Origin: Verrucomicrobiota bacterium
GTDB lineage: Bacteria > Verrucomicrobiota > Verrucomicrobiia > Chthoniobacterales > JAFAMB01
Reading direction: 5' to 3'
DNA length: 50,005 nt
NCBI GenBank assembly: GCA_019247695.1
Contig: JAFBAP010000134.1
Coordinates: 1 to 50,005, forward strand
Positions within the stretch are counted from its first letter, which is position 1; each line of letters begins with the position of its first letter. Positions 1 through 50,005 of this stretch are shown one piece after another. Below the pieces are notes generated by a model, which saw nothing but the letters and a program-made list of their open reading frames with translations, made no database searches and had not been told where the DNA came from. The position numbers were made by a program, and so were the translations under genes.

Positions 1-114
1 TCCGAACTCCGAACTCCGAACTCCGAACTCCGAACTCCGAACTCCGAACTCCGAACTCCGAACTCCGAACTCCGAACTCCGAACTCTGAACTCCGAACTC
101 CGAACTCCGAACTC
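1..114. repeat. Tandem 7-bp repeat (TCCGAAC), about 16 units
   Basis: A near-perfect head-to-tail array of the heptamer TCCGAAC fills the left edge, with one C-to-T variant unit near position 87. The same heptamer, or its complement GTTCGGA, forms part of the composite repeats at 17770-18202, 36088-36520 and 49842-49953. This is therefore probably the end of another family B element cut by the window edge, expanded here to an unusually long array. No coding signal is present. Confidence 0.95.
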
Positions 115-156
115 GATACCGTTTGCCGCGCCGGTGATCCTATTCTAAAGAGGTAT

Positions 157-1032
157 ATGTTTACGGGCACGTACACGGCCATTGTGACGCCCTTCAAGGA
201 TGGGAGAGTGGATGAAGCCGCTTTCCGGCGGTTGATAGATTTTCAAGTCGAAAACGGCGTTGATGGGATCGTTCCGGCAGGCACGACCGGGGAAGCCGCG
301 ACGCTGGACTATGACGAGCACCTCCGTGTCGTAGAGATCGCCGTCGAGCAGGCCGCGAAACGCTGCCTGATCGTCGCCGGGACCAGTTCAAACTCGACGA
401 ACGAGGCCATCGAGCTTTCAAAAAGGGCTGAGCGCCTCGGCGTGGACGGCTTGCTGCATGCCAGCCCGTACTACAATAAACCGACGCAGGAGGGTGTTTA
501 TCGCCATTACCGGGCGATTGCCGAAGCGATTTCGACAAAGATCATGCTGTACAACATACCGGGCCGGACGGCGGGCGAGATCGGGGTAGACACGTGCGTT
601 CGCCTGGCCGAGGACTGCCCGAGCATTGTCAGCATCAAGGAAGCGGGCGGCTCAACCGAGCGCGTATCCTTGCTGCGGAAGCAGCTTCCTCGGGAGTTCA
701 CCATCCTGTCCGGGGATGACCCGCAAACCCTGCCGTTCATGGCGGTAGGAGCTGTGGGCGTGGTCAGCGTGGCGTCCAACGTCATCCCGCGGGAGATCGT
801 CCGGCTGGTAGCGGCTTTTCGCAAAGGCCACTTCAGCGAGGCGTTGAATGATCATCTGTATTGGTACCCGCTCTTCAAAGACCTTTTCCTGGAGTCAAAT
901 CCTATCCCGGTCAAAGCTGCGCTGCACCTGCTTGGGCGGATTGAGGCGGAGTACCGGTTGCCGCTCTGCGAGATGGGTTCGGCCAACCTGGAGCGCCTGC
1001 GCCGGACGCTCGTTGCGCTCGGCCTGCTATGA
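157..1032 (+). CDS. dapA: 4-hydroxy-tetrahydrodipicolinate synthase
   Basis: Condenses pyruvate and aspartate semialdehyde in the first committed step of the diaminopimelate/lysine pathway in the cytoplasm. The 291-residue length is normal for the family. The TIM-barrel hallmarks are complete: GTTGE at 42-46, YYNKP near 105-109, Tyr132 and Arg137 in YNIPGR, and the Schiff-base Lys161 in SIKEA. The ATG lies a few bases after an AAAGAGG Shine-Dalgarno sequence. The stop overlaps the dapB start by 4 nt (ATGA), so the two genes are probably translationally coupled in a lysine operon. I see no riboswitch upstream; the gene follows a heptamer repeat array directly. Confidence 0.97.
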   Translation: MFTGTYTAIVTPFKDGRVDEAAFRRLIDFQVENGVDGIVPAGTTGEAATLDYDEHLRVVEIAVEQAAKRCLIVAGTSSNSTNEAIELSKRAERLGVDGLLHASPYYNKPTQEGVYRHYRAIAEAISTKIMLYNIPGRTAGEIGVDTCVRLAEDCPSIVSIKEAGGSTERVSLLRKQLPREFTILSGDDPQTLPFMAVGAVGVVSVASNVIPREIVRLVAAFRKGHFSEALNDHLYWYPLFKDLFLESNPIPVKAALHLLGRIEAEYRLPLCEMGSANLERLRRTLVALGLL

Positions 1033-1763
1033 CTTCTTTGCTGGTGCACGGCGCCGCGGGCCGTCTCGGGTCGCGGATCATTCGCGCGGCTAGGGCGACT
1101 CCCGGGCTGGAGGTGCGGGAAGCCGGCCGGAACACCGATCTGTCGAAGGTGCTGCCGGGCTGTGATGCAGCCATCGACGTGAGCCAACCGGGGGGGACGG
1201 TCCGCCTGGTGGCGGCAGCGGTGGTGACGGGTACGCCGGTTGTAATCGGAACCACGGGCCATTCAGCGGAGGAATTAGAGGGGTTTCGTGAAGCCGCCCG
1301 GCGATTACCTATCCTCGCGGCCCCGAATTTCAGCATTGGGGTTAACCTCTTGTTTTGGCTGACGCAACGGGCGGCAGAAAGCCTTGGACAAGAGTTTCGG
1401 GCCGAAATTCTGGAGCTGCACCACGAATTGAAAAAAGATGCCCCCAGCGGCACGGCCCAAAAACTGGGTGAGCTTGTCGCGCGCGCCCGTGGGCAGAATT
1501 ACGGTGAGGTGGTCCGGCACGGACGCCGTGGCTTAACCGGAGAGAGGCGCCCGGACGAACTCGGAATGCACGCCGTACGGGGCGGCGACATCACGGGTGA
1601 ACATACCGTTTATTTGATCGGACCGGGTGAACGCCTTGAACTCACCCATCGGGCAACCAGCCGGGACATCTTTGCCCGGGGCGCCCTGCGGGCCGCCCAC
1701 TGGCTGGCCGGTCGCCCACCCGGCTGGTACGAAATGGCAGATGCGCTGGACCTGCCGAGGTGA
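1029..1763 (+). CDS. dapB: 4-hydroxy-tetrahydrodipicolinate reductase
   Basis: NAD(P)H-dependent reductase that acts on the DapA product in diaminopimelate synthesis. Visible features are the N-terminal nucleotide-binding loop (GAAGRLG, 8-14), GTTGH at 74-78, APNFSIGVN at 98-106, and the catalytic segment ELHHELKKDAPSGT, in which His131 and Lys135 match the catalytic His and Lys of the E. coli enzyme. At 244 residues it is slightly shorter than the roughly 270-residue E. coli protein. It overlaps dapA by 4 nt. A 25-bp inverted repeat (family A) starts 10 bp after the stop and could end the transcript. Confidence 0.96.
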   Translation: MTSLLVHGAAGRLGSRIIRAARATPGLEVREAGRNTDLSKVLPGCDAAIDVSQPGGTVRLVAAAVVTGTPVVIGTTGHSAEELEGFREAARRLPILAAPNFSIGVNLLFWLTQRAAESLGQEFRAEILELHHELKKDAPSGTAQKLGELVARARGQNYGEVVRHGRRGLTGERRPDELGMHAVRGGDITGEHTVYLIGPGERLELTHRATSRDIFARGALRAAHWLAGRPPGWYEMADALDLPR

Positions 1764-1772
1764 TGGTGCTGG

Positions 1773-1879
1773 AAAATGCCACAAATGCTACAAATGAAGG
1801 GAGCTGAGCGTTCTGCGGCTGCCTGGTTCCTGCCGCCGTGCCCGCCGTGTGACGTCATTTGTGGAATTTGTGGCATTTT
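1773..1879. repeat. Family A inverted-repeat element, copy 1
   Basis: Arms at 1773-1797 and 1855-1879 are 25 nt each and complementary except at two positions (core GCCACAAATG / CATTTGTGGC), enclosing about 57 bp. The interior carries CCCGCCGTGTGAC (1841-1853), the terminal 13-mer of family B repeats. The element sits between dapB and folK. As RNA it would form a long hairpin. The same arm sequence recurs at 11508-11654 and 22482-22766. Confidence 0.85.
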
Positions 1880-1884
1880 CCCTT

Positions 1885-2412
1885 ATGCGAGTTGGAATCG
1901 CGTTAGGGTCAAACCTCGGGGATAGACTGGCCAATCTTCGACGCGCGTTCCAGGCGGTGCGGCGGACGGCGCACGCGGGCGACCGGGACAGCATTTTGGT
2001 TTCCTCAGTTTACGAGACGACCCCGGTTGGCAGTGAACCCGGGGCCGGGCTCTACCTGAACGCCGCGATCGAGATCGAATCCGCTCTGCCTGCGGACGAA
2101 TTGCTGGACCGCTTGCGCGAGGTCGAAAGTGAAATGGGCCGCCCGTCAATGAGACCGCGAAACGCGCCGCGGACCATTGATCTGGACATTTTGTATGCCG
2201 GCGATCTGGTGCTGCGCACCGCGAAGCTGACGGTGCCGCATCCCCGGCTGGCGCAGCGCGCCTTCGTGTTGACTCCTCTTGCCGAAATTGCGCCCGCGCT
2301 GGTGGTGCCTGGACAATCCAAATCGGTGGCTCAATTATTAAGCGAGCTACGTTCAGCTGATTCAGCTGAGGAGCTCCTCAAGCTTCGGGAGGTATTGGAT
2401 GACGACGGATAA
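1885..2412 (+). CDS. folK: 2-amino-4-hydroxy-6-hydroxymethyldihydropteridine pyrophosphokinase
   Basis: Transfers pyrophosphate from ATP to hydroxymethyldihydropterin in folate synthesis. The protein opens with the family signature MRVGIALGSNLGDR and contains SVYETTPVG and the metal/substrate motif PRTIDLDILYAGD. The 175-residue length is typical. An in-frame ATG exists 36 nt upstream at 1849, but those 12 codons lie in the arm of the family A repeat and do not resemble FolK, so 1885 is chosen. The end overlaps panB by 14 nt. PanB consumes methylene-tetrahydrofolate, so the pairing links folate supply and pantothenate synthesis. Confidence 0.95.
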   Translation: MRVGIALGSNLGDRLANLRRAFQAVRRTAHAGDRDSILVSSVYETTPVGSEPGAGLYLNAAIEIESALPADELLDRLREVESEMGRPSMRPRNAPRTIDLDILYAGDLVLRTAKLTVPHPRLAQRAFVLTPLAEIAPALVVPGQSKSVAQLLSELRSADSAEELLKLREVLDDDG

Positions 2413-3175
2413 AGTCACGGCGGACCGATTGAAAACCTGGAAAGGCCGGCCCGAAAAGATTGCCGCGCTCACCGCTTACGATTACCCGACGGCGCGGCTG
2501 CTGGACGAGGCCGGCGTGGATCTGCTTTTGGTCGGCGACAGCCTCGGGATGGTGATTCTGGGGTACCCTGACACGACCTTAGTCAACCTTGAAGACGTGG
2601 TGCACCACACGCGCGCCGTCGCCCGCGGCATCCGCCGGGGTCTCTTGGCGGCCGATCTGCCGATCGGCACGTACCTGGACCCCCGGCAAGCGCTTGAGAG
2701 CGCGCGCCGCTTGGTCGCGGCCGGGGCCGAGGCGGTAAAGCTGGAGGGCGGCCAGAGCCAGGCCGAGCAGATTCGGGCGATCACCGGGGCAGGGATCCCC
2801 CTGGTGGGCCACATCGGCATGCTCCCGCAACACGTCCGCGAGGAGGGGGGGTACCGGGTCAAAGGAAAGACCGAAGCCGAAAGCGAGTTTCTTGTGCGAG
2901 AGGCTGAGGCGGTGGTGGCGGCCGGCGCTTGCGCAGTGGTTCTCGAATTAGTGACTCCCGCAGCGGCTGAGCGGATCACCCGGGCCATCGCGATTCCAAC
3001 CATCGGAATCGGTTCAGGCCCCGATTGTGACGGCCAGATCCTGGTGGTGCACGATCTGGTCGGCTTCTTCCCGTGGTTTACGCCGAAGCACGTCCGGCCG
3101 GCCGGCGACGTTGCGGGCGAGATCCGGAAAGCGGCCTCCGGTTATGTCGAAAACCTGCACCGGATCAAGGCGTAA
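2399..3175 (+). CDS. panB: 3-methyl-2-oxobutanoate hydroxymethyltransferase
   Basis: Converts alpha-ketoisovalerate to ketopantoate using 5,10-methylene-tetrahydrofolate, the first step toward pantothenate and coenzyme A. At 258 residues it has the expected single TIM-barrel and all the usual blocks: LTAYDYPTA, VGDSLGMV, AVKLEGG, LVGHIGMLPQ, ELVTP and the C-terminal IGIGSGPDCDGQILVVHDL. The start ATG lies inside the end of folK, indicating coupling. panC and panD are not in the window. The next gene, accA, is on the opposite strand and converges on it. Confidence 0.97.
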   Translation: MTTDKVTADRLKTWKGRPEKIAALTAYDYPTARLLDEAGVDLLLVGDSLGMVILGYPDTTLVNLEDVVHHTRAVARGIRRGLLAADLPIGTYLDPRQALESARRLVAAGAEAVKLEGGQSQAEQIRAITGAGIPLVGHIGMLPQHVREEGGYRVKGKTEAESEFLVREAEAVVAAGACAVVLELVTPAAAERITRAIAIPTIGIGSGPDCDGQILVVHDLVGFFPWFTPKHVRPAGDVAGEIRKAASGYVENLHRIKA

Positions 3176-3215
3176 AGGCCGATGGTGAAGGCGGGAGACT
3201 CAGGCGGGCTCGCCG

Positions 3216-4184
3216 TCAGCCCATCCCCGGTTCCAATACCCGGCCCATCCGCCGGAATTTCTCATACCGTTCTTCCAGCAGCACCGAGACCTTTTTCTTG
3301 GTGAGCACGTCCAACTGCGCGAGCACGGCCGCTCTCAGGTTCCGGGCGGTCTCGACGGGATCATGGTGGGCGCCGCCCATCGGTTCCGGGATCACCGCAT
3401 CGATGATGCCCAGTTCCTTCAGGTCGAGCGCGGTCAGCTTCAGGGCTTCCGCCGCCTCCGGGGCGTGGCTCCGGTGTTTCCACAGGATGGCTGCGCAGCC
3501 TTCAGGGCTGATGACGGAGTAATACGCGTTCTCCAGCATCATCACGCGATCCGCCACCCCGATACCCAGCGCGCCGCCCGATCCTCCCTCCCCGATCACC
3601 ACCGCCACGATCGCGGTCCGCAGCTGCATCATCTCGCGCAGATTAACCGCGATTGATTCGGAAATGTGCCGTTCTTCGGCTCCGACCCCGGGATAAGCGC
3701 CCGGGGTATCGATCAGGGCCACCACGGGCAGCTGGAATTTCTCGGCCAGGCGCATCAGGCGCAACGCCTTCCGGTACCCTTCAGGGTGGGCGCTGCCGAA
3801 GTTGCGCCGGATATTTTCCTTGGTATCACGGCCCTTCTGGTGGGCCAGCACGACGCACCGGTATTGCTCTAACGTTGCAAAGCCGCCCGGCATGGCCTGA
3901 TCGTCCCCGAAGAGACGGTCGCCATGCAGTTCGATGAAATCGCTGAAAGCTTCACGGAGGTAATCCAAGGCGAACGGCCGGGCATTGTGGCGGGCAACCT
4001 GAATACGCTGCCAGGCGGAAAGGTTCTGGTAAATTTCGCGCCGGGTACCTTCAATTTTTCCCTCCATCGATCTCACTTCGCGTTCGAGATCAATCGCCTG
4101 GAGTTTGGAATGCTTTTTGAGCTCTTCGAGCTGCTTTTCCAACTCGAGGATCGGCTTTTCAAAATCGAGGGGGGCAGGTTTCAT
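3216..4184 (-). CDS. accA: Acetyl-CoA carboxylase carboxyltransferase subunit alpha
   Basis: Alpha half of the carboxyltransferase that makes malonyl-CoA for fatty acid synthesis. The 322-residue length is standard. The N-terminal 55 residues are the usual charged helical region. The crotonase-like core shows GRDTKENIRRNFG, DTPGAYPGVGAEERHISESI, GEGGSGGALGIGVADRVMM and the ending YSVISPEGCAAILWK. The start codon overlaps the stop of the LysM gene upstream by 4 nt (ATGA), so translation is probably coupled. acpP lies further upstream on the same strand, giving a loose fatty-acid neighbourhood. accD is not in the window. Confidence 0.97.
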   Translation of the reverse strand: MKPAPLDFEKPILELEKQLEELKKHSKLQAIDLEREVRSMEGKIEGTRREIYQNLSAWQRIQVARHNARPFALDYLREAFSDFIELHGDRLFGDDQAMPGGFATLEQYRCVVLAHQKGRDTKENIRRNFGSAHPEGYRKALRLMRLAEKFQLPVVALIDTPGAYPGVGAEERHISESIAVNLREMMQLRTAIVAVVIGEGGSGGALGIGVADRVMMLENAYYSVISPEGCAAILWKHRSHAPEAAEALKLTALDLKELGIIDAVIPEPMGGAHHDPVETARNLRAAVLAQLDVLTKKKVSVLLEERYEKFRRMGRVLEPGMG

Positions 4185-5020
4185 TCGACGACGACAGGGG
4201 TTTGCTTGCCAACCAAGGCAAAAAGCTCTTCCAGGTCAGCCGGGCCGAGCATGATCCCGGTCGCCGGTCTCGGCGCGTTTGGCGTTTGCGGATTCGTTTC
4301 TGAACAGATGATCAGTCCTGAGTGGTTTGTCACAATCCAGCGGCTGCTGCCCAAATAATGTTTGTCGCCGAAACCTACGCGAGCCCCGGCAAACCACGCA
4401 ATCTTTTCGCTCACTTTATATTGGCCGGGCAGGAGCCGGGGAGGCATTTTGAAGTCCAACGGCTTATACCATTTGAAGAAGGCGCCCCGATTAAGCAGCG
4501 TTATCGATTCTTTCTTGAGGTTGATCGTCAAGCTGAACTGGCCCGACGGGATGATGAGCCGGCGACCGGGCTGAAGCGTCAGGCTCGAGAGGCCGTTGGC
4601 TTTGAAGATGAGTTCGGGAGTGGCTTTCGTTTTTGACGCGATTTTGCCGATCGAATCGCCGCGGGTCACGATATACTCGGTCTTGTTCGGACCCGGTTCC
4701 AGGGAGAAAAATGCTTGCAGGTTCAACGTGCCGAGGATCTGCCGCGCCTCGTCCACGCTGGGTGAAGCCGGGAAGCTCTGGATGATTGAAACAAGGGTGT
4801 CGCGGACCGCGGCCGTGTCCTCCCCCGCGGTCAAGTGCTGCTTGACGTTTTGGAGCATCGGCAGAACCGGGTCCGGCGTCGGGGTTACCACCGGCTGCCC
4901 CTTTTTCGCCACTTGATAATCCTTCTTTTTGAAAAAGAGTTCGTACGCCAGGAAACTGCCTCCTCCGAAAATCGTGACCGCCAAGCCGGCGATGATGAAG
5001 GCTTTGACAAGTGCGTTCAT
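4181..5020 (-). CDS. Membrane-anchored LysM protein with a degenerate L,D-transpeptidase-like domain
   Basis: About 279 residues from the ATG at 5020; a GTG five codons upstream is also possible. An uncleaved N-terminal membrane segment (about 5-26) is followed by a linker, a LysM peptidoglycan-binding domain (about 115-159, YIVTRGDSIGKIA through RRLIIPSG) and a region (about 163-278) that follows the layout of YkuD L,D-transpeptidases and ends in the typical EELFALVGKQTPVVV. Where active enzymes have SHGCIRL, this protein has ATGIML, so the catalytic His and Cys are absent. It is probably a non-catalytic cell-wall binding protein in the periplasm. The overlap with accA suggests one operon. 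The domain calls come from motif reading only. Confidence 0.8.
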   Translation of the reverse strand: MNALVKAFIIAGLAVTIFGGGSFLAYELFFKKKDYQVAKKGQPVVTPTPDPVLPMLQNVKQHLTAGEDTAAVRDTLVSIIQSFPASPSVDEARQILGTLNLQAFFSLEPGPNKTEYIVTRGDSIGKIASKTKATPELIFKANGLSSLTLQPGRRLIIPSGQFSLTINLKKESITLLNRGAFFKWYKPLDFKMPPRLLPGQYKVSEKIAWFAGARVGFGDKHYLGSSRWIVTNHSGLIICSETNPQTPNAPRPATGIMLGPADLEELFALVGKQTPVVVE

Positions 5021-5154
5021 AGCGCCGCGGCGCACCGCGGCACGGAACCTCCCGAGGACCAGATTTCACCCATGATTACGGTAACCGCAGGTACCCTGTC
5101 CAGCTGAAGCGCTTGACGCGACCGGAAGGGGGCTTGCCCGGAAAAGGGCGTTCG

Positions 5155-5673
5155 TTACAGCAGGCCGCGTCGCTTGAGATCGAAAATGTTGGTGCCGGCG
5201 GAGAGCTGGATCAGGTCAAAGGTGAATTTCAGGAGGCAAATCTCCCAGCCTTCCTCCACCCCCTGAATGACGGCGCTCCCGCTGCGCTCGGCCTGGGGAA
5301 TCTGCCGGTCCACCCTCTCGAGCACCGATTCGAGGCTGTCGTGGACGAGGACGTCCGAAAGATCGCTTTTGCGGATCTCAAATCCGTATTTCAAGAGAGC
5401 GGCATGCCGCGACTGCAGCAGCCGGGCGAACTGCTGGGCGTCTTCACCAAACCCGTCCAGGAGTAAACGCGACGCATGCTCGGGTGTAAGGATCCGGGGC
5501 CGTTCCGCTGAAATGCGGCCATCCCGCACACGGACCTCGCCGACGCTGTCCATGAGCTCGGAGACGAGGTAAAAGCGAAAGTTCGTTGTCCCGAAAGTGT
5601 CAATTCGCCGATCCGGCGAAACCACCACTCGGGTGTTTTCTAACGCGTATTGAACATCATGCGCAGGGTACAT
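5155..5673 (-). CDS. Conserved hypothetical protein
   Basis: About 172 residues from the ATG at 5673 (MYPAHDVQYALENTRVVV); an in-frame TTG at 5691 would add six residues. I recognise no domain. The sequence is soluble, mixed alpha/beta, with no signal peptide or membrane span. The middle (PRILTPEHASRLLLDGFGE) is predicted helical. The coding pattern looks genuine and no overlapping frame competes. It sits between acpP, whose terminator lies just upstream, and the LysM-accA pair on the same strand, so it probably has its own promoter or depends on read-through. Confidence 0.75.
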   Translation of the reverse strand: MYPAHDVQYALENTRVVVSPDRRIDTFGTTNFRFYLVSELMDSVGEVRVRDGRISAERPRILTPEHASRLLLDGFGEDAQQFARLLQSRHAALLKYGFEIRKSDLSDVLVHDSLESVLERVDRQIPQAERSGSAVIQGVEEGWEICLLKFTFDLIQLSAGTNIFDLKRRGLL

Positions 5674-5776
5674 AACCAAAACTCGGGGCAACTAAGATAG
5701 CTCAGAACCCTTATCTCTTACAATCCGATGCAGCTGGGATTCGGCTCCGGTTGCGTCCCCCCGCCCCGATGCGCCC

Positions 5777-5808
5777 AAAAAAGAACACGGTGGAAGCTTC
5801 CACCGTGT
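5777..5808 (-). terminator. Rho-independent terminator of acpP
   Basis: A perfect 24-bp palindrome (5785-5808, ACACGGTGG-AAGCTT-CCACCGTGT) is followed on the minus strand, two bases on, by a run of six T residues (5777-5782). It lies about 70 bp after the acpP stop, as expected for a factor-independent terminator of that gene. Confidence 0.85.
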
Positions 5809-5877
5809 GAAACCACGTCTCGCCTTTTTAGGAAATCCGCCACCCGGTCTCCAGGACCCGGACGGGGTAACCCCACC

Positions 5878-6120
5878 TTATTTCGCGCGGTCCTCGATGT
5901 AACGGATCACGTCGCCGACGGTCTGGAGTTTCTCGGCATCTTCGTCAGGTACTTCGACTGAAAATTCCTCCTCGAAGGCCATTACGAGTTCTACCGTATC
6001 TAGCGAGTCAGCGCCGAGGTCCTCAATGAAAGAGGCGTTAGGAGTGACCTGCTCGGGGTTGACGCCGAGTTGTTCGACGATGATCTCCTTCACCTTCTCT
6101 TCAACGGATTTTTCTGACAT
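5878..6120 (-). CDS. acpP: Acyl carrier protein
   Basis: Carries growing acyl chains on a phosphopantetheine arm during type II fatty acid synthesis. The 80-residue acidic protein has the classic modification site [18 protein letters not shown] with Ser39 as the attachment residue. A GAGGAG Shine-Dalgarno sequence precedes the ATG by about 12 nt. A strong palindromic terminator follows, so acpP is probably expressed as a short, abundant single-gene transcript. fabF, its common neighbour elsewhere, is not adjacent. Confidence 0.97.
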
Positions 6121-6458
6121 AAACTGGAGTTTCTCCTCGGTTGTGATTAAGACGCGGCTACGCTTGATGACGAAGCCCGGTGATGGGAACTAAATTAATT
6201 GCGGCAAATAGCAACACTTTTCTCGGGCTTCGAACCCGGCGAGCGCAATAAATCCCTTGGGAGATTCGTTATCCGGATTCGTTATCCTTCAGAGCCGGCT
6301 GGGCGTGACATGCATTTATATTAGGGTCGTGTGCCTTTTATTAGGGTCGTGTGCCTTTTTAGTTGACCTGGAAGCCAGAATCGCCAGTCTAGACGCCCGC
6401 TAGGAACGAACCACTCTATAGTGTTTCCTAAGTCTTTATAAATTGATATCTTGCGACC
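6121..6458. other. Intergenic region with a 20-bp tandem duplication
   Basis: This 338-bp stretch lies between the divergent acpP gene and the gene starting at 6459 and must hold promoters for both. I see no credible gene. The only clear structure is two adjacent copies of ATTAGGGTCGTGTGCCTTTT at 6320-6339 and 6340-6359. A TTTATAAATT tract near 6436 is a possible -10-like region for the rightward gene, at low confidence. Confidence 0.5.
6320..6359. repeat. Tandem direct repeat, 2 x 20 bp
   Basis: Two exact, adjacent copies of ATTAGGGTCGTGTGCCTTTT, about 100 bp upstream of the 6459 gene. The unit length is close to two helical turns, so it could be a pair of protein-binding sites or a simple slip duplication. 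Confidence 0.9.
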
Positions 6459-8363
6459 ATGGCGGACCCAAACTCCTCCCTTGACCTTCGTTTGACGCCG
6501 GACTGGCTCAAAGAGTCCGGGCCGACGAACCGCTACGCTGACTTCGAGGGGGACAACTCCGAGCGTAGGCGCGGCGGTTTTCAGCGTCCCGGCGGCCGTC
6601 GTGACGACAATGCAGGGCGCCGCCGCGGCCCGGATGATCGGCAGCGCCGTGGGGCGCCGGACCGTCGTGGACCCTTTGGCGCGCGATCCCCTCAGGCCGA
6701 CCAACGCCGCCCCGGCGGTGCTCCTGCCCCTGCGGGCGGCGGCCATCCATCTTTCGACCGCCCGGATCGCGCCCGCCACGGTTCGTCGCGGGAGGATTCA
6801 GCCCCGGTCGCCCCGCCGGTGGAACCTGCGGCGGTGCAGATTGATTTTCTGCCTGAAGAACGTGCGTTCAACAAGATCATCCAGCAGATCAAGTCGGGGC
6901 ATATCGCTTACCCGTTATTTGGGCTTGCCCGGATGTTTTTGGAGCGTCCGGAGCGGCACCGGGTCCGGATTCGTTCGCTGGACAACAGCACCGTCCTGTA
7001 CCAGTTGGATGATCATGGGCCGGTGGCGGTGGAGGCAGCCACCTTGGAACGAATCGCGTTCAGCGAGCATAAAGACGAATTTTACGAGACGGAAGTCATC
7101 GAAAAGGAGCCCATCAAAGGCAACTTTACGTCAGTGGCGCGTTGCACCCTGAGCGGCCGGGTGCTCGGCCCCACTAATTACCATACGTTCCAGACGACGG
7201 TTCGTTCTTTGTATGAACAGCGGTTCAGCCGCCGCATGAGCTTCGAAGAGTACCGCCGGACGATCGAAAGCACCTCCGACCCTGACCTGGTCAACCAATG
7301 GAAGGAAGACGCTCGCAAGGCGACGGTTTACAAGACCAAGCCCCAAGGTGAAGAGGCGCCGGTTGTTTTCGATAGCCTCGCAGCGGTGGAACAACATTTT
7401 CGGGCTCATCACCTCGATTCGGTGGTCAAACCGTGCCTTGCTGCGGAAGTTTCCGGTGAAGTTGCCCGTCATCTCCCGGACCGCGGCATTGTCGCGGCCA
7501 TCCGTGTGGCGCGTGACCGGGAAAATCGCTTTCCGGCGCAGATCGCCGGCGCGTTGCGTCACGGCCTGAATCAGGCCGGACTTCATGTGTTCAAGCACAA
7601 GAAACGGATTTTATACATTTCGACGGTGCGGCCGCAGCTTTTCAGCTCGAATCAGACGCAGCTTTCCGCCGGCCTGGCGGCCGTGCTCGCGGCGTTGCGC
7701 TCCTACCCGAAGATCACGCGCAAGCAGCTCGCCGAGAAGGTACTGGTGAAAGTGCTGGGGCAACCGCTCCCGGGCGAAACCTCACCGGAGTACCAGCAGG
7801 CAAAGACTGCCCTTGCCGGCGATTTGATCTGGTTGGCCAAGGCAGGGCACATCATCGAATTTGCTGACGGCACACTTGACCTGCCGCTGCCGCCGAAGGC
7901 ACTGGAAGAGAAAGCGCCCGCCAAGACGGCAGTCGAGCCGGGACGCGCCCACGCCGCCAGCGAAGGAACTGAACCCACGGGAGAACCGGACCCGGAAGCT
8001 GCCGTGGAGGCGGGTTTGGGAGACGAGCTGAGGCCTGATTCGGCGCATCAAGCGGAAATACCGGCCGCGACGGAACAACTCGCGGGGGACGTCGCCAACC
8101 CTGAAGCGCCCGAACCTGGAGCGGCCCTGGCGGAATCCTTCGAGAACCTGCCCGGCGCGACGCCTGCGGAATCCGGGACCGAGATCGAGCCAGCCGCTGT
8201 CGCACCGGAGGATGCAGCCGGCGGGGCCCGGGAAACAGCGGATCCGGCGCGGGTAGCGGACCAGGAGATCCCCGGCGCGTCTGGCCAAACGGTAGAAGAC
8301 GAGGCCAACCAGGCGGAGGACGAACCGAGCACCGAAACCGCGTGGGCTACGGCCGGCTCGTGA
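6459..8363 (+). CDS. Arg/Gly-rich conserved protein of unknown function
   Basis: A 634-residue protein in three parts. Residues about 34-115 are low-complexity and rich in Arg, Gly, Pro and Asp, with many RR/RG runs resembling disordered RNA-binding tails. Residues about 125-495 look folded (for example FNKIIQQIKSGHIAYPLFG and LERPERHRVRIRSLD) but match no family I can name. Residues about 500-634 are an acidic Ala/Glu/Pro-rich tail. There is no signal peptide or membrane span. The basic head and acidic tail suggest a nucleic-acid-associated cytoplasmic protein, which is inference only. It has its own upstream region and is followed by a metabolic gene on the same strand. Confidence 0.85.
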   Translation: MADPNSSLDLRLTPDWLKESGPTNRYADFEGDNSERRRGGFQRPGGRRDDNAGRRRGPDDRQRRGAPDRRGPFGARSPQADQRRPGGAPAPAGGGHPSFDRPDRARHGSSREDSAPVAPPVEPAAVQIDFLPEERAFNKIIQQIKSGHIAYPLFGLARMFLERPERHRVRIRSLDNSTVLYQLDDHGPVAVEAATLERIAFSEHKDEFYETEVIEKEPIKGNFTSVARCTLSGRVLGPTNYHTFQTTVRSLYEQRFSRRMSFEEYRRTIESTSDPDLVNQWKEDARKATVYKTKPQGEEAPVVFDSLAAVEQHFRAHHLDSVVKPCLAAEVSGEVARHLPDRGIVAAIRVARDRENRFPAQIAGALRHGLNQAGLHVFKHKKRILYISTVRPQLFSSNQTQLSAGLAAVLAALRSYPKITRKQLAEKVLVKVLGQPLPGETSPEYQQAKTALAGDLIWLAKAGHIIEFADGTLDLPLPPKALEEKAPAKTAVEPGRAHAASEGTEPTGEPDPEAAVEAGLGDELRPDSAHQAEIPAATEQLAGDVANPEAPEPGAALAESFENLPGATPAESGTEIEPAAVAPEDAAGGARETADPARVADQEIPGASGQTVEDEANQAEDEPSTETAWATAGS

Positions 8364-8443
8364 TCCGGGCGGGGGAAGGCGCGCGGATCTTTGATCATTG
8401 ATCCAGGCCTCAATCGCTTTTAGAGATGAGGGGTATGCGCATC

Positions 8444-9241
8444 ATGCGTTATCTCTCTCAGGAAGGCGATGTCCGTTATGCGGCAGAACAGGCTGATGGC
8501 CGAAGCCTGGAATTGGACGGTGATCTGTTTGGCCGTTTCGAGGTGTCGAATCGTGAGGCTCGGATGGTGAAACTGCTTGCGCCGGTAGCGCCGAAAGCAA
8601 TTCTTGCGATCGGGCTGAATTACATGAAGCACGCGGCGGAGTCAGGCAGCAAGGTGCCCGAGCGGCCGATGCTTTTCATCAAGTCGCAGAATGCCCTCCA
8701 GAACCCGGGTGACCCGATCGAAATTCCGCGGTATCTGCCGAGTGAAGAGGTGGACTACGAGGCGGAACTGGCCGTGGTGATCGGCCGTGACTGCAAGAAT
8801 GTACCTGTGGAAAAAGCGTACGACTATGTCCTGGGCTATACCGCTGCCAACGATGTGAGCGCACGCGACTGGCAGCGGCGCCTCGGCGGCGGCCAATTCT
8901 GCCGCGGCAAGAGCTTCGATACGTTCGCTCCACTCGGCCCGGCGCTGGTTACGAAGGAGGAAATCCCTGACCCGCAGGCGCTCAGGGTCATCAGCCGCGT
9001 CAACGGTGAAGTGCGTCAGAACTCCTCCACCGGAGACATGATTTTCAACGTTGCAACCCTGGTGTCGTTTTTAAGCGGCAGTACGACGCTGTTTGCGGGT
9101 ACGGTGATCCTGACCGGCACCCCGGAAGGGGTTGGCATGGGCATGAAGCCTCCACGCTATCTCCAGGAGGGCGACATCGTCGAGATCGAGATTGAAAAGG
9201 TCGGTATTCTCAGCAATCCTGTGGTAAACGAAACGGTGTAA
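8444..9241 (+). CDS. Fumarylacetoacetate hydrolase family protein
   Basis: About 265 residues from the ATG at 8444; in-frame ATGs at 8426 and 8435 are alternatives, but GAGGGG at 8428-8433 is spaced best for 8444. It has the FAH-fold motifs: the metal-binding EEVDYEAELAVVIG, GYTAANDVSARDWQ, KSFDTFAPLGPALV and LTGTPEGVGMG near the C-terminus. Members hydrolyse or decarboxylate acylpyruvates or homoprotocatechuate-pathway products. The substrate here cannot be told from sequence, and no aromatic-degradation genes are nearby. It resembles the widespread stand-alone members of the family (YcgM-like). Confidence 0.9.
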   Translation: MRYLSQEGDVRYAAEQADGRSLELDGDLFGRFEVSNREARMVKLLAPVAPKAILAIGLNYMKHAAESGSKVPERPMLFIKSQNALQNPGDPIEIPRYLPSEEVDYEAELAVVIGRDCKNVPVEKAYDYVLGYTAANDVSARDWQRRLGGGQFCRGKSFDTFAPLGPALVTKEEIPDPQALRVISRVNGEVRQNSSTGDMIFNVATLVSFLSGSTTLFAGTVILTGTPEGVGMGMKPPRYLQEGDIVEIEIEKVGILSNPVVNETV

Positions 9242-9320
9242 TCCGGGCGGCCACCCGTTTTTTACCTCTGCCGGCCGGGCCTGCACGTGGTCCCGCCGGA
9301 ATGGCAGCACCGGACTTTTG

Positions 9321-11507
9321 ATGTCGCCTTTCCAACTAGCCTCTGAATTCCAGCCGCGTGGCGATCAGGCGCAGGCGATCGGGCAGCTTGTGCGTTCGCT
9401 CACGGCGGGCAACCGTCATCAGACGCTTCTCGGCGTGACTGGCTCCGGCAAAACCTTCACGGCAGCCAACGTGATTGCTGCTTTGGACCGGCCGGCACTG
9501 GTGATCTCGCATAACAAAACACTGGCGGCCCAGCTTTACAGCGAGTTCAAGCAGTTTTTTCCCAACAACGCGGTCGAATACTTTGTAAGTTACTTCGATT
9601 ACTACCAACCCGAAGCTTACATCCCGCGCACCGATACTTACATCGAGAAGGACTCGTCGATCAACGAGGAGATTGAACGGCTGCGCCTGTCGGCCACGAG
9701 TTCGCTTCTTTCGCGAAAAGACGTCATCGTGGTTGCGAGCGTGTCCTGCATCTATGGCTTGGGATCCCCTGAGGACTACGCCAACATGGTGTGCACCGTC
9801 GTGCGCGGGCAGCAACTTTCGCGCGAAACGTTTCTGGCCCGGCTGGTAGACATGCTCTATGAGCGCAACGACATCGCCCTGACCCGAGGCCGTTTTCGTG
9901 TTCGCGGCGATGTCGTCGAGGTTTACCCCGCGACGTTCGACGAGGAGGCCGTCCGGGTGGAGTTTTTTGGGGACGAGATCGACCTGATCACACGTTTCGA
10001 CCCGCTCACCGGCACGGCCAGTGAAGCCCTGGACCGGTTTGTGTTCTTTCCGGCTAAACAGTTCGTGACCCCGCACGACAAAATGCAGCGGGCGGTAAGG
10101 GCAATCCGGGTCGAACTGGACGAGCGGATCCGGTGGTTCGAAGCGCAGGCAAAATTCCTGGAAGCGCAACGGATCAAGATGCGCACCGAGTTTGACCTTG
10201 AGATGATGCAGGAAATGGGATTCTGCAACGGGATCGAAAACTACTCGCGGCATCTCAGCGGCCGCGAGGCGGGTTCACGCCCGTATACCCTGCTCGACTT
10301 CTTCCCGCGTGACTTTCTGCTGGTCGTTGATGAATCGCACGCCACCATCCCGCAGATCGGCGGCATGTACGAAGGTGACCGCTCCCGCAAGCTGACCCTG
10401 GTTGATTATGGATTTCGTCTCCCGAGCGCGTTGGATAACCGCCCGTTGAACTTCAAAGAGTTCATGGAGATGAGCGGTCAGATCCTTTACATCAGCGCCA
10501 CGCCCGCGGATTTCGAGATCACCAATTCCGTCGCGGGCAACCAGACGTACATCCCCCATTCCCGTGACCGGATCGGCCAGGACGAAACCGAACCGGCGTT
10601 GCTGCCCGTACTTACCGGCCGGACCCGTCCTGAACTCGACGTGCATACGCCGGGCGCGCGCCTCATCGTCCAGCAAATTATCCGGCCGACGGGCCTGCTT
10701 GATCCCCGGATTACCGTCCGGCCACTCAAGGCCCAGATCGACGAGACGATTGAACTCTGCCGCAAACGCGCCGAGGTCGGGGAACGCGTTTTGATCACCA
10801 CGCTTACCAAGCGCACGGCGGAAGATTTGACCGATTACCTGCGGGACGTCGGCCTGAGGGTTCGATACCTGCACAGCGAGATCGACGCCATTGAACGGGT
10901 GGAAATCCTGCGCGCGCTCCGAGCCGGGGAGTTCGACACGCTTGTCGGCATCAATCTCCTTCGCGAGGGTCTGGACCTTCCCGAGGTCAGCCTCGTCTGT
11001 ATCCTTGATGCAGACAAAGAGGGGTTTCTGCGGAGTGAGACTTCCCTTATCCAGACGGCGGGGCGGGCAGCCCGCCACGTGAATGGCGAGGTGGTGCTGT
11101 TTGCGGACGTCATGACCGAGAGCATCCAGAGATTGATCACGATCAGTGAATACCGCCGGCAACGCCAGATTCAGTACAACCAGGAAAACGGAATCACACC
11201 GAGCAGCGTTAAACGGGCGGTACAGGAAAGCCTGCACACGCTCCTGAAAGGCCGGGCCATGGAGGAATCGATCGTCCGGGAAGCCGGCGGCGATCTAAGC
11301 GTGTCCGATGTCTTGCGCGAACTCGAAGAGGAAATGCAGGTCGCCGCGGCCAACCTGGAGTACGAGCGTGCCGCCTTGCTGCGTGATCAAATCCTCGAAC
11401 TCAAAAACGGCACGGGCATCGCCAGGATTGAGCCGAAACGGAGAACGGTAAAATACCGCGGCAACACGGGTGCCAAAGGCAAGCGCGCCGCGCGGAAGCG
11501 GCAATAA
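9321..11507 (+). CDS. uvrB: Excinuclease ABC subunit B
   Basis: DNA-damage verification helicase of nucleotide excision repair, working with UvrA and UvrC. From the ATG at 9321 (a TTG directly before it is less likely) it has 728 residues, slightly longer than E. coli UvrB. Visible are Walker A GVTGSGKT (38-45), the damage-probing beta-hairpin region with YYQPEAYIPRTDTYIEKD, the DESH box, helicase motifs V/VI (GINLLREGLDLPEVS, QTAGRAARH) and a C-terminal UVR motif (LEEEMQVAAANLEYERAALL) that binds UvrC. A basic tail follows. The stop codon abuts a family A repeat. Confidence 0.98.
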   Translation: MSPFQLASEFQPRGDQAQAIGQLVRSLTAGNRHQTLLGVTGSGKTFTAANVIAALDRPALVISHNKTLAAQLYSEFKQFFPNNAVEYFVSYFDYYQPEAYIPRTDTYIEKDSSINEEIERLRLSATSSLLSRKDVIVVASVSCIYGLGSPEDYANMVCTVVRGQQLSRETFLARLVDMLYERNDIALTRGRFRVRGDVVEVYPATFDEEAVRVEFFGDEIDLITRFDPLTGTASEALDRFVFFPAKQFVTPHDKMQRAVRAIRVELDERIRWFEAQAKFLEAQRIKMRTEFDLEMMQEMGFCNGIENYSRHLSGREAGSRPYTLLDFFPRDFLLVVDESHATIPQIGGMYEGDRSRKLTLVDYGFRLPSALDNRPLNFKEFMEMSGQILYISATPADFEITNSVAGNQTYIPHSRDRIGQDETEPALLPVLTGRTRPELDVHTPGARLIVQQIIRPTGLLDPRITVRPLKAQIDETIELCRKRAEVGERVLITTLTKRTAEDLTDYLRDVGLRVRYLHSEIDAIERVEILRALRAGEFDTLVGINLLREGLDLPEVSLVCILDADKEGFLRSETSLIQTAGRAARHVNGEVVLFADVMTESIQRLITISEYRRQRQIQYNQENGITPSSVKRAVQESLHTLLKGRAMEESIVREAGGDLSVSDVLRELEEEMQVAAANLEYERAALLRDQILELKNGTGIARIEPKRRTVKYRGNTGAKGKRAARKRQ

Positions 11508-11654
11508 AATGCCGCAAGCGGAAAAGTTCCGCAAATGCCACAAATGACTGAACCCTGTATGTGGCGTTTTTCAATTGTCGCAGTTCATCGGCGCCGCGAA
11601 TCAAGGCCCCGTTATTTGTGGCATTTTTCGGCTTGTGGCATTTGCGGCATTTTT
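11508..11654. repeat. Family A inverted-repeat element, copy 2
   Basis: Two imperfectly complementary arms (about 11508-11550 and 11611-11654), both built from AAATGCCGCAA / GCCACAAATG / CGGAAAA blocks, surround about 60 bp. It lies between the convergent uvrB and holA genes and starts at the base after the uvrB stop. Its right arm is translated as the C-terminal 17 residues of HolA. A bidirectional terminator role is plausible. Confidence 0.8.
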
Positions 11655-12779
11655 CTCGAGCACCTTCACGAGTAACTGGCTGAGCACCAGCCTCGGTTCT
11701 AACTGGCTCGATACAAGCTGGAGGTTGGCCTGTAAACATGCTTCCAGGGCGCTGACCGCCTCAACCAGACTGAAGCGGCGGGCCTCACAGGCCGCCAAAC
11801 CCAGACCGTAAGCGTTAATGCCGCCGTCTTTCTTGCGCGGCAAATGCTCGGTCGCTTCGGGCGGCAAGCGCCCGAGCAGGGCGTTAAACTGGTACGCAGC
11901 CTGCGGCGGGCTCACCTTGTGCTGCTCGAATAACGCCTTTACCGCCACCAGGTTGCGAACGGTGGGCACGATGGCGGCCAGGAGGATGGTAACGGCCGTT
12001 TCGCCTTGAAACAGCAATTGGTCAAGCAGTTGAAGGCTGCCAGCCAGGTCCCGTTTCAGGATCGCATTCGATAACTCCCAGATCACCCCTGTCGTCGACT
12101 TCGACACCAGGTCGCGAACGGTACCTGCGGTGATCTCGCGTTGGTCCGGCCCCAAATAGAGGTCCAGCTTAGCCAACTCATTCTGAATCTGGCGGGAGTC
12201 CGCCCCGGCCTGCAGGATAAACGATTCGAGCGCTTCGGGCTGGAAACGGAGACCGAGCCGGCCGGCCAATTGCATCGCCAATGCCTGGGCATCCTCTTCC
12301 CACCCGGGCTTTGAGGTGTCGACCTTGTCGTACACCTCCAAGCGCGTCAGTCTTCCGAGCGCTTTATAGAACGAGCGTCGCTTGTCCACGTCGGCCGCGT
12401 TCACCAGCAACTTGACGCCGGACGGCACGCCGCCGCCTTCCAGGAATTCCTTTAAGTCGTCCAGCGCTTTCAGCGTGCCCGCCGCCCGTCCGGTAACGGT
12501 ATCGGCCAGGAAATTGACGTCCTTCAGCCACACCAGCTTTTCCGACCCGAAAAACGGAAGCGTGCGGATTGCTTGTATCACCTCGCCGACGCGGCGCACC
12601 GCCTGGTCTGCGTTGTCAACGCAACCATCGATCACCTCGACTCCGAACTCCCCCGCTCCCGGCGGCGTCAATTCCTCCGCCAAGGCTCTCGCTCGCCCCT
12701 TCATTTGACCGTCGTCCGAGCCCACCACGGCGAAAATTCGTTGGTCGGCGGCGGGTTTGAGCGACTTTTTGGAAGGCAT
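11601..12779 (-). CDS. holA: DNA polymerase III subunit delta
   Basis: Clamp-loader subunit that opens the beta sliding clamp. The 392-residue protein has the family layout: an N-terminal degenerate AAA+ domain (IFAVVGSDDGQMKGRARAL, then a PFFGSEKLVWLKD strand), the middle region with ESFILQAGADSRQIQNELAKL, and a helical C-terminal collar (GETAVTILLAAIVPTVRNLVAVK). The final 17 residues (KNAANATSRKMPQITGP) are encoded by the arm of a family A repeat, so the original C-terminus probably ended near LVKVLEK. It runs convergent to uvrB and starts about 50 bp after the end of the envelope protein gene on the same strand. Confidence 0.9.
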   Translation of the reverse strand: MPSKKSLKPAADQRIFAVVGSDDGQMKGRARALAEELTPPGAGEFGVEVIDGCVDNADQAVRRVGEVIQAIRTLPFFGSEKLVWLKDVNFLADTVTGRAAGTLKALDDLKEFLEGGGVPSGVKLLVNAADVDKRRSFYKALGRLTRLEVYDKVDTSKPGWEEDAQALAMQLAGRLGLRFQPEALESFILQAGADSRQIQNELAKLDLYLGPDQREITAGTVRDLVSKSTTGVIWELSNAILKRDLAGSLQLLDQLLFQGETAVTILLAAIVPTVRNLVAVKALFEQHKVSPPQAAYQFNALLGRLPPEATEHLPRKKDGGINAYGLGLAACEARRFSLVEAVSALEACLQANLQLVSSQLEPRLVLSQLLVKVLEKNAANATSRKMPQITGP

Positions 12780-12830
12780 ACGGGAAGATCGGCATCAAAA
12801 CGCCGATCGCAAATCGCACCTGCGCGACCT

Positions 12831-15350
12831 TTAGCGTGCGAGATAAACCTCCACGCGCCGGTTCTTCTGAGCCTCGCGCGAGTTCTGATTACCTTTGTCG
12901 TCGCAGAGAGGGTAATCCCTGCCGAAACCGAGGGTTTTATCAACCGGGTTCCCGACCCCGGCTCGCGCCAACTGCGCCGCGAAAGCCGCTGCGCGCGCCC
13001 GGGAATTTTGGTAACTTGCGGCAACGGTGTCGCTGCCATCCGCGAAGCCGGCGATCACCAGGTGCCGGTTGGCCAGGTCGGGCAGGCGCAAGAAGTCGAT
13101 CAGGATTCTCCAGTTCGCGCTGCCGGTGCCATCGAGCACCTCGGACGAGCCGGTCCGGAACCGGAAACTCAGAACGATCCGGTCGCAATTGGCAACCGCA
13201 CTCCGCAAGGCCGGGGGGGCGCGATCGCCGAAAAGGGGCCGGGCGAGGAGATTTGCAGACCTGAAACCGACGAAGCCGTCGTCGTCGACGACCGTCTGGC
13301 CATCCTCAGCCAGACAGAAGCGCACAAAGTCCGCCGCCAGCGGGCGCGCACCGTGCGGTAGATAAAAGTAGAGTTCCCTCGCCAGGCAATAGTCCATCGT
13401 ACGAACCGTCAGGGCGCTCGGTATAAACGCGGAATAGCGCGGCGACGGCCGGATCGCGATAACCTTGACGTTGGCCGGCAGGTTCGTGGCGTGACCTACG
13501 TAGGCGATTGCGCAAGGGTCAGCTGCAACCTTCTGGATAACTTTGGACGTATCCTCGTACCCGTTATGCCCAGGTTGCCCCGCCGGCACGCCGCTGTACG
13601 GAATCGGGCTGTCTTTGCCTCGCCTTTGAGCTTCCAACACCTTGTCGATACCGGTGAACGCACGAAAAAAGTCAGTCGTACCCGAATTGGTATCGCGTCC
13701 GTAGGTCCGGATAGGATTGCCATCATCCCACCGCGTTACACTCGGGTTCGGCCCGAAGATATCCTTCAGTTCGTCCAGCGTCATCTCCACGACCGGGTTA
13801 TCGGGATGGACGATTACGGCGACCGCGTCCAGGCCGATAACGAACTCGTAAAACTCCTGCTGCAGCTCCGGCAAGGGAGTAGAAGACATCCCTACGTCGG
13901 CGCGCGCGCCCGGATCGCTTGTCAGCAGGCCATCCGTCGCCAAATGGGAGCCGTGGGGCCGGATCAAGATCCGGTGCGATTCCCCGGCAGGCAGCGTGTA
14001 GGTAATCAGGCGATCTTTCTCATCTCGACCGGCGTCCTCAAGCTGCTGTTGAACCGGTACGCCGTTCGGCCATCGTTTTCTGCAAAATTCATTGACCAGA
14101 TCTCGGGCCAGCCCTTTCTGCGAAGCCGCATCGATCCCGCCGATCGTGTTCGAACCCGCAAGCACCAGGTCATAGGTCTCGACCATCCCCGATGGGGAGG
14201 GTGCGCCCACAACGGTGAGCTTAACAGGTGCGAGCGCGGCCGTGTATCCGGGTGCGCTCGCTTGGATGGTCACCTCAGAGGTGGCAACCGTCCGGGGGAC
14301 ACCGTGGAGCCGTCGCGCGTGCGCATCCAAGGTCACCCCGGGCGGCAGGTCACCCTGGACGGCCAGCGCCAGGTTAGCCACGCCCCCTGGTTCCACTGCC
14401 AGGGGCACATCGAGCAATTCCCCGACGCGCCCCGGGACCTCGGGAGGCAGTACGAGGCTGAGCGAGGAATCGGGGACTCCGGGCGGCCCGGCCGGGCTAA
14501 TGGTCAGGTTGGTTGCCGCCAAGCCGGTGATGTAACCGGGCGCGCTCCCCTTGATGACGACCTCGGAAAAACCAGGGGTTTGCGGAACCCCCTGCAACCG
14601 CATGGCGCGCGCATCCAGGGTTACCCCGGCCGGCAGGTCACCGGTGACGCCCAGGACCAGGTTGGTCACGCTGGCCGGTTCCACCGAGAGATGCACATCC
14701 AGGAACTCCCCCACCCGACCCTGAATTTGGGGAGGAACCTTCAGGGTCAGGGCCGCCAACAGCGTCCGGTTACTTCCGATCAGGATCGTGGTCGAGGCTG
14801 ACGCCTCGTTGTAACCCCGCGCAGCCGCGTGGATAACGATCGGAAATGAGCCCGGCGTTTGAGCATTGCCGTAAAGCCTTCGACCAACATTGTCCAGGAC
14901 CACGCCCCCCGGCAGGTTTCCCTCCACCGTCAGGGTCAGGTCCTCGACGGTTAAGGGGTCAACGTTGATGGGAATGTCGAGGATGTCTCCAACATGGCCA
15001 ATGACGGGATAGGAGATCTCCACCGCGAGGTGTTTCCGATTGGGGAATACCAGCCAGACGATGCTGCCGACCAGCCCAAGAAGCAGCAAAACCACCACTG
15101 CGAGCAAACCCAGGCCGCCCCCCCGGCGGGGAGGCGCCACCACGGGCTCTGCAGGCTCCGCAGGTTCTGCCGGTTGAGGCGGGACCGGAACCTCGTGATG
15201 TCCATTCAGGGGAGTCAACGTTTGCCGGCAATCTGGTCCAGGGCAGAGCGGTTCGGCCCCGAGTGGCAGCTCAATAACTTCACGACTATCCGCTTTGTTA
15301 CAGTTACCAAAGTTTTTGCACTGATAAAAAGGCCATCGATGGTAAGGCAT
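12831..15350 (-). CDS. Zinc ribbon-TM-Ig repeat-PstS-like-OmpA fusion protein
   Basis: An 839-residue mosaic. In order: four cysteines (C11, C17, C36, C41) typical of a small zinc ribbon; a Pro/Ala/Glu linker; a membrane span (about 79-102); three similar repeats of about 90 residues (about 105-192, 200-286, 297-382) with LPxGVxLDxxxxRLxGxPxT, resembling putative Ig domains; a PstS-like phosphate-binding fold (about 392-690: AGSNTIGG, DVGMSSTPL, GRDTNSGTTDFF); and an OmpA peptidoglycan-binding domain (about 715-839, IAGFADGSD and NSREAQKNRRVEVYL). The predicted topology is cytoplasmic ribbon and periplasmic remainder. It is divergent from a small gene and an ECF sigma factor. I infer an envelope sensor or scaffold; the ligand is unknown. 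Confidence 0.88.
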   Translation of the reverse strand: MPYHRWPFYQCKNFGNCNKADSREVIELPLGAEPLCPGPDCRQTLTPLNGHHEVPVPPQPAEPAEPAEPVVAPPRRGGGLGLLAVVVLLLLGLVGSIVWLVFPNRKHLAVEISYPVIGHVGDILDIPINVDPLTVEDLTLTVEGNLPGGVVLDNVGRRLYGNAQTPGSFPIVIHAAARGYNEASASTTILIGSNRTLLAALTLKVPPQIQGRVGEFLDVHLSVEPASVTNLVLGVTGDLPAGVTLDARAMRLQGVPQTPGFSEVVIKGSAPGYITGLAATNLTISPAGPPGVPDSSLSLVLPPEVPGRVGELLDVPLAVEPGGVANLALAVQGDLPPGVTLDAHARRLHGVPRTVATSEVTIQASAPGYTAALAPVKLTVVGAPSPSGMVETYDLVLAGSNTIGGIDAASQKGLARDLVNEFCRKRWPNGVPVQQQLEDAGRDEKDRLITYTLPAGESHRILIRPHGSHLATDGLLTSDPGARADVGMSSTPLPELQQEFYEFVIGLDAVAVIVHPDNPVVEMTLDELKDIFGPNPSVTRWDDGNPIRTYGRDTNSGTTDFFRAFTGIDKVLEAQRRGKDSPIPYSGVPAGQPGHNGYEDTSKVIQKVAADPCAIAYVGHATNLPANVKVIAIRPSPRYSAFIPSALTVRTMDYCLARELYFYLPHGARPLAADFVRFCLAEDGQTVVDDDGFVGFRSANLLARPLFGDRAPPALRSAVANCDRIVLSFRFRTGSSEVLDGTGSANWRILIDFLRLPDLANRHLVIAGFADGSDTVAASYQNSRARAAAFAAQLARAGVGNPVDKTLGFGRDYPLCDDKGNQNSREAQKNRRVEVYLAR

Positions 15351-15876
15351 CGAATCTCGCTTACATCTCGCTTACGATATGACGATCGAGGACCGGGTTT
15401 GTGCATCTGACAGCATAGACGACGCGGGTCCCTGACGGTTCGGCCACGGTTAAACGTGTAACGTCCCGCCGACCAAAGCCGTCCAAGTTCTACCTAAGGC
15501 TACACCCGAATCGTCTTAAACGAACCGCTGCGACTTAAACAACCCGGAAACGACCCGGCACAATCGGCGCCAAGCCCGCCAGCGCGCGCGACAACGCCTA
15601 CAAAATATGCTTTTCGTTGTCAAACTGATTCGTACCTAATCTTTAACAGGCAACTACCCGAACGGAGCAATGGGATAAAATCCCGCAACCGGTTTTTCAG
15701 AGGTTGGCAGGCGCACGAGGCGTCCTCGGTGTGTTTTGCATCCCCGGCAATCAGACCCGCGCTTCCCAGACCCGCGCTTCCTAAAGGCCGCAAGATTTTG
15801 AGGCGCCGGCGTCTATCTGGAAATGATCTAGCATCATGTGCGGGCTGCCTTTGGTCGAGTCCCTCAAGTTCCTGCA
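15351..15876. promoter_or_regulatory. Divergent control region with near-direct repeats
   Basis: This 526-bp region has no credible gene and separates the envelope fusion gene (leftward) from the small gene and sigma factor (rightward). It holds CTTAAACGAACC (15515-15526) and CTTAAACAACC (15534-15544), starting 19 bp apart, a possible tandem operator. On the minus strand, GAACTT (complement of 15485-15490) resembles an ECF-type -35 box for the fusion gene. An exact 15-bp tandem duplication (CAGACCCGCGCTTCC) lies at 15752-15781. All functional readings are tentative. Confidence 0.3.
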
Positions 15877-16128
15877 ATGCACCAGACCGACACCGAGAAA
15901 CTCTTGCGGTATGCCTTCCTGTCCATTGACGCCCGCCGGGAGGATGTACATGCGTCGGGAGATCTGACGCGTACAGAGCGGACAGAAATCGAGCAGTTGG
16001 CAACAGGGACGCTGGGCAGCGGGCAACGAACCCGCCTCCTCCAGTCAGTCGCGAATAACCCGATCGCCTTGAGTTATTTGGCGGCGCTTCTGAGGGAGAA
16101 CGAGTACCGGCGGCGCCCCCTTGTCTAG
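15877..16128 (+). CDS. Small hypothetical protein upstream of a sigma factor
   Basis: An 83-residue acidic, helical protein from the ATG at 15877; a GTG at 15838 would add 13 residues. It has no cysteines or membrane span. The C-terminal half (RTRLLQSVANNPIALSYLAALLRENE) recalls the short helical modules at the start of many anti-sigma proteins, but I cannot assign a family. It lies just ahead of an ECF sigma gene on the same strand, so a partner or regulator of that factor is a reasonable inference. Confidence 0.55.
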   Translation: MHQTDTEKLLRYAFLSIDARREDVHASGDLTRTERTEIEQLATGTLGSGQRTRLLQSVANNPIALSYLAALLRENEYRRRPLV

Positions 16129-16193
16129 ATACTATAACTCTCTTATCCCGCCAGAAATTGGCGTTGGGCCGAGCCTCGACATCCACCTCGCAG

Positions 16194-16883
16194 ATGATTA
16201 AAGCCCTTTCCATGTACGCGGCGGCCACTTCATCGGTTTCATCCGGATTAAATTTTGGCTTCGTCCAGGACTGCCTTGCCGGAAATCAGGATGCGCTGGC
16301 GCAGCTTTCGCAGCTCTGCACGGGATTTCTGCGGGCGTTTCTCCGCAAGAGCGGGGCTTCGGACGAAGAGGCTGAAGAGATTTCCTCAGAAATTTTTTGC
16401 GAATGCGTCGCAGGTAAGGGCGAGCAACGCTCGTTGCTGCTGCGATACGGGGCAGAGGCGACCCTTTCAACATGGCTGGCACGGGTTGCCCATAACCGCT
16501 TTATCGACACCAAACGGCGGGAACGGATGCGTTCCCGGGTGATCGAAGAACAGCTGGCGGACCTGGAAACCCAAATCGCCGGTGACGACGCGGCCGCGGG
16601 CGTGGACGCGGCCCAGTTGGCCCTGGTTCGGGAAGCAGTCGCGCACGCCCTGGCGTCCTGTTCACCTGAGCAGACGGTGATGTTGCGTCTGATTTACTGC
16701 GAAGGGGTTTCTCAGCGCGAGATCGCCAAGGTGTGGGGCTGGACCGAGTGCCGCGTGAGCCGGTACCTTCGTGATCTGCGCGAATCCGTGTATCGCACGG
16801 CGTTAGCCGAGGTCAAACGCCGAGATCCGCTGATCGATTTCAGCTATGATCTCGTGCTTCAGGCTTTTCGAGTGGCCCGCTGA
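16194..16883 (+). CDS. ECF-type RNA polymerase sigma factor
   Basis: About 229 residues from the ATG at 16194; a TTG at 16158 or the ATG at 16212 are alternatives. Region 2 is visible as a helical block ending TWLARVAHNRFIDTKRRERM, and region 4 as CSPEQTVMLRLIYCEGVSQREIAKVWGWTECRVSRYLRD read in successive segments, with the helix-turn-helix at QREIAKVWGWTECRVSRYL. The long variable linker (about 120-150) and relaxed region 2 suggest an uncommon ECF group. It is divergent from the zinc-ribbon/OmpA fusion protein and follows an 83-residue protein, and may control both. A strong hairpin follows the stop. Confidence 0.85.
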   Translation: MIKALSMYAAATSSVSSGLNFGFVQDCLAGNQDALAQLSQLCTGFLRAFLRKSGASDEEAEEISSEIFCECVAGKGEQRSLLLRYGAEATLSTWLARVAHNRFIDTKRRERMRSRVIEEQLADLETQIAGDDAAAGVDAAQLALVREAVAHALASCSPEQTVMLRLIYCEGVSQREIAKVWGWTECRVSRYLRDLRESVYRTALAEVKRRDPLIDFSYDLVLQAFRVAR

Positions 16884-16887
16884 TGAA

Positions 16888-16912
16888 CAGCGCCGGTCCC
16901 TCTCCGGCGCTG
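16888..16912 (+). terminator. Hairpin after the sigma factor gene
   Basis: A perfect 9-bp stem (CAGCGCCGG / CCGGCGCTG) with a 7-nt loop lies 4 bp after the sigma stop codon. There is no T-tract, so it may terminate poorly or protect the mRNA end. Confidence 0.45.
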
Positions 16913-17000
16913 AAGTGGCTCGCTCTTCGCGGGGCGGGTTCAACCCCCCAAGGACCGGAAAGCGGTTCCACCAATCGAGGTCACGCCTTTGTGGCATCTT

Positions 17001-17711
17001 CTAGTCGCCTTGCCAGTAAAGGATACGGCCGCATTGCTCGCAGGCAACCACGTTGTGCCCGCTCTTGGCACGATGCGCCGTCGTTGGGGTATTCTTCATG
17101 TGGCACCCGGTGCAGACCTGGTGCTCAATCGGGACGACGGCATCGCCCCCTTTGCTGGCGAAGAGGCGATTGTACTGAAAGAGTAAATTCGGGTCGATCG
17201 GCTTGATCAACTCGGCCCGTTCCGCTTCGATTTCGGCAATACGCGACCTGAGGGTATCGTCCTTGGCCTTGAGAGACGCCAATTGTTGTTCACTTTGCGT
17301 TTTGGCCGCCTGAAACGCTTTCTCCGTTTCCCGGATTTTGCCCTGGAGCAGCTCGGCCTCTTCCATGAGCTCAATTTCTTGGTCCTCCAGCCCGACGATC
17401 TCAGCTTCGACCCGTGCGATCTCGTTGCTCAGCGCCTGAAATTCCTCATTTTTGCGGGTCTGCATTTGTTGCGACTTGTACCGGGCGACCTGTTCCCGGC
17501 GGCTCTGTACCGTGAGTTCGAGCCTTTTACGCTGGAGTTCAACGTCGCGGGCGCGCTGTCTCGCTTGCTCCAGCGCAGACGCATTCGAGGCGAGTGCATG
17601 TTCGACGCGCTGGTTCTGGAGCGGCAAGGTACTCAGTTCGGCCCGGAACGCTTTGAGCTTTTGGTCCCGGTCCTGGAGGACGAGAAGCTGTTCAATCGAT
17701 GGAAGCATCAA
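17001..17711 (-). CDS. Coiled-coil C4 zinc-ribbon protein (COG1579 type)
   Basis: A 236-residue protein with a long coiled coil (about 10-180, rich in Glu, Gln, Arg, Leu) and a C-terminal zinc ribbon (CTGCHMK, then CEQCGRILYW) carrying two CxxC pairs. This layout matches the widespread zf-RING_7 family, which includes chlamydial CdsZ. Members are cytoplasmic and their role is poorly defined, with proposed links to nucleic acid binding or secretion. The conserved NEEFQALSNEIARVE segment of the family is present. It is convergent with the sigma gene and lies just left of a family B repeat. Confidence 0.88.
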   Translation of the reverse strand: MMLPSIEQLLVLQDRDQKLKAFRAELSTLPLQNQRVEHALASNASALEQARQRARDVELQRKRLELTVQSRREQVARYKSQQMQTRKNEEFQALSNEIARVEAEIVGLEDQEIELMEEAELLQGKIRETEKAFQAAKTQSEQQLASLKAKDDTLRSRIAEIEAERAELIKPIDPNLLFQYNRLFASKGGDAVVPIEHQVCTGCHMKNTPTTAHRAKSGHNVVACEQCGRILYWQGD

Positions 17712-17769
17712 GTCGGAAATCTAGAATAAACAACTGCAAATTGCAGATACCAAAATTGCGCCGGGGGTC

Positions 17770-18202
17770 GGTCACACGGCGGGCACGGCGTAAGAGTTCA
17801 CACGGCGAACACGGCGGGCCACGGCGACCACGGCGGAAAGAGGAGGAGTTCGGAGTTCGGAGTTTGGGGTTCGGAGCGGCAGCATGGGGGTTGGGTGCGA
17901 GTGTCAAACTTAGAGTTGCGGCCGGGTCCTCTTGATCTGTGTCAATCTGCGTAATCTGTGGATGTTTTCTCTTTTCTGCGTTCTTCTGCGTGTTCTGCGG
18001 ATGATTCTGTCTTTTCGCCGTGTTCGCCGTGGCCCGCCGTGTTCGCCGTGTGAACTCTTACGTGGTGCCCGCCAACCCCGCCGTGTCACCGAACTCCGAA
18101 CTCCGAACTCTTCCTCTTCCGCCGTGGTCGCCGTGGCCCGCCGTGTTCGCCGTGTGAACTCTTACGTTGTGCCCGCCAACCCCGCTGTGCCCGCCGTGTG
18201 AC
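17770..18202. repeat. Family B composite inverted-repeat element
   Basis: The left arm (17770-17878) reads GTCACACGGCGGGC, then GTAAGAGTTCACACGGCG, CACGGCGG units and GTTCGGA heptamers. The right arm (18090-18202) is its inverted copy, ending CCCGCCGTGTGAC. A second partial right arm lies at 18017-18089. The centre has CTGCG/TTCTGCG-rich text including TCTGCGTGTTCTGCGG. The predicted proteins in this region are repeat translations, not genes. Copies occur at 36088-36520 and, partially, at 1-114 and 49842-49953. Confidence 0.9.
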
Positions 18203-18214
18203 CGAAGATGAGTT

Positions 18215-19315
18215 CTAGTAAAGCTCAACGGGTGAGCGTTTCCCATCTTCCGCACTGCGTTCCGCGGCGCGCTCGGGACCCAGGACGGCCAATCGCAGCG
18301 TCCAAACCTGCGCATTCAAGTCTCGAAAGGCTTCTTCTGAAAAGGCCGTTGGGGGTGCCAGTCGCGCCCGGAAACGTTCAACGGCATTCAGGGCACGTTC
18401 GAGCCGTCTCGGCTCGAGTTTATCCAAGACCGCCGCGGCGTCGGCTGCCAACGTCACCCGATGGCAGATCATGGCCAGATCGTTGCCGGCATGGACAGCG
18501 TTCCGGATTGCATCGTCGAACTGCACTTCATTCAGGATGGCACCCATGTCCAGGTCGTCAGTCATGACGAGACCTTCAAAGCCCAGTTCATCGCGCAGCA
18601 AGCCCGTAACCACATTCCGGGACAGCGAGGCCGGCAGCCGGCAGGGGTCAAAAGCGGAATACCAAGCGTGACAAACCATCATGCTCGACACCCGCTTGCT
18701 GAACGCGCGAAATACGGCGAGCTCCGCCCGGTCGAGTTCAGGTCGTGTCCGGTCGATTTTCGGCAATTCATGGTGGGGGTCCAGTCCGGCCGCGGCGTAG
18801 CCCGGGAAATGTTTACCGCAGGAGAGCACGCCCGTTGCCCGCAAGGCATCGTCGAACGCACCCGCCAGCTCGACGGCCTGGTCGACGGTTCGGCCGTAGC
18901 AGCGCCCGCGCAACGAGTTATCGGCTTCGTCGTCAAAGGAGAGGTCCAGAACCGGACACAGATCGAGATTGAATCCGAAAAGCCGGAGTAACTGACCGGT
19001 CAGGGTCCCGTGCCGGCGGACGAGGTCGACGTCGCCTTTGTCGCGTAACTGTTGGGCGTTAGGCGGCTCGTTGCCGATCAACCGGAGCCGTGAAACGCGT
19101 CCCCCTTCCTGGTCAATGGTGATGATAGGCTCCACGCGGGAGAGGTCGCGCAGGTCGTCGGTCAATTTACGAAGCTGTCCCGGATTACGGATATTCCGTC
19201 CGAAAAGGATGTAGCCGCCCGGCTGAATGGTCCGGAACGACCGGGCGGTGGCGGCATCCAATTCGGGGCCGGGAACGCCCACCAACAGCAGTTGACCGAC
19301 GCTTGCGGGTTTCAT
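18215..19315 (-). CDS. nagZ: Beta-N-acetylhexosaminidase, glycoside hydrolase family 3 (NagZ-like)
   Basis: Removes N-acetylglucosamine from muropeptides during peptidoglycan recycling, usually in the cytoplasm. The 366 residues include the substrate motif IDQEGGRVSRLR (67-78), the family segment CGKHFPGYAAAGLDPHHELP with the Asp-His dyad (D179, H181), and the nucleophile Asp253 in LVMTDDLDM. No signal peptide is present, consistent with a cytoplasmic NagZ. It is somewhat longer than the E. coli enzyme, with a helical C-terminal extension. It faces away from the nadD cluster. Confidence 0.92.
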   Translation of the reverse strand: MKPASVGQLLLVGVPGPELDAATARSFRTIQPGGYILFGRNIRNPGQLRKLTDDLRDLSRVEPIITIDQEGGRVSRLRLIGNEPPNAQQLRDKGDVDLVRRHGTLTGQLLRLFGFNLDLCPVLDLSFDDEADNSLRGRCYGRTVDQAVELAGAFDDALRATGVLSCGKHFPGYAAAGLDPHHELPKIDRTRPELDRAELAVFRAFSKRVSSMMVCHAWYSAFDPCRLPASLSRNVVTGLLRDELGFEGLVMTDDLDMGAILNEVQFDDAIRNAVHAGNDLAMICHRVTLAADAAAVLDKLEPRRLERALNAVERFRARLAPPTAFSEEAFRDLNAQVWTLRLAVLGPERAAERSAEDGKRSPVELY

Positions 19316-19479
19316 ACGTTCGGGCGCATGATACGACGCTCCGGACCGTTGACGACGAGAAAAGGGTCCGGATCTGAAAAAAGGGAATTACGGGGGCGGG
19401 CCGGCCTGGAATTGCAGGCGGGCAGCCATAGCGGCGCGCAGCCGCCAGCAGGCAAATACATTCTGGGCGCCGGTTTGCA

Positions 19480-20052
19480 ATGAAAATCGGACTCTACGGC
19501 GGAACCTTCGACCCGATCCACCACGGCCACCTGATTCTAGCCCGCGCAGCGCTTGAGCAACTCGGGCTCGACCGGCTGGTCTTTATCCCTGCGGCCCAGT
19601 CTCCGTTCAAAACCGGCCAGGCACTCACTTCCGGCAGACACCGGTTTGAGATGGTGAAACTGGCGATCGAAGGTGAAACGTACTTTGCGGCGGACGACCT
19701 GGAACTCGAGCGCACCGGCCCGTCTTACAGCATCGACACGGTGAATACCTACCGGCAAGCGTTTCCCGGCGCCGGTCTTTTCTGGCTGATCGGGGAGGAT
19801 CACGTTCCAAGTCTGCCGAAATGGCACCGGATCGACGAACTCAGGGAGAGGGTACGTTTCGTCGTGCTGTCGCGGGGCGACTGGGAAAGCGCCGGGCCCT
19901 ACCCAGTCATCCCGCGCCGAATCGATATCTCGGCGACCGAGATCAGAAACAGGGTTGCCAACGATTTGCCGATCACGTATCTGGTTCCGGAGCGAGTGCT
20001 TCGCTACGTCCAGGCTGTGAAATTATACGGAGGAGACCAGCATCGAAGCTAA
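19480..20052 (+). CDS. nadD: Nicotinate-nucleotide adenylyltransferase
   Basis: Joins nicotinate mononucleotide to AMP in NAD synthesis. The 190-residue protein begins with the nucleotidyltransferase signature GGTFDPIHHGH (7-17), has the internal SYSIDTVNTY segment, and ends with the second motif ISATEIRNRV. The stop codon lies inside the probable start region of rsfS, and nadD-rsfS is a widely conserved gene order, so the two are very likely cotranscribed. Confidence 0.96.
   Translation: MKIGLYGGTFDPIHHGHLILARAALEQLGLDRLVFIPAAQSPFKTGQALTSGRHRFEMVKLAIEGETYFAADDLELERTGPSYSIDTVNTYRQAFPGAGLFWLIGEDHVPSLPKWHRIDELRERVRFVVLSRGDWESAGPYPVIPRRIDISATEIRNRVANDLPITYLVPERVLRYVQAVKLYGGDQHRS
20029..20044 (+). 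promoter_or_regulatory. Ribosome-binding site pointing to an ATC start for rsfS
   Basis: GGAGG (20029-20033) lies 8 nt before ATC at 20042, in frame with rsfS and with no stop between. No ATG, GTG or TTG exists in that frame between the upstream stop (20018) and the TTG at 20078, which has no Shine-Dalgarno sequence. The codons from ATC encode IEAKELAQLCVRLAEDKKAE, matching the usual first helix of RsfS. Confidence 0.6.
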
Positions 20053-20389
20053 GGAGCTAGCCCAACTCTGCGTCAGGTTGGCCGAAGACAAAAAGGCGGA
20101 GGAGATCGTCGTACTCGACCTCAGGGAGATTTCCACCTTTACTGATTACTTTGTGATCTGCTCCGGCACCTCCGAACCGCACCTCAAGGCAATCAGTTCC
20201 GGGATTCGAGAGGGGCTGCACACGGAAGCGAATATCTCGCCGTTATCCTCGGAAGGTTCACCGCTGAGTCAGTGGATTGTGATCGATTATAGCGATGTTC
20301 TGGTGCATATATTTCATTCAGAGAAGCGACGCTTCTACGCCCTTGAAAGCCTCTGGAGCGATGCACCTCGAATGAACCTGAATGCTTAA
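20042..20389 (+). CDS. rsfS: Ribosomal silencing factor RsfS (Iojap family), probable AUC start
   Basis: Binds ribosomal protein uL14 and blocks subunit joining when nutrients are scarce. The core is typical: DKKAEEIVVLDLREIS, TDYFVICSGTSEPHLKAI, WIVIDYSDVLVHIFHSEKR and FYALESLWSDA. Starting at the TTG at 20078 would remove the first helix (103 residues). Starting at ATC 20042, which has a well-placed GGAGG, gives 115 residues and a family-like N-terminus. The start also overlaps nadD by 11 nt, favouring coupling. A sequencing error at this codon is the main alternative. The gene is certain; the start is less so. Confidence 0.9.
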   Translation: MEAKELAQLCVRLAEDKKAEEIVVLDLREISTFTDYFVICSGTSEPHLKAISSGIREGLHTEANISPLSSEGSPLSQWIVIDYSDVLVHIFHSEKRRFYALESLWSDAPRMNLNA

Positions 20390-20413
20390 ACGATTCCATT
20401 CTCCCCCGGCACC

Positions 20414-21238
20414 ATGCTTAAACATCGCGAGGCCATCATTCGCCTGCTGAAGGATGACGATCCGGAAACGGTGCTGCTCACCAAGAATCAGCTTGCCCAG
20501 GGCGGGGCGGATACCATCGCGGACCTTCGTGACCTGCTCAATCTTGACGATGAGGGAGTCACATTTCATATCCGCGACGTGCTGGGCGAAATCGAGAGTC
20601 GCGAGGCGAAGCAGCGGCTCGAGGTGATTTGCCGCGAGATCAGGACGCAGGAAGAACTCGAAGAAGCGTGCTGGTTGCTGGCCCAGATTTTCCTGCCGGG
20701 AGTTGAGATCAGCCATTACAACGCCCTCCTCAACAGCTGGGCACGGACGCTGCGTGAACGTTTGCCGGGCGGGGCTTCGGACCTGCAGCAAACGCAGGTG
20801 CTGACCCATCTGATGAGCCGTGAACTGGGTTTTCACGGGAACTCGGATGACTACTATAACGTAAAAAACTCTTTGCTGCCTTGCGTGATTGATTCACGCG
20901 TCGGGATTCCGATCTCGCTTTCGGTTCTGTACATTGCCGTCGCCCGGCGGGCGGCGGTTACCATCGAGGGGATCAATCTGCCGGGACATTTTGTCGTGCG
21001 GCTGGGCAGTGTGTTGTTCGATCCGTTCCACGAGGGACGCATGTTGACGCCGCGGGATTGTGCAGAGATCCTGGCCCGCCAGAGCCTCACACTTGAATCG
21101 GCGCATCTGCAGACTGCGTCGCCTCGCCTGGTGCTCATGCGGATGCTGGCTAACCTGCTCTACATCTTCGAAGGCGAAGACGACAACGAATTGCACCAGC
21201 AGATGGCCGCATGGATCCGGCTGCTTGACCCCAGGTAA
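20414..21238 (+). CDS. SirB1-type transglutaminase-like protein
   Basis: A 274-residue protein with the SirB1/transglutaminase-like core: NVKNSLLPCVIDSRVGIPIS, LSVLYIAVARR, EGINLPGHFVVRLG, and LFDPFHEGRMLT. The N-terminal 100 residues are helical, HEAT-like (RLLKDDDPETVLLTKNQLA). Members are cytoplasmic and of unclear activity; they often sit in conserved housekeeping clusters. The ATG is about 25 bp after rsfS and the stop overlaps the cinA start by one base (TAATG), so it is part of the nadD-rsfS-cinA operon. Confidence 0.88.
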   Translation: MLKHREAIIRLLKDDDPETVLLTKNQLAQGGADTIADLRDLLNLDDEGVTFHIRDVLGEIESREAKQRLEVICREIRTQEELEEACWLLAQIFLPGVEISHYNALLNSWARTLRERLPGGASDLQQTQVLTHLMSRELGFHGNSDDYYNVKNSLLPCVIDSRVGIPISLSVLYIAVARRAAVTIEGINLPGHFVVRLGSVLFDPFHEGRMLTPRDCAEILARQSLTLESAHLQTASPRLVLMRMLANLLYIFEGEDDNELHQQMAAWIRLLDPR

Positions 21239-22479
21239 TGAGACGAATCGCGACGCTCGAACTGCTTAACACGGGCACCGAACTGCTGTTCGGCAGCGTC
21301 GTGAACACGCACCTGACCTACCTCGGCCAACGATTGTTTTCTCTCGGCCTGCGGATCCAGCGGCAGACGGCAGTACCCGACGGCTACGCCATCCGGGACG
21401 CCATTTTGGAAGCAGCGCTGCGGGCGGACGCACTGCTCATCACCGGCGGCCTCGGCCCGACCTCCGACGACGTGACGCGCGATATCGTCGCTGAACTCAC
21501 GGGCCGTCCCCTCGAGTATGTCGACGGGATCTTCGCGAAGATTCGGGCCCGTTTCGACCAGCGCGGCCTCCGGATGTCCGAGCGGATTGCGCGTCAGGCC
21601 TACGTACCGCGCGGCGCGACGGTGTTGGACAATGATTTTGGCACCGCCCCCGGTTTATACGTGCCGGCGACCGGGCAGTTGCCGCACATGTTCCTTTTAC
21701 CGGGTCCGCCCCGGGAGCTAAGGCCGATGTTCGAGGTGAAGGTTGAGCCCTTCCTGCGGGGGTTGACGGCTGAAACGGACTTGCAGGCGATCATTTACCG
21801 GACGAGCGGGCTCGGCGAATCGTACCTTGAGGAAATGGTCGGGAAAGACCTGGAAAATTTTCCCGGCATCGAAGTCGGTTATTGCGCCCGCGTCGGCGAA
21901 GTCGATCTGCGCCTTATCGGCGGTGCGAAGGTTCTGGCGGAGGCCGACCGCCTGGTGAAGGAAAAGCTCGGTGATTACATCGTGACGACCGAGGCGAAGG
22001 AACTCGAGGAGGTGGTTGTGCGGCAACTGACGGAACGCCGGGCGTCGCTCGCCACCGCGGAATCCTGCACCGGCGGGCACCTTGCGGATCGCTTGACTGA
22101 TGTCCCAGGGGCCAGCGCAGTACTTCTGGAGGGACACGTAACCTATTCCAACGCCGCCAAGGAGAGCACCTTGAGCGTACCGCGGGAGTTGCTCGAGACG
22201 GTCGGCGCAGTCAGTGAAGAGGTGGCGACTGCGATGGCCGAAGGGGTGCGAAGCCGGGCAAACGCCGACTTCGGCTTGTCGACCACCGGCATTGCCGGGC
22301 CGGATGGTGGTACGCCGGCAAAACCGGTGGGAACCGTTTTTATCGGGCTCGCGGAGAAAGGGAAGAATACGCGCGTCGAAAAATTCTTTTTTCCTTCAGA
22401 CCGCCAAACCTTCAAACAAATGGTGAGCCAGTACGCTCTGAACCTGTTACGGCGGCGACTGGCAGGCGCGGCGGGGTAA
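21238..22479 (+). CDS. cinA: CinA family nicotinamide-nucleotide amidase
   Basis: A two-domain protein of 413 residues. The N-terminal molybdopterin-binding-like domain carries ELLNTGTELLFGSVVNTH and ITGGLGPTSDDVTRDIVAE and is linked to ADP-ribose pyrophosphatase activity in some homologues. The C-terminal PncC domain (AESCTGGHLADRLTDVPGAS, STTGIAGPDGGTPAKPVGTV) deamidates nicotinamide mononucleotide to nicotinate mononucleotide. Its product is the substrate of NadD encoded three genes upstream, so the operon joins two steps of NAD recycling. A family A repeat begins 3 bp after the stop. Confidence 0.95.
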   Translation: MRRIATLELLNTGTELLFGSVVNTHLTYLGQRLFSLGLRIQRQTAVPDGYAIRDAILEAALRADALLITGGLGPTSDDVTRDIVAELTGRPLEYVDGIFAKIRARFDQRGLRMSERIARQAYVPRGATVLDNDFGTAPGLYVPATGQLPHMFLLPGPPRELRPMFEVKVEPFLRGLTAETDLQAIIYRTSGLGESYLEEMVGKDLENFPGIEVGYCARVGEVDLRLIGGAKVLAEADRLVKEKLGDYIVTTEAKELEEVVVRQLTERRASLATAESCTGGHLADRLTDVPGASAVLLEGHVTYSNAAKESTLSVPRELLETVGAVSEEVATAMAEGVRSRANADFGLSTTGIAGPDGGTPAKPVGTVFIGLAEKGKNTRVEKFFFPSDRQTFKQMVSQYALNLLRRRLAGAAG

Positions 22480-22481
22480 AC

Positions 22482-22766
22482 GCCACAAGCGGAAAAATGC
22501 CACAAATGAAGAAACCTCTAATCGCGGCGGGAGACGGAAAGCTGCCTATTGGGGCGCTTCCGGAACCGGACAATACCGGGAAACGGAGGAAGCGCATTAC
22601 CGCTTACGTTCCTTGTTTGAAGCGCCACCTTCCCGGGTTGCTGCGAAAAGTGTCTCTTCATTGATCGGACTTGTCTGCTTACGGCATTCGCGTCGCTTCC
22701 TGCCCGGGTACCGCAAATTGTGACTCTTCATTTGCGGCATTTTCCGCTTGTGGCATTTGTGGCATT
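22482..22766. repeat. Family A inverted-repeat element, copy 3
   Basis: The left arm (22482-22511) and right arm (22726-22754, plus a 12-bp extra GTGGCATT block) are complementary over 29-30 nt with one indel and one mismatch, around about 215 bp of non-repeated, non-coding sequence. It lies between the convergent cinA and ABC transporter genes. The right end is followed at once by CCCGCCGTGTGAC (22770-22782), the family B terminal 13-mer. No transposase is present, so it resembles a non-autonomous or REP-like element. Confidence 0.85.
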
Positions 22767-22788
22767 CCCCCCGCCGTGTGACCGAACT

Positions 22789-24264
22789 CTATGCCATAAG
22801 GTGAAGCAGTTTTTCCTGTGAAAAGTCGTCGTAATTGAGTTCACCGGTCTTGAACCCTTCGCGCAGCACGATAATGCGCCGGCTCAGGTTAAGTAATTCC
22901 GGCAGCTCGGAAGAAATCATCAGGATCGCGACCCCCTGGCAGGCTATCTCATCCAGCAACTGATAAATTTCGGCCTTGGCCCCGACGTCGACGCCCCGGG
23001 TCGGTTCGTCCACGATCAACAGGTCGCAGCTGCGCGTCAGCCACTTGGCGAGAGCCACCTTCTGCTGGTTTCCACCACTCAGCCCGGCGGTAATGGATTC
23101 AACCGAAGGCGCTTTGACCCGCAAGCGCTTTGAGAGCCGCTCGACTTCAACGAACTCGCGGCGCGAATCGATGAAGCCGCCTTTGCTGAAAAAGTCGATG
23201 TGCGGCAATGAGATGTTGTCCGCGATGTTCATCCCGAGGACAAGCCCTTCACGTTTGCGATCTTCCGGCAAAAAGCCGATTTGCCGGCGCATGGCCTCGT
23301 TCACGTTGCCCAGGTGCATCTCCTGACCCTTGATGTAAACGCGGCCGGCCGCGCGCGGGTCCAGGCCGAAAATCGCCTTCGCCGTTTCAGAACGCCCTGC
23401 GCCGACCAGGCCGGCCATGCCGACGACCTCGCCGCGTCGCACGTTGAAGGAGACGTTCTCGAACTTACCGATGGAACTTAGATTTTCCACGCGCAGAACT
23501 TCTTCCCCCGGTTCGAGGTCGAGGTGCTTGGGCCGTTTCGTGAGGACCTCGCGGCCGACCATCTGGCGGATCAAACCCTCGCGGGTGATGCTCGCAGCCG
23601 GCTGGGTCGCGACGTGTCTACCATCGCGCAAGACCGATATCGTGTCGCACAACCGGAAAATCTCGTCCATGCGGTGCGACACATAGATCATTGCCACGTT
23701 CCGCTGTTTCAGCCGCTGGATAAGGCTGAAGAGCTGTTCGCTTTCGTTCACCGACAAGGAACTGGTGGGCTCGTCAAAAATGATCACGCGGGCGTTGGTG
23801 CCGACGGCGGTCGCGATCTGAATCATTTGTTCCTGACCAGTGGTAAGCTGGGCCACCGGCGTATCAACGTCGATGTCAGCGCCGATTTCACCCATCAGCG
23901 CACGCGCCCGCTCGCGCAGTTTAGCCCGGTTGACGAAGCCGGAGACGGAGGGCAGCATTCCCAACTGCAGGTTCTCCGCCACGGACAAGTTAGGGCAAAA
24001 GGCCAGCTCCTGGTGGACGATGGCGATCCCGAGCTCCTGCGCGATTCTTGGGTCGGTGGGTCTGACTTCCTGCCCTTCGATCTTGATTACGCCTTCATCG
24101 GGCGTGGTCACGCCGGCGATGATCTTGCCGAGGGTCGATTTTCCAGCGCCGTTCTCACCCATTAGGGCGTGGACGGAGCCGCGCTCAAAGTCGACGCTGA
24201 CGTCGTCCAGCGCACGGACGCCGGGGTAGCGCTTCGAGATGTGTTCAGTGCTCAAAAAAGCCAT
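22789..24264 (-). CDS. Sugar ABC transporter ATP-binding protein (RbsA/MglA type)
   Basis: Twin-cassette ATPase of 491 residues that powers import of a monosaccharide. The first cassette has Walker A GENGAGKST (36-44), Walker B VIIFDEPTSSLS and a relaxed signature TTGQEQ. The second has the degenerate Walker A GLVGAGRSE usual in this class, signature LSGGNQQKVALAKW and LLIVDEPTRGVDVGAK. It follows the binding-protein gene by about 160 bp that contain a terminator, so it is probably made in smaller amounts than the binding protein. The substrate cannot be read from the sequence. Confidence 0.95.
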   Translation of the reverse strand: MAFLSTEHISKRYPGVRALDDVSVDFERGSVHALMGENGAGKSTLGKIIAGVTTPDEGVIKIEGQEVRPTDPRIAQELGIAIVHQELAFCPNLSVAENLQLGMLPSVSGFVNRAKLRERARALMGEIGADIDVDTPVAQLTTGQEQMIQIATAVGTNARVIIFDEPTSSLSVNESEQLFSLIQRLKQRNVAMIYVSHRMDEIFRLCDTISVLRDGRHVATQPAASITREGLIRQMVGREVLTKRPKHLDLEPGEEVLRVENLSSIGKFENVSFNVRRGEVVGMAGLVGAGRSETAKAIFGLDPRAAGRVYIKGQEMHLGNVNEAMRRQIGFLPEDRKREGLVLGMNIADNISLPHIDFFSKGGFIDSRREFVEVERLSKRLRVKAPSVESITAGLSGGNQQKVALAKWLTRSCDLLIVDEPTRGVDVGAKAEIYQLLDEIACQGVAILMISSELPELLNLSRRIIVLREGFKTGELNYDDFSQEKLLHLMA

Positions 24265-24305
24265 GGATCGTCGATGGCGTCAGACGCCTCCCTCCCTCCT
24301 CCATC

Positions 24306-24345
24306 CAGCAAAACGGGGCTCACCAGCCATCCTGAGAGCCCCGTT
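24306..24345 (-). terminator. Intrinsic terminator between binding-protein and ATPase genes
   Basis: A perfect 10-bp stem (24312-24321 with 24336-24345, AACGGGGCTC / GAGCCCCGTT) is followed on the minus strand by a short T-run (24310-24313). Placed between the substrate-binding gene and the ATPase gene, it could reduce read-through and help keep the binding protein in excess. Confidence 0.6.
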
Positions 24346-24421
24346 CCGCGGTCTGAGTCGGTTGTTAGTTAGTTAGCTAAGTTAAATCAAGTAAGTTGCG
24401 CCGACCAGTGCGTCGAGCTGA

Positions 24422-25402
24422 TCACCTGCTTGCTGACTTGTTCCGGGTCTTGCCCAGCCATTTATCCCAATTTTTGGCGAATTCGTCGACGTTCTCCTTG
24501 GTCACGGGAATCAGATCGGCCTTTACAAAGTTGGGCGGCTTGGTGCCGTTGGCGACGTAATTGTAGAGTTCGTCAACCGATTTGGTGCCCCACTCATAAA
24601 CCTGCTGCGCAAGCAAAACCTCCACATGACCGTCTCGCAGGTAACCGAGTTCGGCCGGAAGGGCATCCACCGCCACGCATTTCACCGTCCCGGCCGGCCA
24701 TTTCAGCGCGTTATCCGTAAACAGGGGCCAGCCGCCGATCATTGCCCACCCGGTAATCTGGGGGTTAGCCTGCTGAACCTGCTCAACTTTGGCGGCCGCG
24801 TCCTGAGGCGTTTCCTTGTGGTAATAAGTGTCCAGGACCTTGACGTCGGGGTACTTCTTGGCTTCATCCTTTACGCCTTGCACACGCTTCTGCAGGTTGG
24901 GCGCGTTCTGGTTGCCTCCCAGGATCGCCACGACGCCCTTGCCTCCCATGGTCTTGGCCAGCTCACTCATGACCTGCTGGCCGCATTCCAGGTCGTCGGT
25001 GCCGAAGCACGTCAACCGCTTGCTCTTGGGCGCATCGGAGTCGAACGTCACGACCGGCACACCGTTGTTGACGGCTTTGTCGATGGCGTCGGTCAGCTTG
25101 TTCGCATCCGAGCAACTCACCGCGATCCCGGAAGCGCCGGCGTTGGTCAGCTGTTCGATGGCTTCAACCTGCTTCTGGGCGTCCTCCTCGTTCGGCGTGC
25201 GCCAATCGATCCTGATGGTCACCCCGTTTTTCTCGCTGAGCGCCTTCGCTTCATCCTCCGCGCCGGTTTTGGCAGCCTGAAATACGGGGTTGTTGTTCGA
25301 TTTGGCGACGACGCCAAATACATAGGTCTTCCCGGCCGCGAAACCAGTCGCAACCGCCAGCCCGAGAAGGCTGGTTAACACTAGAGCTAATTTTTTGATC
25401 AT
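24422..25402 (-). CDS. Sugar ABC transporter substrate-binding protein
   Basis: Periplasmic binding protein of the ribose/galactose class (type I fold). From the ATG at 25402 it has 326 residues with a clear signal peptide (MIKKLALVLTSLLGLAVATG, cleavage near FAAG-KTYVF). Family text includes VVAKSNNNPVFQAAKTGAEDEA, GIAVSCSDANKLTDAIDKA, GVPVVTFDSDAP and IGGWPLFTDNA. An in-frame start 24 codons upstream would bury the signal peptide and is rejected. It lies 34 bp after the permease gene. Bound sugar is unknown; no LacI-type regulator or catabolic gene is adjacent. Confidence 0.95.
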   Translation of the reverse strand: MIKKLALVLTSLLGLAVATGFAAGKTYVFGVVAKSNNNPVFQAAKTGAEDEAKALSEKNGVTIRIDWRTPNEEDAQKQVEAIEQLTNAGASGIAVSCSDANKLTDAIDKAVNNGVPVVTFDSDAPKSKRLTCFGTDDLECGQQVMSELAKTMGGKGVVAILGGNQNAPNLQKRVQGVKDEAKKYPDVKVLDTYYHKETPQDAAAKVEQVQQANPQITGWAMIGGWPLFTDNALKWPAGTVKCVAVDALPAELGYLRDGHVEVLLAQQVYEWGTKSVDELYNYVANGTKPPNFVKADLIPVTKENVDEFAKNWDKWLGKTRNKSASR

Positions 25403-25436
25403 GATTTGGGGGGTGAAGTGAGCCAGGCGACTCCGG

Positions 25437-26594
25437 TCACGGTTTCGCCTGGACAGTGGTTTCGGCCGCGGCAACCACCTCTTTCTTGACGCGGGCCGTT
25501 TTGGCTAGAAGCCGGCGATTGCCGAGCCAGCGATTGAGCTGGTCAAGGAGGACAGCGGCGATGACCACGGCACCAGTTACGATCTGGCTGTACTCTTGCG
25601 GGATGCCGAGAATGACCATGCCGGCCGAGATCATTTGCAGGATGATCGCACCCAGCAGGGCGCCCAACGCCGTGCCTTTGCCGCCGGCCAGGGACGCACC
25701 ACCGACCACGGCCGCGGCAATCACGTTCAATTCATAACCTTGCCCGTCACCCGACGAAGCGGCCCCATAATAGCCGAGGGCCAGCGTTGCCGAGATGGCC
25801 GCCGTCAGCCCGGACAAGACGTACACCATCAGTTTGATCGGGCGCACCCGGATGCCGCTATACCGGCTGGCGGTCTCATTGCCCCCGATAGCATAGATCT
25901 TGCGCCCGAGCGTCATCCGGCTCAGGAAAATGCTGCCGATGACGCACACGATGACCATCACAATCAGCGGCACCAAGCTCAGGTCGCCCACGCCGCTGCG
26001 CATAAACGTACGGAACTCCTGCGGAAAATCCCCGATCGATTGGCCCTTGGTCAGGACGAACGCAATGCCGCGGTAAATGGCCATCGTGCCCAACGTGATG
26101 ATGAACGGGTGCACGTTGAAACCGACGATCATCGCTCCGTTGAGCAGCCCGCAGAGCGCACCCACTAAAAGCGTCAGGGCAACGCCCTGCCACGCCGCGC
26201 CGGCGCCGGCATTCGAGCCGTAATGATTCATCAACATGGCGCCGGCGACCGCCGAGAGCGCGTAGATGGACCCTACCGAGAGATCGATGCCCAGGATGAT
26301 GATCACCAGCGTCATGCTGATGGCCATGATGGCAAAGAAGCTGGTGTCTTTGGCTATCTGAGTCAGCGTCTCGGCATTAAGAAACTTGTTGACCTGAATG
26401 AAAGCCGGCACTTGGTCGCCCGCTGCGTTGGTCGTCATCACGCGCCGGGGCGCCCCGTCGGGGCCCTTCTCCAGCTTCGGCCGCTGAACCGAACCGCCGA
26501 ATGCCCAGAGCAGAATACCCAGGGCGATAATGACCAAAATCAGACCACCTTCGGGAAACTTCGACAGACTGAAGCTGAATTTCGGGGGGGGCAT
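25437..26594 (-). CDS. Sugar ABC transporter permease (RbsC type)
   Basis: Inner-membrane permease of 385 residues, with about nine or ten membrane segments, and family motifs GIDLSVGSIYALSAVAGAML, GLLNGAMIVGFNVHPFIITLGTMAIYRG read in parts, and AAAVVGGASLAGGKGTALGALLGA. It is longer than RbsC because of a hydrophilic insertion of about 50 residues (about 34-82) after the first membrane segment, which should lie outside the membrane. It is the first gene of the permease-binding protein-ATPase cluster. A 122-bp gap separates it from the divergent-side transpeptidase gene on the same strand. Confidence 0.94.
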   Translation of the reverse strand: MPPPKFSFSLSKFPEGGLILVIIALGILLWAFGGSVQRPKLEKGPDGAPRRVMTTNAAGDQVPAFIQVNKFLNAETLTQIAKDTSFFAIMAISMTLVIIILGIDLSVGSIYALSAVAGAMLMNHYGSNAGAGAAWQGVALTLLVGALCGLLNGAMIVGFNVHPFIITLGTMAIYRGIAFVLTKGQSIGDFPQEFRTFMRSGVGDLSLVPLIVMVIVCVIGSIFLSRMTLGRKIYAIGGNETASRYSGIRVRPIKLMVYVLSGLTAAISATLALGYYGAASSGDGQGYELNVIAAAVVGGASLAGGKGTALGALLGAIILQMISAGMVILGIPQEYSQIVTGAVVIAAVLLDQLNRWLGNRRLLAKTARVKKEVVAAAETTVQAKP

Positions 26595-26716
26595 TGCAAT
26601 CTACCTTGTGACACGTAAACAGTTTGCCTGTCAAGCCGCAGGGCACAAAAACGTCGGCGCAGCTGCCGGTATTCCCCTGCCGCCGTCATCCGATTCCGGC
26701 AGGTACCCGGACCGCC

Positions 26717-27310
26717 CTAATTGACGACTCTCACCGGCGTACCGACCCGGACCCGGTAGAAGGCAGCCTGGGCAACCTCAAAGGGCAGACGAATACACCC
26801 GTGGGATGCGGGGTAGCCCGGCAGGATACCGACGTGCAAGCCGACCCCCTCCCAGGTGATACGCATAAAGTAGGTCATGGGCGCGCCTTCGAAATGCGTT
26901 CCGCTCGGCGCAGAGTCGATCCGTGCACTGACGCCGGCGCGCACCACCCGGCCCGCGGAATCTACAAAGTTTCCATAGACCGTCGAGCGATGGTCTTTGT
27001 CTTTCTGAACAACGGTAAAACTTCCGGTGGGAGTCATGCCGGCTCGTTTGCCCGATGAAATCGGGGAATCGATCGCAACCTCAGGTCCGGCCATGACGTA
27101 GGCACGCTGCCGCCCCAGTGAGACCACGATGGAGGCATTTTCAGGCCCGAGGCGGGGGAAGATGGCACGGTTGAAGAACGGTGGAAGTTGTCGCTGAAGC
27201 AGATCCTGTGGCCTTGCCACCGGCACTGTTCGGGCCTTTGCGGTGTGGCATAAGGTGAGCCAGGGTACAACCAGTCCGACAATAAGCAGGCGCCGTACAA
27301 AAAAGTTCAT
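26717..27310 (-). CDS. L,D-transpeptidase (YkuD family)
   Basis: Periplasmic enzyme that cross-links peptidoglycan stems or attaches proteins to them. The 197 residues from the ATG at 27310 start with a signal peptide (MNFFVRRLLIVGLVVPWLTL). The catalytic region is complete: GLHVGILPGYPASHGCIRLP with His159, His170, Cys172 and Arg174. Substrate-side motifs GMTPTGSFTV and SLGRQRAYV are also present. The longer reading frame to 27361 is rejected because it overlaps the divergent region and hides the signal peptide. Compare the gene at 4181-5020, where this motif is lost. Confidence 0.93.
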   Translation of the reverse strand: MNFFVRRLLIVGLVVPWLTLCHTAKARTVPVARPQDLLQRQLPPFFNRAIFPRLGPENASIVVSLGRQRAYVMAGPEVAIDSPISSGKRAGMTPTGSFTVVQKDKDHRSTVYGNFVDSAGRVVRAGVSARIDSAPSGTHFEGAPMTYFMRITWEGVGLHVGILPGYPASHGCIRLPFEVAQAAFYRVRVGTPVRVVN

Positions 27311-27441
27311 TGAAGGTTCGTAAAAGGCATTACCGATAATAGATCTTTCCTCCCGGAACAATGCAAAAACCCGCGTATCAATGTAAGCGGCGCGGTGGAC
27401 CGCGGGTGGACGCGCGCCGCCTTCTGCGTTACTGGGACCGG

Positions 27442-28353
27442 ATGAGGGTTCACGTCATCGACTCCAACCATCTCGGTCGCACCAATGTCATCGGCGTGGC
27501 AGCGCTCGAGGGTGAGGATGGATCCATCGCGTTGATTGATCCCGGACCGGCCGTGGTCTTCGAGGAGGTACGGCGCGGGCTTGAGCACGCCGGGCTCGAT
27601 CCGGGCCGAGTGAACCGGGTACTCGCCACGCACGTCCACCTGGATCACAGCGGCGGCGCCTGGTGCTGGGCGGAAGCCGTACGCGCCCACATCTTTGCGC
27701 ATGAACGCGGCGTGGCGCATCTGCTTGATCCCGAACGGCTGGTCGTGAGTGCAACCCGGATTTACGGCGATGACATGAATCGGCTGTGGGGACCGGTAAA
27801 ACCGATCGACTCCCGGCAGGTCACGCCCTTGGGGGACGGCAGCGAGGTTGCGATCGGAGATTTTACGGTTCAGGCGCTCGATACACCGGGCCACGCCCAG
27901 CATCATCTGGCCTACTGGATCCCTGAAGAACGGCTGGTTTTTACAGGGGACGTCGGCGGTGTGGCGATCGCAGGCGGTCCGGCCATCCCGCCCTGTCCGC
28001 CTCCGGACATCAATCTGGAGCGGTGGAAAAAGTCTCTGGAGCGTTTGCGGGCCTTGCTTCCTGCGCGAATGTTTGTAACGCACTTTGGCGAGGTACGGGA
28101 CCCGGCTATCCGGCTTGAGGAGGCTGAACGGCGGCTGGAAGCATGGGCACTCTGGATACGCGAAGGCTTGCGAAACGGATTCACGGAGGAACAGCTCGTG
28201 CCGGGGTTCGAACAGCTTGTAACCGATGACCTGCGATCGGCAGGCGTCAAGCCTGAGTTGCTGGCCATCTACGAACAGGCGGACCCGGCGGCCATGAGCG
28301 TTGCGGGACTCGCCCGTTACTGGCGCAAGTTTCATCCGGAAGCGATCACTTAA
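27442..28353 (+). CDS. MBL-fold metallo-hydrolase
   Basis: About 303 residues from the ATG at 27442 (MRVHVIDSNHLGRTNVIGV); 27 more codons are open upstream but look non-family and overlap the divergent gene region. The metal motif THVHLDHSGG (63-72) and downstream metal ligands in DTPGHAQHHLAYW, FTGDVGG and FVTHFGE give a complete metallo-beta-lactamase fold with a helical C-terminal part. Such proteins are hydrolases of varied esters or thioesters (glyoxalase II-like); the substrate is not evident. It is transcribed away from the L,D-transpeptidase. Confidence 0.9.
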   Translation: MRVHVIDSNHLGRTNVIGVAALEGEDGSIALIDPGPAVVFEEVRRGLEHAGLDPGRVNRVLATHVHLDHSGGAWCWAEAVRAHIFAHERGVAHLLDPERLVVSATRIYGDDMNRLWGPVKPIDSRQVTPLGDGSEVAIGDFTVQALDTPGHAQHHLAYWIPEERLVFTGDVGGVAIAGGPAIPPCPPPDINLERWKKSLERLRALLPARMFVTHFGEVRDPAIRLEEAERRLEAWALWIREGLRNGFTEEQLVPGFEQLVTDDLRSAGVKPELLAIYEQADPAAMSVAGLARYWRKFHPEAIT

Positions 28354-28477
28354 AACCGAAAGTTTAAGACCGATGCCCACAGGGCAATCCGGGCTTTGCC
28401 GCCATCTTCGCTCATAGTTCGCGAAACCGGGGAAGTAAATTCACACGAAAGTGTCAAAGGAAACCGCAAAGGAGAAC

Positions 28478-28723
28478 ATGCAGAATAACCTACAATCACA
28501 GTGGAACGAATATCAGCGCCTGTTGCAGGACGACCCGCTGAAGGCCGGCCTGGTCGCATTCAGCGCCGGATTGCTCTTTAGCCTTGTTCCCATTCACCGG
28601 CTGATTGGCCTCCTGCTCAAGCTCGTGCTGTTCGCCGTTAAACCCACCTTGCTCGTCCTGGGTGGCATCAAGGCATTTGAGTACGCACAGCAGTACGGCA
28701 ACAAGGGTAACCCGGGCTCCTGA
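28478..28723 (+). CDS. Small predicted membrane protein
   Basis: 81 residues from the ATG at 28478, which has a strong AAGGAG a few bases upstream; a GTG at 28451 is an alternative. A hydrophilic N-terminus precedes two hydrophobic helices (AGLVAFSAGLLFSLVPIH and LIGLLLKLVLFAVKPTLLVL). I recognise no family. Its own ribosome-binding site and coherent hairpin-like membrane layout support a real gene. Confidence 0.65.
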   Translation: MQNNLQSQWNEYQRLLQDDPLKAGLVAFSAGLLFSLVPIHRLIGLLLKLVLFAVKPTLLVLGGIKAFEYAQQYGNKGNPGS

Positions 28724-28936
28724 CCTGGATTTGCCACGTGAGTTGCGTCATCACTGTCGCCGCCTGAAGGGAGCCGGGCCGCCCGGTTGAGCCCGGGCCC
28801 GGCGCCTTCCACCTCGGGATGGGTTGCGGCTCGGCGGCTCTGCTCGCGCGGCGGTCGAAGCGCCGGACTGATCCCCGGCCGCCCTTTCCGACTCGGTCGG
28901 CTCCGCCTGTGACCGGTGCAAAAGCGAATGCGGACT

Positions 28937-29009
<73 letters not shown>

Positions 29010-29310
29010 TGTACAACGAAAGATTCGCGTTCCGAGCCGCTTCTGTCCCGGATTTTCTTTTCTGCCGGCGGTTCCGGCCGCGCGGCATACCGGCGCTCCA
29101 AACCGCTTCAGAATCGGAAAAAACCGAGACCCGGTTCCCGTTAAAGAACACGCACGCCGGGATCTACTATGTCCGCGCTTTCAGGGGGAGCAAGGAAGTG
29201 TGGAAAAGTTTGCGGGCGGACGTCTATTCCGTCGTTGACGCTCCGTGCGGCTAATGCCGGGGGCTTCCGGCCGACTCCGCCAGACCGGCGGAGGCATTCG
29301 GATGCCGAGA
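29010..29310. other. Gene-poor stretch with a possible integrase remnant
   Basis: About 300 bp upstream (5' side) of the tRNA-Ile gene without an intact gene. The tRNA promoter should lie within the first 60 bp. A fragment resembling a recombinase N-terminus occupies 29108-29254 (separate entry). Nothing else is recognised. Confidence 0.5.
29108..29254 (+). pseudogene. Possible remnant of a tyrosine-recombinase N-terminus
   Basis: This frame reads FPLKNTHAGIYYVRAFRGSK then EVWKSLRADVYSVVDA before a stop. The pattern (a short beta-hairpin with YYVR and KEVWKSLRTD-like text) resembles the N-terminal arm-binding segment of site-specific integrases. There is no start codon and no catalytic domain. 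Its place beside a tRNA gene, a common integration target, supports a decayed integration event. Identification is from pattern only. Confidence 0.35.
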
Positions 29311-29706
29311 TTATTTGCGATATTGATCGTCGCTGACCTTTTCCATCCAGTCCACGGCTTTACCCTCGAGCACCTCGTGAATGGCGATGTGCGTCACGGC
29401 GGTAGTCGGAGTTGCGCCATGCCAATGCTTCTCGCCGGGCGGAATCCAGACGACGTCGCCAGGGTGAATTTCCTGAATCGAACCGCCCTCACGCTGCGCC
29501 CAGCCGCATCCAGCGGTGACAATCAGGGTCTGACCCAGCGGATGGGCGTGCCAGGCGGTGCGAGCACCTGGTTCGAAGGTCACGCTGGCGCCGGCCACGC
29601 GCGCCGGCGCGGTGGCCTGGAATAGCGGGTCAATACGGACCGTGCCGGTAAACCAGTCAGCCGGTCCTTTGTTGGAGGGTTGTGAGCCGCTTCTTTTTAT
29701 ATCCAC
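29311..29706 (-). CDS. Cupin-domain protein (hydroxynitrile lyase-like subfamily)
   Basis: A 131-residue single-cupin protein with both cupin motifs: the first with metal ligands in [19 protein letters not shown], the second in [20 protein letters not shown]. The text closely resembles cupins annotated as carboxymuconolactone-decarboxylase-associated or bacterial hydroxynitrile lyase, which bind Mn or Fe. The real substrate is uncertain. Translation appears to start at GTG (29706). It is the last gene of a same-strand run behind the ECF sigma, anti-sigma and secreted protein genes, and may belong to that regulon. Confidence 0.88.
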
Positions 29707-29745
29707 TTTCCGGGTTCCTTACCTGATTCGTTCGTCAAGGTTAAA

Positions 29746-30210
29746 TCAGGAACCCACGACCACGGCAATGATGAGTTCGCCCTGGCGCCAAGCGGGGCCC
29801 CGGATAAAAAGGGGGCTGCCCTGGTTGAGTCTTGCCTGCGTTAAAAGGAGTTGTTTTTCCCCGCGAAACAGTTCAAGGCCGACCAGTATCTTACCGTCAG
29901 GACTACGGGAAATGCTGGTGACGGCTATCCGCAGGTCGCCCGGAAAGGTCAGCACTCCGCTGTGGCCGCCGGTAAACTGAGCTTGGTTTTCGCCCAGCGT
30001 CTGGAGCGAGCTGAACCCGGTTTCCTGTTCGAGCTTCTTATCGTACCGGTTGAGCCGGCCCGGGGTTTGCACCGGGGCAGTAGAGTTCGACGCGTAAATG
30101 AGGCAGCCCCATACATCCGGGGCGGCGGGATCAGCGCGAGCGGAGAGATGCAGCATGAAACAGAGACTCAGAAGAGTCAGGAAGGCCCCGCTGCCAAGAG
30201 TTTTCCTCAT
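29746..30210 (-). CDS. Secreted protein of unknown function
   Basis: 154 residues with a clear signal peptide (MRKTLGSGAFLTLLSLCFML, probable cleavage after LSARA). The mature part is beta-rich with no recognised domain (for example RIAVTSISRSPDGKILVGLE). It lies 39 bp after the anti-sigma gene on the same strand, so it is probably cotranscribed and periplasmic. A role in sensing or response to envelope stress is inference from position only. Confidence 0.75.
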   Translation of the reverse strand: MRKTLGSGAFLTLLSLCFMLHLSARADPAAPDVWGCLIYASNSTAPVQTPGRLNRYDKKLEQETGFSSLQTLGENQAQFTGGHSGVLTFPGDLRIAVTSISRSPDGKILVGLELFRGEKQLLLTQARLNQGSPLFIRGPAWRQGELIIAVVVGS

Positions 30211-30249
30211 GGCAGTAACTGAGTTGGTGGCCGGCGTGACCGCATCTGG

Positions 30250-30741
30250 TTATTTCAGGTCTTTGTCTGGCGGCACCGTTTCCAAGCCGTCGAGTTTAAT
30301 AATGGTTACGTCCTTCTTGGCGTCAACCGTGGCTTTTACGCCCGGTTGGCTTGTCTGAGTTTTAAGGACTTCGGCTACGTAGCCGTTTCGGTCGTCCTTA
30401 CCCTGCTCATGAGGAACCAACGCCACCATCAGGCCGATCGCCGCCAGGGCAGAGCCGATACCGGCCCAGGCCAGGCGAGGCAGGCTGAACCATGTTCGGC
30501 GCACTTTGCGCTTTTCGGCGCCAGCCTGTTCGTGCTCGATCTGGGCAAGCAACTGCGAATTAAAGAAATCCGGGTTTGGAAGTTGGGGGGCACTCAGGTG
30601 TTCACGAAGCAACCTTCGAAGCACAGCCCCTTGTTCGCGTTCGCCGGCGAGATCCGGGTGTTCCTGCTCGAACGCCTCTTTTTCTGCGTCCGGAAGCGCG
30701 CCGTCCAACCAAGCGGTGTACCGTTCTTCAAAGGTTTTCAT
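30250..30741 (-). CDS. Probable membrane anti-sigma factor
   Basis: A 163-residue protein with an acidic helical N-terminal domain (FEERYTAWLDGALPDAEKEA) typical of anti-sigma cytoplasmic regions but without the zinc-binding HxxxCxxC motif, one membrane span (about 90-109) and a short periplasmic tail. Its start overlaps the end of the ECF sigma gene by 14 nt, the normal arrangement for a sigma/anti-sigma pair. No direct homology to RseA can be claimed from reading alone. Confidence 0.82.
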   Translation of the reverse strand: MKTFEERYTAWLDGALPDAEKEAFEQEHPDLAGEREQGAVLRRLLREHLSAPQLPNPDFFNSQLLAQIEHEQAGAEKRKVRRTWFSLPRLAWAGIGSALAAIGLMVALVPHEQGKDDRNGYVAEVLKTQTSQPGVKATVDAKKDVTIIKLDGLETVPPDKDLK

Positions 30742-31369
30742 ACACGTCTTTCAAGAGCGCTTGAAGTTTTTTTCGGGCATAAAACAAGCGCGACATCACC
30801 GTGCCGATCGAACATCCCAGGATTTCGGCGATCTCACTGTATTGCAAGTCTTCCAATTCTTTCATAACGATGACCGCCCGATGCTCCGGGGTGAGCTTGG
30901 CAATAGCTTCATCAATTTGCTTCCGGATTTCATTCTGCTCCAGTTTCCGGGACGGGAGCGGCGTTGCGGACGGTGTTGTCCGCGACCCCGGCTCCACATT
31001 GACCGGCATAACCCGGTCATCAAACTCAGCGTCACCATGAACTCCTTTCCGGCGAAGGGAATCAATCGTGACATTCGTCATGATCCGGTACAGCCAAGTA
31101 TAAAACGAGGACTCTCCTTTAAATCGGTGGATCGACCGCCACGCTTTAACAAAACCCTCCTGAGCTAAATCCCACGCATCCTGCTCATTCTGGACCATTC
31201 CGTAGATCATGCTGAACGCCTTTCCACGGTATTTGGTCACTAAATCGTTAAAAGCAGAAGCGTCGCCGGCCTGACACCGTTTCACCAACTCACCATCATC
31301 TACCTCAACTGCGTCCTGCAACCGGTGCCCCGTTACAGATTTAGACGCAGACACGCCAAGTTCATTCAA
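30728..31369 (-). CDS. ECF RNA polymerase sigma factor (RpoE type)
   Basis: 213 residues with region 2 (NDLVTKYRGKAFSMIYGMV, QDAWDLAQEGFVKAWRSIHR, FYTWLYRIMTNVTIDSLRR) and region 4 (LTPEHRAVIVMKELEDLQYS, EIAEILGCSIGTVMSRLFYA). A Ser/Thr/Pro-rich linker joins them. It lies 21 bp after a hypothetical gene on the same strand and overlaps the anti-sigma gene by 14 nt. The set is a likely envelope-stress module. The promoter is not evident in the short upstream gap, so transcription may begin before the hypothetical gene. Confidence 0.95.
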   Translation of the reverse strand: MNELGVSASKSVTGHRLQDAVEVDDGELVKRCQAGDASAFNDLVTKYRGKAFSMIYGMVQNEQDAWDLAQEGFVKAWRSIHRFKGESSFYTWLYRIMTNVTIDSLRRKGVHGDAEFDDRVMPVNVEPGSRTTPSATPLPSRKLEQNEIRKQIDEAIAKLTPEHRAVIVMKELEDLQYSEIAEILGCSIGTVMSRLFYARKKLQALLKDVYENL

Positions 31370-31390
31370 GAGCTTTTGCCTTTTTAAGCG

Positions 31391-32023
31391 CTAGGCGCCG
31401 TACCGCCGACGCCACTCTGCCCGCAGCTCGCCCATGAGCACGATGATATGATCACGCACGTGAAACAGCCGTTGAAAGAGGTCGCTGAACTGCGCGCTCT
31501 TCAGGGTGCCGTTCCGATTCATCTCGGTCGCGGCCTCGACGGCGGTGCAGATCGCCCGCAGAGCGCGTTTGAGGTAGGCGATCGTCATGCCGATCTCTTC
31601 GTTTTCCTGGTCACTCAACGCCGCCGCAAGCTTAGCGCTCGCCACGGCGACATTTGAAGCCAATTTGACCCCGAGCGGGCTCGACTGGCTGTTCGGGACG
31701 CTGTCAAGCAACTGATCGATCCAAACCGTCAGGGCAAAGGCGCTCTGGTAAAGCGGATGGGCCTCGAAAGACTCGCGAGGTTCGGCCTCTTCGCTGTCCA
31801 CATCATCGACCTCAAATTCAATTTCTTCGACGTTTTCGCCGGATTGCTCGAGCAAATGAGTCCAGCCCATCTCCCGAGCGATGATCTGGTCGCGGTTGGG
31901 ATCGTCGATGTACTTTTCGAACAGCTCCATGTAGCGGTCCGTCTTGCTGTCCTGTTGCTGGAGAAAGCGCTCCCAATCGTATTCATCCCAAACGCGCTCT
32001 GGCTCATCGAAGTAATCAGCCAT
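31391..32023 (-). CDS. Conserved hypothetical protein
   Basis: A 210-residue acidic, largely helical protein (DDPNRDQIIAREMGWTHLLE, then an acidic VEEIEFEVDDVDSEEAE stretch, then long helices such as GMTIAYLKRALRAICTAVEA). No signal peptide, membrane span or known motif is seen. It lies directly before the ECF sigma gene and after rlmN on the same strand. The function is unknown. Confidence 0.8.
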   Translation of the reverse strand: MADYFDEPERVWDEYDWERFLQQQDSKTDRYMELFEKYIDDPNRDQIIAREMGWTHLLEQSGENVEEIEFEVDDVDSEEAEPRESFEAHPLYQSAFALTVWIDQLLDSVPNSQSSPLGVKLASNVAVASAKLAAALSDQENEEIGMTIAYLKRALRAICTAVEAATEMNRNGTLKSAQFSDLFQRLFHVRDHIIVLMGELRAEWRRRYGA

Positions 32024-32101
32024 TTGGTCTTCTATCGCAGTTTGGAAACTGCTGCAAAAGTTTTAATCAACCCTGACGGGTTCAATGACCCGGCCGGCAG
32101 G

Positions 32102-33184
32102 TCACGCAAGCGCCGCGGCGGGCGTTTGCTCGCGCAGGGTCTGCAGCCGCAACTGGCCGCAGGCAGCATCGATATCGTGCCCCTTTTCTCGCCGGATCGT
32201 AGCCGTGACGCCTCGCGCCAGGAGGGCATTATAAAAGTGCTGTTGCCGCGTTTCGGACGGCCGGCTCCAGGGCAGGCCTGCCACCTGGTTGTAAGGGATC
32301 AGGTTGACCTTGGCGTTGAGACGGTTCGCCACACGGGCAAGGGCCGCCGCGTGTTCCGGTCGCTCGTTAAGATTCTCAATCAAGATGTATTCAAGGGTGA
32401 TGCGCTGCTTCTTTTTTGAAACGTAATACTCGCAAGCTTCGACGAGCGAAGCCACGTTGTATTTCCGGTTAATCGGCATTATTTGCTCGCGGACCTCATC
32501 GGTCGCCCCATGCAAGGAAATGGCCAAGCGGACCTGCAACGGCTGATCGGCGAGCTCACGGATCTTCGGCGCAAGGCCGCTGGTGGAGATGGTGATGTGC
32601 CGCGCGCCGATCCCGACCCCCCATTCGGCGTTAATGATCGATACCGCTCGCATGACCTCAGCGAAGTTGGCGAGCGGTTCGCCCATGCCCATGAACACCA
32701 GGTTGTTTACCTTTTCACCGGAAAGCTCTTCAACCCGCAGGATCTGCTCAACGATTTCCCCGGCACGCAGGTTCCGCGTCCAGCCCGCGAGGCCGCTTGC
32801 GCAGAATCGGCAGCCGTAAGCGCAACCGACCTGCGTCGACACACAAAGGGTCCGCCGGTCAGACCTGGAGCCATAAAGCGCCGGGTTGGCCGGAATCAGC
32901 ACGGTTTCAATCAGGGCACCGTCACCCAGGCGAAAAAGGAACTTTCGCGTGGTGTCCCCGGAGCCGGTCACGCGCGCCGGTTCAAGCGTGCGCAGGGCAA
33001 ATTCTTCCGCCATCTTGCGCCGAGTGGCCGCCGGCAGATTCGTCATTGCGTCCACCGTGGTAGCGCGCCGGCGGTAAACCCAGTCAAGCACCTGCCGGGC
33101 TCGGTAGGCGGGCTCCTGCCGGGAGGCGAACCACTGCTCCAGTTCGGTAAGGTTGAGCGCGCAAATCCCGATCCGTTCTTCCAT
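32102..33184 (-). CDS. rlmN: Dual-specificity RNA methyltransferase RlmN
   Basis: Radical-SAM enzyme that methylates C2 of A2503 in 23S rRNA and A37 of some tRNAs. About 360 residues from the ATG at 33184. The iron-sulfur motif CAYGCRFC (C121, C125, C128), the NLVFMGMGEPLANF block, HITISTSGLAPKI, RLAISLHGATDEVREQIMPI and the C-terminal ACGQLR with the second catalytic Cys are all present. It is the first gene of a same-strand run leading to the ECF sigma operon. Confidence 0.97.
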   Translation of the reverse strand: MEERIGICALNLTELEQWFASRQEPAYRARQVLDWVYRRRATTVDAMTNLPAATRRKMAEEFALRTLEPARVTGSGDTTRKFLFRLGDGALIETVLIPANPALYGSRSDRRTLCVSTQVGCAYGCRFCASGLAGWTRNLRAGEIVEQILRVEELSGEKVNNLVFMGMGEPLANFAEVMRAVSIINAEWGVGIGARHITISTSGLAPKIRELADQPLQVRLAISLHGATDEVREQIMPINRKYNVASLVEACEYYVSKKKQRITLEYILIENLNERPEHAAALARVANRLNAKVNLIPYNQVAGLPWSRPSETRQQHFYNALLARGVTATIRREKGHDIDAACGQLRLQTLREQTPAAALA

Positions 33185-33322
33185 TCGTTCTCCGTGACAG
33201 CTAATTTCCCACATCGGGACGCAGATTCAACGGGTACGCCTTTGCCTGGCACGAAAGGGAAAGGTCGAAGCCTATTTTCGGCTGGACGGCCGTGCCCAAC
33301 ACGCTAATGCTTCGGGCCGATC

Positions 33323-33871
33323 ATGCTGAAGTGTTACGAAATTTTTGAGCGTTCTTCACCTGAGCTGATTAACGAGGTTTTTGCCCACCTCCATGATAAG
33401 GAGAAGGCGGTCTACAAAGCGGCAATTCAGAATCTCGCCGCGCAATGGAAACTTCGGCCGGTGTTCGTTGAGCGGAAGCCGAAAGCTGAGCGCCACCTCT
33501 GGCTCAAGCGGGCCCTCTCCCGAAAAGCAGCGGACGAGTTCGCGATCCAGGTCCTGCAGATTTGGCTCTTGGGCGCGCAACGCGATCTCATTTGTGAGTT
33601 TCTGGACCGACTCGGGATCCCGCATGACGGCAAAGGCGTGGTCGACAATCTGCCGCCGGAGCCCAGCCGGGACCACCTTGAGCGGGCGGTGAACGCCTTG
33701 CTGGAAAAACATCCCCCTGAGGTAGTCGCTGTTTACCTGAACGCTTTTCAGGCGATGGACGACCATGCCTGGAGCGGCCTCGACCAGATCCTGGCAAATG
33801 ACAGCCGGCTGGCGTTGGGAACGGGCCGCATCAGCCTGGAGCGACCGGCGCCGGCCACGGATTTGGCGTGA
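33323..33871 (+). CDS. Conserved hypothetical protein
   Basis: 182 residues, soluble, mostly helical (SPELINEVFAHLHDKEKAVY, then RDHLERAVNALLEKHPPEVV). I recognise no domain. It has an ATG start and continuous coding character. It lies about 60 bp before the LuxE-like gene on the same strand and may be cotranscribed with the LuxE-LuxC pair, though nothing in the sequence links their functions. Confidence 0.75.
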   Translation: MLKCYEIFERSSPELINEVFAHLHDKEKAVYKAAIQNLAAQWKLRPVFVERKPKAERHLWLKRALSRKAADEFAIQVLQIWLLGAQRDLICEFLDRLGIPHDGKGVVDNLPPEPSRDHLERAVNALLEKHPPEVVAVYLNAFQAMDDHAWSGLDQILANDSRLALGTGRISLERPAPATDLA

Positions 33872-33930
33872 CCGGATCGATGGCCGGTGCGTTCGCGGCA
33901 GCCAAGCGGCCCTCCCCTTGATTTCGGGCC

Positions 33931-35010
33931 GTGAAAGCAGATCTTCAGCTTCAGGTGGAACGGCGAATCAAGGAAGTGTCGGTGCACGATGAAAACCTTG
34001 AGGAAAAGGTTCTCCGCTTCATCACCGCGCCGGCAGACGGGGCCGGATTTGAGTCGCTGGCGTTTGAAATCCACGGATTCCAGCGCTGTCACAACCTGGT
34101 CTACGCACGTTATTGCGAGCAACTTGGCATAGGAAGTTCGCTGGAATCCTGGAAGCAGATTCCCGCTTTGCCCCAACAAGCGTTCAAGCGGCAGCGGATT
34201 CTGGCCTTCCCGGAAATCGACATTCGTTTTGAATTTCGTACCAGCGGGACCACGGGTGAGGGCTATGGACGCCACCTTTTGCCTTCACTGGCACTTTACC
34301 GGCATTCAGTCCTTGCCGGCTGGCGGTATTTCGGCCTGCCGGAGAAAGGAATACGGTTGCTCATGCAGGCGCCGGAGTATGCGCCGTACTCGTCCCTGGC
34401 CCGCATGGGCGCGATCCTGACCGGCAATCACGCCGAAGCCTTTCTGGTTGATGCCCGTGGAGGGATCGAACGCGACCGCCTGGCGAAGGTTGCCGCGGAA
34501 ACGCAGCGACCGGTCATGCTTTTCGGGACCGCCCTGGCTTTCGTGAACCTTCTCGAGCAATCTAGCGCCATGCCGCTGCCGGCGGGCAGTTTGCTGATGG
34601 AAACCGGCGGGTTCAAAGGGAGCAACCGCGTGATCGACAAGACCGAGCTCTATGAGCGGCTGGCGAACCATTTTCAGGTCCGGGTCGAGGATATCTGGAA
34701 CGAATACGGCATGACGGAACTCACGTCTCAGTTTTACAGCCGGGGTACCGGCGGCCCGCACTTCGGCCCGCCCTGGCTCCGCTTTCTGGTGATCGATCCG
34801 GAAACGAACCGGCCGGCGCCGGCGGGTCAATCCGGCGTGCTTAGGATTTTCGATCTGGCCAATCTGTGGTCGGTCCTAGGCATCCAGACCCAGGACCTCG
34901 CGGTGGCACAACCGGACGGCGGTTTCCTGCTGCTGGGACGCGATCCGGCTGCCTTGCCCCGGGGCTGTTCGCGAGCGGTGGACGAGTTACTCCGGACGGT
35001 GCGGGCGTGA
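33931..35010 (+). CDS. LuxE-type acyl-protein synthetase (adenylate-forming)
   Basis: A 359-residue protein with the LuxE/phenylacetate-CoA ligase-like fold: ATP-loop FRTSGTTGEGYGRH (about 102-114), ETGGFKGSNRV, and NEYGMTELTSQFY. In luminous bacteria LuxE activates fatty acids and passes the acyl group to the LuxC reductase. The start is GTG at 33931. The stop overlaps the LuxC-like gene by 4 nt (GTGA), so the two enzymes are probably made together and act as an acid-to-aldehyde pair. No luciferase genes are present. Confidence 0.88.
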   Translation: MKADLQLQVERRIKEVSVHDENLEEKVLRFITAPADGAGFESLAFEIHGFQRCHNLVYARYCEQLGIGSSLESWKQIPALPQQAFKRQRILAFPEIDIRFEFRTSGTTGEGYGRHLLPSLALYRHSVLAGWRYFGLPEKGIRLLMQAPEYAPYSSLARMGAILTGNHAEAFLVDARGGIERDRLAKVAAETQRPVMLFGTALAFVNLLEQSSAMPLPAGSLLMETGGFKGSNRVIDKTELYERLANHFQVRVEDIWNEYGMTELTSQFYSRGTGGPHFGPPWLRFLVIDPETNRPAPAGQSGVLRIFDLANLWSVLGIQTQDLAVAQPDGGFLLLGRDPAALPRGCSRAVDELLRTVRA

Positions 35011-36080
35011 CCCTGCCCTTTCGGGAACGCCTGGAGCGGATCTCGGACGCCCTGCTCGGCTGCCCGATCGTGCAGCCGGCGTCGGTCGCACAGCTGGCGC
35101 AGTGGGTTGACGCCGAACTCGGTCCCGGGGCGCTCAGCGAGGACACCATTCCGTACGGCGGCCGGCGCCGGCGGCTGCAGCCCTTGTCCCCCATCCTTCA
35201 TGTCGTCTCGGGCAATACCCCGCACGCCGCGGTCCAGAGCCTGGTTCGAGGCTTGGTGACCGGCGCAGCCGTGCAGTGGATCAAAGTCCCGCAAGCCGTT
35301 CGCCTGGCCGAACTGGAAAACTTCGTGACGGCTTTGCCGGAATGCATGCGACCGGCGTTGGCGCAGGAGCTTCCCGCTGCCTGGTTAGAGCGGGCTGCAG
35401 CGGTGGCTGTCTTCGGTGCTGACGAGACCATTCGTGAGTTCGCCAGGCGGATTCAACCCTGGCAGCGCTTTCTTCCGCATGGGAACAAGGTGAGTTTTGG
35501 ATGGATTCGCGGCCGGTACGATGAAGAGTTGTTGGCGGCGCTCACCCGGGACGTCGTTGCGTTTGATCAATTGGGCTGCCTGTCCCCGCAGTTCTACCTC
35601 GTGTCCGGTGACGCCCGAAATTTCGCGCGGGATCTGGCTGCGATTTTCAGCCGGGAGGAACCTGATTGGCCCCCGCTCCGGCTTACTACTCAGGAGGCCG
35701 CCCGGCTGCGCGAGTTCCGGGATATGCACCAACTGAGGGCCGCCTGCAGAGACGGCACGGCCGTCTGGGGCAGCGCCGAAGGGCTGGCCTGGACGGTGAT
35801 TTTCGATCCACGCCCTGAGTTTGCGTGGACGCCGCTCCTGCGAACGGTCGTCGTTAAAGCGGAAACGGAAGGCGTGCTGGAGCGGTTGCGGCGGATCGCC
35901 CCTTTCCTGAGTACCATCGCCGTTCATCCGTACACCGAGGAAGGGCTCACGCTTGCGGTGCGCCTCGGCGCACAGCGGGTTTGCCGGGCGGGCGCCATGC
36001 AAAACCCGGATTGGCTCTGGCACCATGACGGCTGGCCGAGCCTCGGGGCCTTTCTCCGTTACGTGGATGTGGAGAACTGA
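35007..36080 (+). CDS. LuxC-type acyl-CoA/acyl-protein reductase
   Basis: About 357 residues from the GTG at 35007, which overlaps the stop of the LuxE-like gene. Features include a nucleotide-binding loop (PILHVVSGNTPHAAVQSLVR) and the acyl-carrying cysteine C191 in FDQLGCLSPQFY. LuxC enzymes reduce acyl groups to long-chain aldehydes with NADPH. A longer upstream frame exists to 34866 but overlaps luxE heavily and is rejected. A family B repeat follows 7 bp after the stop. The physiological product in a non-luminous bacterium is unknown. Confidence 0.88.
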   Translation: MTLPFRERLERISDALLGCPIVQPASVAQLAQWVDAELGPGALSEDTIPYGGRRRRLQPLSPILHVVSGNTPHAAVQSLVRGLVTGAAVQWIKVPQAVRLAELENFVTALPECMRPALAQELPAAWLERAAAVAVFGADETIREFARRIQPWQRFLPHGNKVSFGWIRGRYDEELLAALTRDVVAFDQLGCLSPQFYLVSGDARNFARDLAAIFSREEPDWPPLRLTTQEAARLREFRDMHQLRAACRDGTAVWGSAEGLAWTVIFDPRPEFAWTPLLRTVVVKAETEGVLERLRRIAPFLSTIAVHPYTEEGLTLAVRLGAQRVCRAGAMQNPDWLWHHDGWPSLGAFLRYVDVEN

Positions 36081-36087
36081 GGGTGCG

Positions 36088-36520
36088 GTCACACGGCGGC
36101 CACGGCGATCTGGCGGGCACCACGTAAGAGTTCACACGGCGAACACGGCGGGCCACGGCGAACACGGCGGGAAGAGGGAGAAGGGGAAAGGGTTCGGAGT
36201 TCGGAGTTCGGGGTTCGGGGTTCGGAGCGGCAGCATGGGTGCCGGCCATCCGTGTCAAGTTCGGGATTTCTGGATCCGTTTCTGCGTTCGTCTGCGTGTT
36301 CTGCGGATGATTCCGTCTTCCCGCCGCGTTCCGCCGAAAGATTGGATCCAGTCATAGGACGTCTCCGAGCTCCGAACCCCGAACTCCAAACTCCGAACTC
36401 TTTCCTCTTCCCGCCGTGGTCGCCGTGGCCCGCCGTGTTCGCCGTGTGAACTCAGTCGTTGTGCCCGCCAGATCGCCGTGTGACCGTGTGAACTCTTACG
36501 TGGTGCCCGCCGTGTGACCG
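36088..36520. repeat. Family B composite inverted-repeat element
   Basis: Left arm 36088-36229 (GTCACACGGCGGCC, then GTAAGAGTTCACACGGCG, CACGGCGG units, TTCGGAG heptamers) and right arm about 36362-36520 in inverse orientation, ending CCCGCCGTGTGAC (36506-36518). The centre repeats the TCTGCGT-TCTGCGTGTTCTGCGG text of the element at 17770-18202. It fills the gap between the LuxC-like gene and the gene at 36568. Apparent reading frames here are repeat translations. Confidence 0.9.
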
Positions 36521-36525
36521 AGCCC

Positions 36526-36550
36526 TTTTTCGCTTGTGGCCTTCGTGGCA
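36526..36550. repeat. Family A arm remnant
   Basis: TTTTTCGCTTGTGGCCTTCGTGGCA resembles one arm of the family A elements (TTTTCCGCTTGTGGCATTTGTGGCA). It lies directly after the family B end, repeating the A/B junction seen at 22766-22782. Confidence 0.6.
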
Positions 36551-36567
36551 TCTGGTTACGTGCCCGG

Positions 36568-36834
36568 ATGTTCCGTCATTGTTTCCGGATTACTTTTCAG
36601 AACGAACAAGCGGCATATTACCAGTTCCATGTGTTTCCACCGGTGGTGCACCTGCCGTGGGTAAGCGGATGGGCCCGGAAACGCGACACGAACACGCAGC
36701 TGGTCCTGGTGGAATTAGCCGAGGAAGGTGACCGCGATCGTTTCCTGGAAATGTGCTGCGAAAACCCGCACGTGCTTAAAATCGAGGAAATCAGCGAAGA
36801 CGAATTTACGTACGCCCCATCGCACGACATTTAG
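36568..36834 (+). CDS. Small hypothetical protein
   Basis: 88 residues from the ATG at 36568 (MFRHCFRITFQNEQAAYYQF). The open frame continues 54 nt upstream into the repeats, but that part is not protein-like. It is a compact alpha/beta sequence with no known motif (VVHLPWVSGWARKRDTNTQL, then an acidic C-terminus). It lies 17 bp before the HPr gene on the same strand, so the two are probably cotranscribed. Confidence 0.6.
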   Translation: MFRHCFRITFQNEQAAYYQFHVFPPVVHLPWVSGWARKRDTNTQLVLVELAEEGDRDRFLEMCCENPHVLKIEEISEDEFTYAPSHDI

Positions 36835-36850
36835 CCCGGCCGTTTCTGTC

Positions 36851-37153
36851 ATGAACCTCAGGAAAGATCCACCCGCCATTACCGTACTGACGCGCACCTT
36901 GAAGGTGACCAACCCCAGCGGTCTGCATGCCAGACCCACGAGCGCGATCGTGCGGTGTGCGATGCGCTTCAGGAGTGAGATTACGATTGAAGCGAACGGC
37001 CGGCGTTGCTCTGCGGTAAGCATCATGGACATCATGACCGCTGATATCCGGTCCGGAACGGACATCGTGGTGACGGCGGCGGGCCCGGATGCCGAAAAAG
37101 CGTTGCAGGCCTTGGAGATCTGCCTCGGAGAACTCGAGGCGAAAGGTCTGTAG
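36851..37153 (+). CDS. HPr family phosphocarrier protein
   Basis: A 100-residue protein with the HPr active-site motif GLHARPTSAI (phosphorylated His26) and the regulatory serine Ser57 in AVSIMDIM, spaced 31 residues apart as in canonical HPr (His15/Ser46). A longer frame to 36728 overlaps the previous gene and is rejected. It probably transfers phosphate in a phosphotransferase or regulatory system, and the kept serine suggests HPr-kinase control. No EI, EII or HprK gene is in the window. A terminator follows. Confidence 0.92.
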   Translation: MNLRKDPPAITVLTRTLKVTNPSGLHARPTSAIVRCAMRFRSEITIEANGRRCSAVSIMDIMTADIRSGTDIVVTAAGPDAEKALQALEICLGELEAKGL

Positions 37154-37189
37154 TGCCGCCGAATCCGGCCGGCTGCCCCCAGCGGCCTG

Positions 37190-37216
37190 AACCCTGGGTT
37201 CGCCCCGGTTTTTTTT
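37190..37216 (+). terminator. Rho-independent terminator after HPr
   Basis: AACC-CT-GGG-TTCG-CCC-C-GGTT forms a hairpin with a UUCG tetraloop and a small internal loop, followed by six more T residues. A further 8-bp GC-rich hairpin (GGCC/GCTG arms) lies just upstream near 37167-37188. Confidence 0.7.
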
Positions 37217-37377
37217 AGCTCTTTCGGGTTACGGCCTTACCCGCAGTTGGCGAGAGTGGTGCGAAATTACTCACGTGTGAGCCATAGCAGCCTATTCAAG
37301 ACACGAACGCGCTCTATGCCGGACGTTTAACATTTTGTCGCGACTCAAAACTGATCCCAGCCGGAGGCAACATTAGG

Positions 37378-38025
37378 ATGCGGAAGGTTCAAGATACGGC
37401 CGGTAAAGCTGCCGCCTTGTGCGCCCACCTTAACCAATTCTCCGTTCCTGCGGCCGTTTTAAACCAGGACCGGCGGCACTTTCAGAGCTGGAACCAAAGC
37501 TTTTTGGACCTGGTCGAGCTTGCGCACGACGAAATCATGACGGCGCAGGTCGACTCGATCTTCTCGTTCTTCCCGGCCTGGAATGAGCCGGCATCGGGAA
37601 TGCGCATCGTCGCAGCCGTGATTCGAAATCCCTCCTCGGCCCGGAAGCCGCGGACGATCGTCGGTATGGAGCACCCGGCGGTCCAAGGCCGGACGTCGCT
37701 CCTGCTGGCGCACGACCTTTGGTTGAGGGGCGCCGCGTTTGAAGCGGGTAAACAGAAAGGGGAGCACGAGACGAGCCAGCAATTGAAGCAGCGGCTGGAC
37801 GCGGCCATCCAAGGTAACCTGCGAAAGCTTACCCCGATGCTGACGCACTTACTGGAGTCCGCACCCGCGGCGAGCCGCCAACGGAGCGAAATCCAGAAGA
37901 TGGTGACCATCCTGCAGAAAATGCAGGATTTCGTCCGAAGTGATTTTGACGCATTGTTCTTGGCCGGCAGTGCAGAGGAGATCAAGGGCGGCAATGCTCT
38001 GGAGGAGGAGCCGGGAGGCCGGTAA
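37378..38025 (+). CDS. Hypothetical protein, possibly with a PAS-like N-terminus
   Basis: 215 residues. The first 130 residues (AAVLNQDRRHFQSWNQSFLDLVE) have the rhythm of a PAS-type sensor domain (a stored variable followed by a small barrel), but no diagnostic motif. The rest is helical (QLKQRLDAAIQGNLRKLTPM and RQRSEIQKMVTILQKMQDFV), resembling a histidine-kinase-like dimerisation helix pair without the phospho-His box. No signal peptide or membrane span. It overlaps nothing and precedes the cysteine genes by about 70 bp. Confidence 0.65.
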   Translation: MRKVQDTAGKAAALCAHLNQFSVPAAVLNQDRRHFQSWNQSFLDLVELAHDEIMTAQVDSIFSFFPAWNEPASGMRIVAAVIRNPSSARKPRTIVGMEHPAVQGRTSLLLAHDLWLRGAAFEAGKQKGEHETSQQLKQRLDAAIQGNLRKLTPMLTHLLESAPAASRQRSEIQKMVTILQKMQDFVRSDFDALFLAGSAEEIKGGNALEEEPGGR

Positions 38026-38098
38026 ACCCGGAGGTCGCGCACGGACCCGGGTCGGAAAGGGTTTGACGGTCAACTCCGGAGAGATTGAGAGTGCAGGA

Positions 38099-39475
38099 AT
38101 GACGTCTGCCGTGGAACCGAAGCCAGACATTCTTAATCTCATCGGCAACACGCCGATGGTCCGGGTCTCGCGGCTGGACACCGGGTCCTGCGAACTCTTT
38201 GTCAAACTCGAGAACCAAAATCCGACCGGCTCAATCAAAGACCGCATGGCGCTCGCCATGGTCGAGGCCGCGGAGCGGGACGGGAAGATTCGACCGGGCG
38301 GCACCCTGGTGGAGGCTACGGCGGGCAACACGGGCTTGGCCCTGGCGTTGGTGGCTGCCGCCAAAGGTTACCGCCTGGTGCTGGTGATCCCCGACAAGAT
38401 GTCACAGGAAAAAGTGCTGCACCTGCGTGCGCTGGGCGCCAGGACGGTCATCACCCGCTCGGACGTAATTAAAGGGCATCCGGAATATTACCAGGACCTG
38501 GCCGCCCGGATCGCGCGCGAAACGCCCGGAGCATTCTTTGTCAACCAGTTCGCCAACCCGGCTAATCCCCTCGCCCACGAGCAGACAACCGGTCCGGAGA
38601 TCTGGCGTCAGATGGGCCAGCGACTCGATGCGGTGGTGGTCGGCGTCGGTTCAAGCGGCACTCTGACGGGCCTGAGCCGTTTCTTTGCGAGGGTCGCTCC
38701 GAAGTGCGAGATCATTCTGGCGGACCCGGAAGGTTCAGTGCTGGCGGGCTACGTCCACGAGCATCACGTCGGGCGGGCCGGTTCCTGGATGGTTGAAGGT
38801 ATCGGCGAGGATTTCGTGCCGGAGATCGCTGATCTTTCGCGAGTAATCAAGGCCTACAGCATCCCGGATGCGGAAAGCTTCCAGGCCGCACGCGACATGC
38901 TTAGACTTGAAGGCATCTTTGCCGGTTCGTCCTCGGGAACCCTGTTTGCCGCCGCCCTCCGGTACTGCCGGGAACAACCCACCGCCAGGCGCGTGGTCAC
39001 CTTTGCGTGCGACAGCGGCAACAAATATCTCTCCAAGATGTACAGCGATATCTGGATGGCAGACCAGGGCTTCCTGCCGCGGACTCGCTTCGGGGATTTG
39101 CGTGACCTGATCTCGCGCCGCTACCAGGACGGGACCGTGGTCGCCGTCGGGCCCTCCGATACGCTGCTCACCGCGTTCAACCGAATGCGAATTGCGGACG
39201 TCTCACAGCTGCCCGTACTCGACCAGAATGGATTGGTCGGCATCATTGATGAATCGGATCTCCTCGTCCGGGTCCAGGACGGCGGAGGCTCGTTCCAGGA
39301 CCCGGTCGGCATTGCGATGGCCAGCCGGGTGGAAACGCTGCAGGCGGACGAACCGATCGCGGCCGTCCGAAAGATCCTTGACGAAGGCAAGGTGGCCATC
39401 GTGATGGCCGGCCGGGAATTCGTCGGCCTCATCACCCGCATTGACCTGCTGAACTTCCTGCGCAGACACGTTTGA
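38099..39475 (+). CDS. cbs: Cystathionine beta-synthase (PLP domain plus CBS pair)
   Basis: Condenses serine (or an activated serine) with homocysteine to cystathionine. From the ATG at 38099 it has 458 residues: a PLP-dependent fold-type II domain with Lys47 in NPTGSIKDRMA, AGNTGLALA and the phosphate-binding VGVGSSGTLTG, then two CBS domains (about 335-458: ISRRYQDGTVVAVGPSDTLL and FVGLITRIDLLNF). No heme-binding N-terminus is visible. Upstream in-frame ATGs overlap the previous gene and are rejected. The next gene starts on the stop codon (TGATG). Confidence 0.92.
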   Translation: MTSAVEPKPDILNLIGNTPMVRVSRLDTGSCELFVKLENQNPTGSIKDRMALAMVEAAERDGKIRPGGTLVEATAGNTGLALALVAAAKGYRLVLVIPDKMSQEKVLHLRALGARTVITRSDVIKGHPEYYQDLAARIARETPGAFFVNQFANPANPLAHEQTTGPEIWRQMGQRLDAVVVGVGSSGTLTGLSRFFARVAPKCEIILADPEGSVLAGYVHEHHVGRAGSWMVEGIGEDFVPEIADLSRVIKAYSIPDAESFQAARDMLRLEGIFAGSSSGTLFAAALRYCREQPTARRVVTFACDSGNKYLSKMYSDIWMADQGFLPRTRFGDLRDLISRRYQDGTVVAVGPSDTLLTAFNRMRIADVSQLPVLDQNGLVGIIDESDLLVRVQDGGGSFQDPVGIAMASRVETLQADEPIAAVRKILDEGKVAIVMAGREFVGLITRIDLLNFLRRHV

Positions 39476-40653
39476 TGATGCGTAAACCCGACGCTTTTGG
39501 TTTTGCAACGCGCGCCATCCATGCCGGTCAGGAACCTGACCCGGCCACCGGCGCCATCATGACCCCGATTTACCAGACCTCCACGTACGTCCAGCAAAGT
39601 CCGGGAGTTCACAAAGGGTACGATTATGCCCGCAGCATCAACCCTACCCGGCTTGCCTATGAACGGTGCGTTGCGGACCTGGAAAATGGGACCAGGGCGT
39701 TTGCGTTCGCGTCCGGCCTGGCGGCCATGGCAACCGTCCTGGAACTGCTGAACTCCGGCGCCCACGTCGTTGCGAGTGACGACCTGTACGGCGGAACGTT
39801 TCGCCTGTTCGAACGCGTCCGCCGGCACTCGGCCAACCTTAGCTTTACCTTTGTCGACCTGACTGACCCGGGCGCACTCAAGCGAGCTTACCGGCCGGAG
39901 ACGAAGATGATCTGGGTCGAAAGCCCGAGCAATCCCCTGCTTAAGCTCGTTGACCTGGAGGCGGCCGCAGACTTCGCGCTGGCGAACGGGTTATTAGCCG
40001 TCGCCGACAACACCTTTGCGAGTCCCTGGATTCAGCGGCCGCTCGACCTTGGTTTTTCGATCGTAATCCACTCGGCCACCAAGTACCTCAACGGGCACTC
40101 CGACATGGTCGGCGGGGCGGCCGTGGTCGGGCGCGGCGATGATCTGGAAGCAACCGCTGACCGCCTGGCCTTTCTCCAGAACGCCGTCGGGGCCGTGGCG
40201 GGTCCGTTTGACAGCTACCTGGCGCTGCGCGGGCTCAAAACGCTCGCGGTACGGATGGAACGCCACTGCGCGAACGCCGCCGGGTTGGCGGCGTGGCTTG
40301 AGGGCCACCCTAAAGTCCGCCAGGTGAATTATCCCGGCCTGGAATCCCACCCCCAGCACGCGCTTGCAAAAAAACAGATGCGAGGCTTCGGCGGCATGAT
40401 CGCCGCGTATCTGGATAGCGATCTCGATGGGGTCCGCCGCTTTTTGGAGAGCACCCGCCTTTTCGCCCTGGCCGAAAGCCTGGGAGGCGTTGAAAGTCTC
40501 ATCGAACATCCGGGCCTGATGACTCACGGATCCATCCCGGCGCCCCAGCGGGCAGCCTTGGGAATCGACGACAGCCTGGTCCGGCTTTCGGTGGGGATCG
40601 AGGATTACAACGACCTTGAAGCTGACCTCGCGTACGCGCTGGAGCAGGTGTGA
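39475..40653 (+). CDS. Cystathionine gamma-lyase / gamma-synthase family PLP enzyme
   Basis: A 392-residue Cys/Met metabolism enzyme with IYQTSTYVQ, YARSINPTRLAYE, FASGLAAMA and the PLP lysine K203 in HSATKYLNGHSD. Gamma-lyase and gamma-synthase are hard to separate by reading. Coupling to cystathionine beta-synthase (ATG overlaps its stop by one base) favours gamma-lyase, completing reverse transsulfuration from homocysteine to cysteine. Confidence 0.93.
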   Translation: MMRKPDAFGFATRAIHAGQEPDPATGAIMTPIYQTSTYVQQSPGVHKGYDYARSINPTRLAYERCVADLENGTRAFAFASGLAAMATVLELLNSGAHVVASDDLYGGTFRLFERVRRHSANLSFTFVDLTDPGALKRAYRPETKMIWVESPSNPLLKLVDLEAAADFALANGLLAVADNTFASPWIQRPLDLGFSIVIHSATKYLNGHSDMVGGAAVVGRGDDLEATADRLAFLQNAVGAVAGPFDSYLALRGLKTLAVRMERHCANAAGLAAWLEGHPKVRQVNYPGLESHPQHALAKKQMRGFGGMIAAYLDSDLDGVRRFLESTRLFALAESLGGVESLIEHPGLMTHGSIPAPQRAALGIDDSLVRLSVGIEDYNDLEADLAYALEQV

Positions 40654-40686
40654 ACGGGTGAGTCCTGCCTTGAGCCGGGCGACCTC

Positions 40687-41382
40687 CTACCAACCGATCT
40701 TGTTCCGGTCCCGGAAAAAGCTCCCGGTCAGACTTGAAGGCGCTTCTACGGCGAGCCAGACGATGGTGTCCGCACCCTGTGCGACCGAGCGTGTGGCGCT
40801 CGGTCCCCCCATGTCCGTGCGAACCCAGCCAGGGCAGACCGCATTCACGGCAATACGGTGCTGCCGCAGAGTCTGGTCAAGCATCAACGTGATTCCGTTC
40901 AGGGTCAGCTTCGAGAGGCAGTAAGATGGAACGTCCGGCGAAAGGCCGTCGAGCGCACCGTAGCCGCTGGAAACGTTGATAACCCGGGCTTCGCCGGATT
41001 TCTGCAGGTAAGGAAGGAACTCCTGGGCGACGCGCAGGGCGCCGAACGCGTTCGTCTGGAAAGTCGTTGCCAATTGTTGCCGGGTCACGGATAAAATGTT
41101 CACGCCTTCATCCGGGTAAATGCCCGCGTTATTGACGAGGACGTCAAGACGATCGTGACCCTTGCCAAACGCGGCGGCCGCTTCATGCATGCTCGCATCA
41201 TCGGCTACATCGAGCGGTAAAAATTCGGCGTTGTCCGGCAACTTCGCGAGCGCTGCCTTGCCGGCGTGGGGATTGCGCGCCGCCAGCACCACATGAAAAT
41301 CCCTGGCGGCCAACTGCCGCGCGACCTCAAATCCTATGCCTTTATTGGCGCCGGTAACCAGCGCAACCTTTTGGTTAGCCAT
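40687..41382 (-). CDS. Short-chain dehydrogenase/reductase
   Basis: About 231 residues from the ATG at 41382 (MANQKVALVTGANKGIGFEV). Cofactor loop TGANKGIG (10-17), LVNNAGIYPD, catalytic Ser in INVSSGYGAL and the YCLSK active site are present, so it is a classical SDR. The TGANKGIG/NNAGI text resembles plant and bacterial carbonyl-reductase-like members using NADPH. Substrate unknown. It converges with the transsulfuration pair. Confidence 0.92.
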   Translation of the reverse strand: MANQKVALVTGANKGIGFEVARQLAARDFHVVLAARNPHAGKAALAKLPDNAEFLPLDVADDASMHEAAAAFGKGHDRLDVLVNNAGIYPDEGVNILSVTRQQLATTFQTNAFGALRVAQEFLPYLQKSGEARVINVSSGYGALDGLSPDVPSYCLSKLTLNGITLMLDQTLRQHRIAVNAVCPGWVRTDMGGPSATRSVAQGADTIVWLAVEAPSSLTGSFFRDRNKIGW

Positions 41383-41535
41383 ACGCAATTTTACCGGAGC
41401 TTCGCAGCCGGACAACCGCCGCGGTTATCATCCAACGGCATATCCCGGCGTTACACGGCACCCGCCGCGCACCGTTTCCGCCATTTGAACGCATCCGTTC
41501 CGCCACTGCGGTCGAAACGTTGAAAAATATAACCT

Positions 41536-41760
41536 ATGGACAACAATAACATCCCTCTTAACAAAGAAACGTTGAAGCTGGCTTCCGACCTCTCGCTTGC
41601 CGCCGGTTTTCTTTCCATCGCGGCTTCCATCATCAGCTGGTTTTCGAGGCGGAGCGAAGATCGAGCGCATGCTGAACGGTTCGGTATTTTCATCGGGCTT
41701 TGGGTGCCGAGCCTTTTTGCCTTGTCCCACCGGCTTGCCCGCGCGGCTGCCGAACAATAG
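41536..41760 (+). CDS. Small predicted membrane protein
   Basis: 74 residues with two hydrophobic segments (LASDLSLAAGFLSIAASIIS and FGIFIGLWVPSLFALSH) separated by a charged SRRSEDRAHAER loop. The ATG lies in an AT-rich leader. No family is recognised. The membrane pattern is convincing for a small hairpin protein. Confidence 0.65.
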   Translation: MDNNNIPLNKETLKLASDLSLAAGFLSIAASIISWFSRRSEDRAHAERFGIFIGLWVPSLFALSHRLARAAAEQ

Positions 41761-41952
41761 GAAACTCCTCCTTTCCGATGCCGGCGCCAGTCACGCGGTC
41801 TCCGCGCCGGCCGCCAGTCCCGTCTCGAGGGCTGGTATTCCCGGATCGCAACGCGGCATTTTTTATGGATCCGCCGGCTGTTGCTGTTCACGGCCGAAAA
41901 GTACTTGCAGGACGGGTCGCCTTGCGCGTATCTTCGCCCGCTTCGCTGGAGG

Positions 41953-42028
41953 GGGGGTATAGCTCAGTTGGTAGAGCGTCTCGTTCGCAATGAGAAGGTC
42001 AGGGGTTCGAATCCCCTTACCTCCACCA
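41953..42028 (+). tRNA. tRNA-Ala (CGC anticodon)
   Basis: Cloverleaf: acceptor GGGGGTA/TACCTCC, D-arm GCTC-AGTTGGTA-GAGC, anticodon stem TCTCG/TGAGA with loop TTCGCAA (anticodon CGC, reading GCG), T-arm AGGGG-TTCGAAT-CCCCT. CCA is encoded at 42026-42028. The body matches bacterial tRNA-Ala. Confidence 0.95.
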
Positions 42029-42182
42029 TGAAGGGAGGCCGGAAGGCGGTCCTGAAGCTTTTCCAGGCGCCGGCATACCCGATTTTAAAGGGAGGGGCTT
42101 ACGATCACATCCATTCCTGCCTTTAATCCGACACACGCGCAGGTTGCGTGCCCGCCCTCAGGAGAACCGGATTGCGCCGGGG

Positions 42183-43415
42183 TCAAGGTTCCGGCCGAAA
42201 CGATTGAAGCCCGGCGTTCCGCGCGCGTTGCCGGCGTTTCTGTGCATCTGCAATGACGTTAGGCAGGGCCAGGGATTTAAGATTAATGTCGGGATCTTCA
42301 TAATAGTGGTCCAGGCCCGGTTCGATGATGGTGACACCCTTAGGCAGGAGTTCATCTGCCAGAAGCGTTAACCCATCGTTAGGGCCGTATTTTCGAAGCT
42401 GCCGGTACCGCCACCTGACGTCGCCGGCGATATCGCCGGATAAAGGAACGCCGACGAATTGAACAGTCAGAACATGCGGCGGAAGCCCGATTCCATCTAA
42501 CCTTTCGCGGCTCGACGCGGTAGTAAGCCCGGGCACGCTCCGGAAGCTGAGGCCTTGCATAGAAAACATGATGCCGGCGAGCCACGACTTGGGCCACCCG
42601 GTCACACGATCGGCCAGGAAGGTTCCTCGAAGCAACCCTCCCACGCTCACCCATGCGGTGATGGCCCGAGTCTCATCCGGCCGTAGTATTTTCCCTAACG
42701 CGAGCGCCGTTTCGGGCCCGCCTTTGCTTGTACTTACCAGGATTAACCTGGCGCCGCGGCCGCTGCGGGCGCGAACGAAGTTAGCGATGATCAAGGCGTT
42801 TTCCTCAATGGTCCCATCCTCTTCGGTAGCAACTAAATCTACCTTCAGACCCAACTTGCCCATAAGTTTTCTCTGGTTAGCAAAATCGGCTCCGGTGGTC
42901 GGGTTACCCACATAATGAAACCCGGGTACAAACAAAATTCTGTACCCGCGAAGGCGGTCTCGGACGAGCCCCGTCCACTGATTCCGCTGAATATCCTGCT
43001 TGATTCTTCTTACCTCGTTGCAGTAGCGATCCTGAAAACTCCGGTTTGTCCGATTCGAAAGACTGCGTTTTATGAAAAACAGGGTTGCGAAGTCCGGTGA
43101 CGTCTCGGCAGACAATTCTCTTAAAGTCAGGCTGTTGAGGGGGAGCGCCTCAAATCGTTGCTCGATGCCGGCGATCTTTTCATCTGCAACCGCCGGCTCC
43201 GCCGCGCCTGAAAAGGAGGATTCGAAATAGGCCTGGGCAAGGGTGGAATCGACGGTCGTTGCCACGGGCCTGCATGCGACAATCCCCCTTACCGGGAGTG
43301 TGGGGTAATCGGTGCAGGCGCCGAGCAGCCACAGTGTCAGCAAGATCGGTAACGCACAGGCGTGCAAGGAGAACGACCCTCCTGGAAAGCGCCTCAGAGT
43401 CAACCGCCCATTCAT
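42183..43415 (-). CDS. Lipoprotein with probable alpha/beta-hydrolase fold
   Basis: 410 residues. A long signal peptide ends in the lipobox LLGAC (Cys34), so the protein is probably lipid-anchored. The C-terminal two-thirds contains FVPGFHYVG, a nucleophile-elbow-like VSTSKGGPETAL, GPNDGLTLLAD and GLDHYYED, an order consistent with a Ser-Asp-His triad. A lipase- or esterase-like role is inference. The upstream frame is clear to the ATG at 43415. Neighbours (tRNA-Ala, glnS) give no functional hint. Confidence 0.78.
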   Translation of the reverse strand: MNGRLTLRRFPGGSFSLHACALPILLTLWLLGACTDYPTLPVRGIVACRPVATTVDSTLAQAYFESSFSGAAEPAVADEKIAGIEQRFEALPLNSLTLRELSAETSPDFATLFFIKRSLSNRTNRSFQDRYCNEVRRIKQDIQRNQWTGLVRDRLRGYRILFVPGFHYVGNPTTGADFANQRKLMGKLGLKVDLVATEEDGTIEENALIIANFVRARSGRGARLILVSTSKGGPETALALGKILRPDETRAITAWVSVGGLLRGTFLADRVTGWPKSWLAGIMFSMQGLSFRSVPGLTTASSRERLDGIGLPPHVLTVQFVGVPLSGDIAGDVRWRYRQLRKYGPNDGLTLLADELLPKGVTIIEPGLDHYYEDPDINLKSLALPNVIADAQKRRQRARNAGLQSFRPEP

Positions 43416-43694
43416 TCGCGGATTTCAGCTGTGGCGTCGCATTTTTGACGCGAGTTCATTTATCAGCAACGAGAAATTTTTGTGTGCCTCATAAATCAGC
43501 TTACTTCCAACCAATCTCGCGTAAAGGGGTCTCGTTACCCCGGCCGGAAGGCCTGAAACCGGTGCGAGGCGCGCACCGGCCCGGGAACGTTGCCTGGGGC
43601 GGCAGGGAAGAGAGGCGCCGCCGGGTCCAAAAAAATTCTCCGGCGCCGGAAGTTGAACCCTGACGCCTCTGCCGGTTACATTGCCGGACTTTCC

Positions 43695-45476
<1,782 letters not shown>

Positions 45477-46195
45477 ACGAATCCCGAGCCTCGAACTTTA
45501 CCTGCTGGGGGCACCGTTCAGGCGCACACCGTACGCGGGCCAACGGCCAGCGGGTAAGAAGCAGCAGCGGGACCGGATTGGGACCCGCCCGCATACCAGA
45601 AAATGCGCTCACGACGGAAGAGCCGGTACTGCCTCGAGTCGTTCCGGTCACGGTGAACCCCCTCGGAACTGATGGGGCGGGATGACTCGGCGGGATGCGG
45701 CAGGCCGCCGGCGACGGCCGGGTTACCTGGCGGTGAATGCAGGGGAGAATCGGCCCAGGCGCCTTGCGGAACAGCGCAGCCGAGTGCGGCGGCGGCGGCG
45801 AGAACGGTCAAAACTTTCTCCATATCTGGTGCTACGTCGATGGTGTCGGGTTGAAGGCAGGCGGCTGCCTCTCAGTTGAGCTGTGAGCATCACCGATGCC
45901 AACCCTCGCAGCACGGAAAATGCGCCGCGCCGGGACCGGTCCGCAGCTGGAGACGTTTACCTCAGCGCGATCACGCCGGTCCTGCCGGCGAGGCACTGCA
46001 GCGAACGCCGATGTGCCGAAAACGGGACACGGCGTCCCCCGAATGGGAGGAACGCTTTCCGCCGGCAACGGCGATCAACTGCGGCCGTCGACCGCGGGCT
46101 GAACTTTGCCGCGGCTCCATGGAGGGCGGAGCCGCGTCGCCCCGTCAGGAATGGCCGCCGGAAACCTCGGGGTACTCAACGGCGTGCACCCTGCC
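45477..46195. other. Long gene-poor region
   Basis: 719 bp between glnS and the small coiled-coil gene. It holds one possible small secreted protein (separate entry) and otherwise only GC-rich shadow frames on both strands. I looked here specifically for a Pup/UBact-like gene (short, charged, ending GGQ, GGE, TGQ or TGE) on both strands and found none. Confidence 0.5.
45518..45823 (-). CDS. Possible small secreted protein
   Basis: 101 residues whose first 25 form a textbook signal peptide (MEKVLTVLAAAAALGCAVPQ, cleavage after AWA). The rest is low in hydrophobic residues and has no motif; the frame may be shifted after about residue 55. The signal sequence is the only real support. Confidence 0.35.
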   Translation of the reverse strand: MEKVLTVLAAAAALGCAVPQGAWADSPLHSPPGNPAVAGGLPHPAESSRPISSEGVHRDRNDSRQYRLFRRERIFWYAGGSQSGPAAASYPLAVGPRTVCA

Positions 46196-46477
46196 CTAGG
46201 GCTTGCGAGTGCGAACTTTTTCTTTCTTTTGATCGCACTCTTCCTGCAGGCGGCGAAGCTCCGAGGCCAGCTGGTGCTTCAGCTGTGCGACGTCATCAGC
46301 GGACCCGGCCTGTTCCTCGCGCCGGATCTGCTCTTTCAGCAACAGTTCTTTTTCAGCCATCTTTGACCGGTAAAGCGAATCGATCTCTGCAAGCTGCGCT
46401 TTTTGCTCCTCGGTCAGGGGAACCGAAGGAGATTGCTTTTGCAGGCGCTCCATGGCGAGTTCGTAAGCTGATTTCAT
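46196..46477 (-). CDS. Small coiled-coil protein next to dop
   Basis: A 93-residue, highly charged, all-helical protein (LTEEQKAQLAEIDSLYRSKM, AEKELLLKEQIRREEQ, LASELRRLQEECDQKKEK). It starts 41 bp after the dop stop on the same strand and is therefore likely in the ARC-dop operon. It is not Pup or UBact: the C-terminus is VRTRKP, not a GGQ/GGE-type tail. The length and helix pattern could suit an adaptor or coiled-coil partner of the ARC N-terminal coiled coil, which is speculation. Confidence 0.8.
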   Translation of the reverse strand: MKSAYELAMERLQKQSPSVPLTEEQKAQLAEIDSLYRSKMAEKELLLKEQIRREEQAGSADDVAQLKHQLASELRRLQEECDQKKEKVRTRKP

Positions 46478-46518
46478 AAGGTCAAGGTCTGCGTTGGGAC
46501 AACCGGCGTGTTACGCCG

Positions 46519-48045
46519 TTACGGCTGCTCGATCTTCTGGAGCCGCCGGATCAGGTCGCTATAGTTAGCCGCATCGCGGATCGTCGCATTCAAGCGCGTA
46601 AGCCGTGGATCGTCTGAAGCGTGATTGAACGAGACCCGGTGCTGCTGGCCGTCCTGGGCAAACACGACTTCATCCCAATGAATGGTTTGAATGTGGGGAT
46701 TGAAACGTGCGACCGCGCGTCCACGGAAGAAGGCCCGGGTTGATTCCGGCGGGTTGAAAATTGCGGTCTTGATTTCTTCCTCCCGGAGAACCCGGCGCAT
46801 CCGTTCCTCTCGCACCAGCTCGTAGTGGAGCCCCTGTTCCCAGGCGATGTTGTGGTACTCGAGGTCAATGGACTGCAACCAGGGATCCGTCCAATCCAGT
46901 TTTTCTTCTTCCTGAAACGTGGTGAGCAAGTACAACTTGGCCGCCCAATCGATGCGATCGGCGCAGCGCATGACATCGACCTCGAGGTCGTTCAGAATTT
47001 TTTCCCATTCGGTCAACAGCCAATCGACCTCACGGTCAGTCCGGTCGCAGTACCGCAGGGCCTTTTCCAGGTACATGCGTTGGATCTCGATGGCCGAAAT
47101 CTTGCGCCCGTCTTTAAGCTCGATGATCCAGGAATGGCTCTGATCACGGCTGATCGACTTGGTGGCATCAATCGGCTGGGCTACTTCCAGCTGAGGCGCT
47201 TCCCGTTTTTCAATCAAGTCGAGCACGAGCGACATGATACCGATCTTGAGGGCAATCGCGAATTCACTCATGTTCGAGTCACCGATGATCACGTGAAAAC
47301 GCCGGTATTTGCCCGGATCAGCGTGCGGTTCATCGCGCGTATTGACGATGGGCCGGCGGTTCATCGTGTCGATGCTCACCAGGACGCTGAAGAAGTCGGC
47401 CCGCTGCGAAATCTGATAAATTCCGGGCTGGCCGGTCGCGCCTTCGCCTTCAATGCCGAGCTTGCCGGCACCGGCGTAGATCTGGCGGGTGATAAGAAAA
47501 GGCACCACCTCAGAAACGAGCCGGTCCCAGGGTACGGCGCGGCTCATGAGGTAGTTATCGTGGCAGCCGTAGCTGTGCCCGATAAAATCGGTATTGTTTT
47601 TGTAAAGACGAACTTCGCGCTCGGGGGCGATCTTTTTGTTCCGACGCCGGACGCACTCGGCGAGGATTCGCTCGCCGGCCTTATCCTGGGCGATGATCTC
47701 TCGCAAGGTGGTGCATTCGGGGGTCGAGTACTCCGGATGGGCGTGATCGTTGTAGAAGCGCGCCCCGTTGCTCAACACCAGGTCACTCTTGATCTCCTCG
47801 AAGCTGAGCGGCCGGTTTTTATCCAGTTCGTAATAGGCCGACTCGTCCGTATCCTGCATGAGGGTTTCGGCCCGAAACCCCCGTGCATCCTGATGGGGAT
47901 CCTCAAGGTTGTAGTCCCATTTCATCAATGCACCGTGTTCCGTGTAGCAGCGCACCAACTCAATCGATTCAGCTACCACGTCGACGGTTTCAACCCCGTT
48001 AACCGTAATGCCGTATTCCGTCTCGATCCCAAAAACGCGCTTCAT
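46519..48045 (-). CDS. dop: Dop, depupylase/deamidase of prokaryotic ubiquitin-like protein
   Basis: 508 residues of the carboxylate-amine ligase-like Dop/PafA family. Dop removes Pup-type tags or deamidates their C-terminal Gln. Evidence for Dop over the ligase PafA: the Dop-loop text KWDYNLEDPHQDARGF (about 42-57), catalytic Asp100 in NDHAHPEYSTPEC, and C-terminal DWAAKLYLL and STRAFFRGRAVARF. Metal/nucleotide residues Glu8 and Glu10 (GIETEYG), NTRDEPHADPGKYRR and HVIIGDSNMSE are intact. It lies 36 bp after ARC. No Pup, PafA or PrcA/PrcB gene is visible in the window. Confidence 0.95.
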   Translation of the reverse strand: MKRVFGIETEYGITVNGVETVDVVAESIELVRCYTEHGALMKWDYNLEDPHQDARGFRAETLMQDTDESAYYELDKNRPLSFEEIKSDLVLSNGARFYNDHAHPEYSTPECTTLREIIAQDKAGERILAECVRRRNKKIAPEREVRLYKNNTDFIGHSYGCHDNYLMSRAVPWDRLVSEVVPFLITRQIYAGAGKLGIEGEGATGQPGIYQISQRADFFSVLVSIDTMNRRPIVNTRDEPHADPGKYRRFHVIIGDSNMSEFAIALKIGIMSLVLDLIEKREAPQLEVAQPIDATKSISRDQSHSWIIELKDGRKISAIEIQRMYLEKALRYCDRTDREVDWLLTEWEKILNDLEVDVMRCADRIDWAAKLYLLTTFQEEEKLDWTDPWLQSIDLEYHNIAWEQGLHYELVREERMRRVLREEEIKTAIFNPPESTRAFFRGRAVARFNPHIQTIHWDEVVFAQDGQQHRVSFNHASDDPRLTRLNATIRDAANYSDLIRRLQKIEQP

Positions 48046-48081
48046 GCAGGGGGCGTAGCTGGCTGGATAACTTAGCAGGTC

Positions 48082-49773
48082 TCAGATAACGTCTGAAATG
48101 GACGCGGATTTGGCGCCGGCACGAACTGGCAGGACGCGCACAACGTTCTCGGAATCATAGTCGATTAACTTCAGCCAGTCTTCGACGATGTCGGTTGGCG
48201 GAAAAATATCATTGTTTGCGTACTCGGTCGCGAGCGCCACGAGCATGTCGGACTCACTGATGCCTTCCTCTTGCGAGGAGCCGATGGCGCGTTTGATGGT
48301 TAGTTCTTTCGCTCGTTCGACGATCGAGGCGATGATGGCACCGCTGACCAGGTCGCCCCGGTAGAGAACGTCCTTTTTACCGCTCCGAAGCGTTACTTCG
48401 AGGAATTTGTTGTCCTCACGGCGGTTGAATTGCGTGTCAACGGTTTTATCGACCAACTGCTGAATCGCCGCCGACACATCGCCGCTCTTGGCGACGAGCG
48501 CAGGGTCGTACGGAAGATCTTCCGTGAGGTAGATCTTGTAGATTTCGCGGGCCGATTCCCGATCCGGCCGGTTCACCTTGATCTTACGGTCGATGCGTCC
48601 CGGTCGCAGGATAGCCGGGTCGATCAGGTCGGCCCGGTTCGAGGCCAGGATAATCACGATTTCATTGAGCGACTCGATGCCGTCCATCTCGGTGCAGAAC
48701 ATCGGCACCAGCGTGGAAAGAATGTTGGAATGGCGTCCGGCGCGGCGCGTGCCCAGGATGCTCTCGGCCTCATCAATGAAGATAAAGGGCAGATAACCCT
48801 GTTTGCGCTTCTCACGCGCCGTCGCAAAGATCTCGCGAACCATCCGCTCCGACTCGCCGACCCACATGTTCAGGATTTCGGGCCCCTTAATGTGCATGAA
48901 GAACTGCTGCATGTTCTCGCCGGTTTTTTCGGTGAGTTGGCGCGTCAGGTTGTACGCCGTCGCCTTACCAATCAGGGTCTTGCCGCACCCCGGCGGCCCA
49001 TAAAGCAGGAAGCCTTTCGGGGTCTGATGGTGGAACCGGGCAAACAGGTCAGCATGCAACAGGGGAAGTTCGATCGCATCCTTGATGGCCGTGAGCGCCG
49101 GTTCCTGGCCGCCCACTTTCGTCCAGGGGATCTCGGGTACCGATTCGAGGTAATAATCCTGCGTTTGCGACTGGCTCAAGACCTCGATGGCCACGCGGTA
49201 ATTCGTGTCTACGCGCACCTCGTCGCCAACTTTGAGATTGGCCTTGAGCAGGTCCTGGGCACGCTGCAGCACAACCGACTGAACGCCGTGCTCGGTGCCC
49301 ACCCGAAGGCGGTCGCCGCTCAGGATCTCGGTAATTTTTGTTACGGGCCCGCTGAGATCATAGCCCAGATCCCCGACGATCACGTACGCCTCGTTCACGA
49401 GTACCCGGGTGCCCTTTTTCAATTTGGCAAGATTGATCCGCGGATCAGCGTTGCAATAATAATCGGAGCCGCCCACGACAATCTGGGCAGTCTCCTTATT
49501 AGGGCTGCCGAGGTACGTACCAATACGATTCGCGGGTGAGGTCACCTTTTTGATCACCTCATCGAGCTTTTCGATCGTCTGCCGGGCCTCAGCGATCATC
49601 TCTTCCTGCTCAGCCACGCCGGACCGGAGGTCGATCAGTTCACTTCGGATGGGGTTACCCGGAGGAAGGCTCGCAATGAGCCTTTCGATCATGTTAAGCG
49701 GTGATGCGGGATCGGAACCAAACCCACCAAAGCCTAGCGCGCTGTCGTCATTCATGTCGTACTTCTTAGTCAC
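48082..49773 (-). CDS. AAA+ proteasomal ATPase ARC (Mpa-like)
   Basis: A 563-residue ring ATPase that unfolds tagged proteins. It has an N-terminal coiled coil (about 48-78), tandem OB domains (about 80-205: AQIVVGGSDYYCNADP, LRVGTEHGVQSVVLQRAQ) and an AAA+ domain with Walker A GPPGCGKT (259-266), Walker B FIFIDEAESIL, and ILRPGRIDRKIKVNRPDRES. Translation probably starts at GTG 49773 behind GAGGAG; the ATG at 49755 is an alternative. Unlike actinobacterial Mpa it ends in SISDVI without the QYL-type proteasome-docking tail. It heads the ARC-dop-small gene cluster. Confidence 0.95.
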   Translation of the reverse strand: MTKKYDMNDDSALGFGGFGSDPASPLNMIERLIASLPPGNPIRSELIDLRSGVAEQEEMIAEARQTIEKLDEVIKKVTSPANRIGTYLGSPNKETAQIVVGGSDYYCNADPRINLAKLKKGTRVLVNEAYVIVGDLGYDLSGPVTKITEILSGDRLRVGTEHGVQSVVLQRAQDLLKANLKVGDEVRVDTNYRVAIEVLSQSQTQDYYLESVPEIPWTKVGGQEPALTAIKDAIELPLLHADLFARFHHQTPKGFLLYGPPGCGKTLIGKATAYNLTRQLTEKTGENMQQFFMHIKGPEILNMWVGESERMVREIFATAREKRKQGYLPFIFIDEAESILGTRRAGRHSNILSTLVPMFCTEMDGIESLNEIVIILASNRADLIDPAILRPGRIDRKIKVNRPDRESAREIYKIYLTEDLPYDPALVAKSGDVSAAIQQLVDKTVDTQFNRREDNKFLEVTLRSGKKDVLYRGDLVSGAIIASIVERAKELTIKRAIGSSQEEGISESDMLVALATEYANNDIFPPTDIVEDWLKLIDYDSENVVRVLPVRAGAKSASISDVI

Positions 49774-49841
49774 TCCGCTCCTCGAGTATAATCGGATTCG
49801 ATTCGTCTAGCAAACCTTCGGCGTTTGGGGGAGCTATTTCT

Positions 49842-49953
49842 GTCACACGGACGGCACAACGACAGAGTTCACACGGCGAACACGGCGAGCCACGGCGACC
49901 ACGGCGGGAAGAGGGGGAAAGAGTTCGGCGTTCGGGGCTCGGAGTTCGGAGGC
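49842..49953. repeat. Family B repeat, left-arm copy near window edge
   Basis: GTCACACGGACGGC then GAGTTCACACGGCGAACACG, CACGGCGG units and TTCGGAG-like heptamers, in the left-arm order of the elements at 17770 and 36088. The right half is not visible within the window. It lies about 70 bp upstream of the ARC gene, so ARC promoter elements would have to lie between 49774 and about 49841 or within the repeat. Confidence 0.85.
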
Positions 49954-50005
49954 GTCGTAGAACCGGGTCCGATCTTCCCCGAAGGTCGCGCTCACCCGGC
50001 GGAAA

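Follow-up and report, generated by a model that had tools for sequence, protein, structure and literature searches.

The ARC-dop gene pair analysed here is very probably one third of a complete UBact-proteasome system, the genes of which are dispersed over three loci of the same genome. This explanation is supported by six intact genes, their catalytic signatures, their co-occurrence, their parallel divergence and the dispersal of the loci throughout the lineage. The system is thus of a known kind, its layout is dispersed as is typical of the order Chthoniobacterales, and it displays one testable motif, located at the C-terminus of ARC. With this, the false lead of a tagless or proteasome-free Dop-ARC system is removed. 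Pup-like tags together with the proteasome were already reported in Verrucomicrobia in 2008 (PMC2588565, PMC2474590), and the proteasome subunits of the Gram-negative Armatimonadetes, Nitrospirae and Verrucomicrobia form a branch of their own (PMC5666114).

The ARC-dop gene pair

The window, i.e. the whole stretch of DNA that was analysed (50,005 bp), corresponds to the entire contig C134 of a genome assembled in 191 contigs (5.19 Mb, 96.7% complete, 2% contamination). The following features were considered:

46196-46477, minus strand: conserved 93-aa ORF located 41 bp downstream of dop, a bystander outside the system
46519-48045, minus strand: dop, predicted UBact deamidase/detagging enzyme (508 aa, uninterrupted)
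47746-47748, minus strand: codon of Asp100 of Dop
48082-49773, minus strand: ARC, proteasome-type AAA ATPase (563 aa, GTG start, uninterrupted)
48085-48090, minus strand: codons for Val-Ile-COOH, the final two residues of ARC, a conserved [VI][VI] tail in place of the GQYL of Mpa

The original prediction of an intact and clustered ARC and Dop was confirmed, both frames being uninterrupted and separated by 36 bp. The span that had been assigned to the feature (46196-49773) holds for these two genes, but its start takes in the unrelated 93-aa ORF. The family search identified PF17758 (67 bits), PF16450 and PF00004 in ARC, corresponding to the OB domains and the AAA module, and the closest solved structures were chains of Mpa from M. 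tuberculosis (7ljf, 7px9, 5kwa). The product of 46519-48045 matched PF03136 with 551 bits and was assigned to Dop rather than PafA (TIGR03688 with 489 bits vs TIGR03686 with 391 bits). It aligned to the Dop structure 4b0r with an E-value of 3e-120 and contains the 33-residue Dop-loop. Asp100 aligned with position 94 of 4b0r, the catalytic Asp of Acidothermus Dop (PMC8599861), and its equivalent is invariant across Dop and PafA.

The remaining genes of the system

A search of the 50-kb window with PF03136 gave a single match, Dop itself, and no PafA, while the searches for PrcA/PrcB and UBact gave matches solely on other contigs. The prediction that no Pup or UBact, PafA or PrcA/PrcB gene would be seen in the window was therefore correct. 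Searches of the same genome for PF03136, proteasome and UBact genes recovered the missing parts on contigs C148 and C161, in agreement with the proposal that they are scattered. Contig C148 carries prcB and prcA, overlapping by 4 bases, and immediately upstream of prcB a 58-aa ORF with the C-terminus RTGQ. This ORF scored 84.1 bits with NF033388 (cut-off 35) and 80.6 bits with PF20513 (cut-off 27.8), the curated families from which the name UBact is taken for the tag; the Pup model (TIGR03687/PF05639 type) was absent from its family matches. The alternative proposal of a different tag was thus not upheld, as the tag is an ordinary UBact.

In PrcB, Thr44 aligned to the mature catalytic Thr1. 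PrcA is divergent, but its profile matched PrcA of M. tuberculosis (E-value of 2e-18), as did its AlphaFold2 model (mean pLDDT 75, pTM 0.77; E-value of 1e-12). The second PF03136 gene of the genome, on C161, scored 331 bits with the PafA model against 307 bits with the Dop model, and its product lacks the 33-residue Dop-loop. The source genome therefore holds two PF03136 paralogues, one Dop-like with the loop and one PafA-like without it. The complete six-gene set is distributed over three loci, namely ARC-dop (C134), UBact-prcB-prcA (C148) and pafA (C161). That C148 or C161 could be foreign to this metagenome-assembled genome (MAG) is argued against by the presence of the same gene set in most relatives.

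Five of the proteins score under the cut-offs of the actinobacterial equivalogs, in bits: Dop 489 (cut-off 492), ARC 467 with TIGR03689 (curated cut-off 505), PafA 331 (551), PrcB 177 (192) and PrcA 61 with TIGR03691 (139). As expected, these scores fit a divergent branch, and they do not by themselves prove the same activity as in the actinobacterial Pup-proteasome.

A proteasome-free remnant, in which ARC remodels proteins and Dop detags them without a 20S or a ligase, was also considered, as the window holds no other gene of the system and a few genomes of the order have Dop or ARC but no UBact. For the source genome this reading is refuted by the presence of UBact, PrcB, PrcA and PafA, both 20S subunits being there with the catalytic Thr in place. 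Moreover, the UBact-less Dop/ARC genomes form no clade: completeness is 76-89% for G114, G173, G185 and G188, contamination amounts to 7% in G165, and PrcB is present in G039. Both the proteasome-free and the alternative-tag readings were rejected on the basis of the genome searches that found UBact, prcBA and pafA, and the former is considered extremely improbable.

Separation of the loci across Chthoniobacterales

An order-wide survey was done with 197 genomes of Chthoniobacterales. UBact was detected in 99 of them, PrcB in 101, PF03136 in 105 and the OB domain of ARC in 93. UBact and prcB were adjacent (within 1.5 kb) in 98 out of 98 cases, while dop and UBact were never located on the same contig (0/87). 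Linkage of pafA was counted in 57 listed genomes: among these, none of the 48 with both dop and pafA had them on a shared contig, and UBact and pafA lay within 10 kb of each other in 3 out of 53, one of which is G138. The spacing between ARC and dop (n=86) was within 5 kb in 47 genomes and 5-11 kb in 10, and the two genes were on different contigs in 29.

The source assembly itself is compatible with an artefact, in which a normal single operon was broken at contig ends and its genes merely look separated: the assembly consists of 191 contigs, of which C134 stops 232 bp upstream of ARC, near a high-copy repeat. However, no UBact, prcBA or pafA was found within up to 8 kb around dop in the named relatives (Spartobacteria, Chthoniobacter, Udaeobacter and other Verrucomicrobia MAGs), where dop is mostly accompanied by ARC. 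In the well-assembled genome G008, UBact lies 360 kb into a contig of 846 kb, dop 140 kb into one of 371 kb and pafA 53 kb into one of 110 kb; the three loci of G019 are similarly deep inside different long contigs. In these long-contig genomes the separation of the loci is certain. A contig-break artefact was rejected on these long contigs and on the named relatives, and it is judged highly improbable. The three-locus split is lineage-wide and normal for Chthoniobacterales.

Iyer et al. (2008) described the tag gene as invariably adjoining a gene of the PafA family (PMC2588565), a rule to which Chthoniobacterales is an exception. About half of the sampled genomes of the order have the UBact system; in none of these is the tag gene close to dop, and only rarely is it near pafA. 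The UBact system can thus be inherited as a unit even though its genes are unlinked.

Several deviating genomes were observed in the survey. A second prcB located away from UBact was found in G014, G040, G059 and G071, which belong to one genus of the family; in one example (L227) neither prcA nor UBact is nearby. Genome G023 (L223), 96% complete, has an unusual 73-aa glycine-rich UBact with prcB and prcA, and neither a PF03136 gene nor ARC was found in it. Two UBact genes are present in G004 (C5:125 and C227:16653), one of them without a prcB match on its contig. Finally, ARC and Dop form a single continuous frame of 1034 aa in L049 / L222 (G154:C66), possibly an ARC-Dop fusion that has lost the ARC tail, in one MAG; the single frame may also result from an assembly deletion.

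Ancestral arrangement and co-inheritance

In family f16 of the same class, which is inferred to be of the Methylacidiphilum type, the genes form a single run ARC-dop-UBact-prcB-prcA-pafA. The same run was found in a named Verrucomicrobiia record (L056), and in L058 the run extends from dop to pafA, with ARC on another contig. The UBact system of Methylacidiphilum-type Verrucomicrobiota shares with the source genome the six genes, the G[QE] end of UBact, the divergent PrcA and PrcB and the [VI][VI] end of ARC; it differs by its single run instead of three loci. The actinobacterial Pup system (Mpa/ARC, Dop, Pup, PrcB, PrcA, PafA) has a homologous ATPase, homologous Dop/PafA enzymes and 20S, and a tag ending in G[QE]. 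In contrast to the source genome, which has UBact, no GQYL and three loci, it uses Pup as a tag, its ARC ends in GQYL and its genes are in one locus (PMC8223512). Since the Methylacidiphilum-type genomes of the same class hold one run, a compact layout as in Actinobacteria, the dispersed layout in Chthoniobacterales is most simply regarded as derived. Single-locus clustering is a common arrangement and not a requirement for function.

Comparison of the synteny of ARC and dop in relatives thus gave a split throughout the 197-genome order and a single run in Methylacidiphilum-type genomes. The split locus, which had been considered the unusual point, is indeed so when compared with Actinobacteria and with Methylacidiphilum-type relatives, but not within the order. 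The original prediction had taken a UBact/Pup, pafA and prcBA operon of normal synteny elsewhere in the genome as evidence against it; the genes were found, but not as a single operon.

Pairwise distances of the six proteins in 16 genomes were strongly correlated (r 0.85-0.97), and none of 999 permutations gave values as high. Within the order the correlations ranged from 0.44 to 0.94, with the lowest values for the short UBact. This parallel divergence, which a single co-inherited system would be expected to show, supports joint vertical inheritance of the six proteins and, alone, not their physical interaction; it also follows from simple vertical inheritance.

The C-terminal tail of ARC

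Mpa of M. tuberculosis docks on the 20S via its C-terminal GQYL (PMC8223512, PMC12288473). The ARC of the window ends in SDVI. In Verrucomicrobiota, all 60 distinct tails of UBact-type ARCs end in [VI][VI]-COOH after a variable linker, and none of them has an aromatic residue in the last three positions. The entropy of the last two positions was 0.57 and 0.47 bits, compared with about 2-3.3 for most of the preceding linker. Such tails were noted at loci L007-L061, L216-L218 and L234-L236, and two ARCs of Armatimonadota from genomes with UBact terminate in TIV and TVI. Two candidate exceptions were rejected as not being true tails: the ARC of L038 is frame-broken and that of L049 was read as one frame with Dop. 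Among the Pup-type ARCs (Actinobacteria, KSB3 and the UASB270 record), 12 out of 13 have GQYL at the end; the only one without it (L074) has no PrcB in its locus.

In a published model, a lysine of the alpha-subunit pairs with the C-terminal motif of the activator (PMC12288473). In UBact-type PrcA, K49 is invariant (11/11) and aligns with the lysine in the QKISELYDR segment of PrcA from M. tuberculosis, suggesting that it is the same pocket lysine. By this alignment, a pocket lysine for the carboxylate of the activator is common to the Pup-proteasome and to the source PrcA. The likeliest reading of the [VI]-[VI] end is a putative docking tail that lacks the aromatic residue. From the sequences, there is about an even chance that UBact-type ARCs dock on and open the 20S by a non-aromatic hydrophobic [VI]-[VI]-COOH instead of GQYL/HbYX, with a retained lysine in the alpha pocket, and that the types of tag and tail changed together at the split of the UBact and Pup branches. 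No paper describing the tail of UBact ARC was found in the open literature, which was covered in part, and the motif may be new. The invariant tail offers a cheap and concrete test of the need for an aromatic penultimate residue in the activation of bacterial proteasomes.

Proposed working of the system

All the biochemical steps proposed for the UBact system are transposed from the homologous Pup system. The C-terminal Gln of newly made UBact would be deamidated to Glu by Dop, with D100 as the equivalent of the catalytic Asp. PafA would then couple the Glu of UBact to lysines of the substrate. The tagged protein would be captured and unfolded by ARC, which is predicted to dock on the PrcA ring via its conserved [VI]-[VI] carboxy-terminus, not via GQYL, and the substrate would be degraded by PrcB. 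Dop could also take the tag off. Among close relatives the C-terminal residue of UBact is Q in 39 and E in 15 cases (n=54); given this mix, deamidation would be dispensable in some genomes.

The 93-aa ORF and a dispersed repeat

The 93-aa ORF that trails dop by 41 bp was evaluated for a role in the system, either as a different tag or as an adaptor, as it sits at the position occupied by UBact in intact operons and its sequence is kept with 67-69% identity in three relatives. However, it has no G[QE] end, and a true UBact is already present in the source genome on C148. The ORF was found in 161 of the 197 genomes of the order, many of them without Dop or UBact, and it adjoins dop only in family f1. 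Since it is frequent in genomes that lack the proteasome and seldom adjoins dop, a role as tag or adaptor was rejected and is very improbable.

A dispersed intergenic repeat, made of a GTTCACACGGCGAACACGGCG... module and arrays of the 7-bp unit TCCGAAC, was observed in the window at the following positions and also at L005:11740-11890:

1-126: dispersed repeat
17768-18189: dispersed repeat
36102-36525: dispersed repeat
49839-49918: dispersed repeat

It occurs close to both ARC and pafA, but the idea that it specifically caused these genes to separate was not supported, as the repeat is genome-wide, with at least 45 matches and 427 first-look candidates, several of them at contig ends.
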